From positions 1-64,000 of the forward strand of contig NZ_SCHP01000005.1 of NCBI RefSeq assembly GCF_013607485.1: 64,000 bases of DNA, read 5' to 3'. Source of the stretch: Bombilactobacillus bombi (GTDB taxonomy: Bacteria; Bacillota; Bacilli; Lactobacillales; Lactobacillaceae). The notes beneath the pieces are model-generated. The model saw only the letters and a list, made by a program, of their open reading frames with translations, made no database searches and was not told the origin of the DNA. A program made the translations under genes and the position numbers. Below are positions 1-64,000 of this stretch, piece after piece. Within the stretch, counting starts at the first letter, position 1. Every line of letters starts with the position of its first letter.

Positions 1-117
1 TTCTCCAGCTGGAACAATCTTTTTGATATTGAACGCAATCGCGCGCGTTCACTAGCGGGATTTCAAACGCGGTTAGAACAATGTTTGTTTGTGGATACTA
101 TCAGAAAAATTAACTAG
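1..117 (+). CDS. 3' end of an unrecognised gene (partial)
   Basis: An open frame runs from the window edge to a TAG at 115-117 and gives the last 38 residues of a protein whose start lies outside the window. The tail is charged (ERNRARSL, then a QTRLEQC segment) with no membrane segment or motif I recognise. It converges on the LysR gene, with 12 bases between the two stop codons. That close spacing and the base composition make a real gene end plausible, but 38 residues cannot be assigned to a family. Confidence 0.5.
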   Translation, partial: FSSWNNLFDIERNRARSLAGFQTRLEQCLFVDTIRKIN

Positions 118-129
118 CACCATGCGTAT

Positions 130-1011
130 TCACTGCATTTTTATAATTTCATTATCAAAATATTGGCGCACTTTCACTACCAACGGATTATTCTGATTAA
201 TTAGTACTGAGGAAACCAGCTCCCATGACAATTGTTTAATATCAAACGTATCTAAATCATGCAGATCATAACCCTTTAAAATGCTACTAGGCAAGATTGA
301 TACTAAAGGTTCAGAACGGCAAACATTGAGAAGAAAATTTTCAGAGTTCGAATCCATTATTATATTAGGCACTTTACCTTTATATTCAAATAAATCATCT
401 AATTGCTCACGAAAAGTAAAAGTTGAATCTAATAAAACTAAGGGCAAATTTGCAATTTGAGAAATTGTAATATTAGAAGAAATATTAATTAGTTTAGGAT
501 TAAATACTAAAGTTCCATGACCTGATACTAAAGCATTTTTGTTTAATGATTCATATTTTATTGGTGCAACTAAATATGCCAAATCAATCTTTTCTAGTAA
601 GAGTTCTTGTTGTAATTCTTCACCACCAATAACATGCACCTTTATTTTTATCTTGGGAAATTTCAACTGAAACCTAGGTAAAATAGTTGAAAAATAAGCT
701 ACTAAAACCGCAGGTACAATACCAATTTTTATTTTACCGCCCTCATTTTTTTTATTCTGAACATGAATTAGCATATGTTTATAATCGCGGATAACCCTTC
801 TAGCATCTCTATAAAAAACTCTACCAATAGGTGTTAAATCAACTAATCTTTTGCCATGTCGTATAAATAATTTAACATCTTGAGTCTCTTCAAAATTTAG
901 TATTGCTTTACTTAAAGTTGACTGTGACACATGCAATTTTTGTGCAGCCACACTTACATTAAAATTTGATATTACCACTTCAATAAAATAAATTAATTGG
1001 GTTATATTCAA
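130..1011 (-). CDS. LysR-family transcriptional regulator
   Basis: A 293-residue protein of normal LysR length. Residues 1-60 form the winged helix-turn-helix (AAQKLHVSQSTLSKAI), and about 90-290 form the periplasmic-binding-like effector domain. The start is a TTG at 1011 preceded by GGGAGG at good spacing. It is divergent from the AtuA pair, with 210 bases between starts containing nested inverted repeats, so it probably controls that pair and itself. The effector is unknown. The class call is firm; the regulated target is inferred from position. Confidence 0.93.
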   Translation of the reverse strand: MNITQLIYFIEVVISNFNVSVAAQKLHVSQSTLSKAILNFEETQDVKLFIRHGKRLVDLTPIGRVFYRDARRVIRDYKHMLIHVQNKKNEGGKIKIGIVPAVLVAYFSTILPRFQLKFPKIKIKVHVIGGEELQQELLLEKIDLAYLVAPIKYESLNKNALVSGHGTLVFNPKLINISSNITISQIANLPLVLLDSTFTFREQLDDLFEYKGKVPNIIMDSNSENFLLNVCRSEPLVSILPSSILKGYDLHDLDTFDIKQLSWELVSSVLINQNNPLVVKVRQYFDNEIIKMQ

Positions 1012-1048
1012 AAATATTACCTCCCTATATATTTATATTTCACACTAT

Positions 1049-1093
1049 ATATGAATTTTAAGAATAAGTAAAGCTAGCTTCTTATTCATATAT
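1049..1093. promoter_or_regulatory. Nested inverted repeats between lysR and atuA (candidate LysR site)
   Basis: GAATAAG at 1062-1068 is mirrored by CTTATTC at 1081-1087, flanking the palindrome AAGCTAGCTT at 1071-1080. An outer ATATGAAT / ATTCATAT pair surrounds them. Inverted repeats in the divergent gap are typical of LysR binding sites. Binding is inferred. Confidence 0.45.
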
Positions 1094-1147
1094 TTGGGTG
1101 TTTAAGCTTTACAAATTTATATTTTCTTTTACTAAAAATATAAAACA

Positions 1148-1177
1148 TTGAACTTAAGTAATTAAAGTCAATATAAT
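1148..1177 (+). promoter_or_regulatory. Candidate sigma-A promoter of the AtuA pair
   Basis: The -35 TTGAAC (1148-1153) and -10 TATAAT (1172-1177) are separated by 18 bases. They sit about 45 bases upstream of the ATG at 1222, which has the strong site AAGGAGG. Confidence 0.6.
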
Positions 1178-1221
1178 AACATTAGATATTAAGTAACTAA
1201 TTTTTTAAGGAGGAATTAATT

Positions 1222-2562
1222 ATGAATAAGATTCGTATCGGCTCTGGTGCAGGGTATGCTGATGATAGAATCGAGCCAGCAATTGATTTAATTAATCGTG
1301 GGAATTTGGATTACATTGCTTTCGAATGCTTAGCAGAAAGAACCATTGCTATTGCACAAAATCAAAAACTAAAAGATCCAAATAAGGGATATAATGATTT
1401 ATTAGAATACCGTTTTAAAAAAATATTACCAGCAATTAAGCAACATCCGACAAAAGTTATTACAAATATGGGCGCCGCCAATCCTAAAGCTGCAACTAGA
1501 AAAGTAGTTGAAATGGCTCAGGAAATGAATTTACACAATTTAAAAATTGCAACTGTAATTGGGGATGATATAACAGATTCAATATCAAAATTTAGCAGAT
1601 ATACTGCAATGGAAACAAAAAAACCAATTTCAGAATTAAATAAAAAAATTGTATCTGCAAATGTTTACCTTGGAGCTGAAAAAATAGTTGAAGCTTTGGA
1701 TAATGGTGCAGATATAGTTATTACCGGTAGAGTAGCTGATCCTTCATTGTTTATTGCTCCATTAATACACGAATTTAAATGGTCTATGAATGACTATGAC
1801 AAACTTGGAAAAGGAACCTTATTAGGACATTTATTAGAATGTGCTGGTCAAGTTTCTGGAGGTTATTTTGATGATCCAGGTTATAAAGATGTTGACAAAC
1901 TATGGGATTTAGGATTCCCTTATGCTGATGTAGAAGAAGATGGTAACATAATAATGCATAAACTTCCTAATACCGGTGGACTATTAAGCGAAGATACTGT
2001 AAAAGAACAATTAATATATGAAATTCAGGATCCCACTAAATACTACACTCCAGATGTGGTAGCGGATTTTTCAAATGTGCAAGTAAAACAGATTAAAGAT
2101 GGAATAAATGTAATTGGTGCAACAGGAACATCTAAAACTGGAGAATTAAAGGTAAGTATTGGATATGAAGATGGATATATAACTGAATGTGGAATAAATT
2201 ACGGTGGTCATAATTCACTTGACAAAGCAAAATTGGCAACTGAAATAGTAATAAAAAGATTGAAAATGCTTAAAATTCCTATAGATGCTATACAAGATGA
2301 TTATATAGGAGTAAATAGTCTTTATCACGGCGTTTTATCACCCAATTCTCCTTTATATGAAGTTCGCGCAAGGTTAGCTGCTAGAACCCAAACTAAAGAA
2401 GCAGCAAATGAAATAAGTAGAGAATATAAATCTTTGTATACTAATGGACCGGCAGCTGGTGGAGGAATTCGTACAATTATACAAAAAATAGTTGCTATAG
2501 CTTCAATTACTATACCTGAAAGCAATGTAAAAACTACTATAGAATATAAGGAGGTTAATTAA
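1222..2562 (+). CDS. AtuA-family (DUF1446) protein, main domain
   Basis: 446 residues matching the large N-terminal domain of AtuA proteins: an opening IGSGAGYADDR, then FECLAERTIA, TNMGAANPKAA, ITGRVADPSLF and a late GPAAGGG segment. AtuA is named from the Pseudomonas acyclic terpene utilisation cluster, but its chemistry is not established. No signal peptide or membrane segment is visible, so it is probably cytosolic. The next gene begins 1 base after its stop and encodes what is the C-terminal domain in longer AtuA proteins, so the two likely form one complex. A divergent LysR gene lies upstream. The substrate is unknown; a hydroxy- or keto-acid is only a guess. Confidence 0.85.
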   Translation: MNKIRIGSGAGYADDRIEPAIDLINRGNLDYIAFECLAERTIAIAQNQKLKDPNKGYNDLLEYRFKKILPAIKQHPTKVITNMGAANPKAATRKVVEMAQEMNLHNLKIATVIGDDITDSISKFSRYTAMETKKPISELNKKIVSANVYLGAEKIVEALDNGADIVITGRVADPSLFIAPLIHEFKWSMNDYDKLGKGTLLGHLLECAGQVSGGYFDDPGYKDVDKLWDLGFPYADVEEDGNIIMHKLPNTGGLLSEDTVKEQLIYEIQDPTKYYTPDVVADFSNVQVKQIKDGINVIGATGTSKTGELKVSIGYEDGYITECGINYGGHNSLDKAKLATEIVIKRLKMLKIPIDAIQDDYIGVNSLYHGVLSPNSPLYEVRARLAARTQTKEAANEISREYKSLYTNGPAAGGGIRTIIQKIVAIASITIPESNVKTTIEYKEVN

Positions 2563-2563
2563 A

Positions 2564-2872
2564 ATGAAACTTTTTGAAATAGCTCACTCACGTACTGGTG
2601 ATAAAGGAAATACTTCAACTATTTCCTTAATTCCCTATAAGAAAGAAGATTTCGATTTATTAAAAAAATATGTTACTGCTGATAAAGTTTCTGAATGGTT
2701 TAAACCATTAGGACCCATTAAAGTAACGAGATATGAGTTTTTTAAATTACCGGCATTAAATTTTGTAATTGAGAATGCACTACGAGGAGGGGTAACATAC
2801 TCTTTAAATATAGATCGCCACGGTAAGTCATTTAGTAGTGCTCTTTTAGAAATGAATATACCCGATAAATAG
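2564..2872 (+). CDS. AtuA C-terminal-domain-like small protein
   Basis: 102 residues. The start (HSRTGDKGNTSTISLIP) and the ALNFVIENALRGGVTYSLNID segment resemble the C-terminal domain of full-length AtuA proteins, here as a separate gene. Its ribosome binding site AAGGAGG lies inside the last codons of the upstream gene and the two reading frames are 1 base apart, which suggests translational coupling and a stoichiometric complex. The family relation is from memory of AtuA sequences, not from a search. Confidence 0.8.
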   Translation: MKLFEIAHSRTGDKGNTSTISLIPYKKEDFDLLKKYVTADKVSEWFKPLGPIKVTRYEFFKLPALNFVIENALRGGVTYSLNIDRHGKSFSSALLEMNIPDK

Positions 2873-3005
2873 TATCGATTAGTTATTAAAAATCTATAAA
2901 GGGTGTTGCATCAAGATTATATTAAATAAAAATAATCTAAAAATTAAAAACTAATTTTTTAATATGTATTAAAATCATCGAAATAAAAACACAATATTTT
3001 ATTTG

Positions 3006-3034
3006 AGACAGCCTTTATTAAAGCTGTCTTTTTA
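3006..3034 (+). terminator. Rho-independent terminator after the AtuA pair
   Basis: AGACAGC (3006-3012) pairs with GCTGTCT (3023-3029), followed by a T run. It lies about 130 bases after the stop of the small AtuA gene. Confidence 0.75.
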
Positions 3035-3504
3035 TATAAGGCATTATTTCTTCAACTTCGATTCTCTTGAATATTATTATGGCTGAGTTTTATGAAAGAT
3101 TTTTTAAATATAATTGTTCTTTTCATACATAAAACTATTGATAATTTAAACTGTTTTATATTCCATTAAAAATTTGTGAATAAGATTGATACCATCTTAT
3201 AGTGTAATTGGATATTTTAGCAAAAAAACGGAAGACAGTAGTGAAAATACACTTACATCTTGACATGAGAATATTATAAAAATTATATCCAAGAACAGCT
3301 TACTAAAACCAAACTAAATGTATTATATTGAAGTCGAGACCATTTTTTAGAAAATTGAATGCAATCTAGCGCACCAATGATCAATAGATTAATTACAGAA
3401 AACGTTGATAATGAGTTTAACCAATATATTAATTAACTTAAATTATAAGAAAAGAACACAGTAATAGAATTTGTTTCTCTTATTTTAATCATAAACATTC
3501 AAAA

Positions 3505-3542
3505 AGTACTCTGAAGAAATTAAAAGATAACTGCAGAGCACT
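3505..3542 (-). terminator. Candidate terminator hairpin for the BMP operon
   Basis: AGTACTCTG (3505-3513) pairs with CAGAGCACT (3534-3542), with a G-U pair in the minus-strand RNA, followed on that strand by a T run. It lies about 400 bases beyond the last permease gene, so it would imply a long 3' untranslated region. Moderate confidence only. Confidence 0.4.
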
Positions 3543-3955
3543 TATTATTCAATCTTACGATTTATTTATCAGTTAAATATTTATATTATGATACGAATTA
3601 TTCTAGTTATTTCAGATGTTTCTACAATGTAAACTATTTCAAACAAATTAAAAAAACGTCTTAATTGTATAAGCAATCAGCTAACTTTAACACTACCTTT
3701 AAAACTGCAATACCACATTTTTTCTTGAAATATAGCTAAGATAAACCAATAAAATACGAAACTAGTGTTTACTAATTATATAAACTCTAAATTAGTCACA
3801 GTAAATTACATTGTTGGACAAACGAAATGTTTATACATAAGTCATCCAAATTTAGATCTAATAATATATCAGAGATTGACAAACATCTGCTATTTAGTTA
3901 ATTGCATAGGCTTAACTACCAACTCTCATATTTCAATTCATCTTAAATATCTTTT

Positions 3956-4915
3956 TTACTTACTCTTAATATAATTTTTGCCATCCGCTGCTGGCCCCAC
4001 AGATCTACCAAAGAATATTGCCAAAACTATAACAGTGATCAGGTAGGGGGCAACTTGAAACCAAACTGAGTTAATATGACTTAATCCTGGAATATATGCT
4101 CCTATAATTGGTAAGCTTTGCGCTAATCCAAAAAATACAGCTGCTGCCATAGATCCAATCGGATCCCACTTACCAAAAATCATAGCCGCTAATGCCATAA
4201 AGCCTTGCCCAGAAATTGTACTAACTGAAAAATTAAGCGTAATGGATTGAGCCATTACTGCTCCACCTAAACCACCTAAAAAGCCTGACAAAAGTACGCC
4301 CCAATAACGATAATAATCCACATTAATTCCCAAAGTATCAGCTGCAGCTGGATTTTCACCAACAGATCGTAGATGCAAGACAAAAGCAGTGCGGTAAAGT
4401 ACATACCAGCAAATAACAGCGATAATAATAGCAATCCAAGCGATAATTGAGGTTTGAGTAAAAAGTATCTTTCCAAGAATAGGTATTTGTTTTAAACCGT
4501 TAATAGTACTAGTGCCTAAGCCCTGATTAATAACAGGCGTTTGACCCTTTCCATTATAAAAAATTCTAGTCAAAAAAACACATACTGCAGGAGCAATCAT
4601 ATTTAATACCGCACCAGAAATTATATGGTCAGCACGCAAATTAATAGTAGCTACAGCATGCAATAAAGAAAATAAGCATCCACAAATCCCTCCAATCAGC
4701 AATGCCAGCCATGCAGCTAAAATCCCCAGTCTAGGAGCCAAGTTCAAAGTAAAAATTGTACTGCAAAATGCTCCTACAATCATCATTCCCTCTAACCCCA
4801 CATTAATCACACCACTACGTTCCGAAAAAGTACCGCCTAGAGCAGTAAAAATTAATGGAGCCGAATAAACTAAAGTAGTTGAGATAATTGTCATTAAAAT
4901 TGTCGTTAAACTCAT
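3956..4915 (-). CDS. Nucleoside ABC transporter permease (NupQ/YufQ type)
   Basis: 319 residues of very hydrophobic sequence with 8 or more predicted membrane helices. The motifs GGTFSERSGVINVGLEGMM and LRSVGENPAAADTLGINV are typical of BMP-associated inner-membrane permeases of the branched-chain type (BPD_transp_2). It is the last gene of the bmp-ATPase-permease-permease operon, 7 bases after the previous stop. It would form the heterodimeric channel with the 357-residue permease. Uptake of purine nucleosides is inferred from the family. Confidence 0.9.
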   Translation of the reverse strand: MSLTTILMTIISTTLVYSAPLIFTALGGTFSERSGVINVGLEGMMIVGAFCSTIFTLNLAPRLGILAAWLALLIGGICGCLFSLLHAVATINLRADHIISGAVLNMIAPAVCVFLTRIFYNGKGQTPVINQGLGTSTINGLKQIPILGKILFTQTSIIAWIAIIIAVICWYVLYRTAFVLHLRSVGENPAAADTLGINVDYYRYWGVLLSGFLGGLGGAVMAQSITLNFSVSTISGQGFMALAAMIFGKWDPIGSMAAAVFFGLAQSLPIIGAYIPGLSHINSVWFQVAPYLITVIVLAIFFGRSVGPAADGKNYIKSK

Positions 4916-4922
4916 TGTGAAC

Positions 4923-5996
4923 TCACTTTCCAGCGATATTGAATTTTGGATAAGATAATTTATATTTTTTTAAAATTATTTCAAAAGCATATTTAATAGC
5001 AATAAAGAAAATTATCGAGCCTGTTACAATACTAACAATTTCTGTGGGAGCATTAGAATAAACAGACATACTCATTCCACCTATTTGTAAGGCTGAAAAT
5101 AACAATGAAGAGAGAATAATTCCCAAAGGATTATATGAAGCCAAAATTGCAACCGCCATTCCATCATATCCGACTTGTGGCAAAGAGTTAGAGACGGATA
5201 TATTTTGGAAATTACCTAAACCGTCTAAAGCTCCTCCTAATCCAGCCAAAATTCCTGAAATCAACATAGCCAAAATGATAGTTTTGCGAACATTCATACC
5301 CGCATATTGAGCTGCACGCTCATTTAACCCAATACTGCGTAATTCAAAACCAGCTCGGGTTCGATTAAAATAAATCCAAATAATTAAACAAACTAGTAAT
5401 GCTAGTATAAATCCCCAATGTAATGTTGAATTGGATGTTAAAGACGCTAATAAGGGACTACGTAAACTCGCTTTAGCAGTAATTGTAGCTGAACTATCGT
5501 GCCCCTGGGCAGCTAGCCAATTTTTAACAGCAAAATTAACAAAATATAAAGCTACATAATTTAGCATGATAGTTGTAATTACTTCACTGGTTCCACAATA
5601 AGCCCGCAACAATCCAGCAATTGCTGACCAAACACCTCCTAAAAGTGCACCTGACATAATAGACACAATGATCAAAAACCACCCTGGGAGCCAAGACCAT
5701 TTTAAAGCTACTACAACTGCGCCAAACCACCCCATTAAATACTGACCAGAACCACCAATATTAAAAAATCCGGCCTTGCTGGAAACCGCAAAACCCAAAG
5801 CAGTCAAAATTAAAGGTGTCATATTACGTAGTGTTTCGCCAATAGAATAAGCTCCACCAAAGGAGCCTACTAATAAATTCCCATAATTTTGTAGAGGATC
5901 ATATCCAAACACTAACATTATAATAGCTCCTACTACAAAGCCGGAGACAATTGACATTAGTGGAAATACTAGCGCGGAATATTTTTTACAATTCAC
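4923..5996 (-). CDS. Nucleoside ABC transporter permease (NupP/YufP type)
   Basis: 357 residues, about 9 membrane helices, with the family motif FELRSIGLNERAAQYAGMNV near residue 225. I place the start at the GTG at 5996 (VNCKKYSALVFPL) because CAGGAGGT lies 8 bases before it. An earlier start at 6026 would put 41 bases inside the ATPase gene with no ribosome binding site. The chosen start overlaps the ATPase stop by 11 bases, suggesting translational coupling. It is the partner of the NupQ-type permease; the substrate is inferred to be nucleosides. Confidence 0.9.
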   Translation of the reverse strand: MNCKKYSALVFPLMSIVSGFVVGAIIMLVFGYDPLQNYGNLLVGSFGGAYSIGETLRNMTPLILTALGFAVSSKAGFFNIGGSGQYLMGWFGAVVVALKWSWLPGWFLIIVSIMSGALLGGVWSAIAGLLRAYCGTSEVITTIMLNYVALYFVNFAVKNWLAAQGHDSSATITAKASLRSPLLASLTSNSTLHWGFILALLVCLIIWIYFNRTRAGFELRSIGLNERAAQYAGMNVRKTIILAMLISGILAGLGGALDGLGNFQNISVSNSLPQVGYDGMAVAILASYNPLGIILSSLLFSALQIGGMSMSVYSNAPTEIVSIVTGSIIFFIAIKYAFEIILKKYKLSYPKFNIAGK

Positions 5997-7533
5997 TTTT
6001 TGTAACCTCCTGTTGCACTGAACCAATCTTTTTTCCTGCCATCATAAGCCCGAGCTTTTGAGCAGTTATTGTTTTAGGGTCAACCTCTCCAATAATTTGA
6101 CCGTCATGAATTACCATGACCCGATCAGATAATTTTAAAATTTCATCTAATTCAAAACTTACTAATAATATTCCTTTACCTTGATTACGTTCTTGAATAA
6201 TTTTTCTGTGTATATATTCAATAGCTCCCACGTCTACTCCTCTAGTAGGATTAGCAGCTATTAATAAATCAGGATTATTTTGAATTTCTCGCGCAATTAT
6301 AACCTTTTGTTGATTACCGCCAGATAAAGAAGCTACAGTTTCATATACGTTTTGTGTACGAATACCATAATTTTTAACAAGATTTTGAGCAAAAGAATTA
6401 ATGTATTTGTAATTTAAAATGCCTCGATGATTCATTGGTGCATGGTAATACTCTTTTAATGCTAAATTTTCAGCTACTGACATAGATAAAATAAGCCCCT
6501 CAGCTTGGCGATCTTCCGGAACATATCCTACCTTCGATTCAACAAACTTTCTAACTGATTGATTAGCTAATTCTTGTCCATTTAGTTGAATTGAACCAGA
6601 GGTTACCTTATTCATTCCTGTTAAAGCAGCTAAGAGTTCTTCTTGACCATTACCATCAACTCCTGCTAAACCAACAATTTCTCCTTGATGTACCTGTAAA
6701 TTTAGATTCAAGATTTTTGAACGACCATTATTCTGAACAGTTAATTGCTTTACATTTAAAATTAATTTTTGCTGTTTGACAGGTTGTTTTTGTACATTAT
6801 TTTGGAGCTTACGTCCGACCATCATTTCTGCCAGCTGCTCTTCTCCAGCTTGACTGACTTTAACAGTTTCTATGACTTTACCGGAGCGAATAATAGTGCA
6901 ATAGTCTGCGACTTCTTTGATTTCTTTAATTTTATGTGTAATAAAAATAATTGCTTTATTTTCGGATGCTAGGATACGAAAAGTCTGCATTAATTCTTTA
7001 ATTTCTTGAGGAGTTAAAGCAGCAGTAGGCTCATCGAAAATAAGAACATCCGCTTTACGATATAAAGCTTTCATAATTTCTACTCTTTGCTGCATACCAA
7101 CTGAAATATCGGCAACTTTAGCATCTAAATCTAATTGCAAATGATATCTCTGTGCCATTTGTTTTATTATCTGCTTTGCTTGGATATATTTGATCTTACC
7201 CAAATAATTATGCGGTTCATCGCCCAAAATAATATTCTCTAAAACGCTAAAGGCTGGTATTAGCATAAAATGTTGATGCACCATACCAATTCCTAATGCT
7301 TTAGCTGTTTGAGGATCTTTAATACTAACTATTCGATCATTTATCAAGATTTTTCCAGAAGTAGGTTGTAATAGCCCCGATAAGATTGACATTAATGTCG
7401 ACTTCCCGGCACCATTTTCTCCTAATAATGCTAAAATTTCTCCTTGATGGACTTTTAAAGATACATCATTATTAGCAATTAAGTTGCCAAATTTTTTAGT
7501 AATATGCTGCATTTCTACAACTGTTTGTACCAT
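5986..7533 (-). CDS. Nucleoside ABC transporter ATP-binding protein (NupO/YufO type)
   Basis: 515 residues with two tandem ABC domains, as in sugar and BMP importers. The first domain has Walker A GENGAGKST (about 38-46), signature ISVGMQQR and Walker B VLIFDEPTAAL. The second has a degenerate P-loop (GVDGNGQEE) and the signature LSGGNQQK, so ATP hydrolysis is probably asymmetric. I prefer the second ATG (7533): AAAGGA lies 7 bases before it but only 1 base before the ATG at 7539. It powers the two permeases downstream and takes ligand from the lipoprotein upstream. Confidence 0.92.
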   Translation of the reverse strand: MVQTVVEMQHITKKFGNLIANNDVSLKVHQGEILALLGENGAGKSTLMSILSGLLQPTSGKILINDRIVSIKDPQTAKALGIGMVHQHFMLIPAFSVLENIILGDEPHNYLGKIKYIQAKQIIKQMAQRYHLQLDLDAKVADISVGMQQRVEIMKALYRKADVLIFDEPTAALTPQEIKELMQTFRILASENKAIIFITHKIKEIKEVADYCTIIRSGKVIETVKVSQAGEEQLAEMMVGRKLQNNVQKQPVKQQKLILNVKQLTVQNNGRSKILNLNLQVHQGEIVGLAGVDGNGQEELLAALTGMNKVTSGSIQLNGQELANQSVRKFVESKVGYVPEDRQAEGLILSMSVAENLALKEYYHAPMNHRGILNYKYINSFAQNLVKNYGIRTQNVYETVASLSGGNQQKVIIAREIQNNPDLLIAANPTRGVDVGAIEYIHRKIIQERNQGKGILLVSFELDEILKLSDRVMVIHDGQIIGEVDPKTITAQKLGLMMAGKKIGSVQQEVTKSEL

Positions 7534-7544
7534 AGCCATTTCCT

Positions 7545-8567
7545 TTATTTACTTTTTACCATAATTTGGCCCTTAATAATTTTTTGTCGATATTCTTGCA
7601 CAGCTTTTTGAGCAGATACAGATAAATTATCATTAATTAAATCGACTCCTTTACCTTTTAAGTCATAGGTAACAATTTTATTACCAGGAAACTTTTTCTG
7701 ATCAGCTTTATCAGCTATATCTTCTACAGCTGTATCTACCTTTTTTATAGCGGAAGCCAAAGTAACATTGCCTCCACTATATTGACCGTCTGCTTTTTGA
7801 TCTTGATCTACACCAATAACCCAGACTTTTTTATTATTCTTACGGTTATCCTTAGCAGCACTAAAAACACCTGCACCAGAACCACCTGCCGCATGAAAAA
7901 TTATATCAGCACCGTTATTGAACATGGCACTCGCTAATGATTTACCAACATCAGCCTTTGTGAAAGCTCCTACGTACTTCACATCCACTTTAATACTGGG
8001 ATCAACGGCATGTACACCTTGAGTAAATCCTCTTTCAAAAGTTGTAATAACGTTACTCTTTACACCACCAATAAACCCAACTTTCTTAGTTTTAGTAGTT
8101 TTAGCTGCTGCCACCCCAGCCAAATAAGAAGATTGTTCAGTTTTAAATTGAACAGAAGTTACATTATTATGATGTGGAACAATGGAATCTATAATTGCAA
8201 AATTGGTCTGTGGATTTTGTTTAGCTGCAGTATCTACTGCAGTATTTAACGTATAACCTAATGCAAAAATAGTTTGATACTTTGCCTTGATTAATTTATT
8301 AATATTGGGCATAAAATCAGCATCAGAAGAAGATTGTACATAATTATATCCTCCAATACCCTTCTTTAAATGACGGTGTTTGCCCCATTTCTGCAAGCCT
8401 TCCCAAGCGGATTGATTAAATGATTTGTCATCAATTCCTCCACCATCTGTTACCAAAGCAGCCGTATGTTGTGTTTTTGATGCCGTTTGATGACCATGAT
8501 TGCCACATCCCCCTAATATTAAACCGAATGTCATAAGTACTGCTGCTACAGCAGTTGGCCTCTTCAT
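7545..8567 (-). CDS. bmpA: BMP-family nucleoside-binding lipoprotein
   Basis: 340 residues. The signal peptide ends in a lipobox LILGGC with the lipidated Cys at residue 21, followed by the BMP (Bmp/PnrA) fold with DGGGIDDKSFNQSAWEGL and a later FHAAGGSGAGVF loop. The ATG at 8567 is chosen because GGAGGATATT precedes it; the earlier ATG at 8582 itself overlaps that site. It captures purine nucleosides outside the membrane for the following importer genes. The ATPase start lies 11 bases after its stop, so all four genes form one operon. Confidence 0.92.
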   Translation of the reverse strand: MKRPTAVAAVLMTFGLILGGCGNHGHQTASKTQHTAALVTDGGGIDDKSFNQSAWEGLQKWGKHRHLKKGIGGYNYVQSSSDADFMPNINKLIKAKYQTIFALGYTLNTAVDTAAKQNPQTNFAIIDSIVPHHNNVTSVQFKTEQSSYLAGVAAAKTTKTKKVGFIGGVKSNVITTFERGFTQGVHAVDPSIKVDVKYVGAFTKADVGKSLASAMFNNGADIIFHAAGGSGAGVFSAAKDNRKNNKKVWVIGVDQDQKADGQYSGGNVTLASAIKKVDTAVEDIADKADQKKFPGNKIVTYDLKGKGVDLINDNLSVSAQKAVQEYRQKIIKGQIMVKSK

Positions 8568-8610
8568 CACAATATCCTCCAAAATTTAATTAATAGTTTA
8601 TATTAATAGT

Positions 8611-8667
8611 ATAATAGTTATTTTCTTAAATCAATACAATTATGTAAAATAATACAAAAATAGTTCG
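8611..8667 (-). promoter_or_regulatory. bmpA promoter with an upstream CGAAC box (PurR-like)
   Basis: On the minus strand TTGTAT (8634-8639) and TATTAT (8611-8616) are 17 bases apart. About 25 bases further upstream is ATACGAACTATT (around 8659-8670), which resembles the PurBox of Gram-positive PurR (CCGAAC core) apart from the first C. Purine control is an inference. Confidence 0.4.
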
Positions 8668-8781
8668 TATTATTCTTAATATACTACTAAAAAAGTGATA
8701 AAAAGCAGCAAATAACAGGCAAATAAGAAACATTAAATATAACTAATGACTAACAATTTTTTAGATAATATCTTTATATGA

Positions 8782-8819
8782 TAAAAAAAGCTACCCCTTA
8801 ATTACTAGGAGTAGCTTTT
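8782..8819 (-). terminator. Terminator of the phosphoketolase gene
   Basis: A stem of about 13 bases (8786-8798 with 8807-8819) whose single mismatch becomes a G-U pair in the minus-strand RNA, followed by a T run. It lies 20-55 bases after the xfp stop. Confidence 0.85.
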
Positions 8820-8837
8820 ATATTTTTAGTTTTAGTA

Positions 8838-11204
8838 TTACTTATTAAAACCTTTAAATTTCCAATCTTGTACTTCTTGTAAATCTTCACCAGTTTCACG
8901 GATATAATCATGATGCTGTTGCATCTTTTTATCCATTTGCTGACTGAAGTCACTAGCCTTGTCACCATAAACTAATTGGCTAGCATGTTGAGCTAAGTGG
9001 AAACGATCCATCGAATTTAATAACCGCATATCGAATGGTGTAGTAATATCACCATTTTCGCGATAACCATGTGGATACATATTATGATTGTGACGATCAA
9101 AGAAGATATCACGCAATAAATCTTCATAACCATGGAAAGCAAAGATAACTGGAGTGTCTTTGGTAAAGAAGTTATCAAACTCTTCATCGCTTAAGCCACG
9201 TTCATTATGTTGAGGAGCTTGTAACTTCAACAAGTCTACTACATTGATAAAACGAATCTTCATATCTGGGAAGTTCTGATGCAAGATATCAATAGCAGCT
9301 AAAGTTTCCATGTTCGGTTCAGTACCAGCAGCAGCAAATACGATATCTGGTTTTTGACCATGGTCGTTGCTTGCCCAATCAATAACCTTTAATCCCTTAT
9401 CAACTAATTCTTCTGCTTCTGCCATAGAATAAAATTGTGGACGAGGTTGTTTAGAAGCAATAATCAAATTAATTACTTCTTCATCATTCAAAATACGATC
9501 AGCTAAAGCTAATAAAGTATTAGTATCAGCTGGCAAATATTCCCGAATATACTTGGATTTCTTTTCAGCTAAATGAGTTAAAATACCGGGATCTTGGTGG
9601 GTGTAACCATTATGATCTTGTTGGAAAGAAGTGGAAGTGGAAATAATATTTAAAGCAGGATATTTCTTGCGCCAATTTTGTTCATCAGCTTTACGTAACC
9701 ACTTGAAATGCTGAGTTAGCATCGAATCTACAACACGTAAGAAGGCCTCATAACTAGTGAAAATCCCATGGCGACCAGTCAAAGTATAACCTTCTAACCA
9801 ACCTTCAGCTTGATGTTCTGATAATTGAGCATCCAATACACGTCCAGCAGGAGCTTCGAATTGATCATTTGGTTCTTTAATTGGTTCCATCCACTGACGA
9901 TCAGTTACTTCAAAAATGTGGTTCAAACGGTTAGACATAGTTTCGTCTGGGCCAAACATTCTAAATGTTGTTGGATTTTTCTTAATTAAATCGCGTAAAT
10001 ACTTACCAAATTCAATCATATCCTGCGCATCATGGCTGCCAGGTTGGTCGATTGTCAATTGATAATCACGATAATCTGGCAAAGCTAATGGCTTCGGATC
10101 AATTCCCCCATTAGTAATAGGGTTCATTGCCATCCGTTGTTCACCTTTAGGTGTCAAAGCCCGAATTTCAGGTTTTAATGTACCATTTTCATCAAATAGT
10201 TCTTCCGGATGATAAGATTTGAGCCACTCTACCAAAGCATCAGCATGTTCCATGTCATTTTGATCCACTGGAATTGGAATTTGGTGAGCTCTAAAGGAAT
10301 TTTCAATAGGTTCATTATCCCATTGCTTAGGACCAGTCCAGCCTTTCGGTGCGCGGAAAATAATCACTGGCCAAACTGGGCGAGTTGCATCAGCAGCTGC
10401 AGATTGACGGGCTTTAGTTTGAATAGCTTGGATCTTTTCAATTGCTTGATCCATAGCCTGAGCCATGACAGGATTTAATTTAACAGGATCTTCACCTTCA
10501 ACAAAGATTGGCTCCCAACCCATACCTTCAAAGTACTTAGTTAATTCTTCGTCAGTTTTACGTGATAAGATTGTTGGATTAGAAATCTTGAAACCATTCA
10601 AATTCACAATTGGCAACACTGCACCGTCATTAACCGGGTTAATGAAGACATTTGAGAACCAAGAAGTAGCCAAAGGACCAGTTTCTGACTCACCATCACC
10701 AACAACTACAGCACTAATAACATCAGGATTATCCAAAATAGCACCAACACCGTGGGAAATAGAATAACCTAATTCGCCACCTTCATGAATAGATCCGGGA
10801 GTTTCAGGTGCAGCATGAGAAGCAACTCCACCTGGAAAAGAAAATTGTTTAAACAATTTTTGTAAACCGGATTCATCTTGAGTTATATCTGGATAAATCT
10901 CACTATAACTACCATCAAGGTAAGAGTTAGAAACCATAACTTGGCCACCATGACCAGGTCCTTCAACATAAAACATATTTAAATTGTACTTATTAATAAC
11001 ACGATTCAAATGACTATAAATAAAGTTTTGTCCGGCAATAGTTCCCCAGTGTCCAATGGGGTGAACCTTAACATCACTAGCTTTTAAAGGACGCTTCAAT
11101 AAAGGATTATCTTTTAAATATAATTGACCTACGGAAATATAATTAGCTGCATTAAAATATTTATGCATTAAATCAAAATATTCCGCACTACTGTAATCTG
11201 TCAT
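8838..11204 (-). CDS. xfp: Xylulose-5-phosphate/fructose-6-phosphate phosphoketolase
   Basis: 788 residues, the usual length for bacterial phosphoketolase. It splits xylulose 5-phosphate (or fructose 6-phosphate) with phosphate to acetyl phosphate plus glyceraldehyde 3-phosphate (or erythrose 4-phosphate), using thiamine diphosphate. Visible family segments are [15 protein letters not shown], the cofactor-binding [28 protein letters not shown] and NMYPHGY. The ATG at 11204 is preceded by GGGAGGT; an in-frame TTG at 11219 overlaps that site and is rejected. A strong promoter and two possible operators lie upstream, beside a GntR gene. Together with the class II aldolase it indicates a mixed hexose/pentose fermentation. 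Confidence 0.97.
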
Positions 11205-11237
11205 CTGCTGACCTCCCAATAATTTGCTTACATATTA

Positions 11238-11266
11238 TTTATAAACCGTATAAGTCCATTTGTCAA
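11238..11266 (-). promoter_or_regulatory. Strong sigma-A promoter of xfp with an internal palindrome
   Basis: On the minus strand TTGACA (11261-11266) and TATAAA (11238-11243) are spaced 17 bases. The spacer and -10 contain TTATAC-N4-TATAA (11239-11253), an imperfect palindrome that recurs upstream of the adjacent GntR gene (12049-12063). This is a likely repressor site; binding is inferred. Confidence 0.7.
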
Positions 11267-11276
11267 CCATTTAAAT

Positions 11277-11294
11277 AATTGGAACGCACCAATT
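11277..11294. promoter_or_regulatory. AATTGG-N6-CCAATT palindrome upstream of xfp
   Basis: An 18-base dyad with perfect 6-base arms lies just before the xfp -35 box and directly after the gntR stop. The same architecture lies in the nagA leader (29633-29650). It resembles the TGG-N6-CCA type of sites bound by HutC-type GntR regulators such as NagR/YvoA. It could instead be a weak hairpin at the gntR 3' end. Confidence 0.5.
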
Positions 11295-12020
11295 TTATTT
11301 ACCCAAATTAACAAACGTCGAAAAATTCAAATAGCGGTAGTGTAAACGCATGCTCGAATATTCAAAGGGCGTGCCATCGTCCACAAAAAAAATCCCTGCC
11401 ATAATTCCCACTGGTTCGGTGGCTTTTAAATTTAAAAGTTTTTGATCTTCACTAGTAGAAGGCTCAGTAGTCACGTCCAAGTAGGCGCGATTAATGATGG
11501 TATTTTCTTGATCTTCTAAATAATTAAAGAGCGAATGCTCCAATAAAGACTTAGAAAGCCGTGGGAAAGCCCGCACCGGAATATAACTTTGTTCAATTAA
11601 AATAGGAACCGAGTCTAATTTACGCAATCTTTTAAAGCTATAAACAAAATCATCGTCCGTTAAAAAAAGATTTTCCTTAATATCCTTATTAGGTTTAATC
11701 ACATCCAAATTCAAAACTTGAATTTGCTGCTGCTTACCATTCGTGACAATAGAAGTTGTCAGACCCACGTTATCACCGGTATAATCTAAGGCCGTTTTAT
11801 TCCGCAAAAATAACGGATTAATAAAATTACCAGAGCCTTGTTTTTTAAACACAATTCCTTGATCTGCCAACAGCTGCACAGCTCGTTTAATCGAACTGCG
11901 GCTTACAGAAAAATTCTCTGCTAAAGTGCGTTCATCCGGTAATTTCATATCTGTATAATGCTGATGAGAAATATTATGTTTGATCGTATTGGCCACTGCT
12001 ACATAAAGAGGTTTTTTCAT
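11295..12020 (-). CDS. GntR/HutC-family regulator with UTRA domain
   Basis: 241 residues. Residues 1-70 are the winged helix (LPDERTLAENFSVSRSSIKRAVQLLADQGIV, then GSGNFI), and about 85-235 are the UTRA ligand-binding domain typical of HutC-type regulators that sense sugar phosphates (SFKRLRKLDSVPILIEQSYIP). It is transcribed in the same direction as xfp, 90 bases upstream of it. It probably controls xfp and itself through TTATAC-N4-TAT sites. The effector is unknown; a sugar phosphate would be usual for the family. A start at 12020 (MKKPLYVAVA) fits the normal length. Confidence 0.9.
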   Translation of the reverse strand: MKKPLYVAVANTIKHNISHQHYTDMKLPDERTLAENFSVSRSSIKRAVQLLADQGIVFKKQGSGNFINPLFLRNKTALDYTGDNVGLTTSIVTNGKQQQIQVLNLDVIKPNKDIKENLFLTDDDFVYSFKRLRKLDSVPILIEQSYIPVRAFPRLSKSLLEHSLFNYLEDQENTIINRAYLDVTTEPSTSEDQKLLNLKATEPVGIMAGIFFVDDGTPFEYSSMRLHYRYLNFSTFVNLGK

Positions 12021-12197
12021 TAAATTCTGTTCTCCAATAATAATTAATTAATAGTTTGTATAACATAGAAGTACCTAGTTTTATATGATAAACTAAACTT
12101 TAAAGATTATTAATCTTTTCTTTAGCTTAATAAATAAAAATTGCCGATTTTTAGTTTATAAATTTTTTTCGAGTATTTTAAAGGAGCAATCCTCTTC

Positions 12198-13691
12198 ATG
12201 AAAAAAAGTAATTTATTTTGGTCAACAATTTTAACTTCCACAACCATTTTGGCTACTTTACCTATTCAAAGCGTGAAAGCTGCTGATAATCCTGCTAATA
12301 CTGACAGCCAAAACAATCAACCAGCTGCTAAACAAGATTTGCCTACTAGTAACAACCAGTCGAATCACTCTACCGCTGCGGACACTAATAAGCAAGCAAT
12401 GCCTAATTCTTCAATCACTAGTCTGCTAAGAGATGAAACAGATAACTCCACGGCGGCTTCTTTAAGTCCAGCTACAACCTTCACACCGCCAACAATTTCT
12501 AAAGCAGATTTTTTAAGTCAGATTAAAGCTGGAGCACTCAACGGCTGGCAACAATACCACATTTTGCCTTCTATTACAGGAGCACAGGCAATTTTAGAAT
12601 CCGGCTGGGGCAACTCACAATTAGCCCAAACTTACAATAATCTATTTGGGATTAAGGGTTCTTATAATGGGCAATCAGTAGTTTTACCAAGCGGCGAAGA
12701 GATTAATGGCAATAATGTTACTATTAATGCCCAATTTCGTGCTTATAATAGCTGGGCTGAAAGTATAAATGATCATGGCTTATTTCTCAACAATAATTCC
12801 CGTTATCAAAATTTACTGGGAGTTAGTGACTACCGCCAAGTAGCCCAATTGCTACAGCAAGATGGCTATGCCACTGCTTCTACCTATGCTCAATCTTTGA
12901 TTAATATTATTGAAAGTAATAATTTGCAGAGCTGGGACCAGGAAGTCTTAGGGAATAGTGCCAGTATTACCCCTGCTCAGCCTATTAATACTAAACCAGA
13001 CCCGGTTTCTGCCACAACTAGCGGCACTTATACTTTTAAAGCTACAACTAACATTTATACCAGTCCCAATACTCAAGATAAGGTGGTCGGACAATATCAA
13101 GCTGGTCAACAAGTAGTTTATAATGGCAAAATTCAAGCTCATGGTCATACCTGGCTGCAGTATCTTTCTTATTCGGGAGCTACTTGTTATGTGCCTGTGG
13201 ACTCACCGGCAACTACTGCACCCGTTGCTACTGCTCCCCAGCAAAAACCAGCCGCCCCTACTTCAACCAGTGGTACTTATACTTTTAAAACTGCAACTAA
13301 CATTTATACTAATCCTAATATCCAAGATAAGGTGGTCGGACAATATCAAGCCGGTCAACAAGTAGTTTATAATGGCAAAATTCAAGCTCATGGTCATACC
13401 TGGCTGCAGTATCTTTCTTATTCGGGAGCTACTTGTTATGTGCCTATTGACCAGCAAGCGCCGGCGGACAATCAGGGTTCTTCTACAGCTCCTCTGGCTA
13501 ACTATGGCACTTATACTTTTAAGGCCTTGACTAATATTAGAACTCAGCCCAATCTTAAGGGCGAAATTGTCGGCCAATATTTACCTGGTCAAAATGTTTT
13601 TTATAACGGCAAAGTTGTTGGCGATGGTTATACTTGGCTCTATTATCTAACTCCATCTCATACCACATGTTATGTGGCCATTTTAAATTAA
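12198..13691 (+). CDS. Secreted GH73 glucosaminidase (autolysin) with three SH3-like repeats
   Basis: 497 residues. A signal peptide (about 1-28, ending VKAAD) is followed by a Ser/Thr/Asn/Gln-rich linker. The GH73 endo-beta-N-acetylglucosaminidase domain spans about 98-246 (AQAILESGWGNSQLA, catalytic Glu134; NNLFGIKG; FRAYNSWAESINDHG). Three C-terminal repeats of about 62 residues (from about 274, 356 and 433), each with GTYTF, VVGQY, YNGK and TCYV, look like bacterial SH3-type wall-binding modules. The first two are almost identical in DNA. It cleaves peptidoglycan during cell separation or turnover. No sortase motif is present. Confidence 0.93.
   Translation: MKKSNLFWSTILTSTTILATLPIQSVKAADNPANTDSQNNQPAAKQDLPTSNNQSNHSTAADTNKQAMPNSSITSLLRDETDNSTAASLSPATTFTPPTISKADFLSQIKAGALNGWQQYHILPSITGAQAILESGWGNSQLAQTYNNLFGIKGSYNGQSVVLPSGEEINGNNVTINAQFRAYNSWAESINDHGLFLNNNSRYQNLLGVSDYRQVAQLLQQDGYATASTYAQSLINIIESNNLQSWDQEVLGNSASITPAQPINTKPDPVSATTSGTYTFKATTNIYTSPNTQDKVVGQYQAGQQVVYNGKIQAHGHTWLQYLSYSGATCYVPVDSPATTAPVATAPQQKPAAPTSTSGTYTFKTATNIYTNPNIQDKVVGQYQAGQQVVYNGKIQAHGHTWLQYLSYSGATCYVPIDQQAPADNQGSSTAPLANYGTYTFKALTNIRTQPNLKGEIVGQYLPGQNVFYNGKVVGDGYTWLYYLTPSHTTCYVAILN
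13074..13445 (+). repeat. Near-identical tandem segments encoding SH3-like modules
   Basis: About 123 bases at 13074-13196 recur at 13323-13445 (offset 249) with only a few differences, while the flanking parts of each module have diverged. The third module is related only at protein level. This suggests a recent duplication or gene conversion, and a site prone to changes in repeat number. Confidence 0.85.
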
Positions 13692-13760
13692 AAATATCTT
13701 TTATTTCTTTAAAATCCTTGACAATTATTGAACAACTCCATAGGCTATTACTTTAATCAC

Positions 13761-13769
13761 TGGTATAAT
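13761..13769 (+). promoter_or_regulatory. Extended -10 promoter of the CorC-family gene
   Basis: TGGTATAAT is a consensus extended -10 element (TGnTATAAT) 36 bases before the TTG start. No good -35 is visible at 17 bases, which extended -10 promoters tolerate. Confidence 0.6.
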
Positions 13770-13804
13770 TAACATAAAAACAATTCAGAAATGGGGAATA
13801 ATAG

Positions 13805-15169
13805 TTGTCTGACTCTCAGATATTTATTAATCTAATATGGATCATTGTTATTTTTGTTTTAGCGTTTTTCTTTATTTTGGCTGAATTTGCCTTAGTAACA
13901 ACCAGAACCAGTCAGATAGAAGATGCCTTGGAGCAAAAAGCTGGGAACACTAAAAAATTAAAGCGTGCCCTCTACATGGTCAATAACCTTAATGAATATC
14001 TTTCTACAACTCAAGTAGGTACTACTGTTACTAGCTTGATATTAGGTTGGATTGGCGAGGATACATTGCAGGCCTTTTTTAATAACGTTTTGGGCATGTC
14101 TTTAAAATCCTCAACTTCTTTGCATGCAGCTAGTTCGGTTGTGGCATTATTACTTTTAACCTACTTGCAAGTTGTTATTACGGAAATCGTTCCTAAAAAT
14201 ATCGCCATTGATTTTCCTATGAAAATCTTAATGTTAACTGTTACACCTTTACATGTTTTTCATACCTTGGCCTATCCTTTTGTCTGGCTTTTAAATGTTT
14301 CGGCAACGGGAATTGTCAAAATGCTGGGTATGAAACCGGCTGATTCGGAAAGTGAAGTCTTTACTCAATCTGAGATTTTGCGTTTATCGCAAGCGTCAGT
14401 ATCGAGCGGTCAATTAGACAAAAACGATTTAATTTATATGCAACGAGCTTTTGATTTAAATGATAAAGTCGCAAAAGATATCATGATTGATCGAACCCGC
14501 TTATATGTGGTGGATATTACTGACACTGTTGATGAAGTAATCAAGGATTACTTACAACAAGGCTTTTCCCGTTTTCCGGTAGTTGCTGATAATGATAAGG
14601 ACAAAATTCTCGGCTATGTCTATGTTTATGATCTAGTACGGCAAAAACAAGTCAATGGCAAATTGCCAATTAGTCGCTTATTACGCTCAATTGTGACAGT
14701 TCCAGAGACAATGCCCATTCATAGTGTCCTCCACCAAATGATAGCCAAACAAACACCAATTGTAGTGGTGGTTGATGAATACGGTGGTACTAGTGGAATT
14801 GTGACCGATAAAGATATCTATGAAGAATTATTTGGCACTGTTAAAGATGAGGTTGATAATGTATCAGAAGAATACATTGTTAAAAATGAAGATGGTTCTT
14901 ATGCCGTTAGTGGTAAGACGACGCTTTATGACTTTGAACGTTATTTCAAAACGGACATAGATGACTTTAAAGAAACTGATATTGTTACTTTAGCAGGTTA
15001 TTTTATTGATAAATATCCCAATCTGCATTTAGGCAGTATCTTACATGTTGATAAATATACTCTCGAAGTGACGGACTTTGAGCATTCCTATATCAATAAG
15101 TTCAAAGTTACCGTTGATAAAAATGCTCCTAAAACTAAAAATACCACTTTGGAGTCAGTAGCTGATTAA
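13805..15169 (+). CDS. CNNM/CorC-family (hemolysin C-like) membrane protein with CBS domains
   Basis: 454 residues. The N-terminal DUF21/CNNM membrane domain (about 1-190, three to four helices) is followed by two CBS domains (about 205-325, with DIMIDRTRLYVVDI and PIVVVVDEYGGTSGIVT) and a C-terminal CorC_HlyC transporter-associated domain (about 340-430). The family is linked to magnesium or cobalt efflux; the hemolysin name is historical. The start is a TTG at 13805 with GGGGAA upstream, and the protein reads naturally from there. Confidence 0.92.
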   Translation: MSDSQIFINLIWIIVIFVLAFFFILAEFALVTTRTSQIEDALEQKAGNTKKLKRALYMVNNLNEYLSTTQVGTTVTSLILGWIGEDTLQAFFNNVLGMSLKSSTSLHAASSVVALLLLTYLQVVITEIVPKNIAIDFPMKILMLTVTPLHVFHTLAYPFVWLLNVSATGIVKMLGMKPADSESEVFTQSEILRLSQASVSSGQLDKNDLIYMQRAFDLNDKVAKDIMIDRTRLYVVDITDTVDEVIKDYLQQGFSRFPVVADNDKDKILGYVYVYDLVRQKQVNGKLPISRLLRSIVTVPETMPIHSVLHQMIAKQTPIVVVVDEYGGTSGIVTDKDIYEELFGTVKDEVDNVSEEYIVKNEDGSYAVSGKTTLYDFERYFKTDIDDFKETDIVTLAGYFIDKYPNLHLGSILHVDKYTLEVTDFEHSYINKFKVTVDKNAPKTKNTTLESVAD

Positions 15170-15181
15170 ATACATTAGCCA

Positions 15182-15212
15182 AGATCAAGACAAAACATTG
15201 TCTTGGTCTTTT
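15182..15212 (+). terminator. Terminator of the CorC-family gene
   Basis: CAAGACA pairs with TGTCTTG around a 6-base loop, followed by a T run ending near 15215. Confidence 0.9.
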
Positions 15213-15374
15213 TTATTGAATAAGATTATCAATGCCCAACTATTTGCTGAAACTAGCGGAGTTGATTTCCCTTTAATTACAGAAATATTTAGTTAATCAT
15301 CTAACAATCACCTATTTGAATTCACATAAAGAACTTATGATGAACTATAATTAGCACAATAGCCTTGAAAAATC

Positions 15375-15412
15375 AAAAAGAGCTCCTTGCCATTTGGCAA
15401 TTAGCTCTTTTT
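15375..15412. terminator. Bidirectional terminator before the gldA 3' end
   Basis: AAAAAGAGCT (15375-15384) pairs with AGCTCTTTTT (15403-15412). An inner TTGCC / GGCAA stem extends the hairpin. A/T runs on both sides let it act in either direction; it lies 75 bases past the gldA stop. Confidence 0.8.
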
Positions 15413-15487
15413 AAATTAGTTATAAAACTATCTTTTCGCAATTCTTTGATTAAGATTCATCAAGCATTAAAATATAGCAAAATAAAT

Positions 15488-16591
15488 TTATTTAACATCT
15501 TGATAATCACGGCTGTATTCATCGACTGTTTTAATAGCGCCAAAAACATCAGTAGCGGTTATTTCACCAGGCATACGATTCATTGTATCACCCTCAGCAC
15601 ATGCTTGCTGAGCTACTTTCATCAAGTCTTCATCACTAGCTGAACCCAAATTTAAATCAGCTAAAGTTGTTGGCAGTCCCAACTCCAAATCAAATTTAAG
15701 AAATTTTTCAAAGCGTTGATAATTGCTGCCGTTTAAAATTAATTCTACTAATGTCCCATATGCTACTTTTTGACCATGAGTGAGTTTATGAATGTCACCT
15801 TTCAAAGCAGTAAATCCATCATGAATAGCATGGGCCGCTGCTAACCCACCACTTTCAAAGCCTAAACCACTTAATAACGTATTGGCTTCTACTATGCGAT
15901 CTAGAGCCTCGGTTGCAACATGAGCTTTATTGGCAGCAATTGCTAATTTGGCATAGGCAAACAAGTTATCTTCGCAAGCTTGACCAATAGCCTTGGCTGC
16001 CAATGCTTGCTGACCATTTACCATGTTATTCGTCTTGGCTCGCCGAACATCACTAGCCTCAACATTTGTAGCCAAAGCATCCGCAATTCCAGAAATTAAT
16101 AATTTTACAGGAGCACCAGCAATTACCTGGGTATCTACTAAGACCAAATCGGGATTTTTATCATAAAAGCGATAGTGATCAAATTGCCCTTGATCAGTAT
16201 AAATGACTGACAGTCTGGAGCAAGGTGCGTCAGCAGAAGCAATTGTTGGGGCAATGATGACAGGAATATTAAGATTATCCCCAATAGCCTTTGCGGAATC
16301 AATAGTTTTACCACCACCAAGACCAACAATCATCTCGGAATTTTTTTCTTGTGCAATTGTGGATACCCGATTAATTTCTGATTCGGAGGCTTCTCCTTTA
16401 AAGGTAGCTATTTCTACTTTAAAGTTATTATCTGTCAAATAATCTTTAAATTTATTGCCCACAACGCCAAGAACTGTATTATCAGATAATAATAATATTT
16501 TTTTGCCGTATTTTTCTAAATACTTTACACTCTTAAATAATTCCCCTTCACCTTGAATATAAGTACTAGGGCTTGTAAATATTTTTGTCAT
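15488..16591 (-). CDS. gldA: Glycerol dehydrogenase (iron-type alcohol dehydrogenase family)
   Basis: 367 residues, the normal GldA length. It oxidises glycerol to dihydroxyacetone with NAD, or works in reverse as a redox sink, with a divalent metal. Diagnostic segments are GLGGGKTIDSAKAI (NAD binding), PTIASADAPCSRLSVIY, and the metal-ligand region SGIADALAT plus AAHAIHDGFT and LTHGQKVAYG. The ATG at 16591 is preceded by AAGGAG; the earlier frame to 16627 has no ribosome binding site. It stands alone as a transcription unit. A short palindrome lies just upstream. Confidence 0.93.
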   Translation of the reverse strand: MTKIFTSPSTYIQGEGELFKSVKYLEKYGKKILLLSDNTVLGVVGNKFKDYLTDNNFKVEIATFKGEASESEINRVSTIAQEKNSEMIVGLGGGKTIDSAKAIGDNLNIPVIIAPTIASADAPCSRLSVIYTDQGQFDHYRFYDKNPDLVLVDTQVIAGAPVKLLISGIADALATNVEASDVRRAKTNNMVNGQQALAAKAIGQACEDNLFAYAKLAIAANKAHVATEALDRIVEANTLLSGLGFESGGLAAAHAIHDGFTALKGDIHKLTHGQKVAYGTLVELILNGSNYQRFEKFLKFDLELGLPTTLADLNLGSASDEDLMKVAQQACAEGDTMNRMPGEITATDVFGAIKTVDEYSRDYQDVK

Positions 16592-16618
16592 CACTAAATC
16601 TCCTTTTAGTAAAACGCA

Positions 16619-16638
16619 TATTAGCAATAATGCTAATA
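16619..16638. promoter_or_regulatory. Palindrome TATTAGC-N6-GCTAATA upstream of gldA
   Basis: Perfect 7-base inverted arms centred about 37 bases upstream of the gldA ATG. This is a candidate operator in the leader; the cognate regulator is not evident. Confidence 0.4.
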
Positions 16639-16743
16639 ATTAAAAATTAAATTGTTAATAAATCGCTCAAACTCACCTTCTTTATAATGCCATTTAATGA
16701 ATCATAGTCTGTGAAACCGATACCACAACAAGGAATTGTACTT

Positions 16744-16777
16744 ATAAAAAAAGACCCTGACCAAAAGTCAGAGTCTT
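16744..16777 (-). terminator. Terminator of fba
   Basis: AAGACTCTGAC / GTCAGGGTCTT in the minus-strand RNA (one U-G pair) with a run of seven T after it, 20 bases past the fba stop. Confidence 0.9.
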
Positions 16778-16796
16778 TATTAGTTAAATTTATAAA

Positions 16797-17663
16797 TTAT
16801 AGAGAAGGTGTACCAAACCATTCAATACGTGACTTAACAGTTTCTTTAATAGCTTCAGCACCAGGAGCTAACAATTTACGTGGGTCATAGCCTTTAGCGT
16901 CAATATCTTCGTCATGACCACCCTCAATATATTCGCGAGTAGCCTTTGCAAAAGCAAGTTGACATTCAGTATTAACGTTAACTTTAGAAATACCTAAAGA
17001 AATAGCTTTGACAATTTGTTCCTTAGGAATTCCGGAACCGCCATGCAATACTAAAGGAGTTTTAACTTCAGCAGCAATTTCTTGGAGACGGTCAAAGTTC
17101 AAGCCCTTCCAGTTGGCAGGGTAAACACCATGAATATTACCAATACCACAAGCCAAGTAGTCAACACCTGTAGCAGCTAAAGTCTTAGCTTCATCAACAC
17201 TAGCTAATTCGCCAGCACCTGTAATACCATCTTCAGTACCACCAATAGAACCAACTTCTGCTTCTACAGAAATACCTTTAGCATGAGCTAATTTAACGAT
17301 TTCCTTAGTCTTCTCTAAGTTTTCATCAAATGGCAAGTCATGACCATCAAACATTACAGAATTGTAACCTACTTCAATACATTCTTTAGCAGCTTCATAG
17401 TTACCATGGTCCAAGTGCATTACAACGGGAACTGTAATACCCATAGATTTAATTGTGTCTTGAACTAAGTGTAAGCATAATTCATAGCCACCCATATATT
17501 TAGCAGCGCCCATTGAAGTTTGAATTAAAATTGGAGTATTGGTTTCTTGAGCAGCACCTAAGATTGCCCGAGTCCATTCCAAGTTATTTGTATTAAAAGC
17601 TCCAACAGCATACTTACCTGCACGTGCTTTATTGAAAATTTCATTGCCGTTTACTAACGCCAT
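16797..17663 (-). CDS. fba: Class II fructose-bisphosphate aldolase
   Basis: 288 residues of the zinc-dependent class IIB aldolase family. It cleaves fructose 1,6-bisphosphate to dihydroxyacetone phosphate and glyceraldehyde 3-phosphate. Zinc-ligand and active-site segments are VVMHLDHGNYE, SVEAEVGSIGG and LVLHGGSGIP, with GISKVNVNTE in the phosphate-binding end. It has its own leader with AGGAGG before the ATG. Its presence with phosphoketolase shows that classical glycolysis is available. A relaxed tagatose-bisphosphate activity cannot be excluded from sequence. Confidence 0.95.
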   Translation of the reverse strand: MALVNGNEIFNKARAGKYAVGAFNTNNLEWTRAILGAAQETNTPILIQTSMGAAKYMGGYELCLHLVQDTIKSMGITVPVVMHLDHGNYEAAKECIEVGYNSVMFDGHDLPFDENLEKTKEIVKLAHAKGISVEAEVGSIGGTEDGITGAGELASVDEAKTLAATGVDYLACGIGNIHGVYPANWKGLNFDRLQEIAAEVKTPLVLHGGSGIPKEQIVKAISLGISKVNVNTECQLAFAKATREYIEGGHDEDIDAKGYDPRKLLAPGAEAIKETVKSRIEWFGTPSL

Positions 17664-17748
17664 GTTTGTCCTCCTAAAAAAGAAACATTATTTTCTACAT
17701 AAGTTATTTTACCGCAATTTCTGAATCTTGAACACCTATTCACATGAT

Positions 17749-17762
17749 GTAAACGATTTTGT
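17749..17762. promoter_or_regulatory. Half-conserved cre-like site upstream of fba
   Basis: TGTAAACGATTTTG matches the left half of the CcpA cre consensus well and the right half poorly. It lies about 90 bases before the fba start. Weak candidate only. Confidence 0.2.
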
Positions 17763-17919
17763 TTTCAAAATTATGGAAATAAGTCTGCCAATAGCCAAAT
17801 TATCAATTGTTTAAGTCTAAATTAGTCTCAGAACTAAAAATCTTAGTGCCTCTACAAATTAAGAAAAGCTGTTGTTTCTGAAAAGACGCACCTGATTAAC
17901 GGGCAATTTCGTTAGAAAG

Positions 17920-18840
17920 TTAATCTAAATATTTTTCTGTCCAGGATAGTACCTGTTGCTGATATTTTTCCGGCTGCTTTTGAAAAGACTGTGCGTGTTT
18001 AGCACCCTTGACTAGCCATAATTTCTTGGGGCCAGCATCATTTCGATAATTAATTTGGGCATTAGCTGTTGGTACAAAAGTATCTTTAGTGCCATGGATA
18101 ATGAGTAAAGGCACCTGATTTTGTTTTAATGTCTGAGATGTGTTGCCATCATATAAGTTATAGTGAGCAAACATTTGAGTATACAAATTGGCTGTCGGGA
18201 TTAAGGGAACACTCGGCAAATTAAACATTTGTTTTAATTCATAGCTTAATTCACCATTAATCGAGGCATAGCCACAATCAGCAACGGCCACTTTCACTTG
18301 CGGTGGCACATGCAATCCCAAATAATACATCACTGTCGATGCACCCATGCTGACGCCAAATAGACCAATCTGGCTTTTACTACCTTGGCGATGAATGAGC
18401 TGTTGCAGCCAACCTTGAATATCTTGACGATCCTGCCAGCCAAAGCCGATATATTTCCCCTGACTGCGGCCATGGCTGCGATTATCAGGGGCTAAGACAT
18501 TATAGCCTGCTTGATGAAAAAAGCGAATATAATTTCCTAAAGTGAGACTATTATCACCAAAGCCATGCACAACCACAATGGTCTTTTTTGTCGGGTGAAC
18601 GGCTGGATAATAACGAGCTTTTAAGTGCAGTTTATCAGAACTTGTCTGCCGCCAGGTCGTTTGTTTTTGCTTTTTAGCCCAAACTTGTGCACTAGTTAAA
18701 GGGTGATTACTACCTTTAGCACTAAAACCAGTTTTAGAAAAAGCAAAATCAAATAAATAATAGGCCACACCCAAATCTGCTAGAATAAAAATGATTACTA
18801 AAAATATTAATAGACGTTTAAAGAACTTTTTCATCGTCAT
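17920..18840 (-). CDS. Membrane-anchored alpha/beta hydrolase
   Basis: 306 residues. The N-terminal helix (about 8-28, preceded by KKFFKR) anchors or exports the protein. The alpha/beta hydrolase domain follows, with VVVHGFGDNS (oxyanion region), the nucleophile elbow GVSMGAS, and late acid and His segments HGTKDTFVP and KGAKHAQS. It is an esterase-like enzyme of unknown substrate, similar to lactobacillus S9-type hydrolases. Its ATG overlaps the stop of the HAD gene (TAATG), so the two are co-translated. The second ATG (18834) is an equally good start. Confidence 0.85.
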   Translation of the reverse strand: MTMKKFFKRLLIFLVIIFILADLGVAYYLFDFAFSKTGFSAKGSNHPLTSAQVWAKKQKQTTWRQTSSDKLHLKARYYPAVHPTKKTIVVVHGFGDNSLTLGNYIRFFHQAGYNVLAPDNRSHGRSQGKYIGFGWQDRQDIQGWLQQLIHRQGSKSQIGLFGVSMGASTVMYYLGLHVPPQVKVAVADCGYASINGELSYELKQMFNLPSVPLIPTANLYTQMFAHYNLYDGNTSQTLKQNQVPLLIIHGTKDTFVPTANAQINYRNDAGPKKLWLVKGAKHAQSFQKQPEKYQQQVLSWTEKYLD

Positions 18841-19487
18841 TAGCCGATCTGCGTTAATAAATCTAAGGGTTGCTCAATAGTAGCAATTACTCCAGCTTGC
18901 TGCAGTTCTTCTTGCGTACCGAAACCATATAATACTCCTATGGTAGCAACATCATTAGCCGCTGCACCAATAACATCTGTATCCCGGTCGCCGACCATCA
19001 CGCAAGTTTTGGGATCCGTCAAATGTTCTGTTTTTAAACACGCACCAATGACATCACTTTTATGCATGGTTTCACTTAAGTCAGCACCATAAATACCTTG
19101 AAAGTAGTTATCTAACTGTAAATGGTGGATGATTTTTTTAGCGAAAGGTTCTGGCTTTGCAGTCGTAATATAAGCTTTTTTGCCTAGATTTTGTAATTGA
19201 ATTAATAACTCTTGAACTTGCAGATAAAGTGTTAACTGCTGCCATCCTGTCTGCTCATAAAATTCCTGAAAATCTGCGATTAACCGCGTAGCTAATTCAC
19301 TTTTAGGATCAATAGCGTTATATTTTTCAAAGCTTTCAGCCAAGGGCGGCCCAATAAATTTCCGCAACACTGTGTCTAAAGGGACAGACAAATGTTCTTT
19401 TTGATAGGAGTAGCGCAAGGCATTCATAATTCCTTCGCCGCTGTCAATTAAAGTTCCATCTAAATCAAATAAAATATTTTGCACCAA
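18840..19487 (-). CDS. HAD-family phosphatase (Gph/PpaX-like)
   Basis: 215 residues with the HAD motifs: FDLDGTLIDSG (nucleophile Asp near residue 8), ITTAKPEPFAKK (motif II and III region) and MVGDRDTDVIGA (motif IV). The helical cap between them fits phosphoglycolate or pyrophosphate phosphatase-like members. The TTG start (19487) follows GAGG at 8 bases. It overlaps the next gene. The exact substrate is not predictable. Confidence 0.88.
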   Translation of the reverse strand: MVQNILFDLDGTLIDSGEGIMNALRYSYQKEHLSVPLDTVLRKFIGPPLAESFEKYNAIDPKSELATRLIADFQEFYEQTGWQQLTLYLQVQELLIQLQNLGKKAYITTAKPEPFAKKIIHHLQLDNYFQGIYGADLSETMHKSDVIGACLKTEHLTDPKTCVMVGDRDTDVIGAAANDVATIGVLYGFGTQEELQQAGVIATIEQPLDLLTQIG

Positions 19488-19572
19488 TTTCTCTTCCTCT
19501 TCACAAAAAATTTACAAAATAATATTAACGTTATGATAAGCTTGATCAATATTCTTTTAACTGAGGTGGCTC

Positions 19573-21888
19573 ATGAAAGCAACTGATGTCAACACTGGTC
19601 TGACAGACCTGGAAGTTCAACAACAAATTAAATATGGTAATACTAATCAAGTTGCTAATAATTCTACATCAGTAACTATGATTTTATCAAAAAATCTTTT
19701 TACTTTGTTTAATTTTATCAATTTGTTTTTAGCAGTAATTATTTTTTTTACTGGCAGTTATGAAAATTTATTCTTTTTGGGGCCAGTAGTGGCCAATTTT
19801 TTAATTGGCTCTTATCAAGAAATTAAGGCTCAAAAGCAATTAGATCACTTAACTTTTTTAAATCGCCAGCAGATCCAAGTATTGCGGAATGGCCAAGTTC
19901 AAAAAATATTCCAAGATAATTTGGTTTTACATGATCTAATCATTATTCAAAGAGGCGAACAAATACCGGCAGATGGCCTAATTCGTCAATGTGCGCATAT
20001 TGAAATCGACGAAGCTAATCTCACTGGGGAATCTAATTCTGTCAGTAAAAAAACTGGCGATCAGGTACTGTCAGGAAGTTTAGTCTTAAGCGGCCAAGCT
20101 TTAGTCGAATTGACCGCAGTTGGCAATCATAGCTTTGCCAATAAATTGGCCCATAATGCCCGTCAGCAAAAGCATGATATTTCCCAATTAATGCACATTA
20201 TTAACCGTATCATTAAAATTCTTACTTATATTATTATTCCTCTCGGAACTATTTTGTTTGCAGTTACCTTCTATAAACAACATAATCTTAATCAAGCCAT
20301 TTTAGGAACGTCCGCTTCAATTATCGGAATGATTCCTCAAGGCTTAGTACTCTTGACCTCAGTTGCTTTGGCCGTGGGCGCCATGCATTTAACCCATAAG
20401 CAAGTCCTAGTTAAGTCCATGACAGCTCTAGAAGCCTTAGCACGCGTTGATACTCTTTGCTTGGATAAAACAGGTACCATTACCACCGGCAACTTAAAGC
20501 TACAAAAAATTATTGCTAATAAGTTAGACCAAGACCAAATTTTAACCCTTTGTCAGCAACTAATGCTGGCTACTAAGGAACATAATGAAACCGCTCAGGC
20601 CATCTTAAAAGCCACCACACCACCACAAGAGCTCCCAGAAGTTGCTAGTATTATTGCTTTTTCTTCAGCACGCAAATGGGCAGCGGTTAATTGGCAAAAT
20701 GGACAGCATCTAGCGATTGGAGCACCCTCATTTTTATTAGACGATAATGAACAAATTGCTATTGCTCATAGCTTTGCTCAACAAGGATATCGAGTTTTGG
20801 CACTGGTACAATCTGCAAAACCGATTGACCAAAAAGTTTTACAACCTGAATTAGTCGGTTTTTTATTAATTAGTGATGAAGTCCGTTCAACTGCTGCTAA
20901 TACTTTTGAATATTTACGGCAACAAGGAGTAGCTATTAAAGTTATTTCTGGGGATGATCCGGCGACAGTGCAAAATATCACCCAGCAAGTTAATCTCCCC
21001 CATAGTCAGCAGGCAATAGACATGTCAACTATTGGCAGTCATCCCCATTGGGAAAAAATCGCCCAGCAGTATACTGTCTTTGGCCGTACTTTACCTGAAC
21101 AAAAGCAAAAATTAATTCAAGCCTTACAAAATCAAAAACATAAAGTAGCTATGACTGGTGATGGCGTCAATGATGTTCTAGCAATGCGGCAATCTGATTG
21201 TGGTATTGCGATTGCTGGCAACAGTGACGCAGCCGAAAATGCGGCCGATTTTGTTTTATTAAGCAAAAACTTTGATTCGTTGATTTATGTTCTTAATGAA
21301 GGCCGCCGAGTTATTAATAACATTGAACGGGTAGCCGCCTTATATCTTATCAAAACTATGTATTCAGTTATGCTAACCGTACTCTTCATTTTCTTGCATA
21401 CCGGCTACCCTTTCTATCCAGCCCAGATGACACCTATTAATGCCCTAACTGTCGGCATTCCTACTTTCTTATTAGCCTTGCGGCCTGATTTTTCTCCACC
21501 AGCGGGACGTTTTTTCCGCAATGTCATGCAAGTAGCATTGCCAGCAGCCTTAGATATTACCCTGATAGTAGTCGGGATTGTCGGCTATGGACATTGGGGA
21601 CACCTGAATTTTGCCCAAACTTCCACTTTGGCAGTTTTAGCAATTAGCTTAATTGGCTTTGCCGCTTTATGGATTATCGCGCGACCGATTAATCGGGGAA
21701 CTTTATTCATCTTTTTAGCATTATTTGCTATCAACATCTTTGTCTTTACTATTTGGGGACACCCATTTAGAATCCTCAATCTCTGGCAAAATTCCGTCAA
21801 TTTAGACGCTTTGATTATTCTAATATTATTTTATCCATTATATCTACTAACCCGTGAAATTATCGTGCGCTTGTTTTTTAAAAAATAA
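19573..21888 (+). CDS. Cation-translocating P-type ATPase (CtpE-like)
   Basis: 771 residues. An actuator domain with LTGES (about 150), the phosphorylation motif DKTGTITTG (Asp298), and the hinge GDGVNDVLAM (about 530) define a P-type ATPase. Helix 4 reads GMIPQGLVLLTSVALAVG, which resembles the CtpE-like subgroup linked to calcium rather than the heavy-metal CPC type. No N-terminal metal-binding domain is present. About 8-10 membrane helices are visible, with the C-terminal helices from about 590. The ion is an inference. The ATG follows GAGGTGG. It is divergent from the HAD gene. Confidence 0.9.
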   Translation: MKATDVNTGLTDLEVQQQIKYGNTNQVANNSTSVTMILSKNLFTLFNFINLFLAVIIFFTGSYENLFFLGPVVANFLIGSYQEIKAQKQLDHLTFLNRQQIQVLRNGQVQKIFQDNLVLHDLIIIQRGEQIPADGLIRQCAHIEIDEANLTGESNSVSKKTGDQVLSGSLVLSGQALVELTAVGNHSFANKLAHNARQQKHDISQLMHIINRIIKILTYIIIPLGTILFAVTFYKQHNLNQAILGTSASIIGMIPQGLVLLTSVALAVGAMHLTHKQVLVKSMTALEALARVDTLCLDKTGTITTGNLKLQKIIANKLDQDQILTLCQQLMLATKEHNETAQAILKATTPPQELPEVASIIAFSSARKWAAVNWQNGQHLAIGAPSFLLDDNEQIAIAHSFAQQGYRVLALVQSAKPIDQKVLQPELVGFLLISDEVRSTAANTFEYLRQQGVAIKVISGDDPATVQNITQQVNLPHSQQAIDMSTIGSHPHWEKIAQQYTVFGRTLPEQKQKLIQALQNQKHKVAMTGDGVNDVLAMRQSDCGIAIAGNSDAAENAADFVLLSKNFDSLIYVLNEGRRVINNIERVAALYLIKTMYSVMLTVLFIFLHTGYPFYPAQMTPINALTVGIPTFLLALRPDFSPPAGRFFRNVMQVALPAALDITLIVVGIVGYGHWGHLNFAQTSTLAVLAISLIGFAALWIIARPINRGTLFIFLALFAINIFVFTIWGHPFRILNLWQNSVNLDALIILILFYPLYLLTREIIVRLFFKK

Positions 21889-21901
21889 GTATAATTAAAT
21901 T

Positions 21902-22357
21902 TTATAAAAATCGTGTCTGCCAATCTTTGCCGGCGCCTGTGCCATATAGTTCTGATAAGTCATCTCGAATCATGACTTGATACATCTCCCAAAAGTCGGG
22001 TGCTAGTTGATATTGCTTCAATTTTGCCGGATCCAGCCAAAATACGGGTCCTTCTTTAGAAGATTGCAATTCACCGCTAAATTGATGAGCTTTATACAAT
22101 AAGACTATATAACCTTCGCCAGCGGGCGTAGTAAAGTCCATAACACCGCATAATTGTGGTCGTTGAATAGTTAAACCCGTTTCTTCTTGAATTTCGCGAA
22201 TCATGGCCGCTTGTAAAGATTCACCTTTTTCAACGTGACCGCCAGGAAAAGTAATCCCCGGCCATGTTGGTTTTTGCCGATTTTGTACTAAAACCTGACC
22301 TTGCTTATTAGTAAGCATACACATATTAGTTAAAGTTATTAAACGTGCGCGACTCAT
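21902..22357 (-). CDS. Nudix hydrolase (8-oxo-dGTP diphosphatase-like)
   Basis: 151 residues. The Nudix box GGHVEKGESLQAAMIREIQEE continues TGL (about 39-62), with all consensus Gly, Glu and Arg present. The rest (TNMCMLTNKQGQVLVQNR, YKAHQFSGELQSS, VFWLDP) resembles the MutT/MutX group, which hydrolyses oxidised dGTP. It is the last gene of the glycosyltransferase-yueI-nudix run, starting 17 bases after the yueI stop with AGGAGGG upstream. Confidence 0.88.
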   Translation of the reverse strand: MSRARLITLTNMCMLTNKQGQVLVQNRQKPTWPGITFPGGHVEKGESLQAAMIREIQEETGLTIQRPQLCGVMDFTTPAGEGYIVLLYKAHQFSGELQSSKEGPVFWLDPAKLKQYQLAPDFWEMYQVMIRDDLSELYGTGAGKDWQTRFL

Positions 22358-22374
22358 TTATTAGCCCTCCTAAC

Positions 22375-22755
22375 TCAAATTAAGACAGGATGCGTAATGC
22401 GATGGCGATCATCGGCAATAACTAATCCCATATCATTGTCAGCTAGTGGCCGCGTATTACTGCGAACATTAGCTTGTTCAATAATTGTAAATTGATAATT
22501 TAAGCTCACCGCTAACGATAAAAGCGGCCCCCGATAAGTACTCGACAAACGCCCATTAATGAACAAATGATACTGGGGATAACGCTGCAACACACGCTTT
22601 ACCAATGGCAAATTTGCGGTATTACGTACTTGAGCTACTGTTAGCGCTAATGCAACTCGTTCTTGAAAATTACCTAAAAATTTTCTTTTTTCATCAGGCT
22701 TTAATTGCGGTTTTCCAAAAACATTCTGTTTCAGGTAATCTTCTAATTCAGTCAT
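22375..22755 (-). CDS. YueI-family protein (DUF1694)
   Basis: 126 residues. The pattern FGKPQLKPDEKRKFLGNFQERVALAL followed by a NGRLSSTYRGPLLSLA segment matches the YueI/DUF1694 family, found widely in Firmicutes and of unknown function. The start at 22755 is chosen because GAGGA lies 9 bases upstream; it overlaps the glycosyltransferase stop by 8 bases. No membrane segment; probably cytosolic. Confidence 0.85.
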   Translation of the reverse strand: MTELEDYLKQNVFGKPQLKPDEKRKFLGNFQERVALALTVAQVRNTANLPLVKRVLQRYPQYHLFINGRLSSTYRGPLLSLAVSLNYQFTIIEQANVRSNTRPLADNDMGLVIADDRHRITHPVLI

Positions 22756-23515
22756 GAGTACTGTCCTCGGTTTCATTAATATTATTTTTTAAATCTAAAA
22801 GTGTCTTTACAATCCGGTAATTAGCCAGGCCAATACTTTTAGCACTTTCCAAGTCATACGTATGAGTAGCACTTTTGACATGCTGCCAATAATGATATAA
22901 GGGTATAGGCTGCACATAAAAGTTATGCGCACTGGCTGCATATTGAATATTAAAAACTTGGTCTTCCATCAAAGATAAATCACTTTCAAACTTCAAATGA
23001 TGTTGCTTGATTAAATCCAAACGATAAACTTTATTCCAAGTATATCCCATAATTTGGCCTGAGATTTTAGTCAAATGCCGAATCATTTCCGTCCGATTAA
23101 TCAACCCTTGAACGTGTTTACCCCAAACCTTAATCGTTCCTCGCTGTGATTCCTTATAATAACCACAAGCTGCCATATCAACTTGATATTGTTGGAAAGT
23201 TTTTAAGAAGAAATCTGTATACTGGGGCTCCAGCCAATCATCCCCGTCTAAAAAAGTGATTAATTGGCCTTGAGCTTCTTGAATACCCCGATTGCGAGCA
23301 GCAGAAATACCACAATTATGAGCTTGCGTTACCATTCGAAAATTAGGATTTTGCTTAATGAAAGACTGCGCAATCGTTGCAGTTTGATCAGTAGAAGCAT
23401 CATTGACCATGATGACCTCAAAATGTGAATTAACTTGTGCTTCTAAAGATTTTAAACAACGGCTTAAGAAGCGTTCTTCGTTATATAATGGCATAATGAT
23501 GGACAATAATTGCAT
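22748..23515 (-). CDS. Family 2 glycosyltransferase
   Basis: 255 residues with the GT-A fold: SIIMPLYNEERFLSRCLKSL at the N-terminus, VNDASTDQT (nucleotide-sugar binding), and TFLDGDDWLEP (DxD metal site), followed by MEDQVFNIQ. It would transfer a sugar from a nucleotide donor to a cell-surface glycan; acceptor and sugar unknown. The ATG at 23515 is preceded by GGGTGAG. The first frame codon at 23527 (TTG) overlaps that site and is rejected. Confidence 0.88.
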   Translation of the reverse strand: MQLLSIIMPLYNEERFLSRCLKSLEAQVNSHFEVIMVNDASTDQTATIAQSFIKQNPNFRMVTQAHNCGISAARNRGIQEAQGQLITFLDGDDWLEPQYTDFFLKTFQQYQVDMAACGYYKESQRGTIKVWGKHVQGLINRTEMIRHLTKISGQIMGYTWNKVYRLDLIKQHHLKFESDLSLMEDQVFNIQYAASAHNFYVQPIPLYHYWQHVKSATHTYDLESAKSIGLANYRIVKTLLDLKNNINETEDSTHD

Positions 23516-23611
23516 ATACTCACCCAATTTATTTAAACTATTATTACTACCTTACCTTATCTAGAAACTGAACACAATTTTTTAAACAAACAAATTACTG
23601 GAGGTCTTATC

Positions 23612-24379
23612 ATGCAAAGATTTTTTAATTTTTCTAATACCTATAACTTTCGCGAATTAGGCGGCTATCCTACAAGTGATCACCGCCAAATCCGTAGCCA
23701 TAAAATCTTACGTGCTGCCTATTTATCACGACTGACTGCTCCTGAACTGCAACAACTCAAAGATTATGGCCTTCGCTATTGTATTGACTTACGTTCGGAC
23801 TATGAACGCCAGCAGTGGCCTGATCCAAAGGCAGATTTTTTAACTTCAATTCACCTGCCTTTATATTCAACACAGGGAATTGATGATAAACTTTATCAAG
23901 CCTTGCCTGTTGCTAAACGTTATGATGAATTACCCGGAATCTATCAGCAAGTAGTGCTAGATCACTATACTCAAAAAGCTTTTCGTAGTTTTTTTGCTAT
24001 TTTATTGCGTAATAACCAAGAAGGACAATCGGTGGTATTCCATTGCTCAGCAGGAAAAGATCGAACCGGGATTATGGCAATTTTATTTCTATTGCTGATG
24101 CAAGTACCAATTGAATATATCACCCAAGATTATCTACTTTCCAACTTGATGTATCAAAATCAAGTTGATGCCCAAGTTTTAAACAATCCTAATGACACAA
24201 CTATTCAGAAGATGAATTTTACTCAAGCTGATCAAGCAGCTGTTAAAGCAGTTGCCGCTGCAATTTTAGGAATTTATCAAAGCTGGGAAAATTTTCGCGA
24301 ACAGGTTTTAGGCTTATCAAGCAACGACTATCATAGACTACGTGAACTCTATACTGAACCCCAAAATTCTAATCAATAA
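23612..24379 (+). CDS. Tyrosine-protein phosphatase (DSP/PTP-like, Y_phosphatase3)
   Basis: 255 residues. The P-loop HCSAGKDRTG gives the catalytic Cys145 and Arg151 (C-x5-R). The N-terminus NFRELGGYPTSDHRQIR and CIDLRSDYERQQWPDP are typical of bacterial tyrosine/dual-specificity phosphatases of this type, which may also act on phosphoinositides. It stands alone, divergent from the glycosyltransferase, with TGGAGGT before the ATG. Substrate unknown. Confidence 0.9.
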   Translation: MQRFFNFSNTYNFRELGGYPTSDHRQIRSHKILRAAYLSRLTAPELQQLKDYGLRYCIDLRSDYERQQWPDPKADFLTSIHLPLYSTQGIDDKLYQALPVAKRYDELPGIYQQVVLDHYTQKAFRSFFAILLRNNQEGQSVVFHCSAGKDRTGIMAILFLLLMQVPIEYITQDYLLSNLMYQNQVDAQVLNNPNDTTIQKMNFTQADQAAVKAVAAAILGIYQSWENFREQVLGLSSNDYHRLRELYTEPQNSNQ

Positions 24380-24456
24380 AACATTTATTTCAAAAAATTC
24401 TCGCTAACCATCATTAGAAGTTGCGTACTAAAAACTTGGTATTTATATATAAAATC

Positions 24457-24484
24457 AGGGCTGAGACAATATTGTCCCAGCCCT
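24457..24484 (-). terminator. Terminator of the csc operon
   Basis: A 28-base palindrome (AGGGCTG.GACAAT / ATTGTC.CAGCCCT) with one mismatch that becomes G-U in the minus-strand RNA. It lies 30 bases past the cscR stop, followed by a loose T-rich tract. It may also act on the phosphatase gene from the other side. Confidence 0.7.
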
Positions 24485-24514
24485 TTGTGCCTTTTAATTA
24501 ATATCAAATCTTAT

Positions 24515-25489
24515 TCAGCCCGTTTGGCTTTCCCATAAAGTTACCGGCAATAAATATTCTTTGTCGGTAGGTTCTTTATGCAGCCGTTTTTGTAAAATTT
24601 CAACGGCTGTGCGCGCCATTTTGTCAATAGGCTGAACGACTGTCGTCAATTGCGGCACCAATTCACGCACCATTTTAGTACCATCGTAGCCAATTACCAA
24701 TAAATCTTCCGGAACATGGCGACCATACTGGGAAGCTAACTGCATAATTTGTACAGCATCCGTATCATTAGAAGCAAAAATAGCTTCAACATTAGAATGT
24801 TCTTCAAAAATTCTTCTGAAAACTTGGTCTTTAACTTGGGTGGAAACATTAAAGTCCACTTCATAAGTGATCGGCTGTAAATTATGAGCGTGCATCACGT
24901 CCTCATAGGCCTGCCGGCGCCGTTGGGCCGGGGTGGCTAAATCATGAGGCCCGTTAGTATGAATAATTTTACAAGCACCATGTTCGATTAGACGTTGCGT
25001 CGCCATTTGTCCCCCGCGATAATTATCCGAAGCAACTACTGGAATATCTTGATTCATCACCCGATCAATTGCCACTACCGGTAATCCCTGATGTCGATAT
25101 TGCTGAATACCTTGATTATGAGCCCCAACAATAAGGCCATCAACTTGCTTAATCAATAATTGCTGCAAATAATCCGCTTCTTTTTGGGGGTTATTCATCG
25201 AATTACCAATCAAGACCTTAAAACCCTGCTGATAGAGACGATCTTCTAAAGCCGCTGTTAATTCTCCAAAAAAAGGATTAGCAACTGTCGGCAATAAGAT
25301 ACCAATTAAATCAGTTTTATTCTTATATAATTGTCGAGCAACCACATTGGGATGATAATCTAATTCTTCAATAGCTTGATAAACTTTATCAATGGTCTTT
25401 TGACTCAGATATCCCCGCTTATTTAAAACACGCGAAACCGTAGTTTTGGATAAATGAGCCCGTTTTGCAACATCTTCTAGCTTTGGCAC
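24515..25489 (-). CDS. cscR: LacI-family repressor of the sucrose operon
   Basis: 324 residues. The LacI helix-turn-helix (EDVAKRAHLSKTTVSRVLNKRGYLS) is followed by the periplasmic-binding-like effector domain (LIGILLPTVANPFFGELTAAL, AIFASNDTDAVQIMQLA, VIGYDGTKM). The GTG start at 25489 follows GAGG at 7 bases. It is the third gene of the cscB-cscA-cscR operon and most likely binds the two CTAACCGGTTAG-type operators around the operon promoter. The effector is expected to be sucrose, fructose or a derivative. The symbol follows the gene order and neighbours. Confidence 0.85.
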   Translation of the reverse strand: MPKLEDVAKRAHLSKTTVSRVLNKRGYLSQKTIDKVYQAIEELDYHPNVVARQLYKNKTDLIGILLPTVANPFFGELTAALEDRLYQQGFKVLIGNSMNNPQKEADYLQQLLIKQVDGLIVGAHNQGIQQYRHQGLPVVAIDRVMNQDIPVVASDNYRGGQMATQRLIEHGACKIIHTNGPHDLATPAQRRRQAYEDVMHAHNLQPITYEVDFNVSTQVKDQVFRRIFEEHSNVEAIFASNDTDAVQIMQLASQYGRHVPEDLLVIGYDGTKMVRELVPQLTTVVQPIDKMARTAVEILQKRLHKEPTDKEYLLPVTLWESQTG

Positions 25490-25531
25490 AACTTTACCTC
25501 ATCAATGAATATTTATTTTATTATAACCTAA

Positions 25532-26971
25532 TTATTCCTTGATTTGGTAATTGTTCGTTTGCGGATCTAATTGATAGATTGTGCAATCAAAAGTATTATT
25601 CTGCGCACTTGCCAATGTTATTGTCGGAGCTTGATCAAAGTAATAGCGTTCGGTCATGACAGATTCGCCGTCATTTAAAAAGATTTCTAAGGAACTTGTA
25701 TCTACAAAAATCTGTACCTTCAAATCTGCACTTACTCGTAGTTGTGAAAGCCGGACATCTGAGCGATCAGAACGCCGGATAACAAAGCAATTATTAGCCT
25801 GTTGATATTCTAAAGCAATAAAGGCTTGCGTCTTAGCGTCAGTAAACTTCAGAGAAAAACCTGCACCTTGCAATTGTGTTAAGTCAGTTTGGATATTTAA
25901 TTCTAATTGGGAATGTCCTTGTGTCAAAACTTGTTCTTTTTGAACTTCTAAACGAGTAGACATTAATTGCTGCTGACGTAAAGAATAAACTTCTGCTACT
26001 GGTAGTTGATAAAGCTGGTGTTGACGATAAACTAATTCCCGGGGCAAAGTTAAGGCTCCTGCCCAACCATCTTGTTGTTCAGGCATCTTGCTTTCCCACA
26101 TATTCAACCAGCCAATCAATATGCGCCGACCATCAGGGGCTAACATTGTTTGAGGAGCGTAAAAGTCGTGCCCTTGGTCTAGCTCATGAAAACCACTGCG
26201 CTGAAATAATGGTTTTTGATAATCGAGGTGACCCAAGAAATAACCACTTTGATATAAATTCAAATATTTATCTACTTGTTTTTCAATGCCTTGAGGTGAT
26301 GTCATTAAAACATCTTGGCCATCTAAGTGGAATAAGTCTGGGCACTCCCACATATACCCTTCAGTTGCTACTTCAGCAGAGTGTGCAATTGCTCCTAAAT
26401 ATTGCCAGGATTTTAAATCGGCTGATTTGTATAATAATAATCTTCCTAAGCCTTGCTGATCTTGGCTGCCAATAACCACATAGTATTTCCCATCATGTTC
26501 CCAAACCTTGGGATCTCTAAAATTCTTAGTATTATCTGCTGGTGGAGTTTTGATGATTGGATTATGTTCATATTTTGTAAAATGAATGCCATCTTCACTA
26601 TAAGCTAAATTCTGATTTTGCCAGTAGTTGTCTGAATCACTATCATCATAATAATTATTACCTGTATAAATCAGATAAAGCACACCATCTTTCACAATAG
26701 CACTGCCGGAAAAACAACCGTTCTGATCTTCAGCATCTCCTGGCGTCAAAGCAAGAGGTAAAGTCTGCCAATGCAACAAGTCTTTACTGCGAGCGTGCCC
26801 CCAATGCATTGGGCCCCATTCAGCAGAATAAGGATGATATTGGTAAAAGATATGATAATAGCCTTTAAAGTAACAAAAGCCATTAGGATCATTAATCCAA
26901 CCAGAAGGTGCCATCAAATGATAACCTAAACGATAGCGTTGATTAGTTAATTGAATTGGAGTTTGTGTCAT
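25532..26971 (-). CDS. cscA: GH32 sucrose hydrolase (invertase)
   Basis: 479 residues of glycoside hydrolase family 32. Motifs in order: GWINDPNGF (nucleophile Asp28), YHIFYQYHP, SGSAIV, FRDPKVW (transition-state Asp) and WECPDLF (acid/base Glu), then a C-terminal beta-sandwich with FVDTSSLEIFLNDGESVMTER. No signal peptide, so it acts inside the cell. With an H+-symporter rather than a PTS beside it, the natural substrate is free sucrose, giving glucose and fructose. Sucrose-6-phosphate or short fructans cannot be excluded. It lies 25 bases after the cscB stop. Confidence 0.92.
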   Translation of the reverse strand: MTQTPIQLTNQRYRLGYHLMAPSGWINDPNGFCYFKGYYHIFYQYHPYSAEWGPMHWGHARSKDLLHWQTLPLALTPGDAEDQNGCFSGSAIVKDGVLYLIYTGNNYYDDSDSDNYWQNQNLAYSEDGIHFTKYEHNPIIKTPPADNTKNFRDPKVWEHDGKYYVVIGSQDQQGLGRLLLYKSADLKSWQYLGAIAHSAEVATEGYMWECPDLFHLDGQDVLMTSPQGIEKQVDKYLNLYQSGYFLGHLDYQKPLFQRSGFHELDQGHDFYAPQTMLAPDGRRILIGWLNMWESKMPEQQDGWAGALTLPRELVYRQHQLYQLPVAEVYSLRQQQLMSTRLEVQKEQVLTQGHSQLELNIQTDLTQLQGAGFSLKFTDAKTQAFIALEYQQANNCFVIRRSDRSDVRLSQLRVSADLKVQIFVDTSSLEIFLNDGESVMTERYYFDQAPTITLASAQNNTFDCTIYQLDPQTNNYQIKE

Positions 26972-26996
26972 TATTAAAACCTCACTTTATTTAAAA

Positions 26997-28268
26997 TTAA
27001 GACCGAACAAAAGGATCACCATTGACATCTTGAGTATCTTTCTTTAAAACAAAGAAAGCATAAATTCCAGCAGCCAATACTGTCAAGGCAATAATATGGA
27101 ACGTGCTGCTATAACCAATATGATCCCGCAGTGAACCTAATGGGTTCGAGAGAATGACTTGGCCAATTTGTGACGCCACTTGGAAACCAATCATGTATAA
27201 AGTTGCCGATAATTTCGTATCAAAATGCAAAGTGAAATAACGGAAAATAGGCAAAGAAAAGAGCGGTACTTCAAGCGAATGCAGCATTTTAATGCAAGAA
27301 ATAGTTACTGGATCATGGAACAAGCCACAGCCACCAATTCTAATAAACATTACCGTTACACCCAATAAAAGGGCATTTCTTACACCAATTTTTTTCATTA
27401 GGATTGGAACTAGACTCATCATCAAAGCCTCAAAGAACACTTGAACTGAATTTAATATACCATACATATGTTGACCTAAAGCTGCGGTGGCAAATAATTT
27501 AGTATAAAAATCTGGAAACATTTGTTGATCAAAAACTGTATAAAAAGTATTCGTAAACATAATGAAAATAATAATTAACCATAAATCTCTAATTTTTAAT
27601 AAGCCTAACATATCTCTTAATTTAGGCGTTTTAGATTCTTCATCAACTTCATCAGCAAGATCAGCTTTCTTTTCCGCTTTCGGAGTCCAGACCAATAGTT
27701 CAATTAATAATAAAACGCCAAAAATTGAGCCCGCCCAAAAGTTTAATTGTGGATTAATTGTAAACAAGAATCCGGCCAACAAAGCAACTGCTGCATAACC
27801 AAAGGAACCCCAAGCCCGCGCTTGACCATATTCAAAATCAAAGCGGCGGCTTAATTTTTCAGCTACTGCTTCAAAAATACCCGAAGCCGACAAAAAACCT
27901 GCTGATAAAACAAATGAGCCTGCAATTATACCAAGGAAAAAGTTATGATGTAATAACGGTGCATAAATCCACACAAAAAATGGTCCAATTAATGCATCTA
28001 ATACAGCGCAAAAAATAAGTAAATAACGCTTAATAATCAATTTATCCTGTAAGGTACCATAAACAAACATCAAAATTAACGTAATAAAGGAATTGGCTGA
28101 ATAAATTGTTCCAACCGCACTTCCTGATAATCCTAAACCATTTTTAGTGGACGTTAGCCACAGCTGGAAAAATGACCACCAAACACCCCAAGAAGCAAAA
28201 AACAATAAAAGTGTTAGTGAACTTTGTAAATATGAAGGATTTTTTAAAGTTTTAGATAGCTGTTTCAT
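26997..28268 (-). CDS. cscB: Sucrose:H+ symporter of the LacY/CscB family
   Basis: 423 residues, 12 membrane helices, with strong likeness to E. coli CscB as I recall it: FFASWGVWWSFFQLWL, GTIYSANSF, FYGTLQDKL-like VYGTLQDKL, FEYGQARAWGSFGYA, INFWAGSIFG, FYTVFDQQMFPDFY and MLHSLEVPLFSLP. It imports unphosphorylated sucrose with a proton. The ATG at 28268 is used because GAGGCAGTGAAG precedes it; a GTG at 28274 sits too close. It is the first gene of the csc operon, with a consensus promoter. A LacY-type permease is unusual here, since lactobacilli more often use a sucrose PTS. Confidence 0.9.
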   Translation of the reverse strand: MKQLSKTLKNPSYLQSSLTLLLFFASWGVWWSFFQLWLTSTKNGLGLSGSAVGTIYSANSFITLILMFVYGTLQDKLIIKRYLLIFCAVLDALIGPFFVWIYAPLLHHNFFLGIIAGSFVLSAGFLSASGIFEAVAEKLSRRFDFEYGQARAWGSFGYAAVALLAGFLFTINPQLNFWAGSIFGVLLLIELLVWTPKAEKKADLADEVDEESKTPKLRDMLGLLKIRDLWLIIIFIMFTNTFYTVFDQQMFPDFYTKLFATAALGQHMYGILNSVQVFFEALMMSLVPILMKKIGVRNALLLGVTVMFIRIGGCGLFHDPVTISCIKMLHSLEVPLFSLPIFRYFTLHFDTKLSATLYMIGFQVASQIGQVILSNPLGSLRDHIGYSSTFHIIALTVLAAGIYAFFVLKKDTQDVNGDPFVRS

Positions 28269-28297
28269 CTTCACTGCCTCGATTTTTAAATTTTATG

Positions 28298-28309
28298 CTA
28301 ACCGGTTAG
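28298..28309. promoter_or_regulatory. Downstream LacI-type operator of the csc operon
   Basis: CTAACCGGTTAG is a perfect 12-base palindrome with the central CG of LacI-family operators. It lies downstream of the -10, in the leader of cscB. Confidence 0.8.
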
Positions 28310-28321
28310 TACATTATTGTA

Positions 28322-28335
28322 TTCAAACGTTTACA
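28322..28335. promoter_or_regulatory. cre (CcpA) site of the csc operon
   Basis: TGTAAACGTTTGAA on the minus strand closely fits the cre consensus TGWAARCGNTNWCA. It lies just downstream of the -10, where CcpA represses. Confidence 0.7.
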
Positions 28336-28341
28336 ATTGCT

Positions 28342-28369
28342 ATTATAGCGTTTTCTTTTTGTGTGTCAA
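28342..28369 (-). promoter_or_regulatory. Consensus sigma-A promoter of the csc operon
   Basis: Both hexamers are perfect: TTGACA (28364-28369) and TATAAT (28342-28347), 16 bases apart. Such a strong promoter needs the tight repression that the flanking operators suggest. Confidence 0.85.
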
Positions 28370-28377
28370 CCGGTTAG
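28366..28377. promoter_or_regulatory. Upstream LacI-type operator overlapping the csc -35
   Basis: CTAACCGGTTGA (minus strand) is the same palindrome with one arm slightly changed, and it overlaps the -35 hexamer. Its centre is 68 bases from the other operator, which would permit looping. Confidence 0.75.
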
Positions 28378-28401
28378 TAGAAAATAATAAGGTTATTTTA
28401 A

Positions 28402-28432
28402 ATAAAAAAAGATAGCCATAAATTGGCCATCG
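28402..28432 (-). terminator. Terminator of nagA
   Basis: GATGGCCA / TGGCTATC stem (one G-U pair) in the minus-strand RNA, then a run of seven T, about 30 bases past the nagA stop. Confidence 0.85.
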
Positions 28433-28459
28433 CTTTTATTACAGATATTTTTTAAATAA

Positions 28460-29617
28460 TTACTGATTTTGATAACGCATCTGACCATCAAGATAGGTAG
28501 CCTGTAAATTCATTTGCTGATCTAAAACAATAAAATCAGCTGCTCTACCTGGCAAAATAGCACCAGCTTTTTGGTCAATTCCGGCACTTTTAGCTGGTGT
28601 GGCAGTAGCCATAGTAATTGCTTGTTCAGGCGTAACAAGATTCCAAGCAACTACATTTTTCACAGCATCATTAAGTTTTAAAATACTGCCAGCCAAGTTG
28701 TGAGTTTCATCTTTCAAACGAGCTGTACCATTACCTACTACAACAGGCAATTCTCCGAGCATATAATCACCATCAGGCATCATTCCAGCAGACATACAGT
28801 CAGTCACTAAAACAATATGTTCTGGACTTTTAACCTTAATTAAAATCTTGGCTGCATAAGGATTAACGTGATGTCCGTCGCAGATTAATTCGGCATTAAC
28901 GCCATCTAAACTCATAGTTGCACCCACCATACCTGGTGCTCGGTGATTCAAAGGACTCATAGCGTTATAAGTGTGAGTAAAAGTAGTCGCCCCTGCTTCT
29001 ACACAAGCCTTAGCCTGTTCAAATGTAGCAGAACTATGACCCAAACATACAACTACACCTGTTTGGCTGATTGCTTGAGTAAACTCAACTGCGCCCTTAC
29101 GTTCTGGAGCAATGGTAATTTGCCGCAAAAGTCCTTGTGCAGCTTCTTGCCATTCTTCAAAAGTATCAATATCAGGATCTCCAAAATACTTAGGATTTTG
29201 GGCACCCTTATGTTCTGGGGTAAAGAACGGCCCTTCAAAATTAATACCCGCAACCTTAGCCCCGGTGAAATGAGCTTGATTTTGTGCTATAGTTGCACAA
29301 ATGTCTTTTAATTGTTCTTTAGAACCAGTAACTGTTGTGGGCAGCCACGAAGTCACACCACACTTCAAGAGACCCTCAGCCATGGCATTTATACCTTGTG
29401 CATCATTATCCATCACATCATGACCTAACAAGCCATGAATATGCGTATCAATTAATCCTGGTGCAATCCAACTATCTTTATAGTCTATGATTTCACCTTG
29501 GGGTTGCTGACTTTCTGGCAAGTAACATCCAAATTTGCCATCATCTGTTAACTCTAAAAATCCGCCACTCTCAGTAGTATTATGCAAAAAGAATTTAGCT
29601 GCGTGTAAGTATTTCAT
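28460..29617 (-). CDS. nagA: N-acetylglucosamine-6-phosphate deacetylase
   Basis: 385 residues of the amidohydrolase superfamily. It removes the acetyl group from GlcNAc 6-phosphate to give glucosamine 6-phosphate, in amino-sugar catabolism and wall recycling. Motifs: DTHIHGLLGHDVMD, NFEGPFFTPEHKGAQ, LGHSSAT, FTHTYNAMSPLNHRAPG and VTDCMSAG. The ATG at 29617 has GGAGG 9 bases upstream; the longer frame to 29692 runs through the promoter and is rejected. The promoter carries an AATTGG-N6-CCAATT dyad expected for a NagR-type GntR regulator. Confidence 0.95.
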   Translation of the reverse strand: MKYLHAAKFFLHNTTESGGFLELTDDGKFGCYLPESQQPQGEIIDYKDSWIAPGLIDTHIHGLLGHDVMDNDAQGINAMAEGLLKCGVTSWLPTTVTGSKEQLKDICATIAQNQAHFTGAKVAGINFEGPFFTPEHKGAQNPKYFGDPDIDTFEEWQEAAQGLLRQITIAPERKGAVEFTQAISQTGVVVCLGHSSATFEQAKACVEAGATTFTHTYNAMSPLNHRAPGMVGATMSLDGVNAELICDGHHVNPYAAKILIKVKSPEHIVLVTDCMSAGMMPDGDYMLGELPVVVGNGTARLKDETHNLAGSILKLNDAVKNVVAWNLVTPEQAITMATATPAKSAGIDQKAGAILPGRAADFIVLDQQMNLQATYLDGQMRYQNQ

Positions 29618-29632
29618 TAACTTGGCCTCCAT

Positions 29633-29650
29633 AATTGGTATATTCCAATT
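29633..29650. promoter_or_regulatory. AATTGG-N6-CCAATT operator in the nagA leader
   Basis: Perfect 6-base arms around TATATT lie 16-33 bases before the nagA ATG and 3 bases downstream of the -10. It is similar to the TGGTATA..CCA core of dre/NagR sites. The same dyad lies upstream of xfp. Confidence 0.65.
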
Positions 29651-29652
29651 AA

Positions 29653-29681
29653 ATTGTACGCGCTCACGGCTTTCTTGACAA
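29653..29681 (-). promoter_or_regulatory. nagA promoter
   Basis: TTGTCA (29676-29681) and TACAAT (29653-29658), 17 bases apart on the minus strand. Confidence 0.75.
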
Positions 29682-29693
29682 TAGTTTCTCAAA

Positions 29694-29729
29694 CAAAAAA
29701 TCCAATCCTTAGACAGTAGAATTGGATTT
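29694..29729 (-). terminator. Terminator of ddl
   Basis: AAATCCAAT / ATTGGATTT stem with a T run on the minus strand, just past the ddl stop. Confidence 0.8.
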
Positions 29730-29738
29730 ATTATTTAA

Positions 29739-30794
29739 TTATTTTTTCTTTTGTTCATAAAGACGCAATTTGCTTTGAACGATTTTTTCACACAAGTCTT
29801 CATAACTAATCCCAACTACTGCCGCTTCCCGCGGAATTAATGATCGAGGGGTCATTCCTGGTAAAGAATTAGCTTCCATAACATAAGCCTTATCATCAGC
29901 CACTAGAAAATCAATCCGGCCATAATTTTGCATACCTAAAGCAGTAAAAGTTCTTTTAGTTAAACTTTGCATTTGTTCTTGAACTGTAGCAGTAATTTGC
30001 GGCGGCGTAATAAAGTGAGTCACATCATTATCTTGGAACTTGTGTTCAAAGTCATACCAGCCACTAGTAACCACAATTTCTACTGGCGGTAAAACTTGGT
30101 CATCAATAATAGCAACCGAAAACTCACGGCCTTGAATGTATTCTTCAATCAAAACTTCATCATCAAAGCGTAAAGCGTCACTTAAAGCATCTGTTAATTG
30201 ATCTGGGTGACGTACAATATGCGTTCCCACACTTGAACCCCCATTAGCCGGCTTTACAACTACCGGAAAATCAAAGGGAATATCACTAACTGCTATATCC
30301 GCAGCAGTAGCCACGATATATTTAGCTGTGGGAATTTGATTTTGTTGAAAAATTTCTTTTGAAAACTTTTTATTCATTGCTAGACCTGAAGCTAATGTAT
30401 CACTACCAGTATAACGAATTTCAAACAAATCTAAGACAGCTTGCACTTTACCATTTTCGCCATCTTCACCATGTAATCCTAAATAAACTATATCTGCTTG
30501 CTGACAAATTTTTAAAACATTCGGACCAAATAAAGCTTTACTTGTTCCTGGACGCAGCGCATTAATCTTTTCGTCTGTAAGTACCTCGTCACTTATGCTG
30601 CTGAGATCCTCAGATTCTGACTCAGTAGTGAATAAGCTATCAATTTGTGAATCAGCAATTTCTTTACCTAGAAAAAGGTCAACTAAGGCTACTTCGTGGC
30701 CCTTAGAACGTAAAGCATTCGTAATTTTGACTCCTGAAGATAAAGAAACGTTGCGTTCAGTACTACGCCCACCGGCTAAAACTACTATCTTCAT
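29739..30794 (-). CDS. ddl: D-alanine--D-alanine/D-lactate ligase family
   Basis: 351 residues. ATP-grasp ligase that makes the terminal dipeptide or depsipeptide of the peptidoglycan stem. Visible: [16 protein letters not shown] at the N-terminus, [44 protein letters not shown] and [13 protein letters not shown]. In the segment WYDFEHKF the residue after Lys252 is Phe253, where D-Ala-D-Ala ligases such as E. coli DdlB have Tyr216. Phe there is the hallmark of D-Ala-D-Lac ligases of vancomycin-resistant Leuconostoc and lactobacilli. So the likely product is D-Ala-D-Lac. Function is inferred from this residue and not tested. Confidence 0.93.
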
Positions 30795-30963
30795 CGCTGT
30801 TCTCCTTCATTTTAAAATTCCAATTTATCCGTAATCCTAGAACCCTAAGTTTACCATAAAAGTTAAGCTCACAGTTAAGTTTACGAACTAAAAGTTAATA
30901 ATTGCTTTTTTAAGTACAATTGGTTAAACTTTTCGCATCCTAATAGAGCTTTGCAGGCAGGCC

Positions 30964-30972
30964 TGCTATAAT
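30964..30972 (+). promoter_or_regulatory. Extended -10 promoter of the DUF1002 gene
   Basis: TGCTATAAT is an extended -10 element. It is immediately preceded by the GC-rich palindrome GCAGGCCTGC (30958-30967), unusual in this AT-rich gap and possibly an operator. Confidence 0.6.
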
Positions 30973-31007
30973 TAATTTAGGATGTCAACTGACAAAGGAG
31001 ATCAAAA

Positions 31008-31949
31008 ATGAAAAAACTGTTTAATGCACTAACGACTGTATTATTAGCGAGTTTAATTTTTATTATAACTTCAGTAAATGTGAAAGCTGATAGTTGGGAA
31101 ACGCCTATTATGACTTTAGGTTCTTCACTCACTTTTGATCAACGCCAGGGAACAATCGATGTTTTATCAGCTAAAATCCATAATAACAATTCTCAGCAAT
31201 TGACGATTAACGGGGCCACCTTAGTTAAATATCTGAACCCTGCCGGCAGCAACTTTACTAATGCATCCGGGGTTTGGTCGTCGGCCCTCATTGAAAAGAC
31301 TGATCGCGGTTCCGGAATCAATGTAGAAATAGTGCCCTACAATGGTAAAAATAATATTACTACTATCACTGCTAATCAATATCGTAATGCGGCTTTAACT
31401 GCCGGCGTCACTGATGCCAATATCTACGTCACTTCGGCCATACCAATCGATGGCTCTGGTGCTCTTGCAGGGGTCTATGCGGCTTTTAATCAAAATGGCG
31501 ATACTCTTAACCAAGAACAAGTTACCGCTGCACAAAATGAGATGGGTACCCTAAGTAAAATAACTCAGCAAAATGAAGGACAAAAAGGTTATAGTGATGC
31601 CCAACTAAACAATGCTGTGGCGCAAGCCAAAAGTGACATGGCCAAAGTTGGTCCTAACATAACTAACAATCAAATTACTAATATTGTCAATAATACAATT
31701 AAAGATAACAACTTACAAAATGTTCTCTCTGACAATCAAAAACAGCAAATCATTAATATTTTAATCGAAGTTCGTAATTCTGGAGCCTTAAAAAATGGCG
31801 ACTTTCGCCAACAAGCTGGCAAATTAAGCGATACTATTAAAAGCAAAGCTCAAGGTATTTTTAATAAGATTAATACCCCTCAAAATCAAAACTTTTTCCA
31901 ACAATTATGGAATAGTATCGTGAATTTCTTCAGTAACTTATTCCATTAA
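31008..31949 (+). CDS. Secreted DUF1002-family protein
   Basis: 313 residues. A signal peptide (about 1-27, VKADS) is followed by a DUF1002 (YpuA-like) domain: MTLGSSLTFDQRQGTIDVL near the N-terminus and NIYVTSAIPIDGSGALAGVYAAF in the middle. The C-terminal half is Asn/Gln-rich and ends in an aromatic amphipathic segment (NFFQQLWNSIVNFFSNLFH) that may associate with the membrane. Function unknown. It is monocistronic, between its own promoter and a strong hairpin. Confidence 0.85.
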   Translation: MKKLFNALTTVLLASLIFIITSVNVKADSWETPIMTLGSSLTFDQRQGTIDVLSAKIHNNNSQQLTINGATLVKYLNPAGSNFTNASGVWSSALIEKTDRGSGINVEIVPYNGKNNITTITANQYRNAALTAGVTDANIYVTSAIPIDGSGALAGVYAAFNQNGDTLNQEQVTAAQNEMGTLSKITQQNEGQKGYSDAQLNNAVAQAKSDMAKVGPNITNNQITNIVNNTIKDNNLQNVLSDNQKQQIINILIEVRNSGALKNGDFRQQAGKLSDTIKSKAQGIFNKINTPQNQNFFQQLWNSIVNFFSNLFH

Positions 31950-31992
31950 AAATAACGTTAAATTTTAACTTTTGAAATAATATTTATAAGAC

Positions 31993-32027
31993 AAGGGAGC
32001 AAGGACCGTTAATGTCCTTGCTCCCTT
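31993..32027. terminator. Convergent terminator between DUF1002 and CAP genes
   Basis: A perfect 14-base-pair stem AAGGGAGCAAGGAC / GTCCTTGCTCCCTT with a 7-base loop. The T tract is short on either strand; the hairpin probably serves both converging genes. Confidence 0.75.
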
Positions 32028-32055
32028 AATTTATAGAGCCATAAATACTATTTTA

Positions 32056-32925
32056 TCAATGCTTAATAATCGCTTGCCCAGCCTTATCGTAATGAGAAAT
32101 ATAAGGTGCGCGCTCACCGACTATTTGAACATAATTTTCATAGTCTTCAATACCCTTAGCGTCTTCCGGCCTAAAAGTTGATCTTAAAAAGGTCTGTACG
32201 ATATAGAACCGACCGTATCCGTCAGCAACAATGCCCATTCCTACTTCATTAAAGTAAGGATTAAGCATGCTCTTACGATGACCTAAATTAGGATTACCTG
32301 GATCATCATAAAATTCTTCAATCGCATTCACTGCCGTTTTGTTGATATCATGTAAGTCAAAGGCCGTTTCAATATTTTCGGCAGCATAACCATAAGGGTG
32401 ACTTTCAAACCACCACCCCTGATGGCTAAGATAACCCTGCTGCTGTAAATGGGCCGCCCGTTGCTGAGAAAACATATTTAATTCAGCATTCATCTTTAAA
32501 GGCGCTAAATCATTTTGCACACGTAAGCGATTCAATTCTTGTAACATAGCTTCTATTAAAGCTGTGTGATCGTGATTATCCGCAGCCGTTATTAATTGAC
32601 CTGTTTGGGGGTCAAAATTAGCTCGACTTTGGTCACCACGTAGCCATTCATTAGTTGAAACTTGATACATGAGCTGATGATGGAAATTCTCTGAACCACC
32701 ATCAACATAACGTACACTGCCCACGCGCCAATCACTATTAGCTAATAATAGTCGGTCGACGATACGTTCACCGTTGTTATTATACAAATAAGCATAAGGG
32801 GTTTGGGTCACGGAAACAACAGGATAATTATATGTTGCCGCTTGAGTATAATGAGCCGTCACAATCAATCCCCACGTACAAATCAAACTAGCTATAATTA
32901 ATTGCCAAGGATGTTTTTTTTGCAT
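32056..32925 (-). CDS. Secreted CAP/SCP-domain protein with an N-terminal SLAP-like domain
   Basis: 289 residues. Signal peptide about 1-29 (HYTQAAT). About 38-100 resembles an S-layer-associated SLAP domain (YLYNNNGERIVDRLLLANSDWRVG, MYQVSTNEWLRGD), which would bind wall polymer. About 125-265 is a CAP/YkwD-like domain (ELNRLRVQNDLAPLKMNAELN, GYAAENIE, GHRKSMLNPYFNEVGMGI, YIVQTF). The role at the surface is unknown. The ATG has the usual Met-Gln-Lys-Lys signal start. Confidence 0.87.
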   Translation of the reverse strand: MQKKHPWQLIIASLICTWGLIVTAHYTQAATYNYPVVSVTQTPYAYLYNNNGERIVDRLLLANSDWRVGSVRYVDGGSENFHHQLMYQVSTNEWLRGDQSRANFDPQTGQLITAADNHDHTALIEAMLQELNRLRVQNDLAPLKMNAELNMFSQQRAAHLQQQGYLSHQGWWFESHPYGYAAENIETAFDLHDINKTAVNAIEEFYDDPGNPNLGHRKSMLNPYFNEVGMGIVADGYGRFYIVQTFLRSTFRPEDAKGIEDYENYVQIVGERAPYISHYDKAGQAIIKH

Positions 32926-32993
32926 AAATTCACTTCCCTCCTATCTTAATTTTATCATTATAATTCTTTTTACCCTAGAAAATAATTACGCTT

Positions 32994-33650
32994 TTACATG
33001 TGATCCATTGTTTGATTTAATAACTGATCCACAAAATTATTATTTATATCTTGGGCATGGCCTTTAGTCCAGCGATACTCTAAATGCTGAAAGACTTGTA
33101 ATTCTTGATAAATTTGCTGCCACAACGCTTGATTTAACACTGGTTGACCATTTGCTTTTTTCCAGCCGCGCCGCTGCCAATTTTGCAGCCAGCCTTGCCG
33201 CAAAGCATCTAAAACATATCGTGAATCTGCCACTAAGACAATCGCCTGCTGCTCATAATGAAGCTGGTGCAGTTTTTGTAGGCCCTTTAAGACTGCCGTT
33301 AATTCCATTTGATTATTAGTTGCTCCGCGCTGCCCCGCACTCGCTTGATATTTGTGTGTGTGTGTTTGAATTAAATATGCCCAAGCTGCTTTGTCACTAG
33401 TCTTAACATGTCCGCCCGCAAAATTACCTGTATTGCGGGTACCGCCATCCGTATATAACAAAATTGCTGCAGATGCGGTCGCATTTGTACTAGAAGCAGC
33501 ATTATCCTGCATAAAATTTTGCGCACTTTTTAAATCTAAAAAGCCCTTAAAAATTGCCCCTTTAAAGCCTTGGACTTGTTGTTGAGCTTGGGGCCAAGTA
33601 GGATAAATTCCTGGCCGTCGGCCTTTTTTAACAGCATAATACTTTTTCAT
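32994..33650 (-). CDS. rnhA: Ribonuclease HI with an N-terminal RNA/DNA-hybrid-binding domain
   Basis: 218 residues. Residues 1-48 (KKYYAVKKGRRPGIYPTWPQAQQQVQGFKGAIFKGF) form the caulimovirus-viroplasmin-like hybrid-binding domain. About 65-215 is the RNase H fold with the carboxylate set: Asp in LYTDGGTRN, Glu in MELTAVLKGL, Asp in LVADSRYV and Asp in FVDQLLN. It removes RNA from RNA-DNA hybrids. It is a single gene with AAGGTG before the ATG. Confidence 0.93.
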   Translation of the reverse strand: MKKYYAVKKGRRPGIYPTWPQAQQQVQGFKGAIFKGFLDLKSAQNFMQDNAASSTNATASAAILLYTDGGTRNTGNFAGGHVKTSDKAAWAYLIQTHTHKYQASAGQRGATNNQMELTAVLKGLQKLHQLHYEQQAIVLVADSRYVLDALRQGWLQNWQRRGWKKANGQPVLNQALWQQIYQELQVFQHLEYRWTKGHAQDINNNFVDQLLNQTMDHM

Positions 33651-33731
33651 TTTTTCACCTTGCGCTAGAATTAAAATTTGAATAATTGTATGATAACTTT
33701 TAGAACATTAAAGAGCAAGGAGCTTGAATAT

Positions 33732-34559
33732 ATGGGAATGTGGCAGCAAAAAAAATTTCGGCGGCAACACTCGGCTTATATACCCACTTCTAAACTGCCT
33801 GCTGCAGTTTCCGTTAAATCTAGTAAAGAACAAATTCCCACATTTTATGTTCATGGCTTTCGCGGAGGCGATTATACTACTCAAAAAATGGTCGCTTCCG
33901 CCCAAAATTTTACCCAATCACCAGCCTTTTTAAGGGCAACCGTTGATTGGAGCAGCAAAATTCATTATTCCGGTTATTGGACTACTTCAAAATTCCCTAT
34001 CGTTCAATTAGTTTTTAAAGACCGCTGGATTCCCTCTGGAACCATTGAGCGCTGGTTTAATCAGATTTTAAGTGACTTATATCAGCGCTATCATTTTCAA
34101 ACTTATAATGCTGTCGGTCATTCTTTAGGTGCTGTAGCCTTGGTTTCATTTCTGATTAATACATACAATAAACCACTGCCTAAGGTTAATCGCCTAGCTC
34201 TTGTGGCTGGCCCTTTTGATGGCATTGTTGCCTTTGGAGATTTGCCCAATATTAATCCCTTAAGCCCTGAAGGTAAACCCGCTTTCATGACTCCGAAATA
34301 TCTGTGGACTTATATTAATCGCATCAAATTTCCCCATCAGGCTAAAGTGTTAAATATTTATGGCAATATTAATGATTCTTCTAATACTGACAAATACGTT
34401 TCTGTGAGCTCGGCGCGTTCCATTAAATATATTCTCAAACCTCAAGTTCAAGAGTTCATTGAATATAACGCTCTAGGCACTAGTGGTGAGCATTCGCAGC
34501 TGCATGATGACAAACACGTCTTACAGACTATTAATCAATTCGTTTATACCAACAATTAA
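33732..34559 (+). CDS. Alpha/beta hydrolase of the DUF915 family
   Basis: 275 residues. IPTFYVHGFRGGDYT (oxyanion strand) and the nucleophile elbow AVGHSLGAVAL fit the DUF915 cell-surface-hydrolase-like family common in lactobacilli. I place the start at the ATG at 33732 because AAGGAG lies 9 bases before it. The longer frame from the TTG at 33678 lacks a ribosome binding site. There is no clear signal peptide. It is followed 13 bases later by a small gene, probably co-transcribed. Substrate unknown. Confidence 0.83.
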   Translation: MGMWQQKKFRRQHSAYIPTSKLPAAVSVKSSKEQIPTFYVHGFRGGDYTTQKMVASAQNFTQSPAFLRATVDWSSKIHYSGYWTTSKFPIVQLVFKDRWIPSGTIERWFNQILSDLYQRYHFQTYNAVGHSLGAVALVSFLINTYNKPLPKVNRLALVAGPFDGIVAFGDLPNINPLSPEGKPAFMTPKYLWTYINRIKFPHQAKVLNIYGNINDSSNTDKYVSVSSARSIKYILKPQVQEFIEYNALGTSGEHSQLHDDKHVLQTINQFVYTNN

Positions 34560-34572
34560 GGAGAAGCTAATA

Positions 34573-34965
34573 ATGGAAAAATTACGTAATTATCATCCTA
34601 TTTTTACTGAAAATTATCGTTGGGAATTTTTAAGCAACCTTTCCGGCCAGGCAATACAAGATTTTTTGCAGGTAGATACTGCCACTTCAGCCAGATTTGC
34701 TATTAAAGCAATGCAAGACATTATGGCTAATGTTGGTTTAATCTGGGGAGTTACTCCTAAAAATTCTGAAAAACTAATCGGTATCATCAAACTAAGTGCA
34801 ATTAGTGACGAACATATGACCATTAAACTGCAATTTTCTGACAAAGTTCCCGAAGAAATTCTATCGCGCTTGGCGTATTTTGTTAAACATCAACTTCATA
34901 TCCCTAATTCTCAGATTGCTGAGAACTCCGACGCTGCTGCCCAATTAAAAAACTTTTTAAAGTAA
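34573..34965 (+). CDS. Hypothetical 130-residue protein
   Basis: I do not recognise a family. AAGGAGAAGC lies just before the ATG at 34573; the frame continues upstream but there it lies inside the hydrolase gene. The protein is soluble, mixed alpha/beta in appearance, with no signal peptide: FTENYRWEFLSN, AIQDFLQVDTATSARFAIKAM, then IIKLSAISDEHMTIKLQFSDKVPEE. It forms a two-gene unit with the DUF915 hydrolase. Confidence 0.75.
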   Translation: MEKLRNYHPIFTENYRWEFLSNLSGQAIQDFLQVDTATSARFAIKAMQDIMANVGLIWGVTPKNSEKLIGIIKLSAISDEHMTIKLQFSDKVPEEILSRLAYFVKHQLHIPNSQIAENSDAAAQLKNFLK

Positions 34966-35024
34966 CCCTACTAAATGAAGCAGATTGCGGTAAACTAATA
35001 TTATTATAAATTTTGGAGTTAGTT

Positions 35025-36485
35025 ATGAACTGGATTATTGGAATTTTTCTCATTATTATTCTCTTAAACACCTTGGCGGCTATTATTACAGTCTTTCACA
35101 GGCAACGTAGCATTCCGACAACTTTAGCTTGGCTAATTGTTTTAATATTATTGCCAATCATCGGCTTTTTTATTTTTGCTTTTTTTGGACGAGGCATTGC
35201 ACAAGAAAACTTATTTACAATTAGTCATGTGGAACATATTGGGTTAGATCACTTAAAAGACATAGTTAAAAAAGATTTAGCCCATAAGCGCCCCCATACA
35301 GATCATGAAACTACCAATTCGGTGAAACGCCAGGCGGAATTCTTTGATAGTCACGAAGATGCACCAATTACCACTCACAATAATACCCAAATCTTTACTG
35401 ATGGCAAAGCTAAATTTGCTGCCCTCTTTCAAGATATTGAACAAGCACAAGAAACTATCCACATTGAATATTATTCTTTTATTAATGATAGCCTAGGAAA
35501 AAAGACCGTTAAATTACTGACTAAAAAAGCGCAAGCTGGTGTTGAAGTACGGGTAATTTATGATCGTTGGGGTTCTCCTGGTGCTAACAAAAAATTTTTT
35601 GCTCCTCTTATCGCTGCTGGCGGGCAAGTAATGCCCTTTATTACTTCTCAAAATGCAATTACTAAAAACCGCTTGAACTACCATTTACATCGCAAGATTG
35701 TAGTCATTGACGGCTGTATTGGCTGGACTGGCGGCTTTAATATTGGTGAACAATACCTTGGTTTAAAACCTAAATTTGGTTACTGGCGTGATACACACGT
35801 CCGAATCTTTGGCTATGCGGCGTTATCTTTGCAGGAACGTTTTATTTTAGATTGGAATGCTTCTGTCGATAAACATCATCAAAAGATCCTCTTTCAAGAG
35901 CGCTATTTCCCCACTACATTAAAACATTCTACCGGTATTACTCCTATTCAAATTGTTTCTGATGGACCGGATAGTGAATTTGACACCTTAAAGGGAGGCT
36001 TCATGAGCTTAGTCATGAATGCGCGTAAAAGTATCCTTATTCAAACTCCCTATCTTATTCCTGATGATTCTATGATTGACGCCTTGTTGGTAGCTGCGCG
36101 CTCAGGAGTTAAAATCAAAATTATGATTCCCCAAATGCCGGATCATCCCTTTATTTACCGTGCTACTCAATTTTATGCTAATTTACTGACTCGTCATGGT
36201 ATTGAAGTTTATATTTATAATAATGGCTTCCTTCATGCCAAAACAGCAGTTTTTGATAATGCCGTAAGCTCGATTGGCTCTATGAATCAAGACTATCGTA
36301 GTTATAGCTTAAACTTTGAAGCTAATGCCTTTTTCTATGATAAAAATGTTAGCCGCCAAATGACTAAAATTTTCCAAGACGACATGCAGCAAAGTACACT
36401 TTTGACTAAAGAAATGATTGCACAACAATCCCACTGGCTCAGATTTAAGCAGCTATTTTCACGCTTGTTGTCACCAATACTGTGA
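35025..36485 (+). CDS. cls: Cardiolipin synthase
   Basis: 486 residues. Two N-terminal membrane helices (about 3-23 and 30-52) precede two phospholipase D modules with HKD motifs: YHLHRKIVVIDG (about 225) and GFLHAKTAVFD (about 405). It condenses two phosphatidylglycerols into cardiolipin plus glycerol. The ATG at 35025 is used because TTGGAG lies 6 bases before it. The length is the usual ClsA type. It has its own terminator. Confidence 0.94.
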   Translation: MNWIIGIFLIIILLNTLAAIITVFHRQRSIPTTLAWLIVLILLPIIGFFIFAFFGRGIAQENLFTISHVEHIGLDHLKDIVKKDLAHKRPHTDHETTNSVKRQAEFFDSHEDAPITTHNNTQIFTDGKAKFAALFQDIEQAQETIHIEYYSFINDSLGKKTVKLLTKKAQAGVEVRVIYDRWGSPGANKKFFAPLIAAGGQVMPFITSQNAITKNRLNYHLHRKIVVIDGCIGWTGGFNIGEQYLGLKPKFGYWRDTHVRIFGYAALSLQERFILDWNASVDKHHQKILFQERYFPTTLKHSTGITPIQIVSDGPDSEFDTLKGGFMSLVMNARKSILIQTPYLIPDDSMIDALLVAARSGVKIKIMIPQMPDHPFIYRATQFYANLLTRHGIEVYIYNNGFLHAKTAVFDNAVSSIGSMNQDYRSYSLNFEANAFFYDKNVSRQMTKIFQDDMQQSTLLTKEMIAQQSHWLRFKQLFSRLLSPIL

Positions 36486-36492
36486 AAAATTA

Positions 36493-36533
36493 AAAAAGCT
36501 AGAAAGAGAGTTTTTCTCCGTTTCTAGCTTTTT
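36493..36533. terminator. Bidirectional terminator between cls and the uxu operon
   Basis: AAAAAGCTAGAAA pairs with TTTCTAGCTTTTT around a 15-base loop. A/T runs on both sides serve the converging cls and epimerase genes. Confidence 0.88.
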
Positions 36534-36535
36534 AT

Positions 36536-37417
36536 TTATAATAGTTTCATCTCATATTGAATACGCTTTTCTTGCTGAGGTTTAAGAATTAAATTACCTT
36601 CTTTTTTATACCAATCAGCTGGTTTACCATAAATATCAGGAAGACCATTAAATGGCTCAATGCAGAGAAATGGTAAATCTTGATCCTCTTTAGTCCAAAG
36701 ACAAACATTTTTAAAATCAGAAATCATTAAAGAAATTGAGTGTTTGCTCTTCGGTGAATGTAAAATAACTTCTGAAATATCTTGATTATTAATAATTCTC
36801 AAACCCGGAGCAAAAATATCGTGATTAAGTTTTAGTTGATGATTATTTTTGGTTGCAATTGTTTCTAAGTTACCTGTTCGATAAGGATAAGGCTTTTTAA
36901 TGATTTCACAAATTTTTAGAGGTTCTTGGTTGCCAACAAATTCCACATAATAATCATCAAAGCTACCTTGCCCAGCTAAAGGAACATTAAATGCTGGATG
37001 CGAGCCTAATGCAAAAGGCATATTATCATTACTTAAATTGCTAACTATAAAACCAATTGATAGCCCACTGCTCAACAATTGATAAATTGTTTGTAACTTA
37101 AAGTCAAAAGGATATAATTTTTTAGTTTCTGAATTACTTTGTAGTTCTAAAACCAATCTATCATCTGTGTGACTAACAACCGTAAATTCTTGATCAGCAG
37201 CAAATCCATGTTGCGGCATTGTATAAATTTGACCATTTAATAAATACTGATCATCATTTGAACGGCCAATAGCAGGAAAGAGCAGAGGAGCGTGTTTAGG
37301 CCATTCCGAGCCATTCCATAAATAATTAAAATTATAATCTTTATTAATCATTTTAATTATTTGACTGCCATGTGGATCAATTTCAACCTGGTAATGATTA
37401 TTTTCAATTTTAATCAT
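36536..37417 (-). CDS. Aldose 1-epimerase family protein (LacX-like)
   Basis: 293 residues with the galactose mutarotase-like beta-sandwich: PLLFPAIGRSNDDQYLLNGQIYTMPQHGFA (catalytic-His region), FALGSHPAFNVPL and LCIEPFNGLPD (Glu region). It would interconvert sugar anomers. It is the last gene of the uxuB-uxuA-gntP run, 15 bases after the permease stop, so it probably acts on the uronate or aldonate-related sugar used by the operon. The exact sugar is unknown. Confidence 0.85.
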   Translation of the reverse strand: MIKIENNHYQVEIDPHGSQIIKMINKDYNFNYLWNGSEWPKHAPLLFPAIGRSNDDQYLLNGQIYTMPQHGFAADQEFTVVSHTDDRLVLELQSNSETKKLYPFDFKLQTIYQLLSSGLSIGFIVSNLSNDNMPFALGSHPAFNVPLAGQGSFDDYYVEFVGNQEPLKICEIIKKPYPYRTGNLETIATKNNHQLKLNHDIFAPGLRIINNQDISEVILHSPKSKHSISLMISDFKNVCLWTKEDQDLPFLCIEPFNGLPDIYGKPADWYKKEGNLILKPQQEKRIQYEMKLL

Positions 37418-37432
37418 GATATGATTAATCTC

Positions 37433-38764
37433 CTATTTTATAAAAATACTTAACAAAAGAACCATTAATAATCCCACTACTGAATTAACCAGTTCTAGCA
37501 CTCCCCATGTTTTGAATGTATCTTTCATAGAAATTCCAAATGATTGTTGAAATAGTAAAAATCCACCATCATACATTAAAGTAATAGTATTACTACCGCA
37601 AGCACAGGCAAGCACCATAAGTACGGGACTAACATGAAATGCTGTAATCATAGGGGCTACTATTCCTGCTGCCGTTATAGCAGCAACAGCACCTTGTCCA
37701 GTTAAAATTCTTATTAAAACAGTGATAATCCAAGCTAAAATGAAGGGAGATACAGGAAACTTGCTTACTAATTGCACAATTGTATTTCCAATACCAGAAT
37801 CAATAATAACTTGCTTCATAATTCCACCAGCTGCAATTACCATTAAAACATTTGAAATACTTTCTATTGCTGAAGTCATTTTATTTGTTATATCAGATCC
37901 CTTAATATTTCTAGCGTATCCAAATACTATCATAGCGACTAATACTGCTATAAGCATGCTAATTTCGGCACTTCCAATGAAAGAAGCAAATTTATTGATA
38001 AAACTACTTGCTGGAACCATTAATTTTATAACTGAAGAAATGATCATTAATATTGCTGGTAGAAGTGGCACTAATAAGCTTACACCGAAACTTGGTAATT
38101 CATTACTTGGCTTTTTAGGAGCAGGTTTCATGACGTTACCTAGTGGCATCTCATCTAATCCAGGTATAAAACGTCTAACTAATACACCTGAACATATAAT
38201 TGTCGGTATTATAACCACAAAACCCCAAATATAAACCTGAGAAATATCTGCATTAAAGGCAGAAACTAAAGCCATAGGTCCTGGTTGAGGAGGAAATAAA
38301 CTATGACCCATAGTTGCACCAGCAATAGTCGGTACTATTAATCGCATATATGGAATTTTAGCTTCTTTGGCAATGTTTATTACTAGGGGAACAGTTATAA
38401 GAAAAGCAACTTCATAGAACATAGACATACCAAAAATAGTCCCAATAATTAATAAGGCAAAAGGAAGCATTTTGGTTCCCATTTTACTAACAATAGTATC
38501 TGCAATCTGTTGTGATGCCCCAGAGTCTGTCATTAATTTACCAATGATTGCTCCAAAAATGACAATTAAAGCAAGGGTAGATAAAACTCCGCCAATCCCC
38601 TTCTGTATTGTTGGCACTATTTGTCCAATTTTCATCCCTTCAGCAAAAGCAATAAACAATCCAGAAATAATTAATGCAAGAATATTGTGCATTTTCACTT
38701 TAACTATTAAAAAGACTAACAAAGATATACCAATAAAAACCCATAGAATATCTAACATTGCCAT
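37433..38764 (-). CDS. Gluconate:H+ symporter family (GntP) permease
   Basis: 443 residues, about 12 membrane helices, with GntP-family segments GGVLSTLALIVIFGAIIGKLMTDSGASQQIA, FYEVAFLITVPLV, FPPQPGPMALVSAF and GSNTITLMYDGGFLLF. The family takes up gluconate and related sugar acids. Here it lies inside a uxuA/uxuB operon, so the likely load is fructuronate, mannonate, a hexuronate or gluconate. The start MAMLDILW follows a GAGGAAG site. Confidence 0.88.
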   Translation of the reverse strand: MAMLDILWVFIGISLLVFLIVKVKMHNILALIISGLFIAFAEGMKIGQIVPTIQKGIGGVLSTLALIVIFGAIIGKLMTDSGASQQIADTIVSKMGTKMLPFALLIIGTIFGMSMFYEVAFLITVPLVINIAKEAKIPYMRLIVPTIAGATMGHSLFPPQPGPMALVSAFNADISQVYIWGFVVIIPTIICSGVLVRRFIPGLDEMPLGNVMKPAPKKPSNELPSFGVSLLVPLLPAILMIISSVIKLMVPASSFINKFASFIGSAEISMLIAVLVAMIVFGYARNIKGSDITNKMTSAIESISNVLMVIAAGGIMKQVIIDSGIGNTIVQLVSKFPVSPFILAWIITVLIRILTGQGAVAAITAAGIVAPMITAFHVSPVLMVLACACGSNTITLMYDGGFLLFQQSFGISMKDTFKTWGVLELVNSVVGLLMVLLLSIFIK

Positions 38765-38779
38765 CTGATTTCACTTCCT

Positions 38780-39856
38780 CTATTTATTATCTTTTGCAAT
38801 TGCTTCCCATAATCCATTTAAATAAGTAATTCCTAAAGCACGGTCATAAAGGCCATAGCCTGGGCGTCCATTTTCTCCCCAAATATCACGTCCATGATCA
38901 GGACGTATATAGCCATCAAAACCAGTATCATATAAAGCTTTCATAATTTCATACATGTCTAAAGATCCTTCAGACGATAAGTGGGCAGATTCATGAAAAT
39001 CACCTTCATTACCCATGAATTTAATATTGCGGGCATGGATAAAAGGTGCCCGATCCTTAGCAACAAATTCGCGGATAATTGCTGGGACGTCATTTTCTGG
39101 ATTTTCTCCCAAACTACCTGTACAAATCGTAAAAGCATTATATGGTGATTCATGTAATTGCTCAATAGTTAACATATCTTCACGATTCTTGTAAATCCGT
39201 GGTAAACCAAAAAGCGGACGCGGGGGGTCATCTGGATGCATCGCCATCCGGACATCACACTCTTCACATACAGGAACAATAGCATCCAAAAAATATTTTA
39301 AATTAGCAGTTAATTTTTTTGCATCAACATCTTTATATGCAGCAAATAATTCTTTTAACTGTGCCAAACGTTCTGGCTCCCAGCCAGGCAAGATATAACC
39401 ATTGGAATTCTCTTGCACCGAATTTAAAATATCTTCAGGATTGCCTTCAACTTTTTTGTGTTCGAATGCTAAATCAGTCGAACCATCTGGTAATTTAAAA
39501 TGTAAATCAGTTCTTACCCAATCAAAGATTGGCATAAAGTTATAACAAATCACCTTAATACCATATTCTGCTAAGTTACGAATTGTTTGTTGATAGTTAG
39601 CAATATATTGATCGCGACTAGGTAATCCAATTTTAATATCGTCATGAATATTAACCGATTCAATAACTTCTAACTTTAAACCGGCATCTTCGACCTCTTT
39701 TTTCAAGGAAGCAATTTTTTCTTTTGGCCAAACCTCTCCTACGGGAATATCAAAAAGCGCTCCTACTACTTGTGTCGTCCCAGGAATTTGACGGATGTTT
39801 TGTAAAGTAATGGCATCATCTTTTGATCCATACCAGCGAAAACCCATGTTCTTCAT
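38780..39856 (-). CDS. uxuA: Mannonate dehydratase
   Basis: 358 residues. It dehydrates D-mannonate to 2-keto-3-deoxygluconate using a divalent metal. Family signatures: [90 protein letters not shown] and [12 protein letters not shown]. The first ATG is kept (AAGGAG about 10 bases upstream). It follows uxuB by 14 bases in one operon. Confidence 0.95.
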
Positions 39857-39870
39857 TAAACAGTCTCTCC

Positions 39871-41505
39871 TTACTTATAGCAGCCCTTAGTAGCAACTGT
39901 GTTTTTAATAGTTTGTTTGACAGCGTTTTTATCCGTAATCATCTGCGCAAAATATTGTTCTACCTTATTACCTAAGTTAATAGCATATAAATCATTACCA
40001 AAAATTTCACTATTATTTAAAATTGGCTGTAAATGTTGATGAACATCAGTATTTTTTCCCAATTTAATATCTGCTACTCGATCTTGTAACTGTTCTAACA
40101 TTGGATCAGGACTTGGTGTAAAGGTCTCACCTTGGTCATCGACACCCATTAAGTAACGGCACCAACCTGCCAAAATTAATGGAATAAATTCTAAATCATC
40201 GACACTTCGTTGAGAGTCATCAAGGTAGCTTTGAATGGTTACGCCATAACGAATAGGAATTTTTTGTGAAGTGTCACTGGCAATTCTTTGTGGAGTATCA
40301 GGAATATTCTTATTAGGTAGCCGCTTATTGATTAATTGATCAATAAAGTCCTTAGGATTAATAATCTTTGGATCTTTAACTACGGGAAGATCTTCTTGAT
40401 AACCAAGATTTTTGATAAGCGCTAACAAATCTGGATTAGCAACTTCTTCAGCAATAGACTTATAGCCCAACAAGCAGCCAAAGATTGCTAAAGCAGTATG
40501 AAGTGGATTTAAACAAGCTGTAACTTTCATTTGATCTGCATCATTAACTGTCTGCCGATCAGTCATTAAAACTCCAGCTTCTTCTAATGGTGGCCGACCA
40601 TTTGGAAAATCATCTTCAATGACTAAATAATGGACTTCTTCGGTATTACCAAAAGGTGCAATATTCGTATGTTTGCGCGTATGTACAATTTGATAATCTT
40701 CAAATCCATCAGCTTTCAACTTTTCAGCTACTGTTTCAGCAGGATTAGGCGTAATACGGTCAATCATGCTCCAAGGAAAAGTGACTTTTTGCCGATCTTG
40801 TAAATAATCAAGAAAACCTGATTCCACTAACCTATTGTCTTTCCAGCCTTGGGCAATTGTTAAAATAGCCTTTTTTAATCTTTCACCATTTTGAGAAAAA
40901 TTATCTGTGCTGACCATGGCAATTGGCGCTTGGTTTCGTAAATAACGCGCATATAACAAATGGGCTACTGCTCCCATATTCGTTACTGGAGCTTCAGGAC
41001 CATTTTTAATATCCGCTTGTGCTGCCGGTGTTAAATCACCTTGAATGTCTGTTAAAGAATAACCTTTTTCCGTAATCGAAAAAGTTGCTAACTGCAAAGT
41101 AGGATTTTCAAAAACATTAGTTAAATATTTCCAACCCGTCTCATTTTCATGATTAAAATAAACGCTGGCTCCCACACTAGCTACTAATTCCTTTTCAAAA
41201 GAGCCGTCACTTTTCATTGTGACACTTAAAATACGATTGTCATAAGCTTGATAAATTTCATCAATTACTTGTTCATCATAAGTTTCTGCAACGACAATTC
41301 CACTAGTCATGTGATTATTATTCAGTAATTGCTGAGCAATACCTGAATGAAAACACCGAAATAAGTTACCACCGCCAAAATGTACCCAGACTGGTTCTTC
41401 TTGAGCTTTTTTTGTTATGGCAGTTTGGTCATACTTAGGAAGCTTAATTTTTGACTTGGTAAATTCATTTGCCTGGTTCAAATAATCATCTGTAAGCTTA
41501 ACCAT
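39871..41505 (-). CDS. uxuB: Fructuronate reductase (mannitol dehydrogenase family)
   Basis: 544 residues of the long-chain mannitol dehydrogenase family. Near the N-terminus is [23 protein letters not shown] (nucleotide binding), then [12 protein letters not shown] and an active-site region [19 protein letters not shown] with a catalytic Lys expected nearby. It reduces D-fructuronate to D-mannonate with NADH, the step before UxuA; tagaturonate or mannitol-type substrates are alternatives. It is the first gene of the operon, with a good promoter and palindromic operator upstream. Confidence 0.9.
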
Positions 41506-41536
41506 ATAAATCTCCTTTGTAATTTAAATTTGATAC

Positions 41537-41550
41537 ACTAATATATTAGT
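41537..41550. promoter_or_regulatory. Perfect palindrome ACTAATATATTAGT in the uxu leader
   Basis: A 14-base perfect dyad between the uxuB -10 and the start codon; likely operator of the divergent FCD-type GntR regulator. Confidence 0.6.
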
Positions 41551-41561
41551 TTTACATTTAT

Positions 41562-41590
41562 AATGTATTCGCTTTCTAAGTGAATGTCAA
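41562..41590 (-). promoter_or_regulatory. Promoter of the uxu operon with overlapping cre-like site
   Basis: TTGACA (41585-41590) and TACATT (41562-41567), 17 bases apart on the minus strand. AGAAAGCGAATACA (41564-41577) fits the cre consensus at 12 of 14 positions and overlaps the -10. Confidence 0.65.
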
Positions 41591-41702
41591 GGCTTTTTGA
41601 AATAAATTTCACTAGTATCCTGAAGAAGGTAACTCAATATTGCCCTGCTTCCCTAAAGAGCGCTATACTAAATAAATACTATAAAAGAAAAGAGTGGTCT
41701 TA

Positions 41703-42401
41703 TTGCTCAATTCATCTATGAATCTTAATTTACAAGCCTACACTATCATATTAAAAAAAATAATTAACACTACTTATAAGCCAGGGCAAAAAATTTCTGA
41801 AAGAGACTTAATTAATGAACTAAACATTGGTCGGACACCAGTGCGTGAAGCAATTTTACATTTACGTCAAGAAGGATTAATTGAAGCCGTGCCACAATCA
41901 GGAACTTATATCACCAAAATTGATTTGCAAGTAGCTGCCAGTGCTCGTTTTGTTCGTGAAAGTATTGAAACTAGAGTTATTAAAGAAGCCGCAGCCAGCA
42001 ATAATCCTTTAGCAATTAATACACTAAATACTATCGTTGCCAACCAAAAATTCTTTACTCAGCAACGTCAGTTTGAAAAATTCTTCGCAGAAGATGAGGC
42101 TTTTCATCGCGAATTCTATCAAATGACTAATCGACAGCAAGTCTGGGATTGGCTACAGACTATCAATATGCAACTAAATCGATTTCGGATGCTGCGCCTT
42201 AAAGTGGAAGAATTACCTTGGGAAGGGCTCATTAAAGAGCATATGCAAATTCTTAACGCTGTAAAAAATCATGAACCCGAAGAAGCACGCCGCCTAATTG
42301 CTAATCATTTGCATTTAATGCTCGATGAAGAAGATGATCTTTTAAAAGCCTTCCCTGATTACTTTACTAATATTCCTACAGACAAAAGAAGAAGTGAATG
42401 A
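41703..42401 (+). CDS. GntR/FadR-family (FCD) regulator, UxuR-like
   Basis: 232 residues from the proposed TTG at 41703, which lies 5-6 bases after GAGTGG. An upstream GTG at 41694 and an ATG at 41727 are alternatives. Residues about 10-70 form the winged helix (GQKISERDLINELNIGRTPVREAILHLRQEGLIEAVPQSGTYI). About 85-220 is the FCD ligand domain (FFAEDEAFHREFYQMT, EHMQILNAVKNHEPEEARRLIANHL) with its metal-binding His set. It is divergent from uxuB and probably represses it in response to fructuronate or a similar acid. The class is certain, the target inferred. Confidence 0.9.
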   Translation: MLNSSMNLNLQAYTIILKKIINTTYKPGQKISERDLINELNIGRTPVREAILHLRQEGLIEAVPQSGTYITKIDLQVAASARFVRESIETRVIKEAAASNNPLAINTLNTIVANQKFFTQQRQFEKFFAEDEAFHREFYQMTNRQQVWDWLQTINMQLNRFRMLRLKVEELPWEGLIKEHMQILNAVKNHEPEEARRLIANHLHLMLDEEDDLLKAFPDYFTNIPTDKRRSE

Positions 42402-42428
42402 ACTTATTATTCGCTTCCTCAATAACAT

Positions 42429-42896
42429 CTATAACTGTGAAATTTCAATTTCAATATTCTTAGGAATCACGCGCCTTAATTCTTTTTTCAATTCATCAAC
42501 TGAACGATTAAAGGTCATTTGAATATTTTGTCGATTAGAGGTGGTAAAAACCGAAATAACCTGCGGAGAGGAATTTAGGATCTGAACTGGAATCAGCGTT
42601 ACATGAGAAATTCTTTGATAATTAATCACCGTTGCAAAAAAACCATTAGTAACTAAGCGTTTGGAACCTATTCCACCAGTACCTTGCATTAGAGTGATAG
42701 TCAAAAAGGACGCTACCATAATAATATACGACCAAGAGCTAATTGGCCCAGCCCAAACCCACATCGCAAAAATAGTCGCTAAAATAACACAAGAAATTTT
42801 ATATTTAGCAGGAACAATAATTTGCGCCTGCCAGTATAAATTAAAAATAAAGACTGCGATAAACATAACATCTAAGAAGATTAATAGTCCTGTCAT
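42429..42896 (-). CDS. Small membrane protein of unknown function
   Basis: 155 residues. I do not recognise the family. Three N-terminal helices are visible (about 3-23, 33-50 and 55-72), followed by a soluble domain of about 75 residues that starts LVTNGFFATVINYQRISHVTLIPV and ends in a charged helix (VDELKKELRRVIPKNIEIEISQL). The layout resembles DUF-type proteins with a bPH-like cytoplasmic part, but that is a guess. The ATG has GGAGGT upstream. Confidence 0.75.
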   Translation of the reverse strand: MTGLLIFLDVMFIAVFIFNLYWQAQIIVPAKYKISCVILATIFAMWVWAGPISSWSYIIMVASFLTITLMQGTGGIGSKRLVTNGFFATVINYQRISHVTLIPVQILNSSPQVISVFTTSNRQNIQMTFNRSVDELKKELRRVIPKNIEIEISQL

Positions 42897-43024
42897 ATAT
42901 TAGACCTCCACTAATTGAATTTTACCATGATTTACTTAATTTGAAGTAAAATAGTTCTTAATTCATAATAATTGCACTTTGCAATCGTTTGCTGGAAAAT
43001 AGAAGTAAAGGGAGGTAGATTTAT

Positions 43025-43861
43025 TTGGCAATACCATCATTACAAACTCTAAAGGGGTTAGATTTACCCGCTGTCGGTTTTGGCACCTATAAGCTCAACG
43101 GAGCCAGTGGTGTGAATACCATTAACAGTGCGTTAAACGTGGGCTATCGCTTAATTGATACTGCATTTAATTATGAAAATGAGGGTGCCGTTGGCGAAGC
43201 TGTGCGCCGTAGTAGTATTCCGCGGGAGCAAATTATTATTTCTTCTAAATTACCGGGACGCCACCACCATTATGATGAAGCCTTGACCACTATTCAAGAA
43301 TCACTTTATCGGGCTGGTTTAGACTATTATGATCTCTATTTAATTCATTGGCCTAATCCCAAGGAAAATCTCTATGTAGAAGCTTGGCAAGCCTTAATTA
43401 CAGCTCAAAAATTAGGCTTAGTAAGAGAAATTGGGGTTTCCAATTTTTTGCCGGAACACATTGATCGTTTAATCACCGAAACAGGCGTTATTCCTGCTGT
43501 TAATCAAATAGAGTTACATCCCTATTTTTCTGAACTACAACTACGTGAATATGACCAACAAAAACACATAATCACCTTGGCTTGGAGTCCCTTAGGGCGG
43601 GCAAGTTCCGTCTTAAAGGACCCAATTATTGCAGGTATTGCTGCTGAGGTTCAACGCAGTATCAGCCAAGTGATCTTGCGCTGGGAATTTCAATTAGGAG
43701 TGTTGCCAATACCTAAATCTAACCATACCGCCAGGCAAATTGAGAATCTTAACCTTTTTGATTTTGAATTATCTGAAGCACAAATGCAGACAATTACTAA
43801 TTTAGATCGTCCTAATGGCCGTCTGCAAAACCAAGATCCTGCAGAATATGAGGAATTCTAA
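43025..43861 (+). CDS. Aldo/keto reductase
   Basis: 278 residues. NADPH-dependent TIM-barrel reductase with the catalytic set Asp and Tyr (LIDTAFNYENEGAVG), Lys (IIISSKLPG) and His (LYLIHWPNP). Near the end is the cofactor-binding IPKSNHTARQIENL. It reduces aldehydes or ketones such as 2,5-diketogluconate or methylglyoxal; the substrate is unknown. The start is a TTG at 43025 with GGGAGG 9 bases before. The IS200 element lies close downstream and may have replaced its original terminator. Confidence 0.9.
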   Translation: MAIPSLQTLKGLDLPAVGFGTYKLNGASGVNTINSALNVGYRLIDTAFNYENEGAVGEAVRRSSIPREQIIISSKLPGRHHHYDEALTTIQESLYRAGLDYYDLYLIHWPNPKENLYVEAWQALITAQKLGLVREIGVSNFLPEHIDRLITETGVIPAVNQIELHPYFSELQLREYDQQKHIITLAWSPLGRASSVLKDPIIAGIAAEVQRSISQVILRWEFQLGVLPIPKSNHTARQIENLNLFDFELSEAQMQTITNLDRPNGRLQNQDPAEYEEF

Positions 43862-43995
43862 GCTTTATTTTTACAGTCACAGTAATCATCCACCAGCATA
43901 GCTGGTGGCTTTTTATTAGCCCTAGAAGGGCTTGTCCCACACAAAAAGCCCCTTCAAGGGGCCCAACAAAAGCCTACCAACCGCGACTATTCTCA

Positions 43996-44466
43996 TTATT
44001 TTTGTGGTTTAATCTTGGAAAATGGATCAACGTACTCTCTTTTACTAATTGTATCTTGTAAGCGATCTTCTGCTTCTTGTTCTCGAATATATTTTTCAAT
44101 TGTCTTTTGATTTAACCCAACGGTACTGACATAATATCCTCTGGCCCAAAAGCTACGATTGCCATATTTGTATTTCAGATGAGCATGCCGTTCATGAATT
44201 ATGACGGCACTTCTTCCTTTTAAATATCCCATAAAACTGGCAACACTAATTTTTGGTGGTATCTTAACTAGCATATGAATATGGTCAGGCATGGCGTGAG
44301 CTTCGATGATTTCTACTTCTTTAAGTTCACACAATCTTCTCAGGATGCGACCAATATCTGCTCTTAATTTTCCATAAATTACTTTTCGCCGGTATTTAGG
44401 CGTAAACACGATGTGATATTTACAATTCCAGCGAGTGTGTGCTAAGCTATTATCGTCTTTTGACAG
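43996..44466 (-). CDS. tnpA: IS200/IS605 TnpA transposase (Y1, HUH)
   Basis: 156 residues from the proposed CTG at 44466. Family markers: SLAHTRWNCKYHIVFTPKYRRKV, the metal-binding HUH motif in MPDHIHMLV, PPKISVASFMGYLKGRSA, FWARGYYVSTVG and a late helix with the catalytic Tyr (KYIREQEAEDR). No ATG, GTG or TTG lies at the expected position. AAAGGAAG stands before a CTG, and a frame extending to 44586 would run through the element's untranslated leader and end hairpin. Either CUG is used or this copy has lost its start. The leader hairpin hides the ribosome binding site. Confidence 0.88.
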   Translation of the reverse strand: MSKDDNSLAHTRWNCKYHIVFTPKYRRKVIYGKLRADIGRILRRLCELKEVEIIEAHAMPDHIHMLVKIPPKISVASFMGYLKGRSAVIIHERHAHLKYKYGNRSFWARGYYVSTVGLNQKTIEKYIREQEAEDRLQDTISKREYVDPFSKIKPQK

Positions 44467-44469
44467 TGC

Positions 44470-44533
44470 AAAAACTTCCTTTCGGGTAGTTTTGGTTGGT
44501 GGCCGAAAACTATTATATCGAAAGGAAGTTTTT
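44470..44533 (-). promoter_or_regulatory. IS200 leader stem-loop hiding the tnpA ribosome binding site
   Basis: Perfect 15-base inverted arms (44519-44533 with 44470-44484) enclose a 34-base loop, and the 3' arm contains AAAGGAAG just before tnpA. IS200 elements are known to restrict transposase synthesis through such a structure. The match here is direct in sequence; the regulation is by family analogy. Confidence 0.75.
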
Positions 44534-44593
44534 CTCGCTAAAGCTCTTCTGTCCCCCACAAGTAAAACTTGTGGTTTATTTAACATATTAATA

Positions 44594-44632
44594 TAATGGG
44601 ACTGGAATCAAAGTATCATTCCAGTCCCATTA
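44594..44632 (-). terminator. Terminator of the diacetyl reductase gene
   Basis: A perfect 15-base-pair stem (44594-44608 with 44618-44632) with a 9-base loop, about 75 bases past the stop. The T tract is weak. Confidence 0.65.
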
Positions 44633-44706
44633 AACATTTAATGAATAATCATCTTAATAAAGAAAATTTTCTTATACATACAAAAATTAGTAATAACAAC
44701 GCGGTA

Positions 44707-45489
<783 letters not shown>

Positions 45490-45513
45490 CTAGTTAAAAC
45501 TAAATCTTTTAAT

Positions 45514-45541
45514 AAAAAAGAAACGGGCCGTAATTGCCCCG
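45514..45541 (-). terminator. Terminator of the flavoprotein gene
   Basis: An imperfect GC-rich hairpin (CGGG.C / G.CCCG) followed on the minus strand by a T-rich run, 16-43 bases past the stop. Confidence 0.65.
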
Positions 45542-45556
45542 CTCCTATAATCTTGT

Positions 45557-47020
45557 TTATTTATTTAAATAATCAACTACACAGTCAGCTGAATGCTTAC
45601 CAGAATAGAATGAATAGCCAGCTTCAGTACCTGGCATATTAGGTCCGTAAGTATCACCAATCAAGTTACCTGCGGCGTCATTACCTGCAGCATACAGACC
45701 TGGAATTACGCTGCCATTAGTGTCTAAGACTTCATTGTTAGTATTAACCTTTAAGCCACCCATAGTACAAAAGGCACCCACACCTAATTCCATAGCATAA
45801 TAAGGAGCTTTGTTGACTTTCAGAATGTATTTAGCTTGCTTGCCAAAGTCAGCATCTTCGCCTTTATCTGCAAATTCATTATATTTTTGAACTGTAGCTG
45901 GTAAATTAGGAGCCTTAATTTTTTCAGCCAATTCTTCAATAGTATCTGCTTTATAAATATAAGGTAATCCCTTATCCAAGGCCTCATCAATATTTTTTTG
46001 CAAATCAGTTAACTTAGTTAAATCTGTGTGCCAAGTAGACATTGGCCGTTGTAAACCATTATTCATCAAATGATCAATTGCATTTTGATCTACGATACTA
46101 AAGGTTTTATTTTGTGTGAACAAGGCGTTACCAGCATAGGCAAAATTATCAACTACTTCTTCATTTACAAAACGATTCCCGCTCTCATTAACCCAGAGTA
46201 AAGATTGTTCAGCAGCGGTACCATTTAATTGAGAATACCGATAAACAAATGCCGGGGTGAGAGGATCTTTTAAGTAACCGCCAAAAAGCATAGCCATCCC
46301 CATCCGATATTTACGAGCACCGATATCCCAAGCCAATTTTAAGCCATCGCCAGTGTTTTTACCTGAGTTTACTGGTATTAAACGTTCACTGTCATAGCCA
46401 GTTTCATTGGCAATTAATTCTTTATTATTCAAATATCCGCCTGTAGCAATAATAACAGCTTTAGTCTGAACTTCTGTATTTGAATGATCAGCTTCACTTT
46501 CTAATACAACACCTGTTATTTTACCATCTGCATCTTTTTTCAAACTTTTAGCAGATACTGAAGTGATAATTTCAACACCTAAGTCTTTTACCTTTGGTTC
46601 TAAAACACCATGAATTACTTCTTTGCCTAAACCGACAAATAAGTGCCAAGTACGCTCCCCAGATCCTAGCGGCTTAACATCAATATATTTTGCGCCTAAG
46701 TCTCCTAACCAATCAATGATTTTTCCACTTTCAGCAACATATTGTTTCCAAGTAGTTACATCAGCTTCATAATGTGAATAATCAAGCTCTTCATTGATAA
46801 CATCTTCAGGATCAATATTTACGCCCTTTTCTTGTTGCAGCTTAGAATTTACTGCGAAAGCGCCTTCAATATATTCACCACTACCGCCAGTATGCCGGCC
46901 CTTTTCAACCAACAAAACTTTTTTCAAGCCACGGTGTGCTGCTTGATAAGCAGCAGTAAAACCTGCTGCACCAGCTCCAATAATCACTAAATCATAATTT
47001 GCTTCTTTAGTAATTGCCAT
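45557..47020 (-). CDS. FAD-dependent fumarate reductase-like flavoprotein
   Basis: 487 residues. An N-terminal FAD-binding site (DLVIIGAGAAGFTAAYQAAHRG, then VEKGRHTGGSG) and the fumarate reductase fold follow (VIIATGGYLNNKEL, VNSGKNTGDGLKLAWDIGA, GVGAFCTMGGLKVN, LYAAGNDAAGNLIGDTY). It lacks the FMN-binding domain, heme domain and signal peptide of flavocytochrome c. It is therefore likely a soluble reductase of fumarate or a related enoate, using reduced flavin or NADH as donor. Succinate or urocanate-type substrates are possible; unresolved. Confidence 0.87.
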   Translation of the reverse strand: MAITKEANYDLVIIGAGAAGFTAAYQAAHRGLKKVLLVEKGRHTGGSGEYIEGAFAVNSKLQQEKGVNIDPEDVINEELDYSHYEADVTTWKQYVAESGKIIDWLGDLGAKYIDVKPLGSGERTWHLFVGLGKEVIHGVLEPKVKDLGVEIITSVSAKSLKKDADGKITGVVLESEADHSNTEVQTKAVIIATGGYLNNKELIANETGYDSERLIPVNSGKNTGDGLKLAWDIGARKYRMGMAMLFGGYLKDPLTPAFVYRYSQLNGTAAEQSLLWVNESGNRFVNEEVVDNFAYAGNALFTQNKTFSIVDQNAIDHLMNNGLQRPMSTWHTDLTKLTDLQKNIDEALDKGLPYIYKADTIEELAEKIKAPNLPATVQKYNEFADKGEDADFGKQAKYILKVNKAPYYAMELGVGAFCTMGGLKVNTNNEVLDTNGSVIPGLYAAGNDAAGNLIGDTYGPNMPGTEAGYSFYSGKHSADCVVDYLNK

Positions 47021-47160
47021 GATAATTCTCCTTGATATTGTGAAATTATTAATAAATATTACAAAATTATTTTAGTATCACATATTGAGATTGTCAATTG
47101 CTAAAATAGCAATTTTAATTATACTTTACAGACTTTATATTAATCTAAAAAATCCAAAGA

Positions 47161-47209
47161 AACTCCCTATACATAGTTACTATTTTAACCAACTATGTTA
47201 TCAGGAGTT
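47161..47209 (-). terminator. Hairpin after the PfkB kinase gene
   Basis: AACTCC (47161-47166) pairs with GGAGTT (47204-47209) and, inside it, CATAGTT with AACTATG. A T-rich tail follows on the minus strand. It lies about 70 bases past the kinase stop. Confidence 0.6.
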
Positions 47210-47277
47210 AAATTGAGTTCTATTAGTTAAATGCACTTTTAATTTCACCAAGTAAAACAAATAAATTAATCAATCTA

Positions 47278-48225
47278 TTATAATTTTTTAAAAGTAACTG
47301 TTTTCATTACTTTCATAACATTATTTTGCTTAATGAATCCAGTTTTAGTTTCCATAGCATTGGCAGTACCAGCGGCTATTGCATATTTAATTATGTCTGG
47401 ATAATCAAAATTTTTATCTAGAGCATATAATAATCCACCAACTAGTGAATCACCTGATCCTTCAGTGTTTATAACTGGTACTTTAGCAAAATTAATATAG
47501 TAATAATTATTATGATGTTTAGTTACTGCTCCATCTCCTCCCAGAGATACAATTATATTATCTAAAGAATTAAACAAGGTATCTTCTAAATATTCTTTTA
47601 ATCTCTTAGGATTTGTAGTAACTTTTTGATTAAGCAACTCTGCAAGTTCTATTTCATTAGGTTTAATATAATCAGGTTGTTTTGATCCCCTTAAGACGTC
47701 TTTTAAAGCAGTGCCGGAAGTATCTAAAATAATTTTTATAGACGGATTTATAGCTCTAATAATTTCCATGATACTACTATAAAATTTTACCGGTAAATTA
47801 TTTGGGAAGCTACCATTGATAGAAACAACGTTTATTTTTTGTGAATTTATAATTAATCTTATTTTATCTAAAAGACGATCTAAATCGGATAGATTCATTT
47901 GTGTATTAGATTCGTTAATTTCTGTTTTTAATTTATCATTTTGAATAATAGTATAGCAATTACGCGTTTCACCAGCGATTTGAATAAAATCAGAAATGTA
48001 TTTATCATTCTTAGCTTCATTTAAAATATATTCACCATTTTGTCCTGCGAGAAAACCTGTTGCAATAGCTTTACTACCCAATTCAGACGCAACTCTTGCC
48101 GCGTTAATTCCTTTTCCACCTACCATTTTTTTTACTAAATGCACTCTATTCAAAGTTCCTACATGTAAGTGCTTTACACTGTATAAACGATCTACTGATG
48201 GATTAATTGTAATAGTTAATATCAT
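47278..48225 (-). CDS. PfkB-family sugar-phosphate kinase (1-phosphofructokinase/tagatose-6-phosphate kinase type)
   Basis: 315 residues. Family segments: LTITINPSVDRLY, GGKGINAARVASELG, YIKPNEIELAEL, IVSLGGDGA and the catalytic NTEGSGDSLVGGLLYAL. It phosphorylates a ketose phosphate, such as fructose 1-phosphate, tagatose 1- or 6-phosphate. It is co-transcribed after a DeoR regulator (13 bases apart) and diverges from a galactitol-type PTS operon, so the substrate is probably the PTS product. Which sugar is not resolved. Confidence 0.85.
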   Translation of the reverse strand: MILTITINPSVDRLYSVKHLHVGTLNRVHLVKKMVGGKGINAARVASELGSKAIATGFLAGQNGEYILNEAKNDKYISDFIQIAGETRNCYTIIQNDKLKTEINESNTQMNLSDLDRLLDKIRLIINSQKINVVSINGSFPNNLPVKFYSSIMEIIRAINPSIKIILDTSGTALKDVLRGSKQPDYIKPNEIELAELLNQKVTTNPKRLKEYLEDTLFNSLDNIIVSLGGDGAVTKHHNNYYYINFAKVPVINTEGSGDSLVGGLLYALDKNFDYPDIIKYAIAAGTANAMETKTGFIKQNNVMKVMKTVTFKKL

Positions 48226-48238
48226 TTAATCTTCTCCT

Positions 48239-48982
48239 CTAATGAATAATTTTTACATAGTGTGAATACTTTTTATAATCTATGTCATTAATGCCACTAT
48301 CTGTCACAAAAAAATCAAAATTAGATAAGTCTTGAAAAGTAATAATATCTGAATGATTAAGTTTTGTATGATCTGCAACAATAACTGATGTTTGTGCGTG
48401 ATCAAAGGCTATGTTCTGGATATTACCTTCGCTCATCATACTAGTAGTTACATGATTATTATTAATACCGTTAGTAGAACAAATCGCAAAATCCAAATTC
48501 AATCCTTTAAACATCGATTCGGCTTTTTTTCCTAAAAATTCTTCAGTATTGCGATGTAATTCACCGCCTGTTAGAAATATACGACAATCGCTATTAATAA
48601 GTTCCGTAAATGCAGGTAGACTATTTGTTACAAAAGTTGCCTTTTTCTTAGATAAATAAGGAACGGCTAAAAGAATGGTTGTCCCAGCTCCTAAATAAAC
48701 TGTTGAATTATCAGGAATTAGTGTTGCCAAATGTTGAGCAATTTCCTTTTTTTCTGTAATATTACGTTTTAATTTTTCATTTGTGGAAAATTCAATCTGT
48801 TTATTACTTTGGGCTCCTCCATATATTCTTGTTAATTTACCATCATTTTCTAATTTCTTTAAATCACGTCTTATAGTCATCGACGAAACTTGTAAAGCTT
48901 TAGCAATGTCATTAGTAGACATAAAACCAGATTGGTCAACTAAAGCATGTATCTTACTTAGACGCTCTTCTTGTAATCCCAT
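48239..48982 (-). CDS. DeoR-family regulator of the PTS locus
   Basis: 247 residues. The N-terminal helix-turn-helix (LSKIHALVDQSGFMSTNDIAKALQVSSMTIRRDLKKLENDGKL) is followed by the sugar-phosphate-sensing domain (YLGAGTTILLAVPYL, FVTNSLPAFTEL, DFAICSTNGI, VIVADHTKL). It is divergent from the PTS genes. Two direct repeats TTTGTTN4-TATGGTT in the gap are its likely sites. The effector is expected to be a phosphosugar of the pathway. Confidence 0.9.
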   Translation of the reverse strand: MGLQEERLSKIHALVDQSGFMSTNDIAKALQVSSMTIRRDLKKLENDGKLTRIYGGAQSNKQIEFSTNEKLKRNITEKKEIAQHLATLIPDNSTVYLGAGTTILLAVPYLSKKKATFVTNSLPAFTELINSDCRIFLTGGELHRNTEEFLGKKAESMFKGLNLDFAICSTNGINNNHVTTSMMSEGNIQNIAFDHAQTSVIVADHTKLNHSDIITFQDLSNFDFFVTDSGINDIDYKKYSHYVKIIH

Positions 48983-49004
48983 TTTATCACTTCTTTTATT
49001 AATA

Positions 49005-49084
49005 TTTGTTACTTATGGTTTAAATTATAACAAAGATAAACATTTTAAGATATATTTTGTTTAACTTTGTTTACATATGGTTGA
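49005..49084. promoter_or_regulatory. Direct-repeat operators of the DeoR regulator
   Basis: TTTGTTACTTATGGTTTA (49005-49022) recurs as TTTGTTTACATATGGTTGA (49066-49084) with one indel. The second copy overlaps the PTS -35; the first lies near the deoR start. DeoR proteins typically bind such repeats. Confidence 0.6.
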
Positions 49085-49108
49085 CATTGTTATAAATAAT
49101 GCTATACT
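49081..49108 (+). promoter_or_regulatory. Promoter of the PTS operon
   Basis: TTGACA (49081-49086) and TATACT (49103-49108), 16 bases apart, 31 bases before the EIIA ATG. Confidence 0.8.
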
Positions 49109-49138
49109 GTAATCGTATCCAAAGAAAGGAGGGAAATT

Positions 49139-49606
49139 ATGGAAAACAATATGTTTCAACCAAATTTGATAGATTTATCAATTGATGTTAATGAAGAGCT
49201 ACAATTATTTGATTTAATAGGGAGCCGTGTAATTGAATCAAAATTTGCAAAATTGGGGTACATATCTAATTTAGCAAAACGCGAACTATCATATCCAACT
49301 GGATTAAAATTTAAAAACATTTCTTTAGCATTACCACATGTAGATAGTTTATATATCGAAAAACCATTTATATATATTGCCAGAACTCGGCATCCTTTGT
49401 CACTTAGGCAAATGGGTGATTCTATTGAAATGGACGCCAGCAATTTTTTGTTTTTAGGAATTAAAGATAGTAAAAAGCAACCCGAACTTTTAGCAAATAT
49501 TATGGCGGCTTTTCAAGATGACATATTTGCTAATAAATTTTTATGCACTAATAACGAAAATGCCATGTATAAATTGGTAAAGAAAAAAATTTTAGGAGAA
49601 AAATAA
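49139..49606 (+). CDS. PTS EIIA component (galactitol/fructose type)
   Basis: 155 residues of the EIIA-2 family. The phosphorylated residue is His67 in ISLALPHVDS. It accepts phosphate from HPr and passes it to EIIB. AGGAGGG stands before the ATG. Its stop overlaps the EIIB ATG by one base (TAATG), so the components are co-translated. Confidence 0.9.
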   Translation: MENNMFQPNLIDLSIDVNEELQLFDLIGSRVIESKFAKLGYISNLAKRELSYPTGLKFKNISLALPHVDSLYIEKPFIYIARTRHPLSLRQMGDSIEMDASNFLFLGIKDSKKQPELLANIMAAFQDDIFANKFLCTNNENAMYKLVKKKILGEK

Positions 49607-49923
49607 TGAAAACAATTCTTGTTTGTTGTGGTTCAGGTGTGGCAACGAGTCCTCAAGTAGCTAATAAAATCAACGACTATTTAAATGATAAAGATTTAAG
49701 TGATAAAGCCAAGGCAACACCAAAACCTATAGAAACTGCTAAATCAACAATAGAAAATGATCCTAGCATTATTATCTACGTTGGTATTGCTCCTGCTGAT
49801 GATGAATTGCAAGAAGTATTAGACGACCATAACGTAGTAGGAATGGTAGGTTTACCTTGGCTAACAGGTATGGGGCAAGATGAAGCTAACCAAAAAGTTG
49901 CTAATATTGTTATCAAAGCTTAA
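49606..49923 (+). CDS. PTS EIIB component (galactitol GatB type)
   Basis: 105 residues. The phosphocysteine is Cys8 in ILVCCGSGVATS, the GatB-like P-loop. Protein partners are EIIA before it and EIIC after it. Confidence 0.92.
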   Translation: MKTILVCCGSGVATSPQVANKINDYLNDKDLSDKAKATPKPIETAKSTIENDPSIIIYVGIAPADDELQEVLDDHNVVGMVGLPWLTGMGQDEANQKVANIVIKA

Positions 49924-49959
49924 TATATCCATTCCTTAAACAAGTTGAGGTGATTAATT

Positions 49960-51324
49960 ATGGATTGGAATTCAATTGTACAAGCAATTTTAGGAGTTGG
50001 TGCCCAAGTATTGATTCCTATTTTAATTATTATTTTAGGCTTAATATTTGGCATGAAACCATCAAAAGCATTTTTGTCTGGGTTATACCTTGGTACTGGA
50101 TTTATTGGAATGTCCATGGCAATAAATCAACTAACCCAAACAGTTAGTCCAGCGGCCAAATCTCTAGCAAAATATACAGGTATAAATTTGCCTGCTGTGG
50201 ACTTTGGATGGACAGGTGCAGCAGCAATTACTTGGGGCTGGACCTTAGCATTTGTTTTCTTTCTTGTTGAAATTGTAATTAACTTAATTATGCTTTTAAC
50301 TAAATTAACAGATACTATGAATGCAGATATGTGGAACGTCTGGGGTATTGCATTAACAGCATATATGGTCTATCAAATTTCAGGAAGTCTAATTTGGGGA
50401 TTCATATGTGGGGGCATTCAGGTAATTATTTGTTTGAAATTAGGGGATATGTGGAGTAAAGAAATAGCTGATATGTTGGGATATGAAGGTGTTACTGTTA
50501 CTCACATTGAAGCATTTACAGCTATATTGATGTTCCCAGTCAATAAATTAATGGATTATATTCCACTTTTTAATAGAGAATGGGATGCTTCAGCTCTTAA
50601 GCGTAAAATAGGTGTCTTAAGTGAACCAGTTGTAATGGGAGCTATTATTGGTTTGATACTAGCGCTAGCTGGACGATATAACATAGGAGACGCCCTTAAC
50701 CTTTCAGTCACTGTTGGAGCTGTTATGGCTATTTTCCCAGTAATGGCTAAGTTTTTTATGGATGCTTTAACACCCTTTGGTTCTACCATGAGTGATTTTA
50801 TGAAAAAACATGTCAAAAATAGAACCTTTGTAATTGGATTAGATTGGCCTATTTTAGGACAAAGTACTGAATTATGGGTAACAATGGTATTAATGATTCC
50901 TATTTCAATAATTTTTGCTGCTATTCTTCCTGGAAATACGATCTTACCTATTGCTGGTGTAATCAATTATTGTATTGGCGTCGGAGGTCTTTTACTAACA
51001 GGTGGGAATTTACTAAGAATGTTAGTATTAGGAATTATCTATGAACCATTGTTCTTATATGGAGCTTCTTATTTTGCAAATATTTTTACAAAATTAGCCA
51101 AAGAATCTAAAGCTATTAAAGTGCCTCAAGGATCTCAGGTTTCCTGGAGTTCTATAGAAGCTCCTGATTTAAGATTCCTAATGGCTTGGGCAGGCAAGGG
51201 CAACATCTTAGCTATTGGTGGATTAGTTGTACTATTGGTACTCTTTTTCCTTCTTTATCGTTACTTTAAGAAAAATCCAATACCTTCAATAAAGTATAAA
51301 CATCCAACTACTGAAAAAAATTAA
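49960..51324 (+). CDS. PTS EIIC component (galactitol GatC type)
   Basis: 454 residues, about 10-12 membrane helices. GatC-family segments include VPILIIILGLIFGMKPSKAF-like sequence at the start, GYEGVTVTHIEAFTA, PVVMGAIIGLILALAG and TPFGSTMSDFMKKH. It transports and phosphorylates a sugar or polyol. It is followed at once by a tiny membrane-protein gene and an aldolase. The family is firm, the substrate open. Confidence 0.9.
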   Translation: MDWNSIVQAILGVGAQVLIPILIIILGLIFGMKPSKAFLSGLYLGTGFIGMSMAINQLTQTVSPAAKSLAKYTGINLPAVDFGWTGAAAITWGWTLAFVFFLVEIVINLIMLLTKLTDTMNADMWNVWGIALTAYMVYQISGSLIWGFICGGIQVIICLKLGDMWSKEIADMLGYEGVTVTHIEAFTAILMFPVNKLMDYIPLFNREWDASALKRKIGVLSEPVVMGAIIGLILALAGRYNIGDALNLSVTVGAVMAIFPVMAKFFMDALTPFGSTMSDFMKKHVKNRTFVIGLDWPILGQSTELWVTMVLMIPISIIFAAILPGNTILPIAGVINYCIGVGGLLLTGGNLLRMLVLGIIYEPLFLYGASYFANIFTKLAKESKAIKVPQGSQVSWSSIEAPDLRFLMAWAGKGNILAIGGLVVLLVLFFLLYRYFKKNPIPSIKYKHPTTEKN

Positions 51325-51338
51325 AGAGGTTACTAATA

Positions 51339-51509
51339 ATGAATAGTAAAACAAGATGGACTTTTATTGCATTTATAACTTTTGCTATATTCATTATTGC
51401 AATTATTAGTAAATGGTATTGGTTAAATATTTTTGTAATTATATTAGGACTTCTTATTGATCGAAAAGGAACATCTGTTTTATTTCCCAATAATAAAAAA
51501 AGAAAATAG
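51339..51509 (+). CDS. 56-residue membrane protein in the PTS operon
   Basis: This gene is too short for usual ORF cut-offs. The ATG at 51339 follows AGAGGT at 8 bases and lies 14 bases after the EIIC stop. The product has two closely spaced hydrophobic segments (about 8-23 and 28-41) and a basic tail (DRK, then KKRK). It sits between EIIC and the aldolase in an otherwise tight operon, so it may be an accessory of the transporter. I do not recognise a family. Confidence 0.65.
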   Translation: MNSKTRWTFIAFITFAIFIIAIISKWYWLNIFVIILGLLIDRKGTSVLFPNNKKRK

Positions 51510-51538
51510 ACAAAAATTAGGAGGTATTTAAATTTATT

Positions 51539-52309
51539 ATGAAATTTCCAGCAGGACGCATTCCATTTGAATATGAAAGAGAAGATCTAGCAAAAGTAGT
51601 TCGTGAAGTAATGGAAAGACGTGATACTAATATTGTTGGTGGCAACATTAGTATCAAAGTTCAAGATGAAACGGGCAATAATTATTATGTAATGACTCCT
51701 ACTATGATGTCAGAAGCATATTTAGGACATTTAACAGCTGATCAAATTTTAGTAATTGAACCTCATACTCGCAAAGTTATCTCAGGAAATGGTAAAGTTA
51801 CACGAGAGATTAACATGCATGAAGCAATTTACGATGCTAATCCAGACATTAAATGTGTATTTCACTCTCATGCTGATCGAGCTATGTTTTGGGCAACAAG
51901 TGGTTTAAACATGCCTAATGTTACCGAAGCCACACAGAAATTAAAAGAAATCAAAACTCTAGATTGGCATCCAATGTGTACTGAAGAATTAGCACAATAT
52001 GTTGCAGATGAAATTAAAAAATTAGGAGATAAAGCTTTACGTAATGGCTTTTTACTGAATTCTCATGGCACCTTATTCACATCAGGCGGAAAAGATATGG
52101 ACCCATTGACTGCTCTGCATAAGTCTTTAGCCGACGTTGATATTACTGAATATAATGCACAAGTAGCCTATGATCAAACCGTTTTCCAAAAAATTGGTAT
52201 TTTAGATGGTTATTACTCTGAAGATACTAAGATTGGTACTTTAGAAGATGTTAGAGAAGGGAAAGCACTCTATAATCATAAAACTTCCCAAAATAAAAAA
52301 GGTGACTAA
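51539..52309 (+). CDS. Class II aldolase (AraD/FucA/RhaD family)
   Basis: 256 residues. Zinc-binding set typical of the family: Glu95 (NMHEAIYDA), His109 and His111 (VFHSHAD) and His176 (NSHGTLF), with VGGNISIKV and MTPTMMSEA. Relatives cleave L-fuculose or L-rhamnulose 1-phosphate, or epimerise ribulose phosphate; the closest would give DHAP plus an aldehyde. The ATG is 13 bases from TAGGAGGT, rather far. It is the last gene of the PTS operon, so it most likely cleaves the PTS product or its kinase product. Confidence 0.88.
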   Translation: MKFPAGRIPFEYEREDLAKVVREVMERRDTNIVGGNISIKVQDETGNNYYVMTPTMMSEAYLGHLTADQILVIEPHTRKVISGNGKVTREINMHEAIYDANPDIKCVFHSHADRAMFWATSGLNMPNVTEATQKLKEIKTLDWHPMCTEELAQYVADEIKKLGDKALRNGFLLNSHGTLFTSGGKDMDPLTALHKSLADVDITEYNAQVAYDQTVFQKIGILDGYYSEDTKIGTLEDVREGKALYNHKTSQNKKGD

Positions 52310-52397
52310 CCAATATAATCACCTTCTAAAAAACTTATACAATAAGACCATATACTATTTTTTATAAAAATACAACATCTAGATAAGTTATACGCAT

Positions 52398-52434
52398 AAT
52401 ATTGTCCGGAATTTTAAAAATTCCGGACAATATT
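52398..52434. terminator. Perfect 37-base palindrome between convergent genes
   Basis: Two 18-base arms (AATATTGTCCGGAATTTT and its complement) surround one base. It lies between the aldolase and purine-permease genes and probably terminates both, though neither side has a clear T run. Confidence 0.65.
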
Positions 52435-52487
52435 TGTGTAATTAAGGAACTTTTATAAATTAATACTGTACATGTGCCTTAATTCCA

Positions 52488-53837
52488 TTATTCATCTTGC
52501 AAATTGACTTTATTTCTCATTATTTGTGGCTGCCAATTCAAGACAAGATTTAAAATGATTGCTGCTAAAGCTGCAATCGTAATCGGGGACTTTAAAAAGT
52601 ATTGCAAAAATTGTGGTGCCTGATTAATAATCTTGGCTGGTATCAATACCAAAGCAAAAGTTAAGACCATAGGAATACCAATAATATAAATTTGATTACC
52701 ATCAGCTTTCGGAATAGATTTAAGGCCATTAAGCATGATAATAATACATATAATTGAAAAAATACCACCAATTACCGCACTTGGTATCGCTGCTAAAAAG
52801 GCGGATAATTTACCAACAAATCCTAATATAATAAACCAAAATCCTACTGCTAAAAACACTTTCCGACTTGCAACACCAGTAATCGACACTACACCTGCAT
52901 TGGTAGAATAACCCGTCATCGGTGTACTTCCTAATAAAGCGGCGATTAAACAGCTAAGTCCTTCACCGATAAGTCCACGATCCCATTGCTTTTTAGTAAT
53001 TTTTGATGCTGTAACACTGCTCATAGCAAACCACGTACCCATTGTTTCAGTAGTTAACACAATGTAAATAATAACAAAAGTTAAGATGGCACTTGCTGAA
53101 AAATTAATACCATAATGTAAAATTGTAAAATGTGGCCAAGAAAACCACGCTGCATTTTGAATACTCTTCCAACTAAACAAGTGCATACTAGCAGCAGTTA
53201 AGGTTCCGACAAACATGGCAATGACAATCGAGCTTGCTTTTAAAAACTTTTGCAAACGTGCAAAATAATTACTCAATATGATTACTAATAGAAGAGCGAA
53301 CATGGTAATTCCAGCTAAAATCATATTTTGATTCACATTGCCTGAAGCTTGAAATATATTATCGTTGAGTGCTGAAGGCAATAATGAAAGTCCTACACAA
53401 GCAATAATAGTGCCGCCAACGATAGGTGGAACTAATTTATTAACAATTTTTTGATAGATTCCACTAACTCCCAAAGCCACTAATAATAATGCTCCGACAA
53501 CACAAGCTCCAATTACTGTCGCCATTCCTCCATGAGCGCCGCCATTAGCTAAATAAACGCCCACTACTGCTCCCACAGGTACATACGATGGTCCTTGTGA
53601 CATCGGCATTTTCATCAACAAGCCTGTTTGAATTAAAGTCCCTATTCCACAGGCCAGAAATGCCACCTGCAAAAATCCTGTTTTTTGGACGGTTCCCATT
53701 GATAATAATCCAGCAATAATTAAAGGCGGAACGTACACATCCATCGCTAAAACATGTTGTAAACCTAATAAACCTGATTCTAAAAGTGGCAAATTGTCTT
53801 CGGGACCATAAATCAAATCATTATTTGTGGTTTTCAC
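52488..53837 (-). CDS. Xanthine/uracil (NCS2) permease
   Basis: 449 residues, about 12-14 membrane helices. NCS2 features: GLQHVLAMDVYVPPLIIAGL, SQGPSYVPVGAVVG, GEGLSCLIAALLGSTPMTGYSTNAGVVSITGVASR. It imports purine bases, probably xanthine or guanine, with protons. The start is a GTG at 53837 with GGAG upstream. It overlaps the guanine deaminase stop by 17 bases, so the two are co-translated, linking uptake with guanine breakdown. Confidence 0.9.
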   Translation of the reverse strand: MKTTNNDLIYGPEDNLPLLESGLLGLQHVLAMDVYVPPLIIAGLLSMGTVQKTGFLQVAFLACGIGTLIQTGLLMKMPMSQGPSYVPVGAVVGVYLANGGAHGGMATVIGACVVGALLLVALGVSGIYQKIVNKLVPPIVGGTIIACVGLSLLPSALNDNIFQASGNVNQNMILAGITMFALLLVIILSNYFARLQKFLKASSIVIAMFVGTLTAASMHLFSWKSIQNAAWFSWPHFTILHYGINFSASAILTFVIIYIVLTTETMGTWFAMSSVTASKITKKQWDRGLIGEGLSCLIAALLGSTPMTGYSTNAGVVSITGVASRKVFLAVGFWFIILGFVGKLSAFLAAIPSAVIGGIFSIICIIIMLNGLKSIPKADGNQIYIIGIPMVLTFALVLIPAKIINQAPQFLQYFLKSPITIAALAAIILNLVLNWQPQIMRNKVNLQDE

Positions 53838-55188
53838 AATATTTCTCCTTACCTATAACAATTTTTCCTTGGACTAATACTTGATCAATATTTGCTTTAT
53901 CCGTTTGATACAGCAATTTTTCAAAGCGTAATTGTGGTGTTTCCGTTTGAAAAGTTTTCCAATTTTGATGTACAATCTGCAAATCTGCATAACAACCAGC
54001 TTTAATCTGGCCAGTAGGCACGTGTAAACTCAAGGCTCCACCAATTGTTGCCATGTAAAAAGCATTTTGCATTGTCAGCATAGGTGCTTTTGTACCTCGA
54101 GTTTGTGGATCTAATTGCGCATCTACCCCTTCATAACGCTGATGAGAGGAAATAATAGCTTGACGAATATTTTGATAAATACTAGGACTGAATCCTCCCG
54201 AAATATCAGTTCCTAAACCAATTTTATTATTTCTTTCTAAAATCTGTTTCGCGGGTAAAATCGCATTACCAAAGTAAACATTTGAAATAGGGCAATGGGC
54301 TAGGCTGACTTCTTGACGGTGAAACAAGTCTAAATCTGCTTCATTTAATAACGTTCCATGTGCCATTACTGCTTTATCAGTTAACAAACCAAAATGATCT
54401 AAAACAGCCGCATCTCGTTGATGGTATTGCTGAAGAGCGTACCCATTTTCCCAATCACTTTCACTACAATGTGACTGGATAGGTAAGTTATATTGTCTGG
54501 CCAACCGCCCTAATCCTGCCAAAGCCTCAGAAGTACAACTTGGTAAAAAGCGAGGTGTAATTACTGGAGTAACAGCAATACGCGCTTTTTTATTTAATTC
54601 ATATACACTATTAATAAAAGTTTTGGTATCTGTTAATGCTTGAGCCGCAGATTCATCTCGATAATTAGCAGGTGTTTGCTGAGGGTTATCCATCACAACT
54701 TTACCAACAAAGCCTCGCTGTTGGTATTTCAGACAAGCTTTAACCAGTTCTAAATTACCAGCATTGTGAACTGAACCAAAATAAAGTGCTGTAGTGGTCC
54801 CCTGAGCTAGCAATTCCTGTACTAGGTCCTCATAGACTTTTTTAGCAAAATCCGAACTTTGAAATTTACTTTCTAAAGGGAACGTATAAACATTTAACCA
54901 ATCTTCTAAAGGAAGATCTAAAGCTACCCCAGCATTAGGCCACTGAGGCGCATGAATATGCAGGTCAATAAATCCTGGCAGTAAGAGCTGATCATTAGAT
55001 AGCTGCATTAAGTAATCAGCCTTATTGGCTGCAGTTTTAATTGCTTCATAGTCAGAATTTGACGGCTGAACAATTTGTGCAATATAGCCTTGATGATCAA
55101 TACAAAGTAAAACATTTTCTTGATATTCAACCTCATCAGGACTTACAGATGTGAAATAATTCCCTTGGATAACAGTTGCAAATTCGAT
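53821..55188 (-). CDS. guaD: Guanine deaminase with a non-AUG start
   Basis: 455 residues from the proposed AUC at 55188. Zinc amidohydrolase that converts guanine to xanthine plus ammonia. Motifs: GFIDLHIHAPQWPNAG (HxH), PIQSHCSESDWE, MAHGTLL, LAHCPISN and GTDISGGFS. The first ATG (55008) would remove the N-terminal beta-domain. The in-frame sequence upstream (EFATVIQGNYFTSV, then ENVLLCIDHQGYIAQIV) is what guanine deaminases have there. AAAGGAGG lies 7 bases before ATC (55186-55188) or 4 before ATA (55189-55191), and no ATG, GTG or TTG is available back to the TAG at 55213-55215. Confidence 0.85.
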   Translation of the reverse strand: MEFATVIQGNYFTSVSPDEVEYQENVLLCIDHQGYIAQIVQPSNSDYEAIKTAANKADYLMQLSNDQLLLPGFIDLHIHAPQWPNAGVALDLPLEDWLNVYTFPLESKFQSSDFAKKVYEDLVQELLAQGTTTALYFGSVHNAGNLELVKACLKYQQRGFVGKVVMDNPQQTPANYRDESAAQALTDTKTFINSVYELNKKARIAVTPVITPRFLPSCTSEALAGLGRLARQYNLPIQSHCSESDWENGYALQQYHQRDAAVLDHFGLLTDKAVMAHGTLLNEADLDLFHRQEVSLAHCPISNVYFGNAILPAKQILERNNKIGLGTDISGGFSPSIYQNIRQAIISSHQRYEGVDAQLDPQTRGTKAPMLTMQNAFYMATIGGALSLHVPTGQIKAGCYADLQIVHQNWKTFQTETPQLRFEKLLYQTDKANIDQVLVQGKIVIGKEKYCENHK

Positions 55189-55206
55189 TATTCTTCCTCC
55201 TTTTTT

Positions 55207-55244
55207 AGCGAACTATATTTATAATAATTTATTTTATGTTCGTG
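55207..55244. promoter_or_regulatory. Pair of CGAAC boxes upstream of guaD (PurR-like)
   Basis: GCGAACTATA (plus strand, from 55208) and CACGAACATA (minus strand, 55235-55244) face each other about 24 bases apart, near an AT-rich stretch that may hold the -10. They match the bmpA upstream box in core and flank. A purine-repressor/activator role is possible but the spacing differs from the Bacillus PurBox. Confidence 0.35.
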
Positions 55245-55387
55245 ATATTAACATTGTAACAAATTATTTCCAAGATAAAAGTAATAATTTTAATTTTTCA
55301 GTAATTTCAGTTCTTATTTTTATGTAATAATTAAAGTTCTTAGCACTAAAAAGCTATATAATAAACACTATATTTGGAGGTTATTTT

Positions 55388-56083
55388 ATGATACTAGAAC
55401 GTAATAATCTGTTTAATGTCACACAACTGGAATCTCAATTAAAAGACTCACCCTTACAAGCTCAAATCCAAGATTTAAAGCAACTAACCTACCTCTATAT
55501 GCTGCGACGGGCAGCTATTAAGGAGATTGGCACCAAATTAGAAAATTTAGATGATGAATTTTCTTTGATTCATCAGCATAATCCTGTTCACCTTATTGAA
55601 GAACGGATTAAAAGTCCTGTCAGTTTATTTGAAAAATTAGAACGCAAAAACTTAGATTTTTCCATTGAAAGTATTAATAAGAATATACTTGATATCGCGG
55701 GTATTCGCGTTATTACTAACTATTTAGATGATATTTTTCAGGTGGAACAAACCTTAATCGATCAAGACGATGTTAAATTACTCAAGCGTAAAGACTATAT
55801 TAACCATCCCAAAGAAAACGGCTATCGCAGTGTCCACATAGTAGTAACTGTGCCGGTCTTCTTAGCCAACAACACTCATAAAGATGTTCCTGTAGAAATA
55901 CAAATTCGCACCATTGGTATGGAAATGTGGTCTAGCCTAGAACATAAATTACGCTATAAGAATTTTCAAAGTAAAGATACCGCTAACCAACATGCCGCTA
56001 AACTAAAAGATTACTCACAAAAGCTTTATGATATTGAAGTTGGTATGCAGCAAATATCTAAAGATATTGAAAAAGGAGAATAA
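55388..56083 (+). CDS. Small alarmone synthetase (GTP pyrophosphokinase, RelP/RelQ type)
   Basis: 231 residues, one RelA_SpoT synthetase domain without hydrolase or regulatory domains. Motifs: EERIKSPVSLFEKL, DIAGIRVITNYLDDIF, KDYINHPKENGYRSVHIVV and EIQIRTIGMEMWSSLEHKLRYK. It makes (p)ppGpp from GTP or GDP with ATP in stress. Monocistronic; TTGGAGG before the ATG. RelP versus RelQ not decided. Confidence 0.92.
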   Translation: MILERNNLFNVTQLESQLKDSPLQAQIQDLKQLTYLYMLRRAAIKEIGTKLENLDDEFSLIHQHNPVHLIEERIKSPVSLFEKLERKNLDFSIESINKNILDIAGIRVITNYLDDIFQVEQTLIDQDDVKLLKRKDYINHPKENGYRSVHIVVTVPVFLANNTHKDVPVEIQIRTIGMEMWSSLEHKLRYKNFQSKDTANQHAAKLKDYSQKLYDIEVGMQQISKDIEKGE

Positions 56084-56091
56084 ATATAAAC

Positions 56092-56135
56092 AAAAAATCC
56101 GTAAAGGTTATATTTCAAACCTTTACGGATTTTTT
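56092..56135. terminator. Bidirectional terminator between relP/Q and yhgE-type genes
   Basis: AAAATCCGTAAAGGT pairs with ACCTTTACGGATTTT, with T runs on both strands. It serves the converging genes. Confidence 0.9.
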
Positions 56136-56164
56136 AATAGATTAAACAGTTATAAAACTTCTAA

Positions 56165-58633
56165 TTATTCTTCGTTACCAGTTTCAATCCGCTGAGTATC
56201 GTCAACAGCTAAATGTTTGGGTGTATCATATTCTTCAACAGCTTGCAATTTTTGATTGTCATCCAATTGCGAAATGCCATTTAAATGGATCTTTTGCAAT
56301 CCCACCATTGCTAACCACAATAAGGCCAAACATACTAGTGTAATTGCTATTAAGACAAGTACCGCATTCGTAAAGGTACTAGTACCTAAGCCGGACGTAA
56401 TTGCCTCCCGAAAGGCCATAATTGAGTGCGTCATTGGTAGATATGGATGAATAATGTTGAAGAAGCGATTAGTAACTTCCATTGGAAAAGTACCACCAGA
56501 ACCACCTAATTGTAACATCAAGAGAACCATTGCTACAAAACGTCCTGGATTATCAAAAGTCATAGATAAGAGCATAATTAAAAACATAGCACAGAAGGAG
56601 AAGGCTATCGCCGTCACAAAGAACTGAACAACATGGTCAACTTTTAACCCGCCAACCATAATTAAGCCAGCTTCAATAATTCCCATTGCTAAAGCAACAA
56701 CTGCTCCGACACTAACTTTACTTAAGAACCACTGTGTTGCCGACTTACCTGTTTGTGATACTTTACGGATTGGGTAAGCAAAGTTAAAGACTAAAGCGCC
56801 AACGTATAAGGCTACTGATAGTACATATGGAGCTAACGCATGACCATAATTGGGCACATAGCTGTAATTACGATGTTGTAATTTAGTTGGTGCAGCAAAC
56901 ATGTCAATATTTTTGGAATTAACCTTAATACCGTTAACCTGTTGGGCACCATCATTTAAGGCTAAGCCTAATTGATCACTACCATTAGCTAATTGTTGGG
57001 CACCACCTGTTAAAGCTGCAGAATTGGCCTGCAAAGCTGAAGTACCATTAGCTAACTGTTGAATACCATTAGTTAATTGATCCCCACCAGAACTTAATTG
57101 ACTAATTCCAGAAGTCAGATTTGGCACCATTTGATTCATTTGGTTTAAACCTGAGGACAATTGTTGCGCGCCACCTGCTAAACCAGGTTGAGAACTGGTA
57201 CCATTAACAGCACCTTGAATATTAGCTAAACCAGAATTCAATTGATTAATAGCTTGATTAGCTCCTGGCAAAGCAACACTTGAAGCTTTAGCTAACTGAG
57301 CGACACTTGATTGTAATTGCGTAATTTGCGTATTAACTTGCTGTAATTGTGGTGCTGCTTGTTGAATTTCTTGTAAATGAGCAGCAATCTGCTGATCGGC
57401 AGCACTCGCATTCTGTAAGTTAGCGGCCACACTTTGTAAAGCCGCTGCTATATCAGTTTGATTACCTTGGCTAGCGGACTGTGCAACTGCTTGTTGAACG
57501 GTGCTGGTAATTGTTGCTTGTTGATCAGCTGTTAAAGTATCGGGACCTAAGGCATTGATAACAGCTTGGGCAATACCATTAGCCGCAGCTTGCGGATCAC
57601 TTGCTGATGTTGCGCCCGCACTTTGACTGATATTTTGTAAGGTTGTACCAGCTTCTTTTAAGTTAGCACCAATAGTTTGTGCTTGGGTGCCAATGCCAGT
57701 AATTTGGCCAGTTAAATTATCTAAACCACCTAAACTGCCGCTGCTGGCTTGTAGTTGCTGATTTAATTGCTGCAGACCACTATTAATTTGTGGTAAAGCT
57801 GCTGTCAACTGTTGTAATTGCGCTTGTTGATTACCAGAATTGCTGGCAGCTAATGCTGATTGCAACTGCTGCAGACCATTGCTTAATTGATTCGAGCCAT
57901 TAGCTAATTGCCCTACGCCACTTGCTAAAGGCTGAGCACCTTGTTGTAATTGCTGTAAGCCACCTACTAATGGTGATACTTTAACGCTCAATGTCTGAAC
58001 GCCGTTATTAACCTGAGAAACTCCTGCAGTATATTGATTTAAACCATTATTTAATGTTAAAGTCCCATTATTTAATTGATTAGCGCCGTTCGCCGCTTGC
58101 TTCATACCGGAACCTAAAACATGCAGTTGTTCAAACATGGCACTGGCATAAGCGTTAGTCACCGCGGAACGGATTTCTTTTTCTAAACTAGTAACCCCAA
58201 TTTGGCTGATAACCTCGCCAATATAGTTCAAAGAACCATTGGTTTCATATCTCAGCTGCATTTTCTTAGGATGAGGCGACAAAACTGTAGCCGCATTTTG
58301 AGAAAAGTTTTCTGGAATTGTAATTACTGTATAATATTTTTTATCTTTGAGCCCTTGAGCGGCTTTCTTTTTGGAAACAAAATGCCAATCTAACTGATTA
58401 TTCTTTTTCAGTTTTTTAACTGTTTGTTCGCCAACATTGAGCTTTTTACCCTCGTAATGCACTGGCCGATCTTCATTAACAACGGCGACCGGTAAGTCTT
58501 GGGTGTTGCCGTAAGGGTCCCAAACCGATTTTAAGAAGAAAATCGAATATAAAAAGGGAATTATGGTCATGACTACAACCGAGATTAAAATCAGGCGATT
58601 GCGGCCAATGAATTTCCATTCATTTTTAATCAT
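56165..58633 (-). CDS. YhgE/Pip-family membrane protein (phage-infection-protein type)
   Basis: 822 residues. An N-terminal membrane helix (about 12-35) and a YhgE/Pip extracellular part lead to a long repetitive coiled region (about 170-580) with repeated QLNNGT / QLANGS / LSSGLNQ 7- to 11-residue units. Five or six C-terminal helices form an ABC-2-like membrane domain (about 605-790). Family members include the lactococcal phage infection protein and exporter-like YhgE proteins. Its ATG overlaps the TetR stop (ATGA), indicating an efflux/regulator pair. Function unproven. Confidence 0.9.
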   Translation of the reverse strand: MIKNEWKFIGRNRLILISVVVMTIIPFLYSIFFLKSVWDPYGNTQDLPVAVVNEDRPVHYEGKKLNVGEQTVKKLKKNNQLDWHFVSKKKAAQGLKDKKYYTVITIPENFSQNAATVLSPHPKKMQLRYETNGSLNYIGEVISQIGVTSLEKEIRSAVTNAYASAMFEQLHVLGSGMKQAANGANQLNNGTLTLNNGLNQYTAGVSQVNNGVQTLSVKVSPLVGGLQQLQQGAQPLASGVGQLANGSNQLSNGLQQLQSALAASNSGNQQAQLQQLTAALPQINSGLQQLNQQLQASSGSLGGLDNLTGQITGIGTQAQTIGANLKEAGTTLQNISQSAGATSASDPQAAANGIAQAVINALGPDTLTADQQATITSTVQQAVAQSASQGNQTDIAAALQSVAANLQNASAADQQIAAHLQEIQQAAPQLQQVNTQITQLQSSVAQLAKASSVALPGANQAINQLNSGLANIQGAVNGTSSQPGLAGGAQQLSSGLNQMNQMVPNLTSGISQLSSGGDQLTNGIQQLANGTSALQANSAALTGGAQQLANGSDQLGLALNDGAQQVNGIKVNSKNIDMFAAPTKLQHRNYSYVPNYGHALAPYVLSVALYVGALVFNFAYPIRKVSQTGKSATQWFLSKVSVGAVVALAMGIIEAGLIMVGGLKVDHVVQFFVTAIAFSFCAMFLIMLLSMTFDNPGRFVAMVLLMLQLGGSGGTFPMEVTNRFFNIIHPYLPMTHSIMAFREAITSGLGTSTFTNAVLVLIAITLVCLALLWLAMVGLQKIHLNGISQLDDNQKLQAVEEYDTPKHLAVDDTQRIETGNEE

Positions 58634-59229
58634 TGTGATACTCTCTTTCTTTGCAGTTTAGTTGGTGTTTCTACAATTTCACTTAGTTGTAAATCTAATA
58701 ACTCTTCAAATTGCCGCTGGCGCGTGACTCGATCAACGGGTAAGAAGCCCATGATTTCAATAACGGTAAAGCCTAAAACGGAGCTGATAAGGGTTTGCAC
58801 ATATGAATCGGCTTGCATATGCCGTAAGTGCACACTAGCAACCAATTTATTCAACAAATCCAAAACCCGCGCCGTTGCTTTAAAAAAGTCACTTTGATGA
58901 CTAAAATTATGGACATCATAGATTAATTCCACCATTTTACCTTGACTTTCAAAGTAGTTATGGGCAATCTCTGCATAACGTCGAAACGCTGCTTGTCCGG
59001 ATAATCCTACCAAACCTTCAATTACTTGCTGATACAAATCATCCATAAAAATCGTTCCTACTTGATCAATCAAATCACTGATGTTTTTAAAATAATTATA
59101 CAGCGATTGCGAACGAATTTTTAGTGCTTTGGCCAAACATTGAAAAGTTAAGGCCTGCACCCCTTGCTCAAAGATGATTTTTTGAGCTGTCTGGATAATC
59201 TGTTCTTTACTAATTCGTTGATTGCTAAT
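58630..59229 (-). CDS. TetR-family regulator with an AUU start
   Basis: 199 residues from the proposed ATT at 59229. The N-terminal helix-turn-helix reads RISKEQIIQTAQKIIFEQGVQ then ALTFQCLAKALKIRSQSLYNYFKN, a complete TetR DNA-binding domain. The nearest conventional start is a GTG at 59160, inside helix 1-2, which would delete part of the domain. AAAGGGGG lies 8 bases before the ATT, and no ATG, GTG or TTG occurs back to the in-frame TGA at 59257-59259. It precedes and overlaps the YhgE/Pip gene, which it probably regulates. Ligand unknown. Confidence 0.85.
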   Translation of the reverse strand: MSNQRISKEQIIQTAQKIIFEQGVQALTFQCLAKALKIRSQSLYNYFKNISDLIDQVGTIFMDDLYQQVIEGLVGLSGQAAFRRYAEIAHNYFESQGKMVELIYDVHNFSHQSDFFKATARVLDLLNKLVASVHLRHMQADSYVQTLISSVLGFTVIEIMGFLPVDRVTRQRQFEELLDLQLSEIVETPTKLQRKRVSQ

Positions 59230-59346
59230 GTCTTTCGCCCCCTTTGCTCTGTAATCTCAAATTTACAAGTTGTAATTTTATACCGATTAGTAGAAGTTTT
59301 CAAGTGGAACGGCTCTTTTTTTTGAAATATTTATTTAAATTAAAAA

Positions 59347-59382
59347 CAGGATTAAGACAAAACAATAATTGTCCTAATCCTG
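59347..59382 (-). terminator. Terminator of the noc-parAB-ychF-DUF1129 run
   Basis: CAGGATTA.GACAA / TTGTC.TAATCCTG stem; the mismatch becomes G-U in the minus-strand RNA, followed by a T run. It lies about 105 bases past the DUF1129 stop. Confidence 0.75.
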
Positions 59383-59485
59383 TGCACATTATTATCGTAA
59401 AAACCAAACTAAAATTGTTCTTCTGCAAATTTGATTGCATATCGGCAAAAATCTATCCTATCGCAGAATTTTGCATCTTTTGCTT

Positions 59486-60241
59486 TTAATATTTTGTTCC
59501 GGCTAATGTATTGACAGTTATGTGGTAATAGCGCCGAAACAGCCAGCGAATCCCATAAGCTGCCACTGCTAAAATGATGTTAACAATTGGCGGCAGGATT
59601 GGATTAAAGGTTGGCGGCAAGATATAAGTCAACATCGAAACAGCCCAAATAGCAATTAAGGCTAGAATTGAGTAAATTATAATTTGCCAAACTGACTTGC
59701 GTTTCTTTTTATTTTCTATCATTTGCTGATTAAACCAAGCAAATAACACTCCCCAAAGGGCACAGATTACAATAGTTGTTAGGATACCCATTTGATTGTT
59801 TCGGTTAGGATGTTTCACAAAAAAGCCCATCACCCCAAAAATAACCAAAAACATGGCAAACCAAAGTAATCCACCATCAACACTCAATTTCCAAAAGTCG
59901 ACATGATTTTGGGCTTCTACCTTTTTATGAAATATTGCATCCACTTTGGTAGCCACGGTACCATAAAGCTGCCGCGCTGGTATACCCTTTATTTGATTAT
60001 CAATGACTTCTTGTAAGAGACTATCAACTTGTTTTTGGGCTTGTTCGGGAGTTTGTCCATTTTCAATTAAAGCCTTATGCAGTTTAAATAGATAATCTTC
60101 ATTACGCTTACTTAATTTTGCGCGCAATTCTTCCGGTGTAGCTTGCGCAACTTGTTGGGCAACTTGAGCCTGTTCCCGCTTTTTAGCTGCTTTTATTTGT
60201 TGTTTATGCTGCGCCTGTTGATTTTTTTCGCGTAGATCCAT
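59486..60241 (-). CDS. DUF1129-family membrane protein
   Basis: 251 residues. A charged Lys/Gln/Ala-rich N-terminus (about 1-45, likely coiled) and a soluble segment with ARQLYGTVATKVDAIFH are followed by four to five membrane helices (about 122 onward). The family is found in lactobacilli close to ychF/parB; function unknown. It follows ychF by 11 bases. Confidence 0.85.
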   Translation of the reverse strand: MDLREKNQQAQHKQQIKAAKKREQAQVAQQVAQATPEELRAKLSKRNEDYLFKLHKALIENGQTPEQAQKQVDSLLQEVIDNQIKGIPARQLYGTVATKVDAIFHKKVEAQNHVDFWKLSVDGGLLWFAMFLVIFGVMGFFVKHPNRNNQMGILTTIVICALWGVLFAWFNQQMIENKKKRKSVWQIIIYSILALIAIWAVSMLTYILPPTFNPILPPIVNIILAVAAYGIRWLFRRYYHITVNTLAGTKY

Positions 60242-60252
60242 CTTGTCCTCCC

Positions 60253-61353
60253 CTAAACATTAAATCTAAATTCGATAATATCCCCATCTTGAACTTCATA
60301 CTCTTTGCCTTCTAAGCGTAAACGTCCAGCTTCGCGGACAGCCTGGACACTGCCGTATTTATCCAAATCAGCAAAAGAGATAGTTTCAGCACGAATAAAT
60401 CCTCTTTCAAAATCAGAGTGAATGATGCCAGCAACTTGTGGTGCTTTCATTCCGCGCTTAAAAGTCCACGCCCGAGTTTCAGGACCGCCAGCAGTAAAGA
60501 AGGTTGCCAGACCTAACAGGTGATAACTAGCTCGAATCAAGCGGTCTAAACCGGATTCCTCTACGCCTTCAGCTTCCAAAAAGTCCTGGCGATCACTATC
60601 ATCTAATTCAGCAATTTCTTCTTCCGTCTTAGCTGAAATGCCAATCACTTCTGCACCAACTTTTTCAGCATATTGTTTTACTTGCTGATAATAAGGAGAA
60701 TTTTCAGGGTTAGCCATATCATCTTCAGCAATATTAGCAACATATAAAACTGGTTTGGATGTTAATAAGAAGAGATTATGGACAATTTTTTGTTCTTCTT
60801 CATTAAATTCTACATCACGGACGGCACCGCCTTGTTCTAAAACCGGCTTAATTTTCTGCAAAACGGCTAATTCCGCCTGAGCTTCTTTATCTTTAGTACG
60901 CGCCACTTTTTCGACACGAGCATAACGTTTATTGATACTGTCTAAGTCAGCAATACTCAATTCTAGGTTAATAGTTTCAATATCATCAACTGGATCAATT
61001 TTACCATTCACATGCGTGATATTATCATCCGCAAAAGCTCGTACAACATGGACAATTGCATCTACTTGCCGAATATTTTCTAAAAATTTATTACCTAAGC
61101 CTTCACCCTTGCTGGCACCCTTCACGATACCAGCAATATCAGTAAATTCAAAAGTTGTATGCACAATTTTTTTGGCGGGGATTAACTCGTCAATGCGTGC
61201 CAAGCGGGCATCGGGAACTTCAACCATCCCCACATTGGGATCAATAGTAGCAAACGGGTAATTTGCCATTTCTGCTCCAGCTTTGGTAATTGCGTTAAAT
61301 AATGTTGATTTACCAACATTGGGTAATCCAACAATTCCTGCGGTTAATGCCAT
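60253..61353 (-). CDS. ychF: Redox-regulated ATPase YchF (Obg-like)
   Basis: 366 residues, exactly the usual length. P-loop GLPNVGKSTLF (about 8-18), FATIDPNVGMVEVPD, FTDIAGIVKGASKGEGLGNKFL (G3 region), YVANIAED in place of the NKxD motif (the ATP-preferring variant), and a C-terminal TGS domain ending YEVQDGDIIEFRFNV. It binds ribosomes and acts in stress responses. The ATG at 61353 is chosen over a TTG at 61362, which abuts AAGGAG. Confidence 0.96.
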   Translation of the reverse strand: MALTAGIVGLPNVGKSTLFNAITKAGAEMANYPFATIDPNVGMVEVPDARLARIDELIPAKKIVHTTFEFTDIAGIVKGASKGEGLGNKFLENIRQVDAIVHVVRAFADDNITHVNGKIDPVDDIETINLELSIADLDSINKRYARVEKVARTKDKEAQAELAVLQKIKPVLEQGGAVRDVEFNEEEQKIVHNLFLLTSKPVLYVANIAEDDMANPENSPYYQQVKQYAEKVGAEVIGISAKTEEEIAELDDSDRQDFLEAEGVEESGLDRLIRASYHLLGLATFFTAGGPETRAWTFKRGMKAPQVAGIIHSDFERGFIRAETISFADLDKYGSVQAVREAGRLRLEGKEYEVQDGDIIEFRFNV

Positions 61354-61367
61354 TGTATTCAAACTCC

Positions 61368-61619
61368 TTAATTAAATAATTTTGGTAATTTTAATTTTTG
61401 GGGATCTAAATAAAACTCTTCTTGATCTTGTTTAACTTCATGGGCTTGCGTGATAATTTTTTTAAAACGTTTATTAAAATAAGAACGTTTTAACATAACC
61501 GTATGTCCACAGCCAAGGCAGCAAATTTTAATATCGGCACCCAGACGTGTGATTTCCCAGCGATTTTGACTGCAGGCGTGCGGCTTTTTCATCATGACAA
61601 TATCTCCCAAATTGTACAT
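61368..61619 (-). CDS. DUF951-family protein
   Basis: 83 residues. YNLGDIVMMKKPHACSQNRWEITRLGADIKICCLGCGHTVMLKR matches DUF951 (YyzM-like), which always sits between parB and ychF in this group. A conserved Cys-x2-Cys and His suggest a possible metal site. GGAGGCGC precedes the ATG at 61619. A C-terminal extension of about 15 residues makes it slightly longer than usual. Function unknown. Confidence 0.9.
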   Translation of the reverse strand: MYNLGDIVMMKKPHACSQNRWEITRLGADIKICCLGCGHTVMLKRSYFNKRFKKIITQAHEVKQDQEEFYLDPQKLKLPKLFN

Positions 61620-61630
61620 AAGCGCCTCCA

Positions 61631-62494
61631 TTAATTTAATGATATATTTAATAATTCTAATATACGATTCAAATCCTTGGTTGAAGAAAAATCAATTTGA
61701 ATTTTGCCCTTACCATTTTTGGTATCCATCACATGAACACTAGTACCGAATTTATCAATTAGCTGTTCTTCTGTTGCCTTGATAAAGGGAGACTTATGAG
61801 AGCTAGTTTTTTTATTCGGTTTAGGTTGAGGCTGTGCGCCCATTTTTTCTAATTGGCGCACAGTTAAACCTTGATCGACCACCATCTGCGCCACTTGATC
61901 AATTTTAGCAGGGTCTTTAAAGGTTAACAAAGTCCGTGCTTGCGCCATTGTGAGTTTGGATTCCATTAATAAACGCTTAGTTTTGGCGGGCAACGTCAAT
62001 AAGCGTAAATAATTAGCGATATAAGGGCGACTCTTGCCCAACTTTTCAGAGATTTGTTCTTGAGTTAAATGTAATTTTTCAATCAAGGTTTGATAAGCTT
62101 GGGCTTCTTCAATAGGATTGAGGTCTTCTCGCTGCAAATTTTCTAAGACGCCAATTTCCATCATTTGACTTTCGTCTAATTCTCGGACAATCGCGGGAAT
62201 AGTGGTGCGTTTAACCATTTTGCTGGCGCGAAAGCGCCGTTCTCCCATAACGATTTGATAGCCGTTGACACTTTTGCGAACTACTATCGGTTGAAAAACG
62301 CCATTTTCCTTAATGGATTGCGCCAATTCTTCCAAGGATGCTTGATCAAAGTCTTTACGAGGTTGATAGGGGTTAGGCCGAATCTCATTTAAGTTAATTT
62401 CAATGACGTTTTCGGCGTTAATTTCATCAGTTTCAAAATCAGAAAAAATAGCATCAATACCGCGACCAAGACCGCTACGTTTTTTTTCAGTCAT
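61631..62494 (-). CDS. parB: Chromosome-partitioning protein ParB (Spo0J)
   Basis: 287 residues. The opening KKRSGLGRGIDAIFSDF, the CTPase/ParB nuclease-fold box MGERRFRASKM, the ENLQREDLNPIEEAQAYQ motif and the helix-turn-helix LTQEQISEKLGKSRPYIANYLRLL are present. The C-terminal dimer domain ends at 287. It binds parS near the origin and loads SMC. Its ATG overlaps the ParA stop by 8 bases. No perfect parS was noticed by eye in the window. Confidence 0.96.
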   Translation of the reverse strand: MTEKKRSGLGRGIDAIFSDFETDEINAENVIEINLNEIRPNPYQPRKDFDQASLEELAQSIKENGVFQPIVVRKSVNGYQIVMGERRFRASKMVKRTTIPAIVRELDESQMMEIGVLENLQREDLNPIEEAQAYQTLIEKLHLTQEQISEKLGKSRPYIANYLRLLTLPAKTKRLLMESKLTMAQARTLLTFKDPAKIDQVAQMVVDQGLTVRQLEKMGAQPQPKPNKKTSSHKSPFIKATEEQLIDKFGTSVHVMDTKNGKGKIQIDFSSTKDLNRILELLNISLN

Positions 62495-63251
62495 CGTTTT
62501 TTACTACCTCCTCAGCTAATTGTAAGTAGGTTTCTGCGCCCCGGGATTTACGATCAAAGTCAATGATCGGCAGTCCATAACTCGGGGCTTCGGCTAAACG
62601 GGTATTCCGGGGAATAATAGTTTTATAGACGCGATCACCAAAATAACTCTGAACTTCATTGACTACCTGACTGCCTAAATTAGTTCGTGCGTCATACATA
62701 GTCAACAATACTCCTTCAATCGCTAAATGCGGATTAAAGTGCTTTTGAACGAGTCGAATGGTGTTTAATAACTGACTAAGTCCTTCTAAAGCGTAATATT
62801 CACTTTGGACGGGAATGATAATCGAATTACTGGCAGTAAAGGCATTTATGGATAATTGTCCTAAAGAAGGCGGACAATCAATTAAAATATAATCGTAATT
62901 ATCCTTCACAGTCAAAATGGCCTCTTTTAAACGAGTTTCTCGCGCCATCATCGAAGTTAATTCCATTTCAGCACCTGCTAACTGGATAGTAGCCGGTACA
63001 ATATCTAAACCTGGGCGTTTGGTCTTACGAATGGTTTGCTTTAAGGGCAATTCGTTAATAATGACATCATAAATGTCTTGAGTCACATCGACTTTTTTAA
63101 TTCCGAGGCCACTAGTCGCATTACCTTGAGGATCAATATCAATCACTAGTACCTGCTTACCTAATTCTGATAAACAAGCTCCCAGATTGATTGTCGTCGT
63201 GGTTTTCCCTACACCGCCTTTTTGATTGGCCAAGGAAATGATTTTAACCAT
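62487..63251 (-). CDS. parA: Chromosome-partitioning ATPase ParA (Soj)
   Basis: 254 residues. Deviant Walker A QKGGVGKTTTTINLG with the signature Lys, DIDPQGNATSGLGI, and YDYILIDCPPSLGQLS (Walker B region). It binds DNA non-specifically as ATP dimers and is stimulated by ParB, acting in origin segregation and replication control. It overlaps the end of noc by 8 bases. Confidence 0.96.
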   Translation of the reverse strand: MVKIISLANQKGGVGKTTTTINLGACLSELGKQVLVIDIDPQGNATSGLGIKKVDVTQDIYDVIINELPLKQTIRKTKRPGLDIVPATIQLAGAEMELTSMMARETRLKEAILTVKDNYDYILIDCPPSLGQLSINAFTASNSIIIPVQSEYYALEGLSQLLNTIRLVQKHFNPHLAIEGVLLTMYDARTNLGSQVVNEVQSYFGDRVYKTIIPRNTRLAEAPSYGLPIIDFDRKSRGAETYLQLAEEVVKNDD

Positions 63252-64000
63252 GATGTTCCTCCTTTGTGACTGTAATAATCATTTGATATTCTTGAGCAGT
63301 TTCTACCTCATTATAAGTAAACTGAGCACCGTTTTTTTGGGCTAGTTGAAGAGCTTTTTTAATGGTATTTATATTTAATTTGGCATTATTAGCTGGTAAA
63401 GCTTCCAGCGTTGTCTTAGGATTTGAACTAGCTTGCTGCAAGTTTTGAACTAATTTTTCGGTAGCTTTGACGGTCAGCTTATTAGTGGTAATTTTCGTCA
63501 AAATTTTTTGCTGTTGAGCTGGATCTAACGCTAATAAAGCACGCCCATGTCTTTGCGAAATTTTACCCGCAGCAATTGCTTTTTGAACAGGTGCTGTCAG
63601 CTTTAAAAGGCGTAATTTATTAGCTACATAAGACTGGCTTTTACCAATTTTGCGGGCTAATTCTTTTTGCGGTAATTGTTCCATTTGTTCCAGCTGTACA
63701 TAAGCTTGGGCTTCTTCAATGGGATTTAAGTCTTCACGCTGTAAGTTTTCAATCAGCGCTAAAGTGGCACTTTCTTGGTTAGTATAATTACGGACAATAG
63801 CCGGAACTTTGAGCCAATTCAAATGTAAAACTGCTCGAAAGCGCCGTTCCCCCGCAATAATTTCAAACTTTTGGTCATCATTTTGCCGCACGATAATTGG
63901 CTGTAATAGTCCATTAGCCTGAATTGACTGCGCTAGTTCATTAATCTGATCTTCATCAAATGCTCGCCGCGGCTGATAAGTATTGGGAATAATTTGTGCC
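63244..64000 (-). CDS. noc: Nucleoid occlusion protein Noc (ParB family), 5' end outside the window
   Basis: 251 residues are visible; the frame runs to the window edge with NTYQPRRAFDEDQINELAQSIQANGLLQPIIVR, so the start lies beyond 64000. GERRFRAVLHL, ENLQREDLNPIEEAQAYVQLE and LARKIGKSQSYVANKLRLLKL match ParB-like proteins. The position directly before parA and the shorter C-terminal part (TVTKEEHHG) indicate Noc. It blocks septum assembly over the nucleoid. A second ParB paralogue is the only alternative. Confidence 0.9.
   Translation of the reverse strand, partial: AQIIPNTYQPRRAFDEDQINELAQSIQANGLLQPIIVRQNDDQKFEIIAGERRFRAVLHLNWLKVPAIVRNYTNQESATLALIENLQREDLNPIEEAQAYVQLEQMEQLPQKELARKIGKSQSYVANKLRLLKLTAPVQKAIAAGKISQRHGRALLALDPAQQQKILTKITTNKLTVKATEKLVQNLQQASSNPKTTLEALPANNAKLNINTIKKALQLAQKNGAQFTYNEVETAQEYQMIITVTKEEHHG

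Follow-up and report, generated by a model that had tools for sequence, protein, structure and literature searches.

The window analysed, a 64,000-nucleotide stretch of Bombilactobacillus bombi DNA, carries on its minus strand an operon whose first gene is a guaD-like guanine deaminase CDS (53821..55188), re-annotated here with an ATC start and encoding 455 aa, and whose second gene, overlapping the guaD end, is a xanthine permease-like gene of the PbuX/NCS2 type (52488..53837, minus strand). The permease-like gene gives 2.6e-89 against TIGR03173, below the curated cut-off, and starts at its own GTG with the Shine-Dalgarno (SD) sequence AAGGAGAAATATTGTG; almost all relatives, the outgroup included, likewise have a permease gene following guaD. 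PurBox pairs are defined as CGAA-N26/27-TTCG, and the guaD leader contains a PurBox-like pair, CGAAC-N24-GTTCG (55209..55242, minus strand), shortly before the SD sequence. CGAA-N26/27-TTCG is found in the leaders of all five guaD genes of the genus and in many other guaD leaders; on this motif match the leader has the PurBox of the PurR regulon, a putative binding site. An Rfam search for riboswitches matched neither the window nor any guaD leader tested, and no similarity to plasmid DNA was found. A T-box leader (RF00230, 102 bits) is present near guaD in a Lentilactobacillus locus (L009:2986-3217). In the window, a small alarmone synthetase gene (YjbM/RelQ-like, below the curated cut-off; 55388-56083) is divergent to guaD and shares the intergenic region with it; such a gene was not found beside guaD in the relatives examined.

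The guaD product scores 365.5 bits against the guanine deaminase model TIGR02967, just under the curated cut-off of 375.4, and is therefore "guanine-deaminase-like" by the HMM rule alone. It aligns with human guanine deaminase (2uz9, E=8e-70) over its length from residue 6, keeps the PGFxDxHxHAxQ motif as PGFIDLHIHAPQ, and has the metal-binding and catalytic residues D75-x-H77-x-H79, H240, H277, and D328, which are invariant in the guaD alignment. These features point to a guaD-like guanine deaminase of the amidohydrolase superfamily, with an activity predicted from the sequence.

The reading frame of guaD is bounded upstream by an in-frame TAG (55213..55215, minus strand), and its first ATG (55006..55008, minus strand), the sole in-frame canonical start below the ATC at 55188, is exactly 60 codons downstream of that codon; the coordinates given in the original prediction for this extended frame were correct. 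The lack of a usable ATG, GTG, or TTG in the 5' span, also claimed there, holds across frames: from position -66 to the ATC no such codon occurs in any frame, and the three canonical starts upstream of -66 open only 4-14 codons, all ending before guaD. An upstream start followed by a frameshift was also considered and is ruled out, since no open frame extends to the gene. The SD sequence AAAGGAGG (55196..55203, minus strand) pairs with CCTCCTTTCT at the 3' end of the 16S rRNA of the same genome; this end reads GGATCACCTCCTTTCT, which makes AAAGGAGG a good SD sequence with the pairing as assumed. Its GGAGG core is located 7 nt before the ATC (55186..55188, minus strand) and 4 nt before an ATA (55189..55191, minus strand), the same spacings that had been noted originally. 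Initiation of guaD at a non-canonical ATH codon, proposed originally as either ATC or ATA, is strongly supported, and the evidence described below selects the ATC.

The 60 codons preceding the first ATG (55009..55188, minus strand) had been expected to encode the N-terminal beta-domain, and the model agrees, with beta-strands at residues 5-16, 19-30, and 35-40 and AlphaFold2 pLDDT values of 91-97 across residues 1-60. In the comparison between the window and B. mellis, codons 3-60 have a dN of 0.28 and a dS of 1.33 (dN/dS ~0.2), so that dN is well below dS. Evolution and fold together indicate, if indirectly, that these residues are translated. A protein beginning at ATG 55008, with the upstream frame untranslated, would use the first canonical start of the frame, but the 60 upstream residues are conserved in sequence and in fold, the strong SD sequence stands at the ATC, and this ATG is missing in relatives; such a start, which would delete the conserved N-terminal strands, was rejected and is very improbable.

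Within Bombilactobacillus, guaD is present in five of seven congeners, the window genome counted, and the other four genes are 51-74% identical to that of the window. The codon aligned to ATC 55188 is ATT or ATC after an SD sequence in all five orthologues: the start region is AAAAAAGGAGGAAGAATA-ATC in the window and GTAGGAGGGATAAGT-ATT, TTGGAGGGATAGAG-ATT, GGGAGGAGATTCGT-ATT, and AAAGGAGTTGAGCTCC-ATC in the others, and the same ATT/ATC column extends to many named relatives. The check for ATG, GTG, or TTG at this codon in relatives therefore brought no refutation within the genus. The ATA preceding the start codon occurs in the window only among the five orthologues, so it is not the conserved start. 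Translation from ATA 55191 is quite unlikely: this codon is in frame, 4 nt from GGAGG, and AUA is used by infC of the same genus, but the spacing is short and congeners have AGT, GAG, CGT, or TCC there, while the ATC column is always ATT or ATC. Because of the spacing of 7 versus 4 nt and the restriction of ATT/ATC in relatives to its column, ATC 55188 is the likely start. A sequencing or assembly error masking a true ATG might be suspected in an assembly of 164 contigs; nevertheless, this codon also reads ATT or ATC in 34 other species and in four independent genomes of the genus, of which one is assembled as a single contig, and the chance of such an error is next to negligible. A guaD-permease operon 76-83% identical to that of the window, with an ATT start, was also seen on a contig of 7 kb (L126) deposited under the name Lactobacillus apis LMG 26964; it is probably a Bombilactobacillus contaminant or the product of a transfer.

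In the family, guaD was found in 79 of 398 genomes, and about 76 start regions could be read and were sorted by eye from tables: 39 have only ATT or ATC at SD distance, 31 have ATG, GTG, or TTG, and 6 are ambiguous owing to a frame break or to an ATG 3 nt from the SD sequence. ATH starts are seen in Bombilactobacillus (5/5), Weissella (three of six main copies), Lentilactobacillus (nine), Secundilactobacillus (three), and the groups coded g5 (two), g24 (one), and g4, a single genus (16 of 16 species), and include those of B. mellis, Weissella bombi, W. hellenica, Lentilactobacillus kefiri, and Secundilactobacillus mixtipabuli; genus and species names were tied to the group codes through identity values and identical start regions. 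The aligned start codon in this set is ATC in 24 genes, ATT in 15, and ATA in none. In g4 the start region reads AAGGAAGTGT-TAG-ATT-ATC-ACC, and the in-frame TAG directly before ATT makes in-frame initiation further upstream impossible; where ATT and ATC stand in tandem, in g4, Weissella, and Lentilactobacillus, either codon may be the start of guaD. The GTG contained in GAGGTGA of Weissella and Lentilactobacillus was rejected as a start, belonging itself to the SD sequence and having no SD sequence of its own. A stronger SD sequence in AUU/AUC than in NTG guaD genes was not evident by the scoring used. In two loci (L062 and L015) single-base homopolymer differences from the closest relatives disrupt the guaD reading frame soon after its start, due either to sequencing error or to real inactivation.

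Elsewhere in the order, outside the family, 39 guaD genes were readable, and every one starts at ATG, GTG, or TTG. The maximum-likelihood tree is that of the gene; some of its branches are long, and transfer between genera is possible. On this tree the start trait changes 8 times, compared with a mean of 23.6 and a minimum of 16 in 2000 permutations of the labels within the family; the AUU/AUC trait has therefore been passed on by descent and was gained or lost several times. Some members of the family have ATG, GTG, or TTG in guaD, and the weak start is thus not indispensable. This adoption of canonical codons in several lineages would suit a neutral relic, an adequate AUU/AUC start kept without selection for weak initiation; however, a single base converts ATT to ATG, yet AUU or AUC persists in 16 of 16 g4 species and in all five of the genus, and the tree has 8 changes rather than about 24, so that neutrality appears rather unlikely.

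The start region of the 16 g4 genes (L037, L041-L043, L046, L047, L050-L052, L054-L056, L058, L059, L064, and L065) shows signs of a further constraint, possibly at the RNA level. In the first 30 codons, codon identity at synonymous pairs is 0.83-0.87, versus 0.53 in the remaining gene; in particular, the start block and codons ~16-21 show no synonymous variation and are predicted to form a hairpin holding the AUU start, and every folding z-score is below zero (-0.1 to -2.9). The predicted hairpin, nearly devoid of covariation, is suggestive. Control by such a structure in some genera, with the unusual codon as a by-product, would explain why the g4 SD/start block and a second one lying ~50 nt downstream do not vary at synonymous sites and are predicted to base-pair with each other, but changes on both sides occur in only 1 of 22 pairs and the Bombilactobacillus start regions are unstructured (z ~0 to +1); this explanation is unlikely.

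The rarity of such starts was assessed in 203 orthologous ORF pairs, drawn from 800 kb of B. mellis sequence and 1.2 Mb from a second congener. Under a strict SD rule, 123 of the 203 pairs have a conserved NTG start with an SD sequence and three emerged with ATH only, namely guaD, an ATP-grasp (carbamoyl-phosphate-synthase-like) gene, and aroA, the last being a false positive whose site is inside the conserved protein body. When the SD rule is omitted, an aligned NTG start is found in 144 of the 203 pairs, and guaD is the sole pair with no NTG near the start in either genome, followed by the ATP-grasp gene. Only these two well-conserved genes lack a conserved NTG start in the scan, most of the pairs without a clear canonical start being low-identity pairs. 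The ATP-grasp gene (G000:C98:86060-87325 in L254) has AAAGGAAYG-TGA, two codons, and then AT(C/T) in all seven Bombilactobacillus genomes (L252-L258), with no NTG near its start in any of them. In addition, infC starts at AUA after GGAGGTGGATACNN in seven of seven genomes of the genus (L244-L250; start region GGAGGTGGATAC..ATAGCT), which places this IF3-discriminated class of start in use in the genus; for rnhC, no match in Bombilactobacillus exceeded the cut-off. The genus thus has at least three genes of the AUA/AUC/AUU start class, guaD, the ATP-grasp gene, and infC.

AUU, AUC, and AUA each match the initiator anticodon at only two of the three positions. Given a locus with no usable canonical start, an SD sequence, a conserved ATT/ATC codon, and a translated N-terminus, the explanation that is highly probable as a whole is that AUC 55188 is reached through the SD sequence, has a low output discriminated by IF3, and is kept by selection in several genera. 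The ribosome would arrive at this codon by means of the strong SD sequence, the initiator tRNA would form a third-position mismatch on AUC or AUU, and many such complexes would presumably be rejected by IF3; the GuaD level would consequently be low and would rise or fall with IF3 activity, an output and a dependence that may be inferred from the discrimination by IF3 against AUU, AUC, and AUA, established for infC (PMC13009471). Selection would maintain the weak guaD start in Bombilactobacillus and in several related genera, probably to limit the amount of guanine deaminase in relation to the permease that follows it in the operon: a weak first start combined with the permease's own GTG and SD sequence would lower the enzyme with respect to the transporter, and the irreversible removal of guanine by the deaminase is a plausible reason for dose control. 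Selection may in this way act on a low dose of the enzyme. A wider scheme, in which infC, guaD, and the ATP-grasp gene would form a regulon set by IF3 activity and tie guanine breakdown to the initiation machinery and the purine/GTP pool, is doubtful and is put forward tentatively.

A weak guaD start in dozens of species suggests an enzyme deliberately kept low or adjustable, and the conservation of the codon across genera makes the finding more interesting than first noted. Lineages with weak starts, set beside sisters at ATG, GTG, or TTG, are a natural experiment on whether start-codon strength is selected for enzyme dose. Moreover, automatic annotation, which admits ATG, GTG, and TTG only, likely truncates or mis-starts guaD in these genera.

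To our knowledge, only a handful of bacterial genes have conserved AUU, AUC, or AUA starts. The literature searched gives such starts for infC, pcnB, ccpN, cvfC1, and rnhC and contains no report of guaD with an unusual start; guaD is a conserved IF3-discriminated start codon in a purine-salvage enzyme, with no prior report in that literature. The gene of IF3 itself, infC, starts at AUU or AUA, is autoregulated in E. coli, and has AUA in S. aureus (PMC13009471); guaD resembles it in having a start with a third-position mismatch behind a strong SD sequence, conserved across relatives, but encodes a purine enzyme and therefore has no direct feedback loop through IF3. In E. coli, an AUU start keeps the enzyme encoded by pcnB low (Binns and Masters 2002, as cited in PMC1780047 and PMC13009471); this too is an enzyme with an AUU start, although unrelated to guanine deaminase and from another phylum. 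In Listeria monocytogenes, non-canonical starts are fixed in 6 of 2265 core genes, and those of infC (ATT) and rnhC (ATC) are confirmed by experiment (PMC13068326). The likeness to guaD consists in fixed non-canonical starts, ATC included, that are rare in the core genome, whereas the genes are different and the start sites are experimental in Listeria and deduced from sequence in guaD. In Staphylococcus, ccpN starts at AUA and cvfC1 at AUU, and conserved AUU/AUA starts of S. aureus reach ~10% of what AUG yields, a level that in one case depended on the medium (PMC13009471). These genes encode a regulator and a small protein rather than a metabolic enzyme, belong to another bacterial family, and are the source of the ~10% value, which is a Staphylococcus measurement; they share with guaD a conserved weak start outside the translation machinery.
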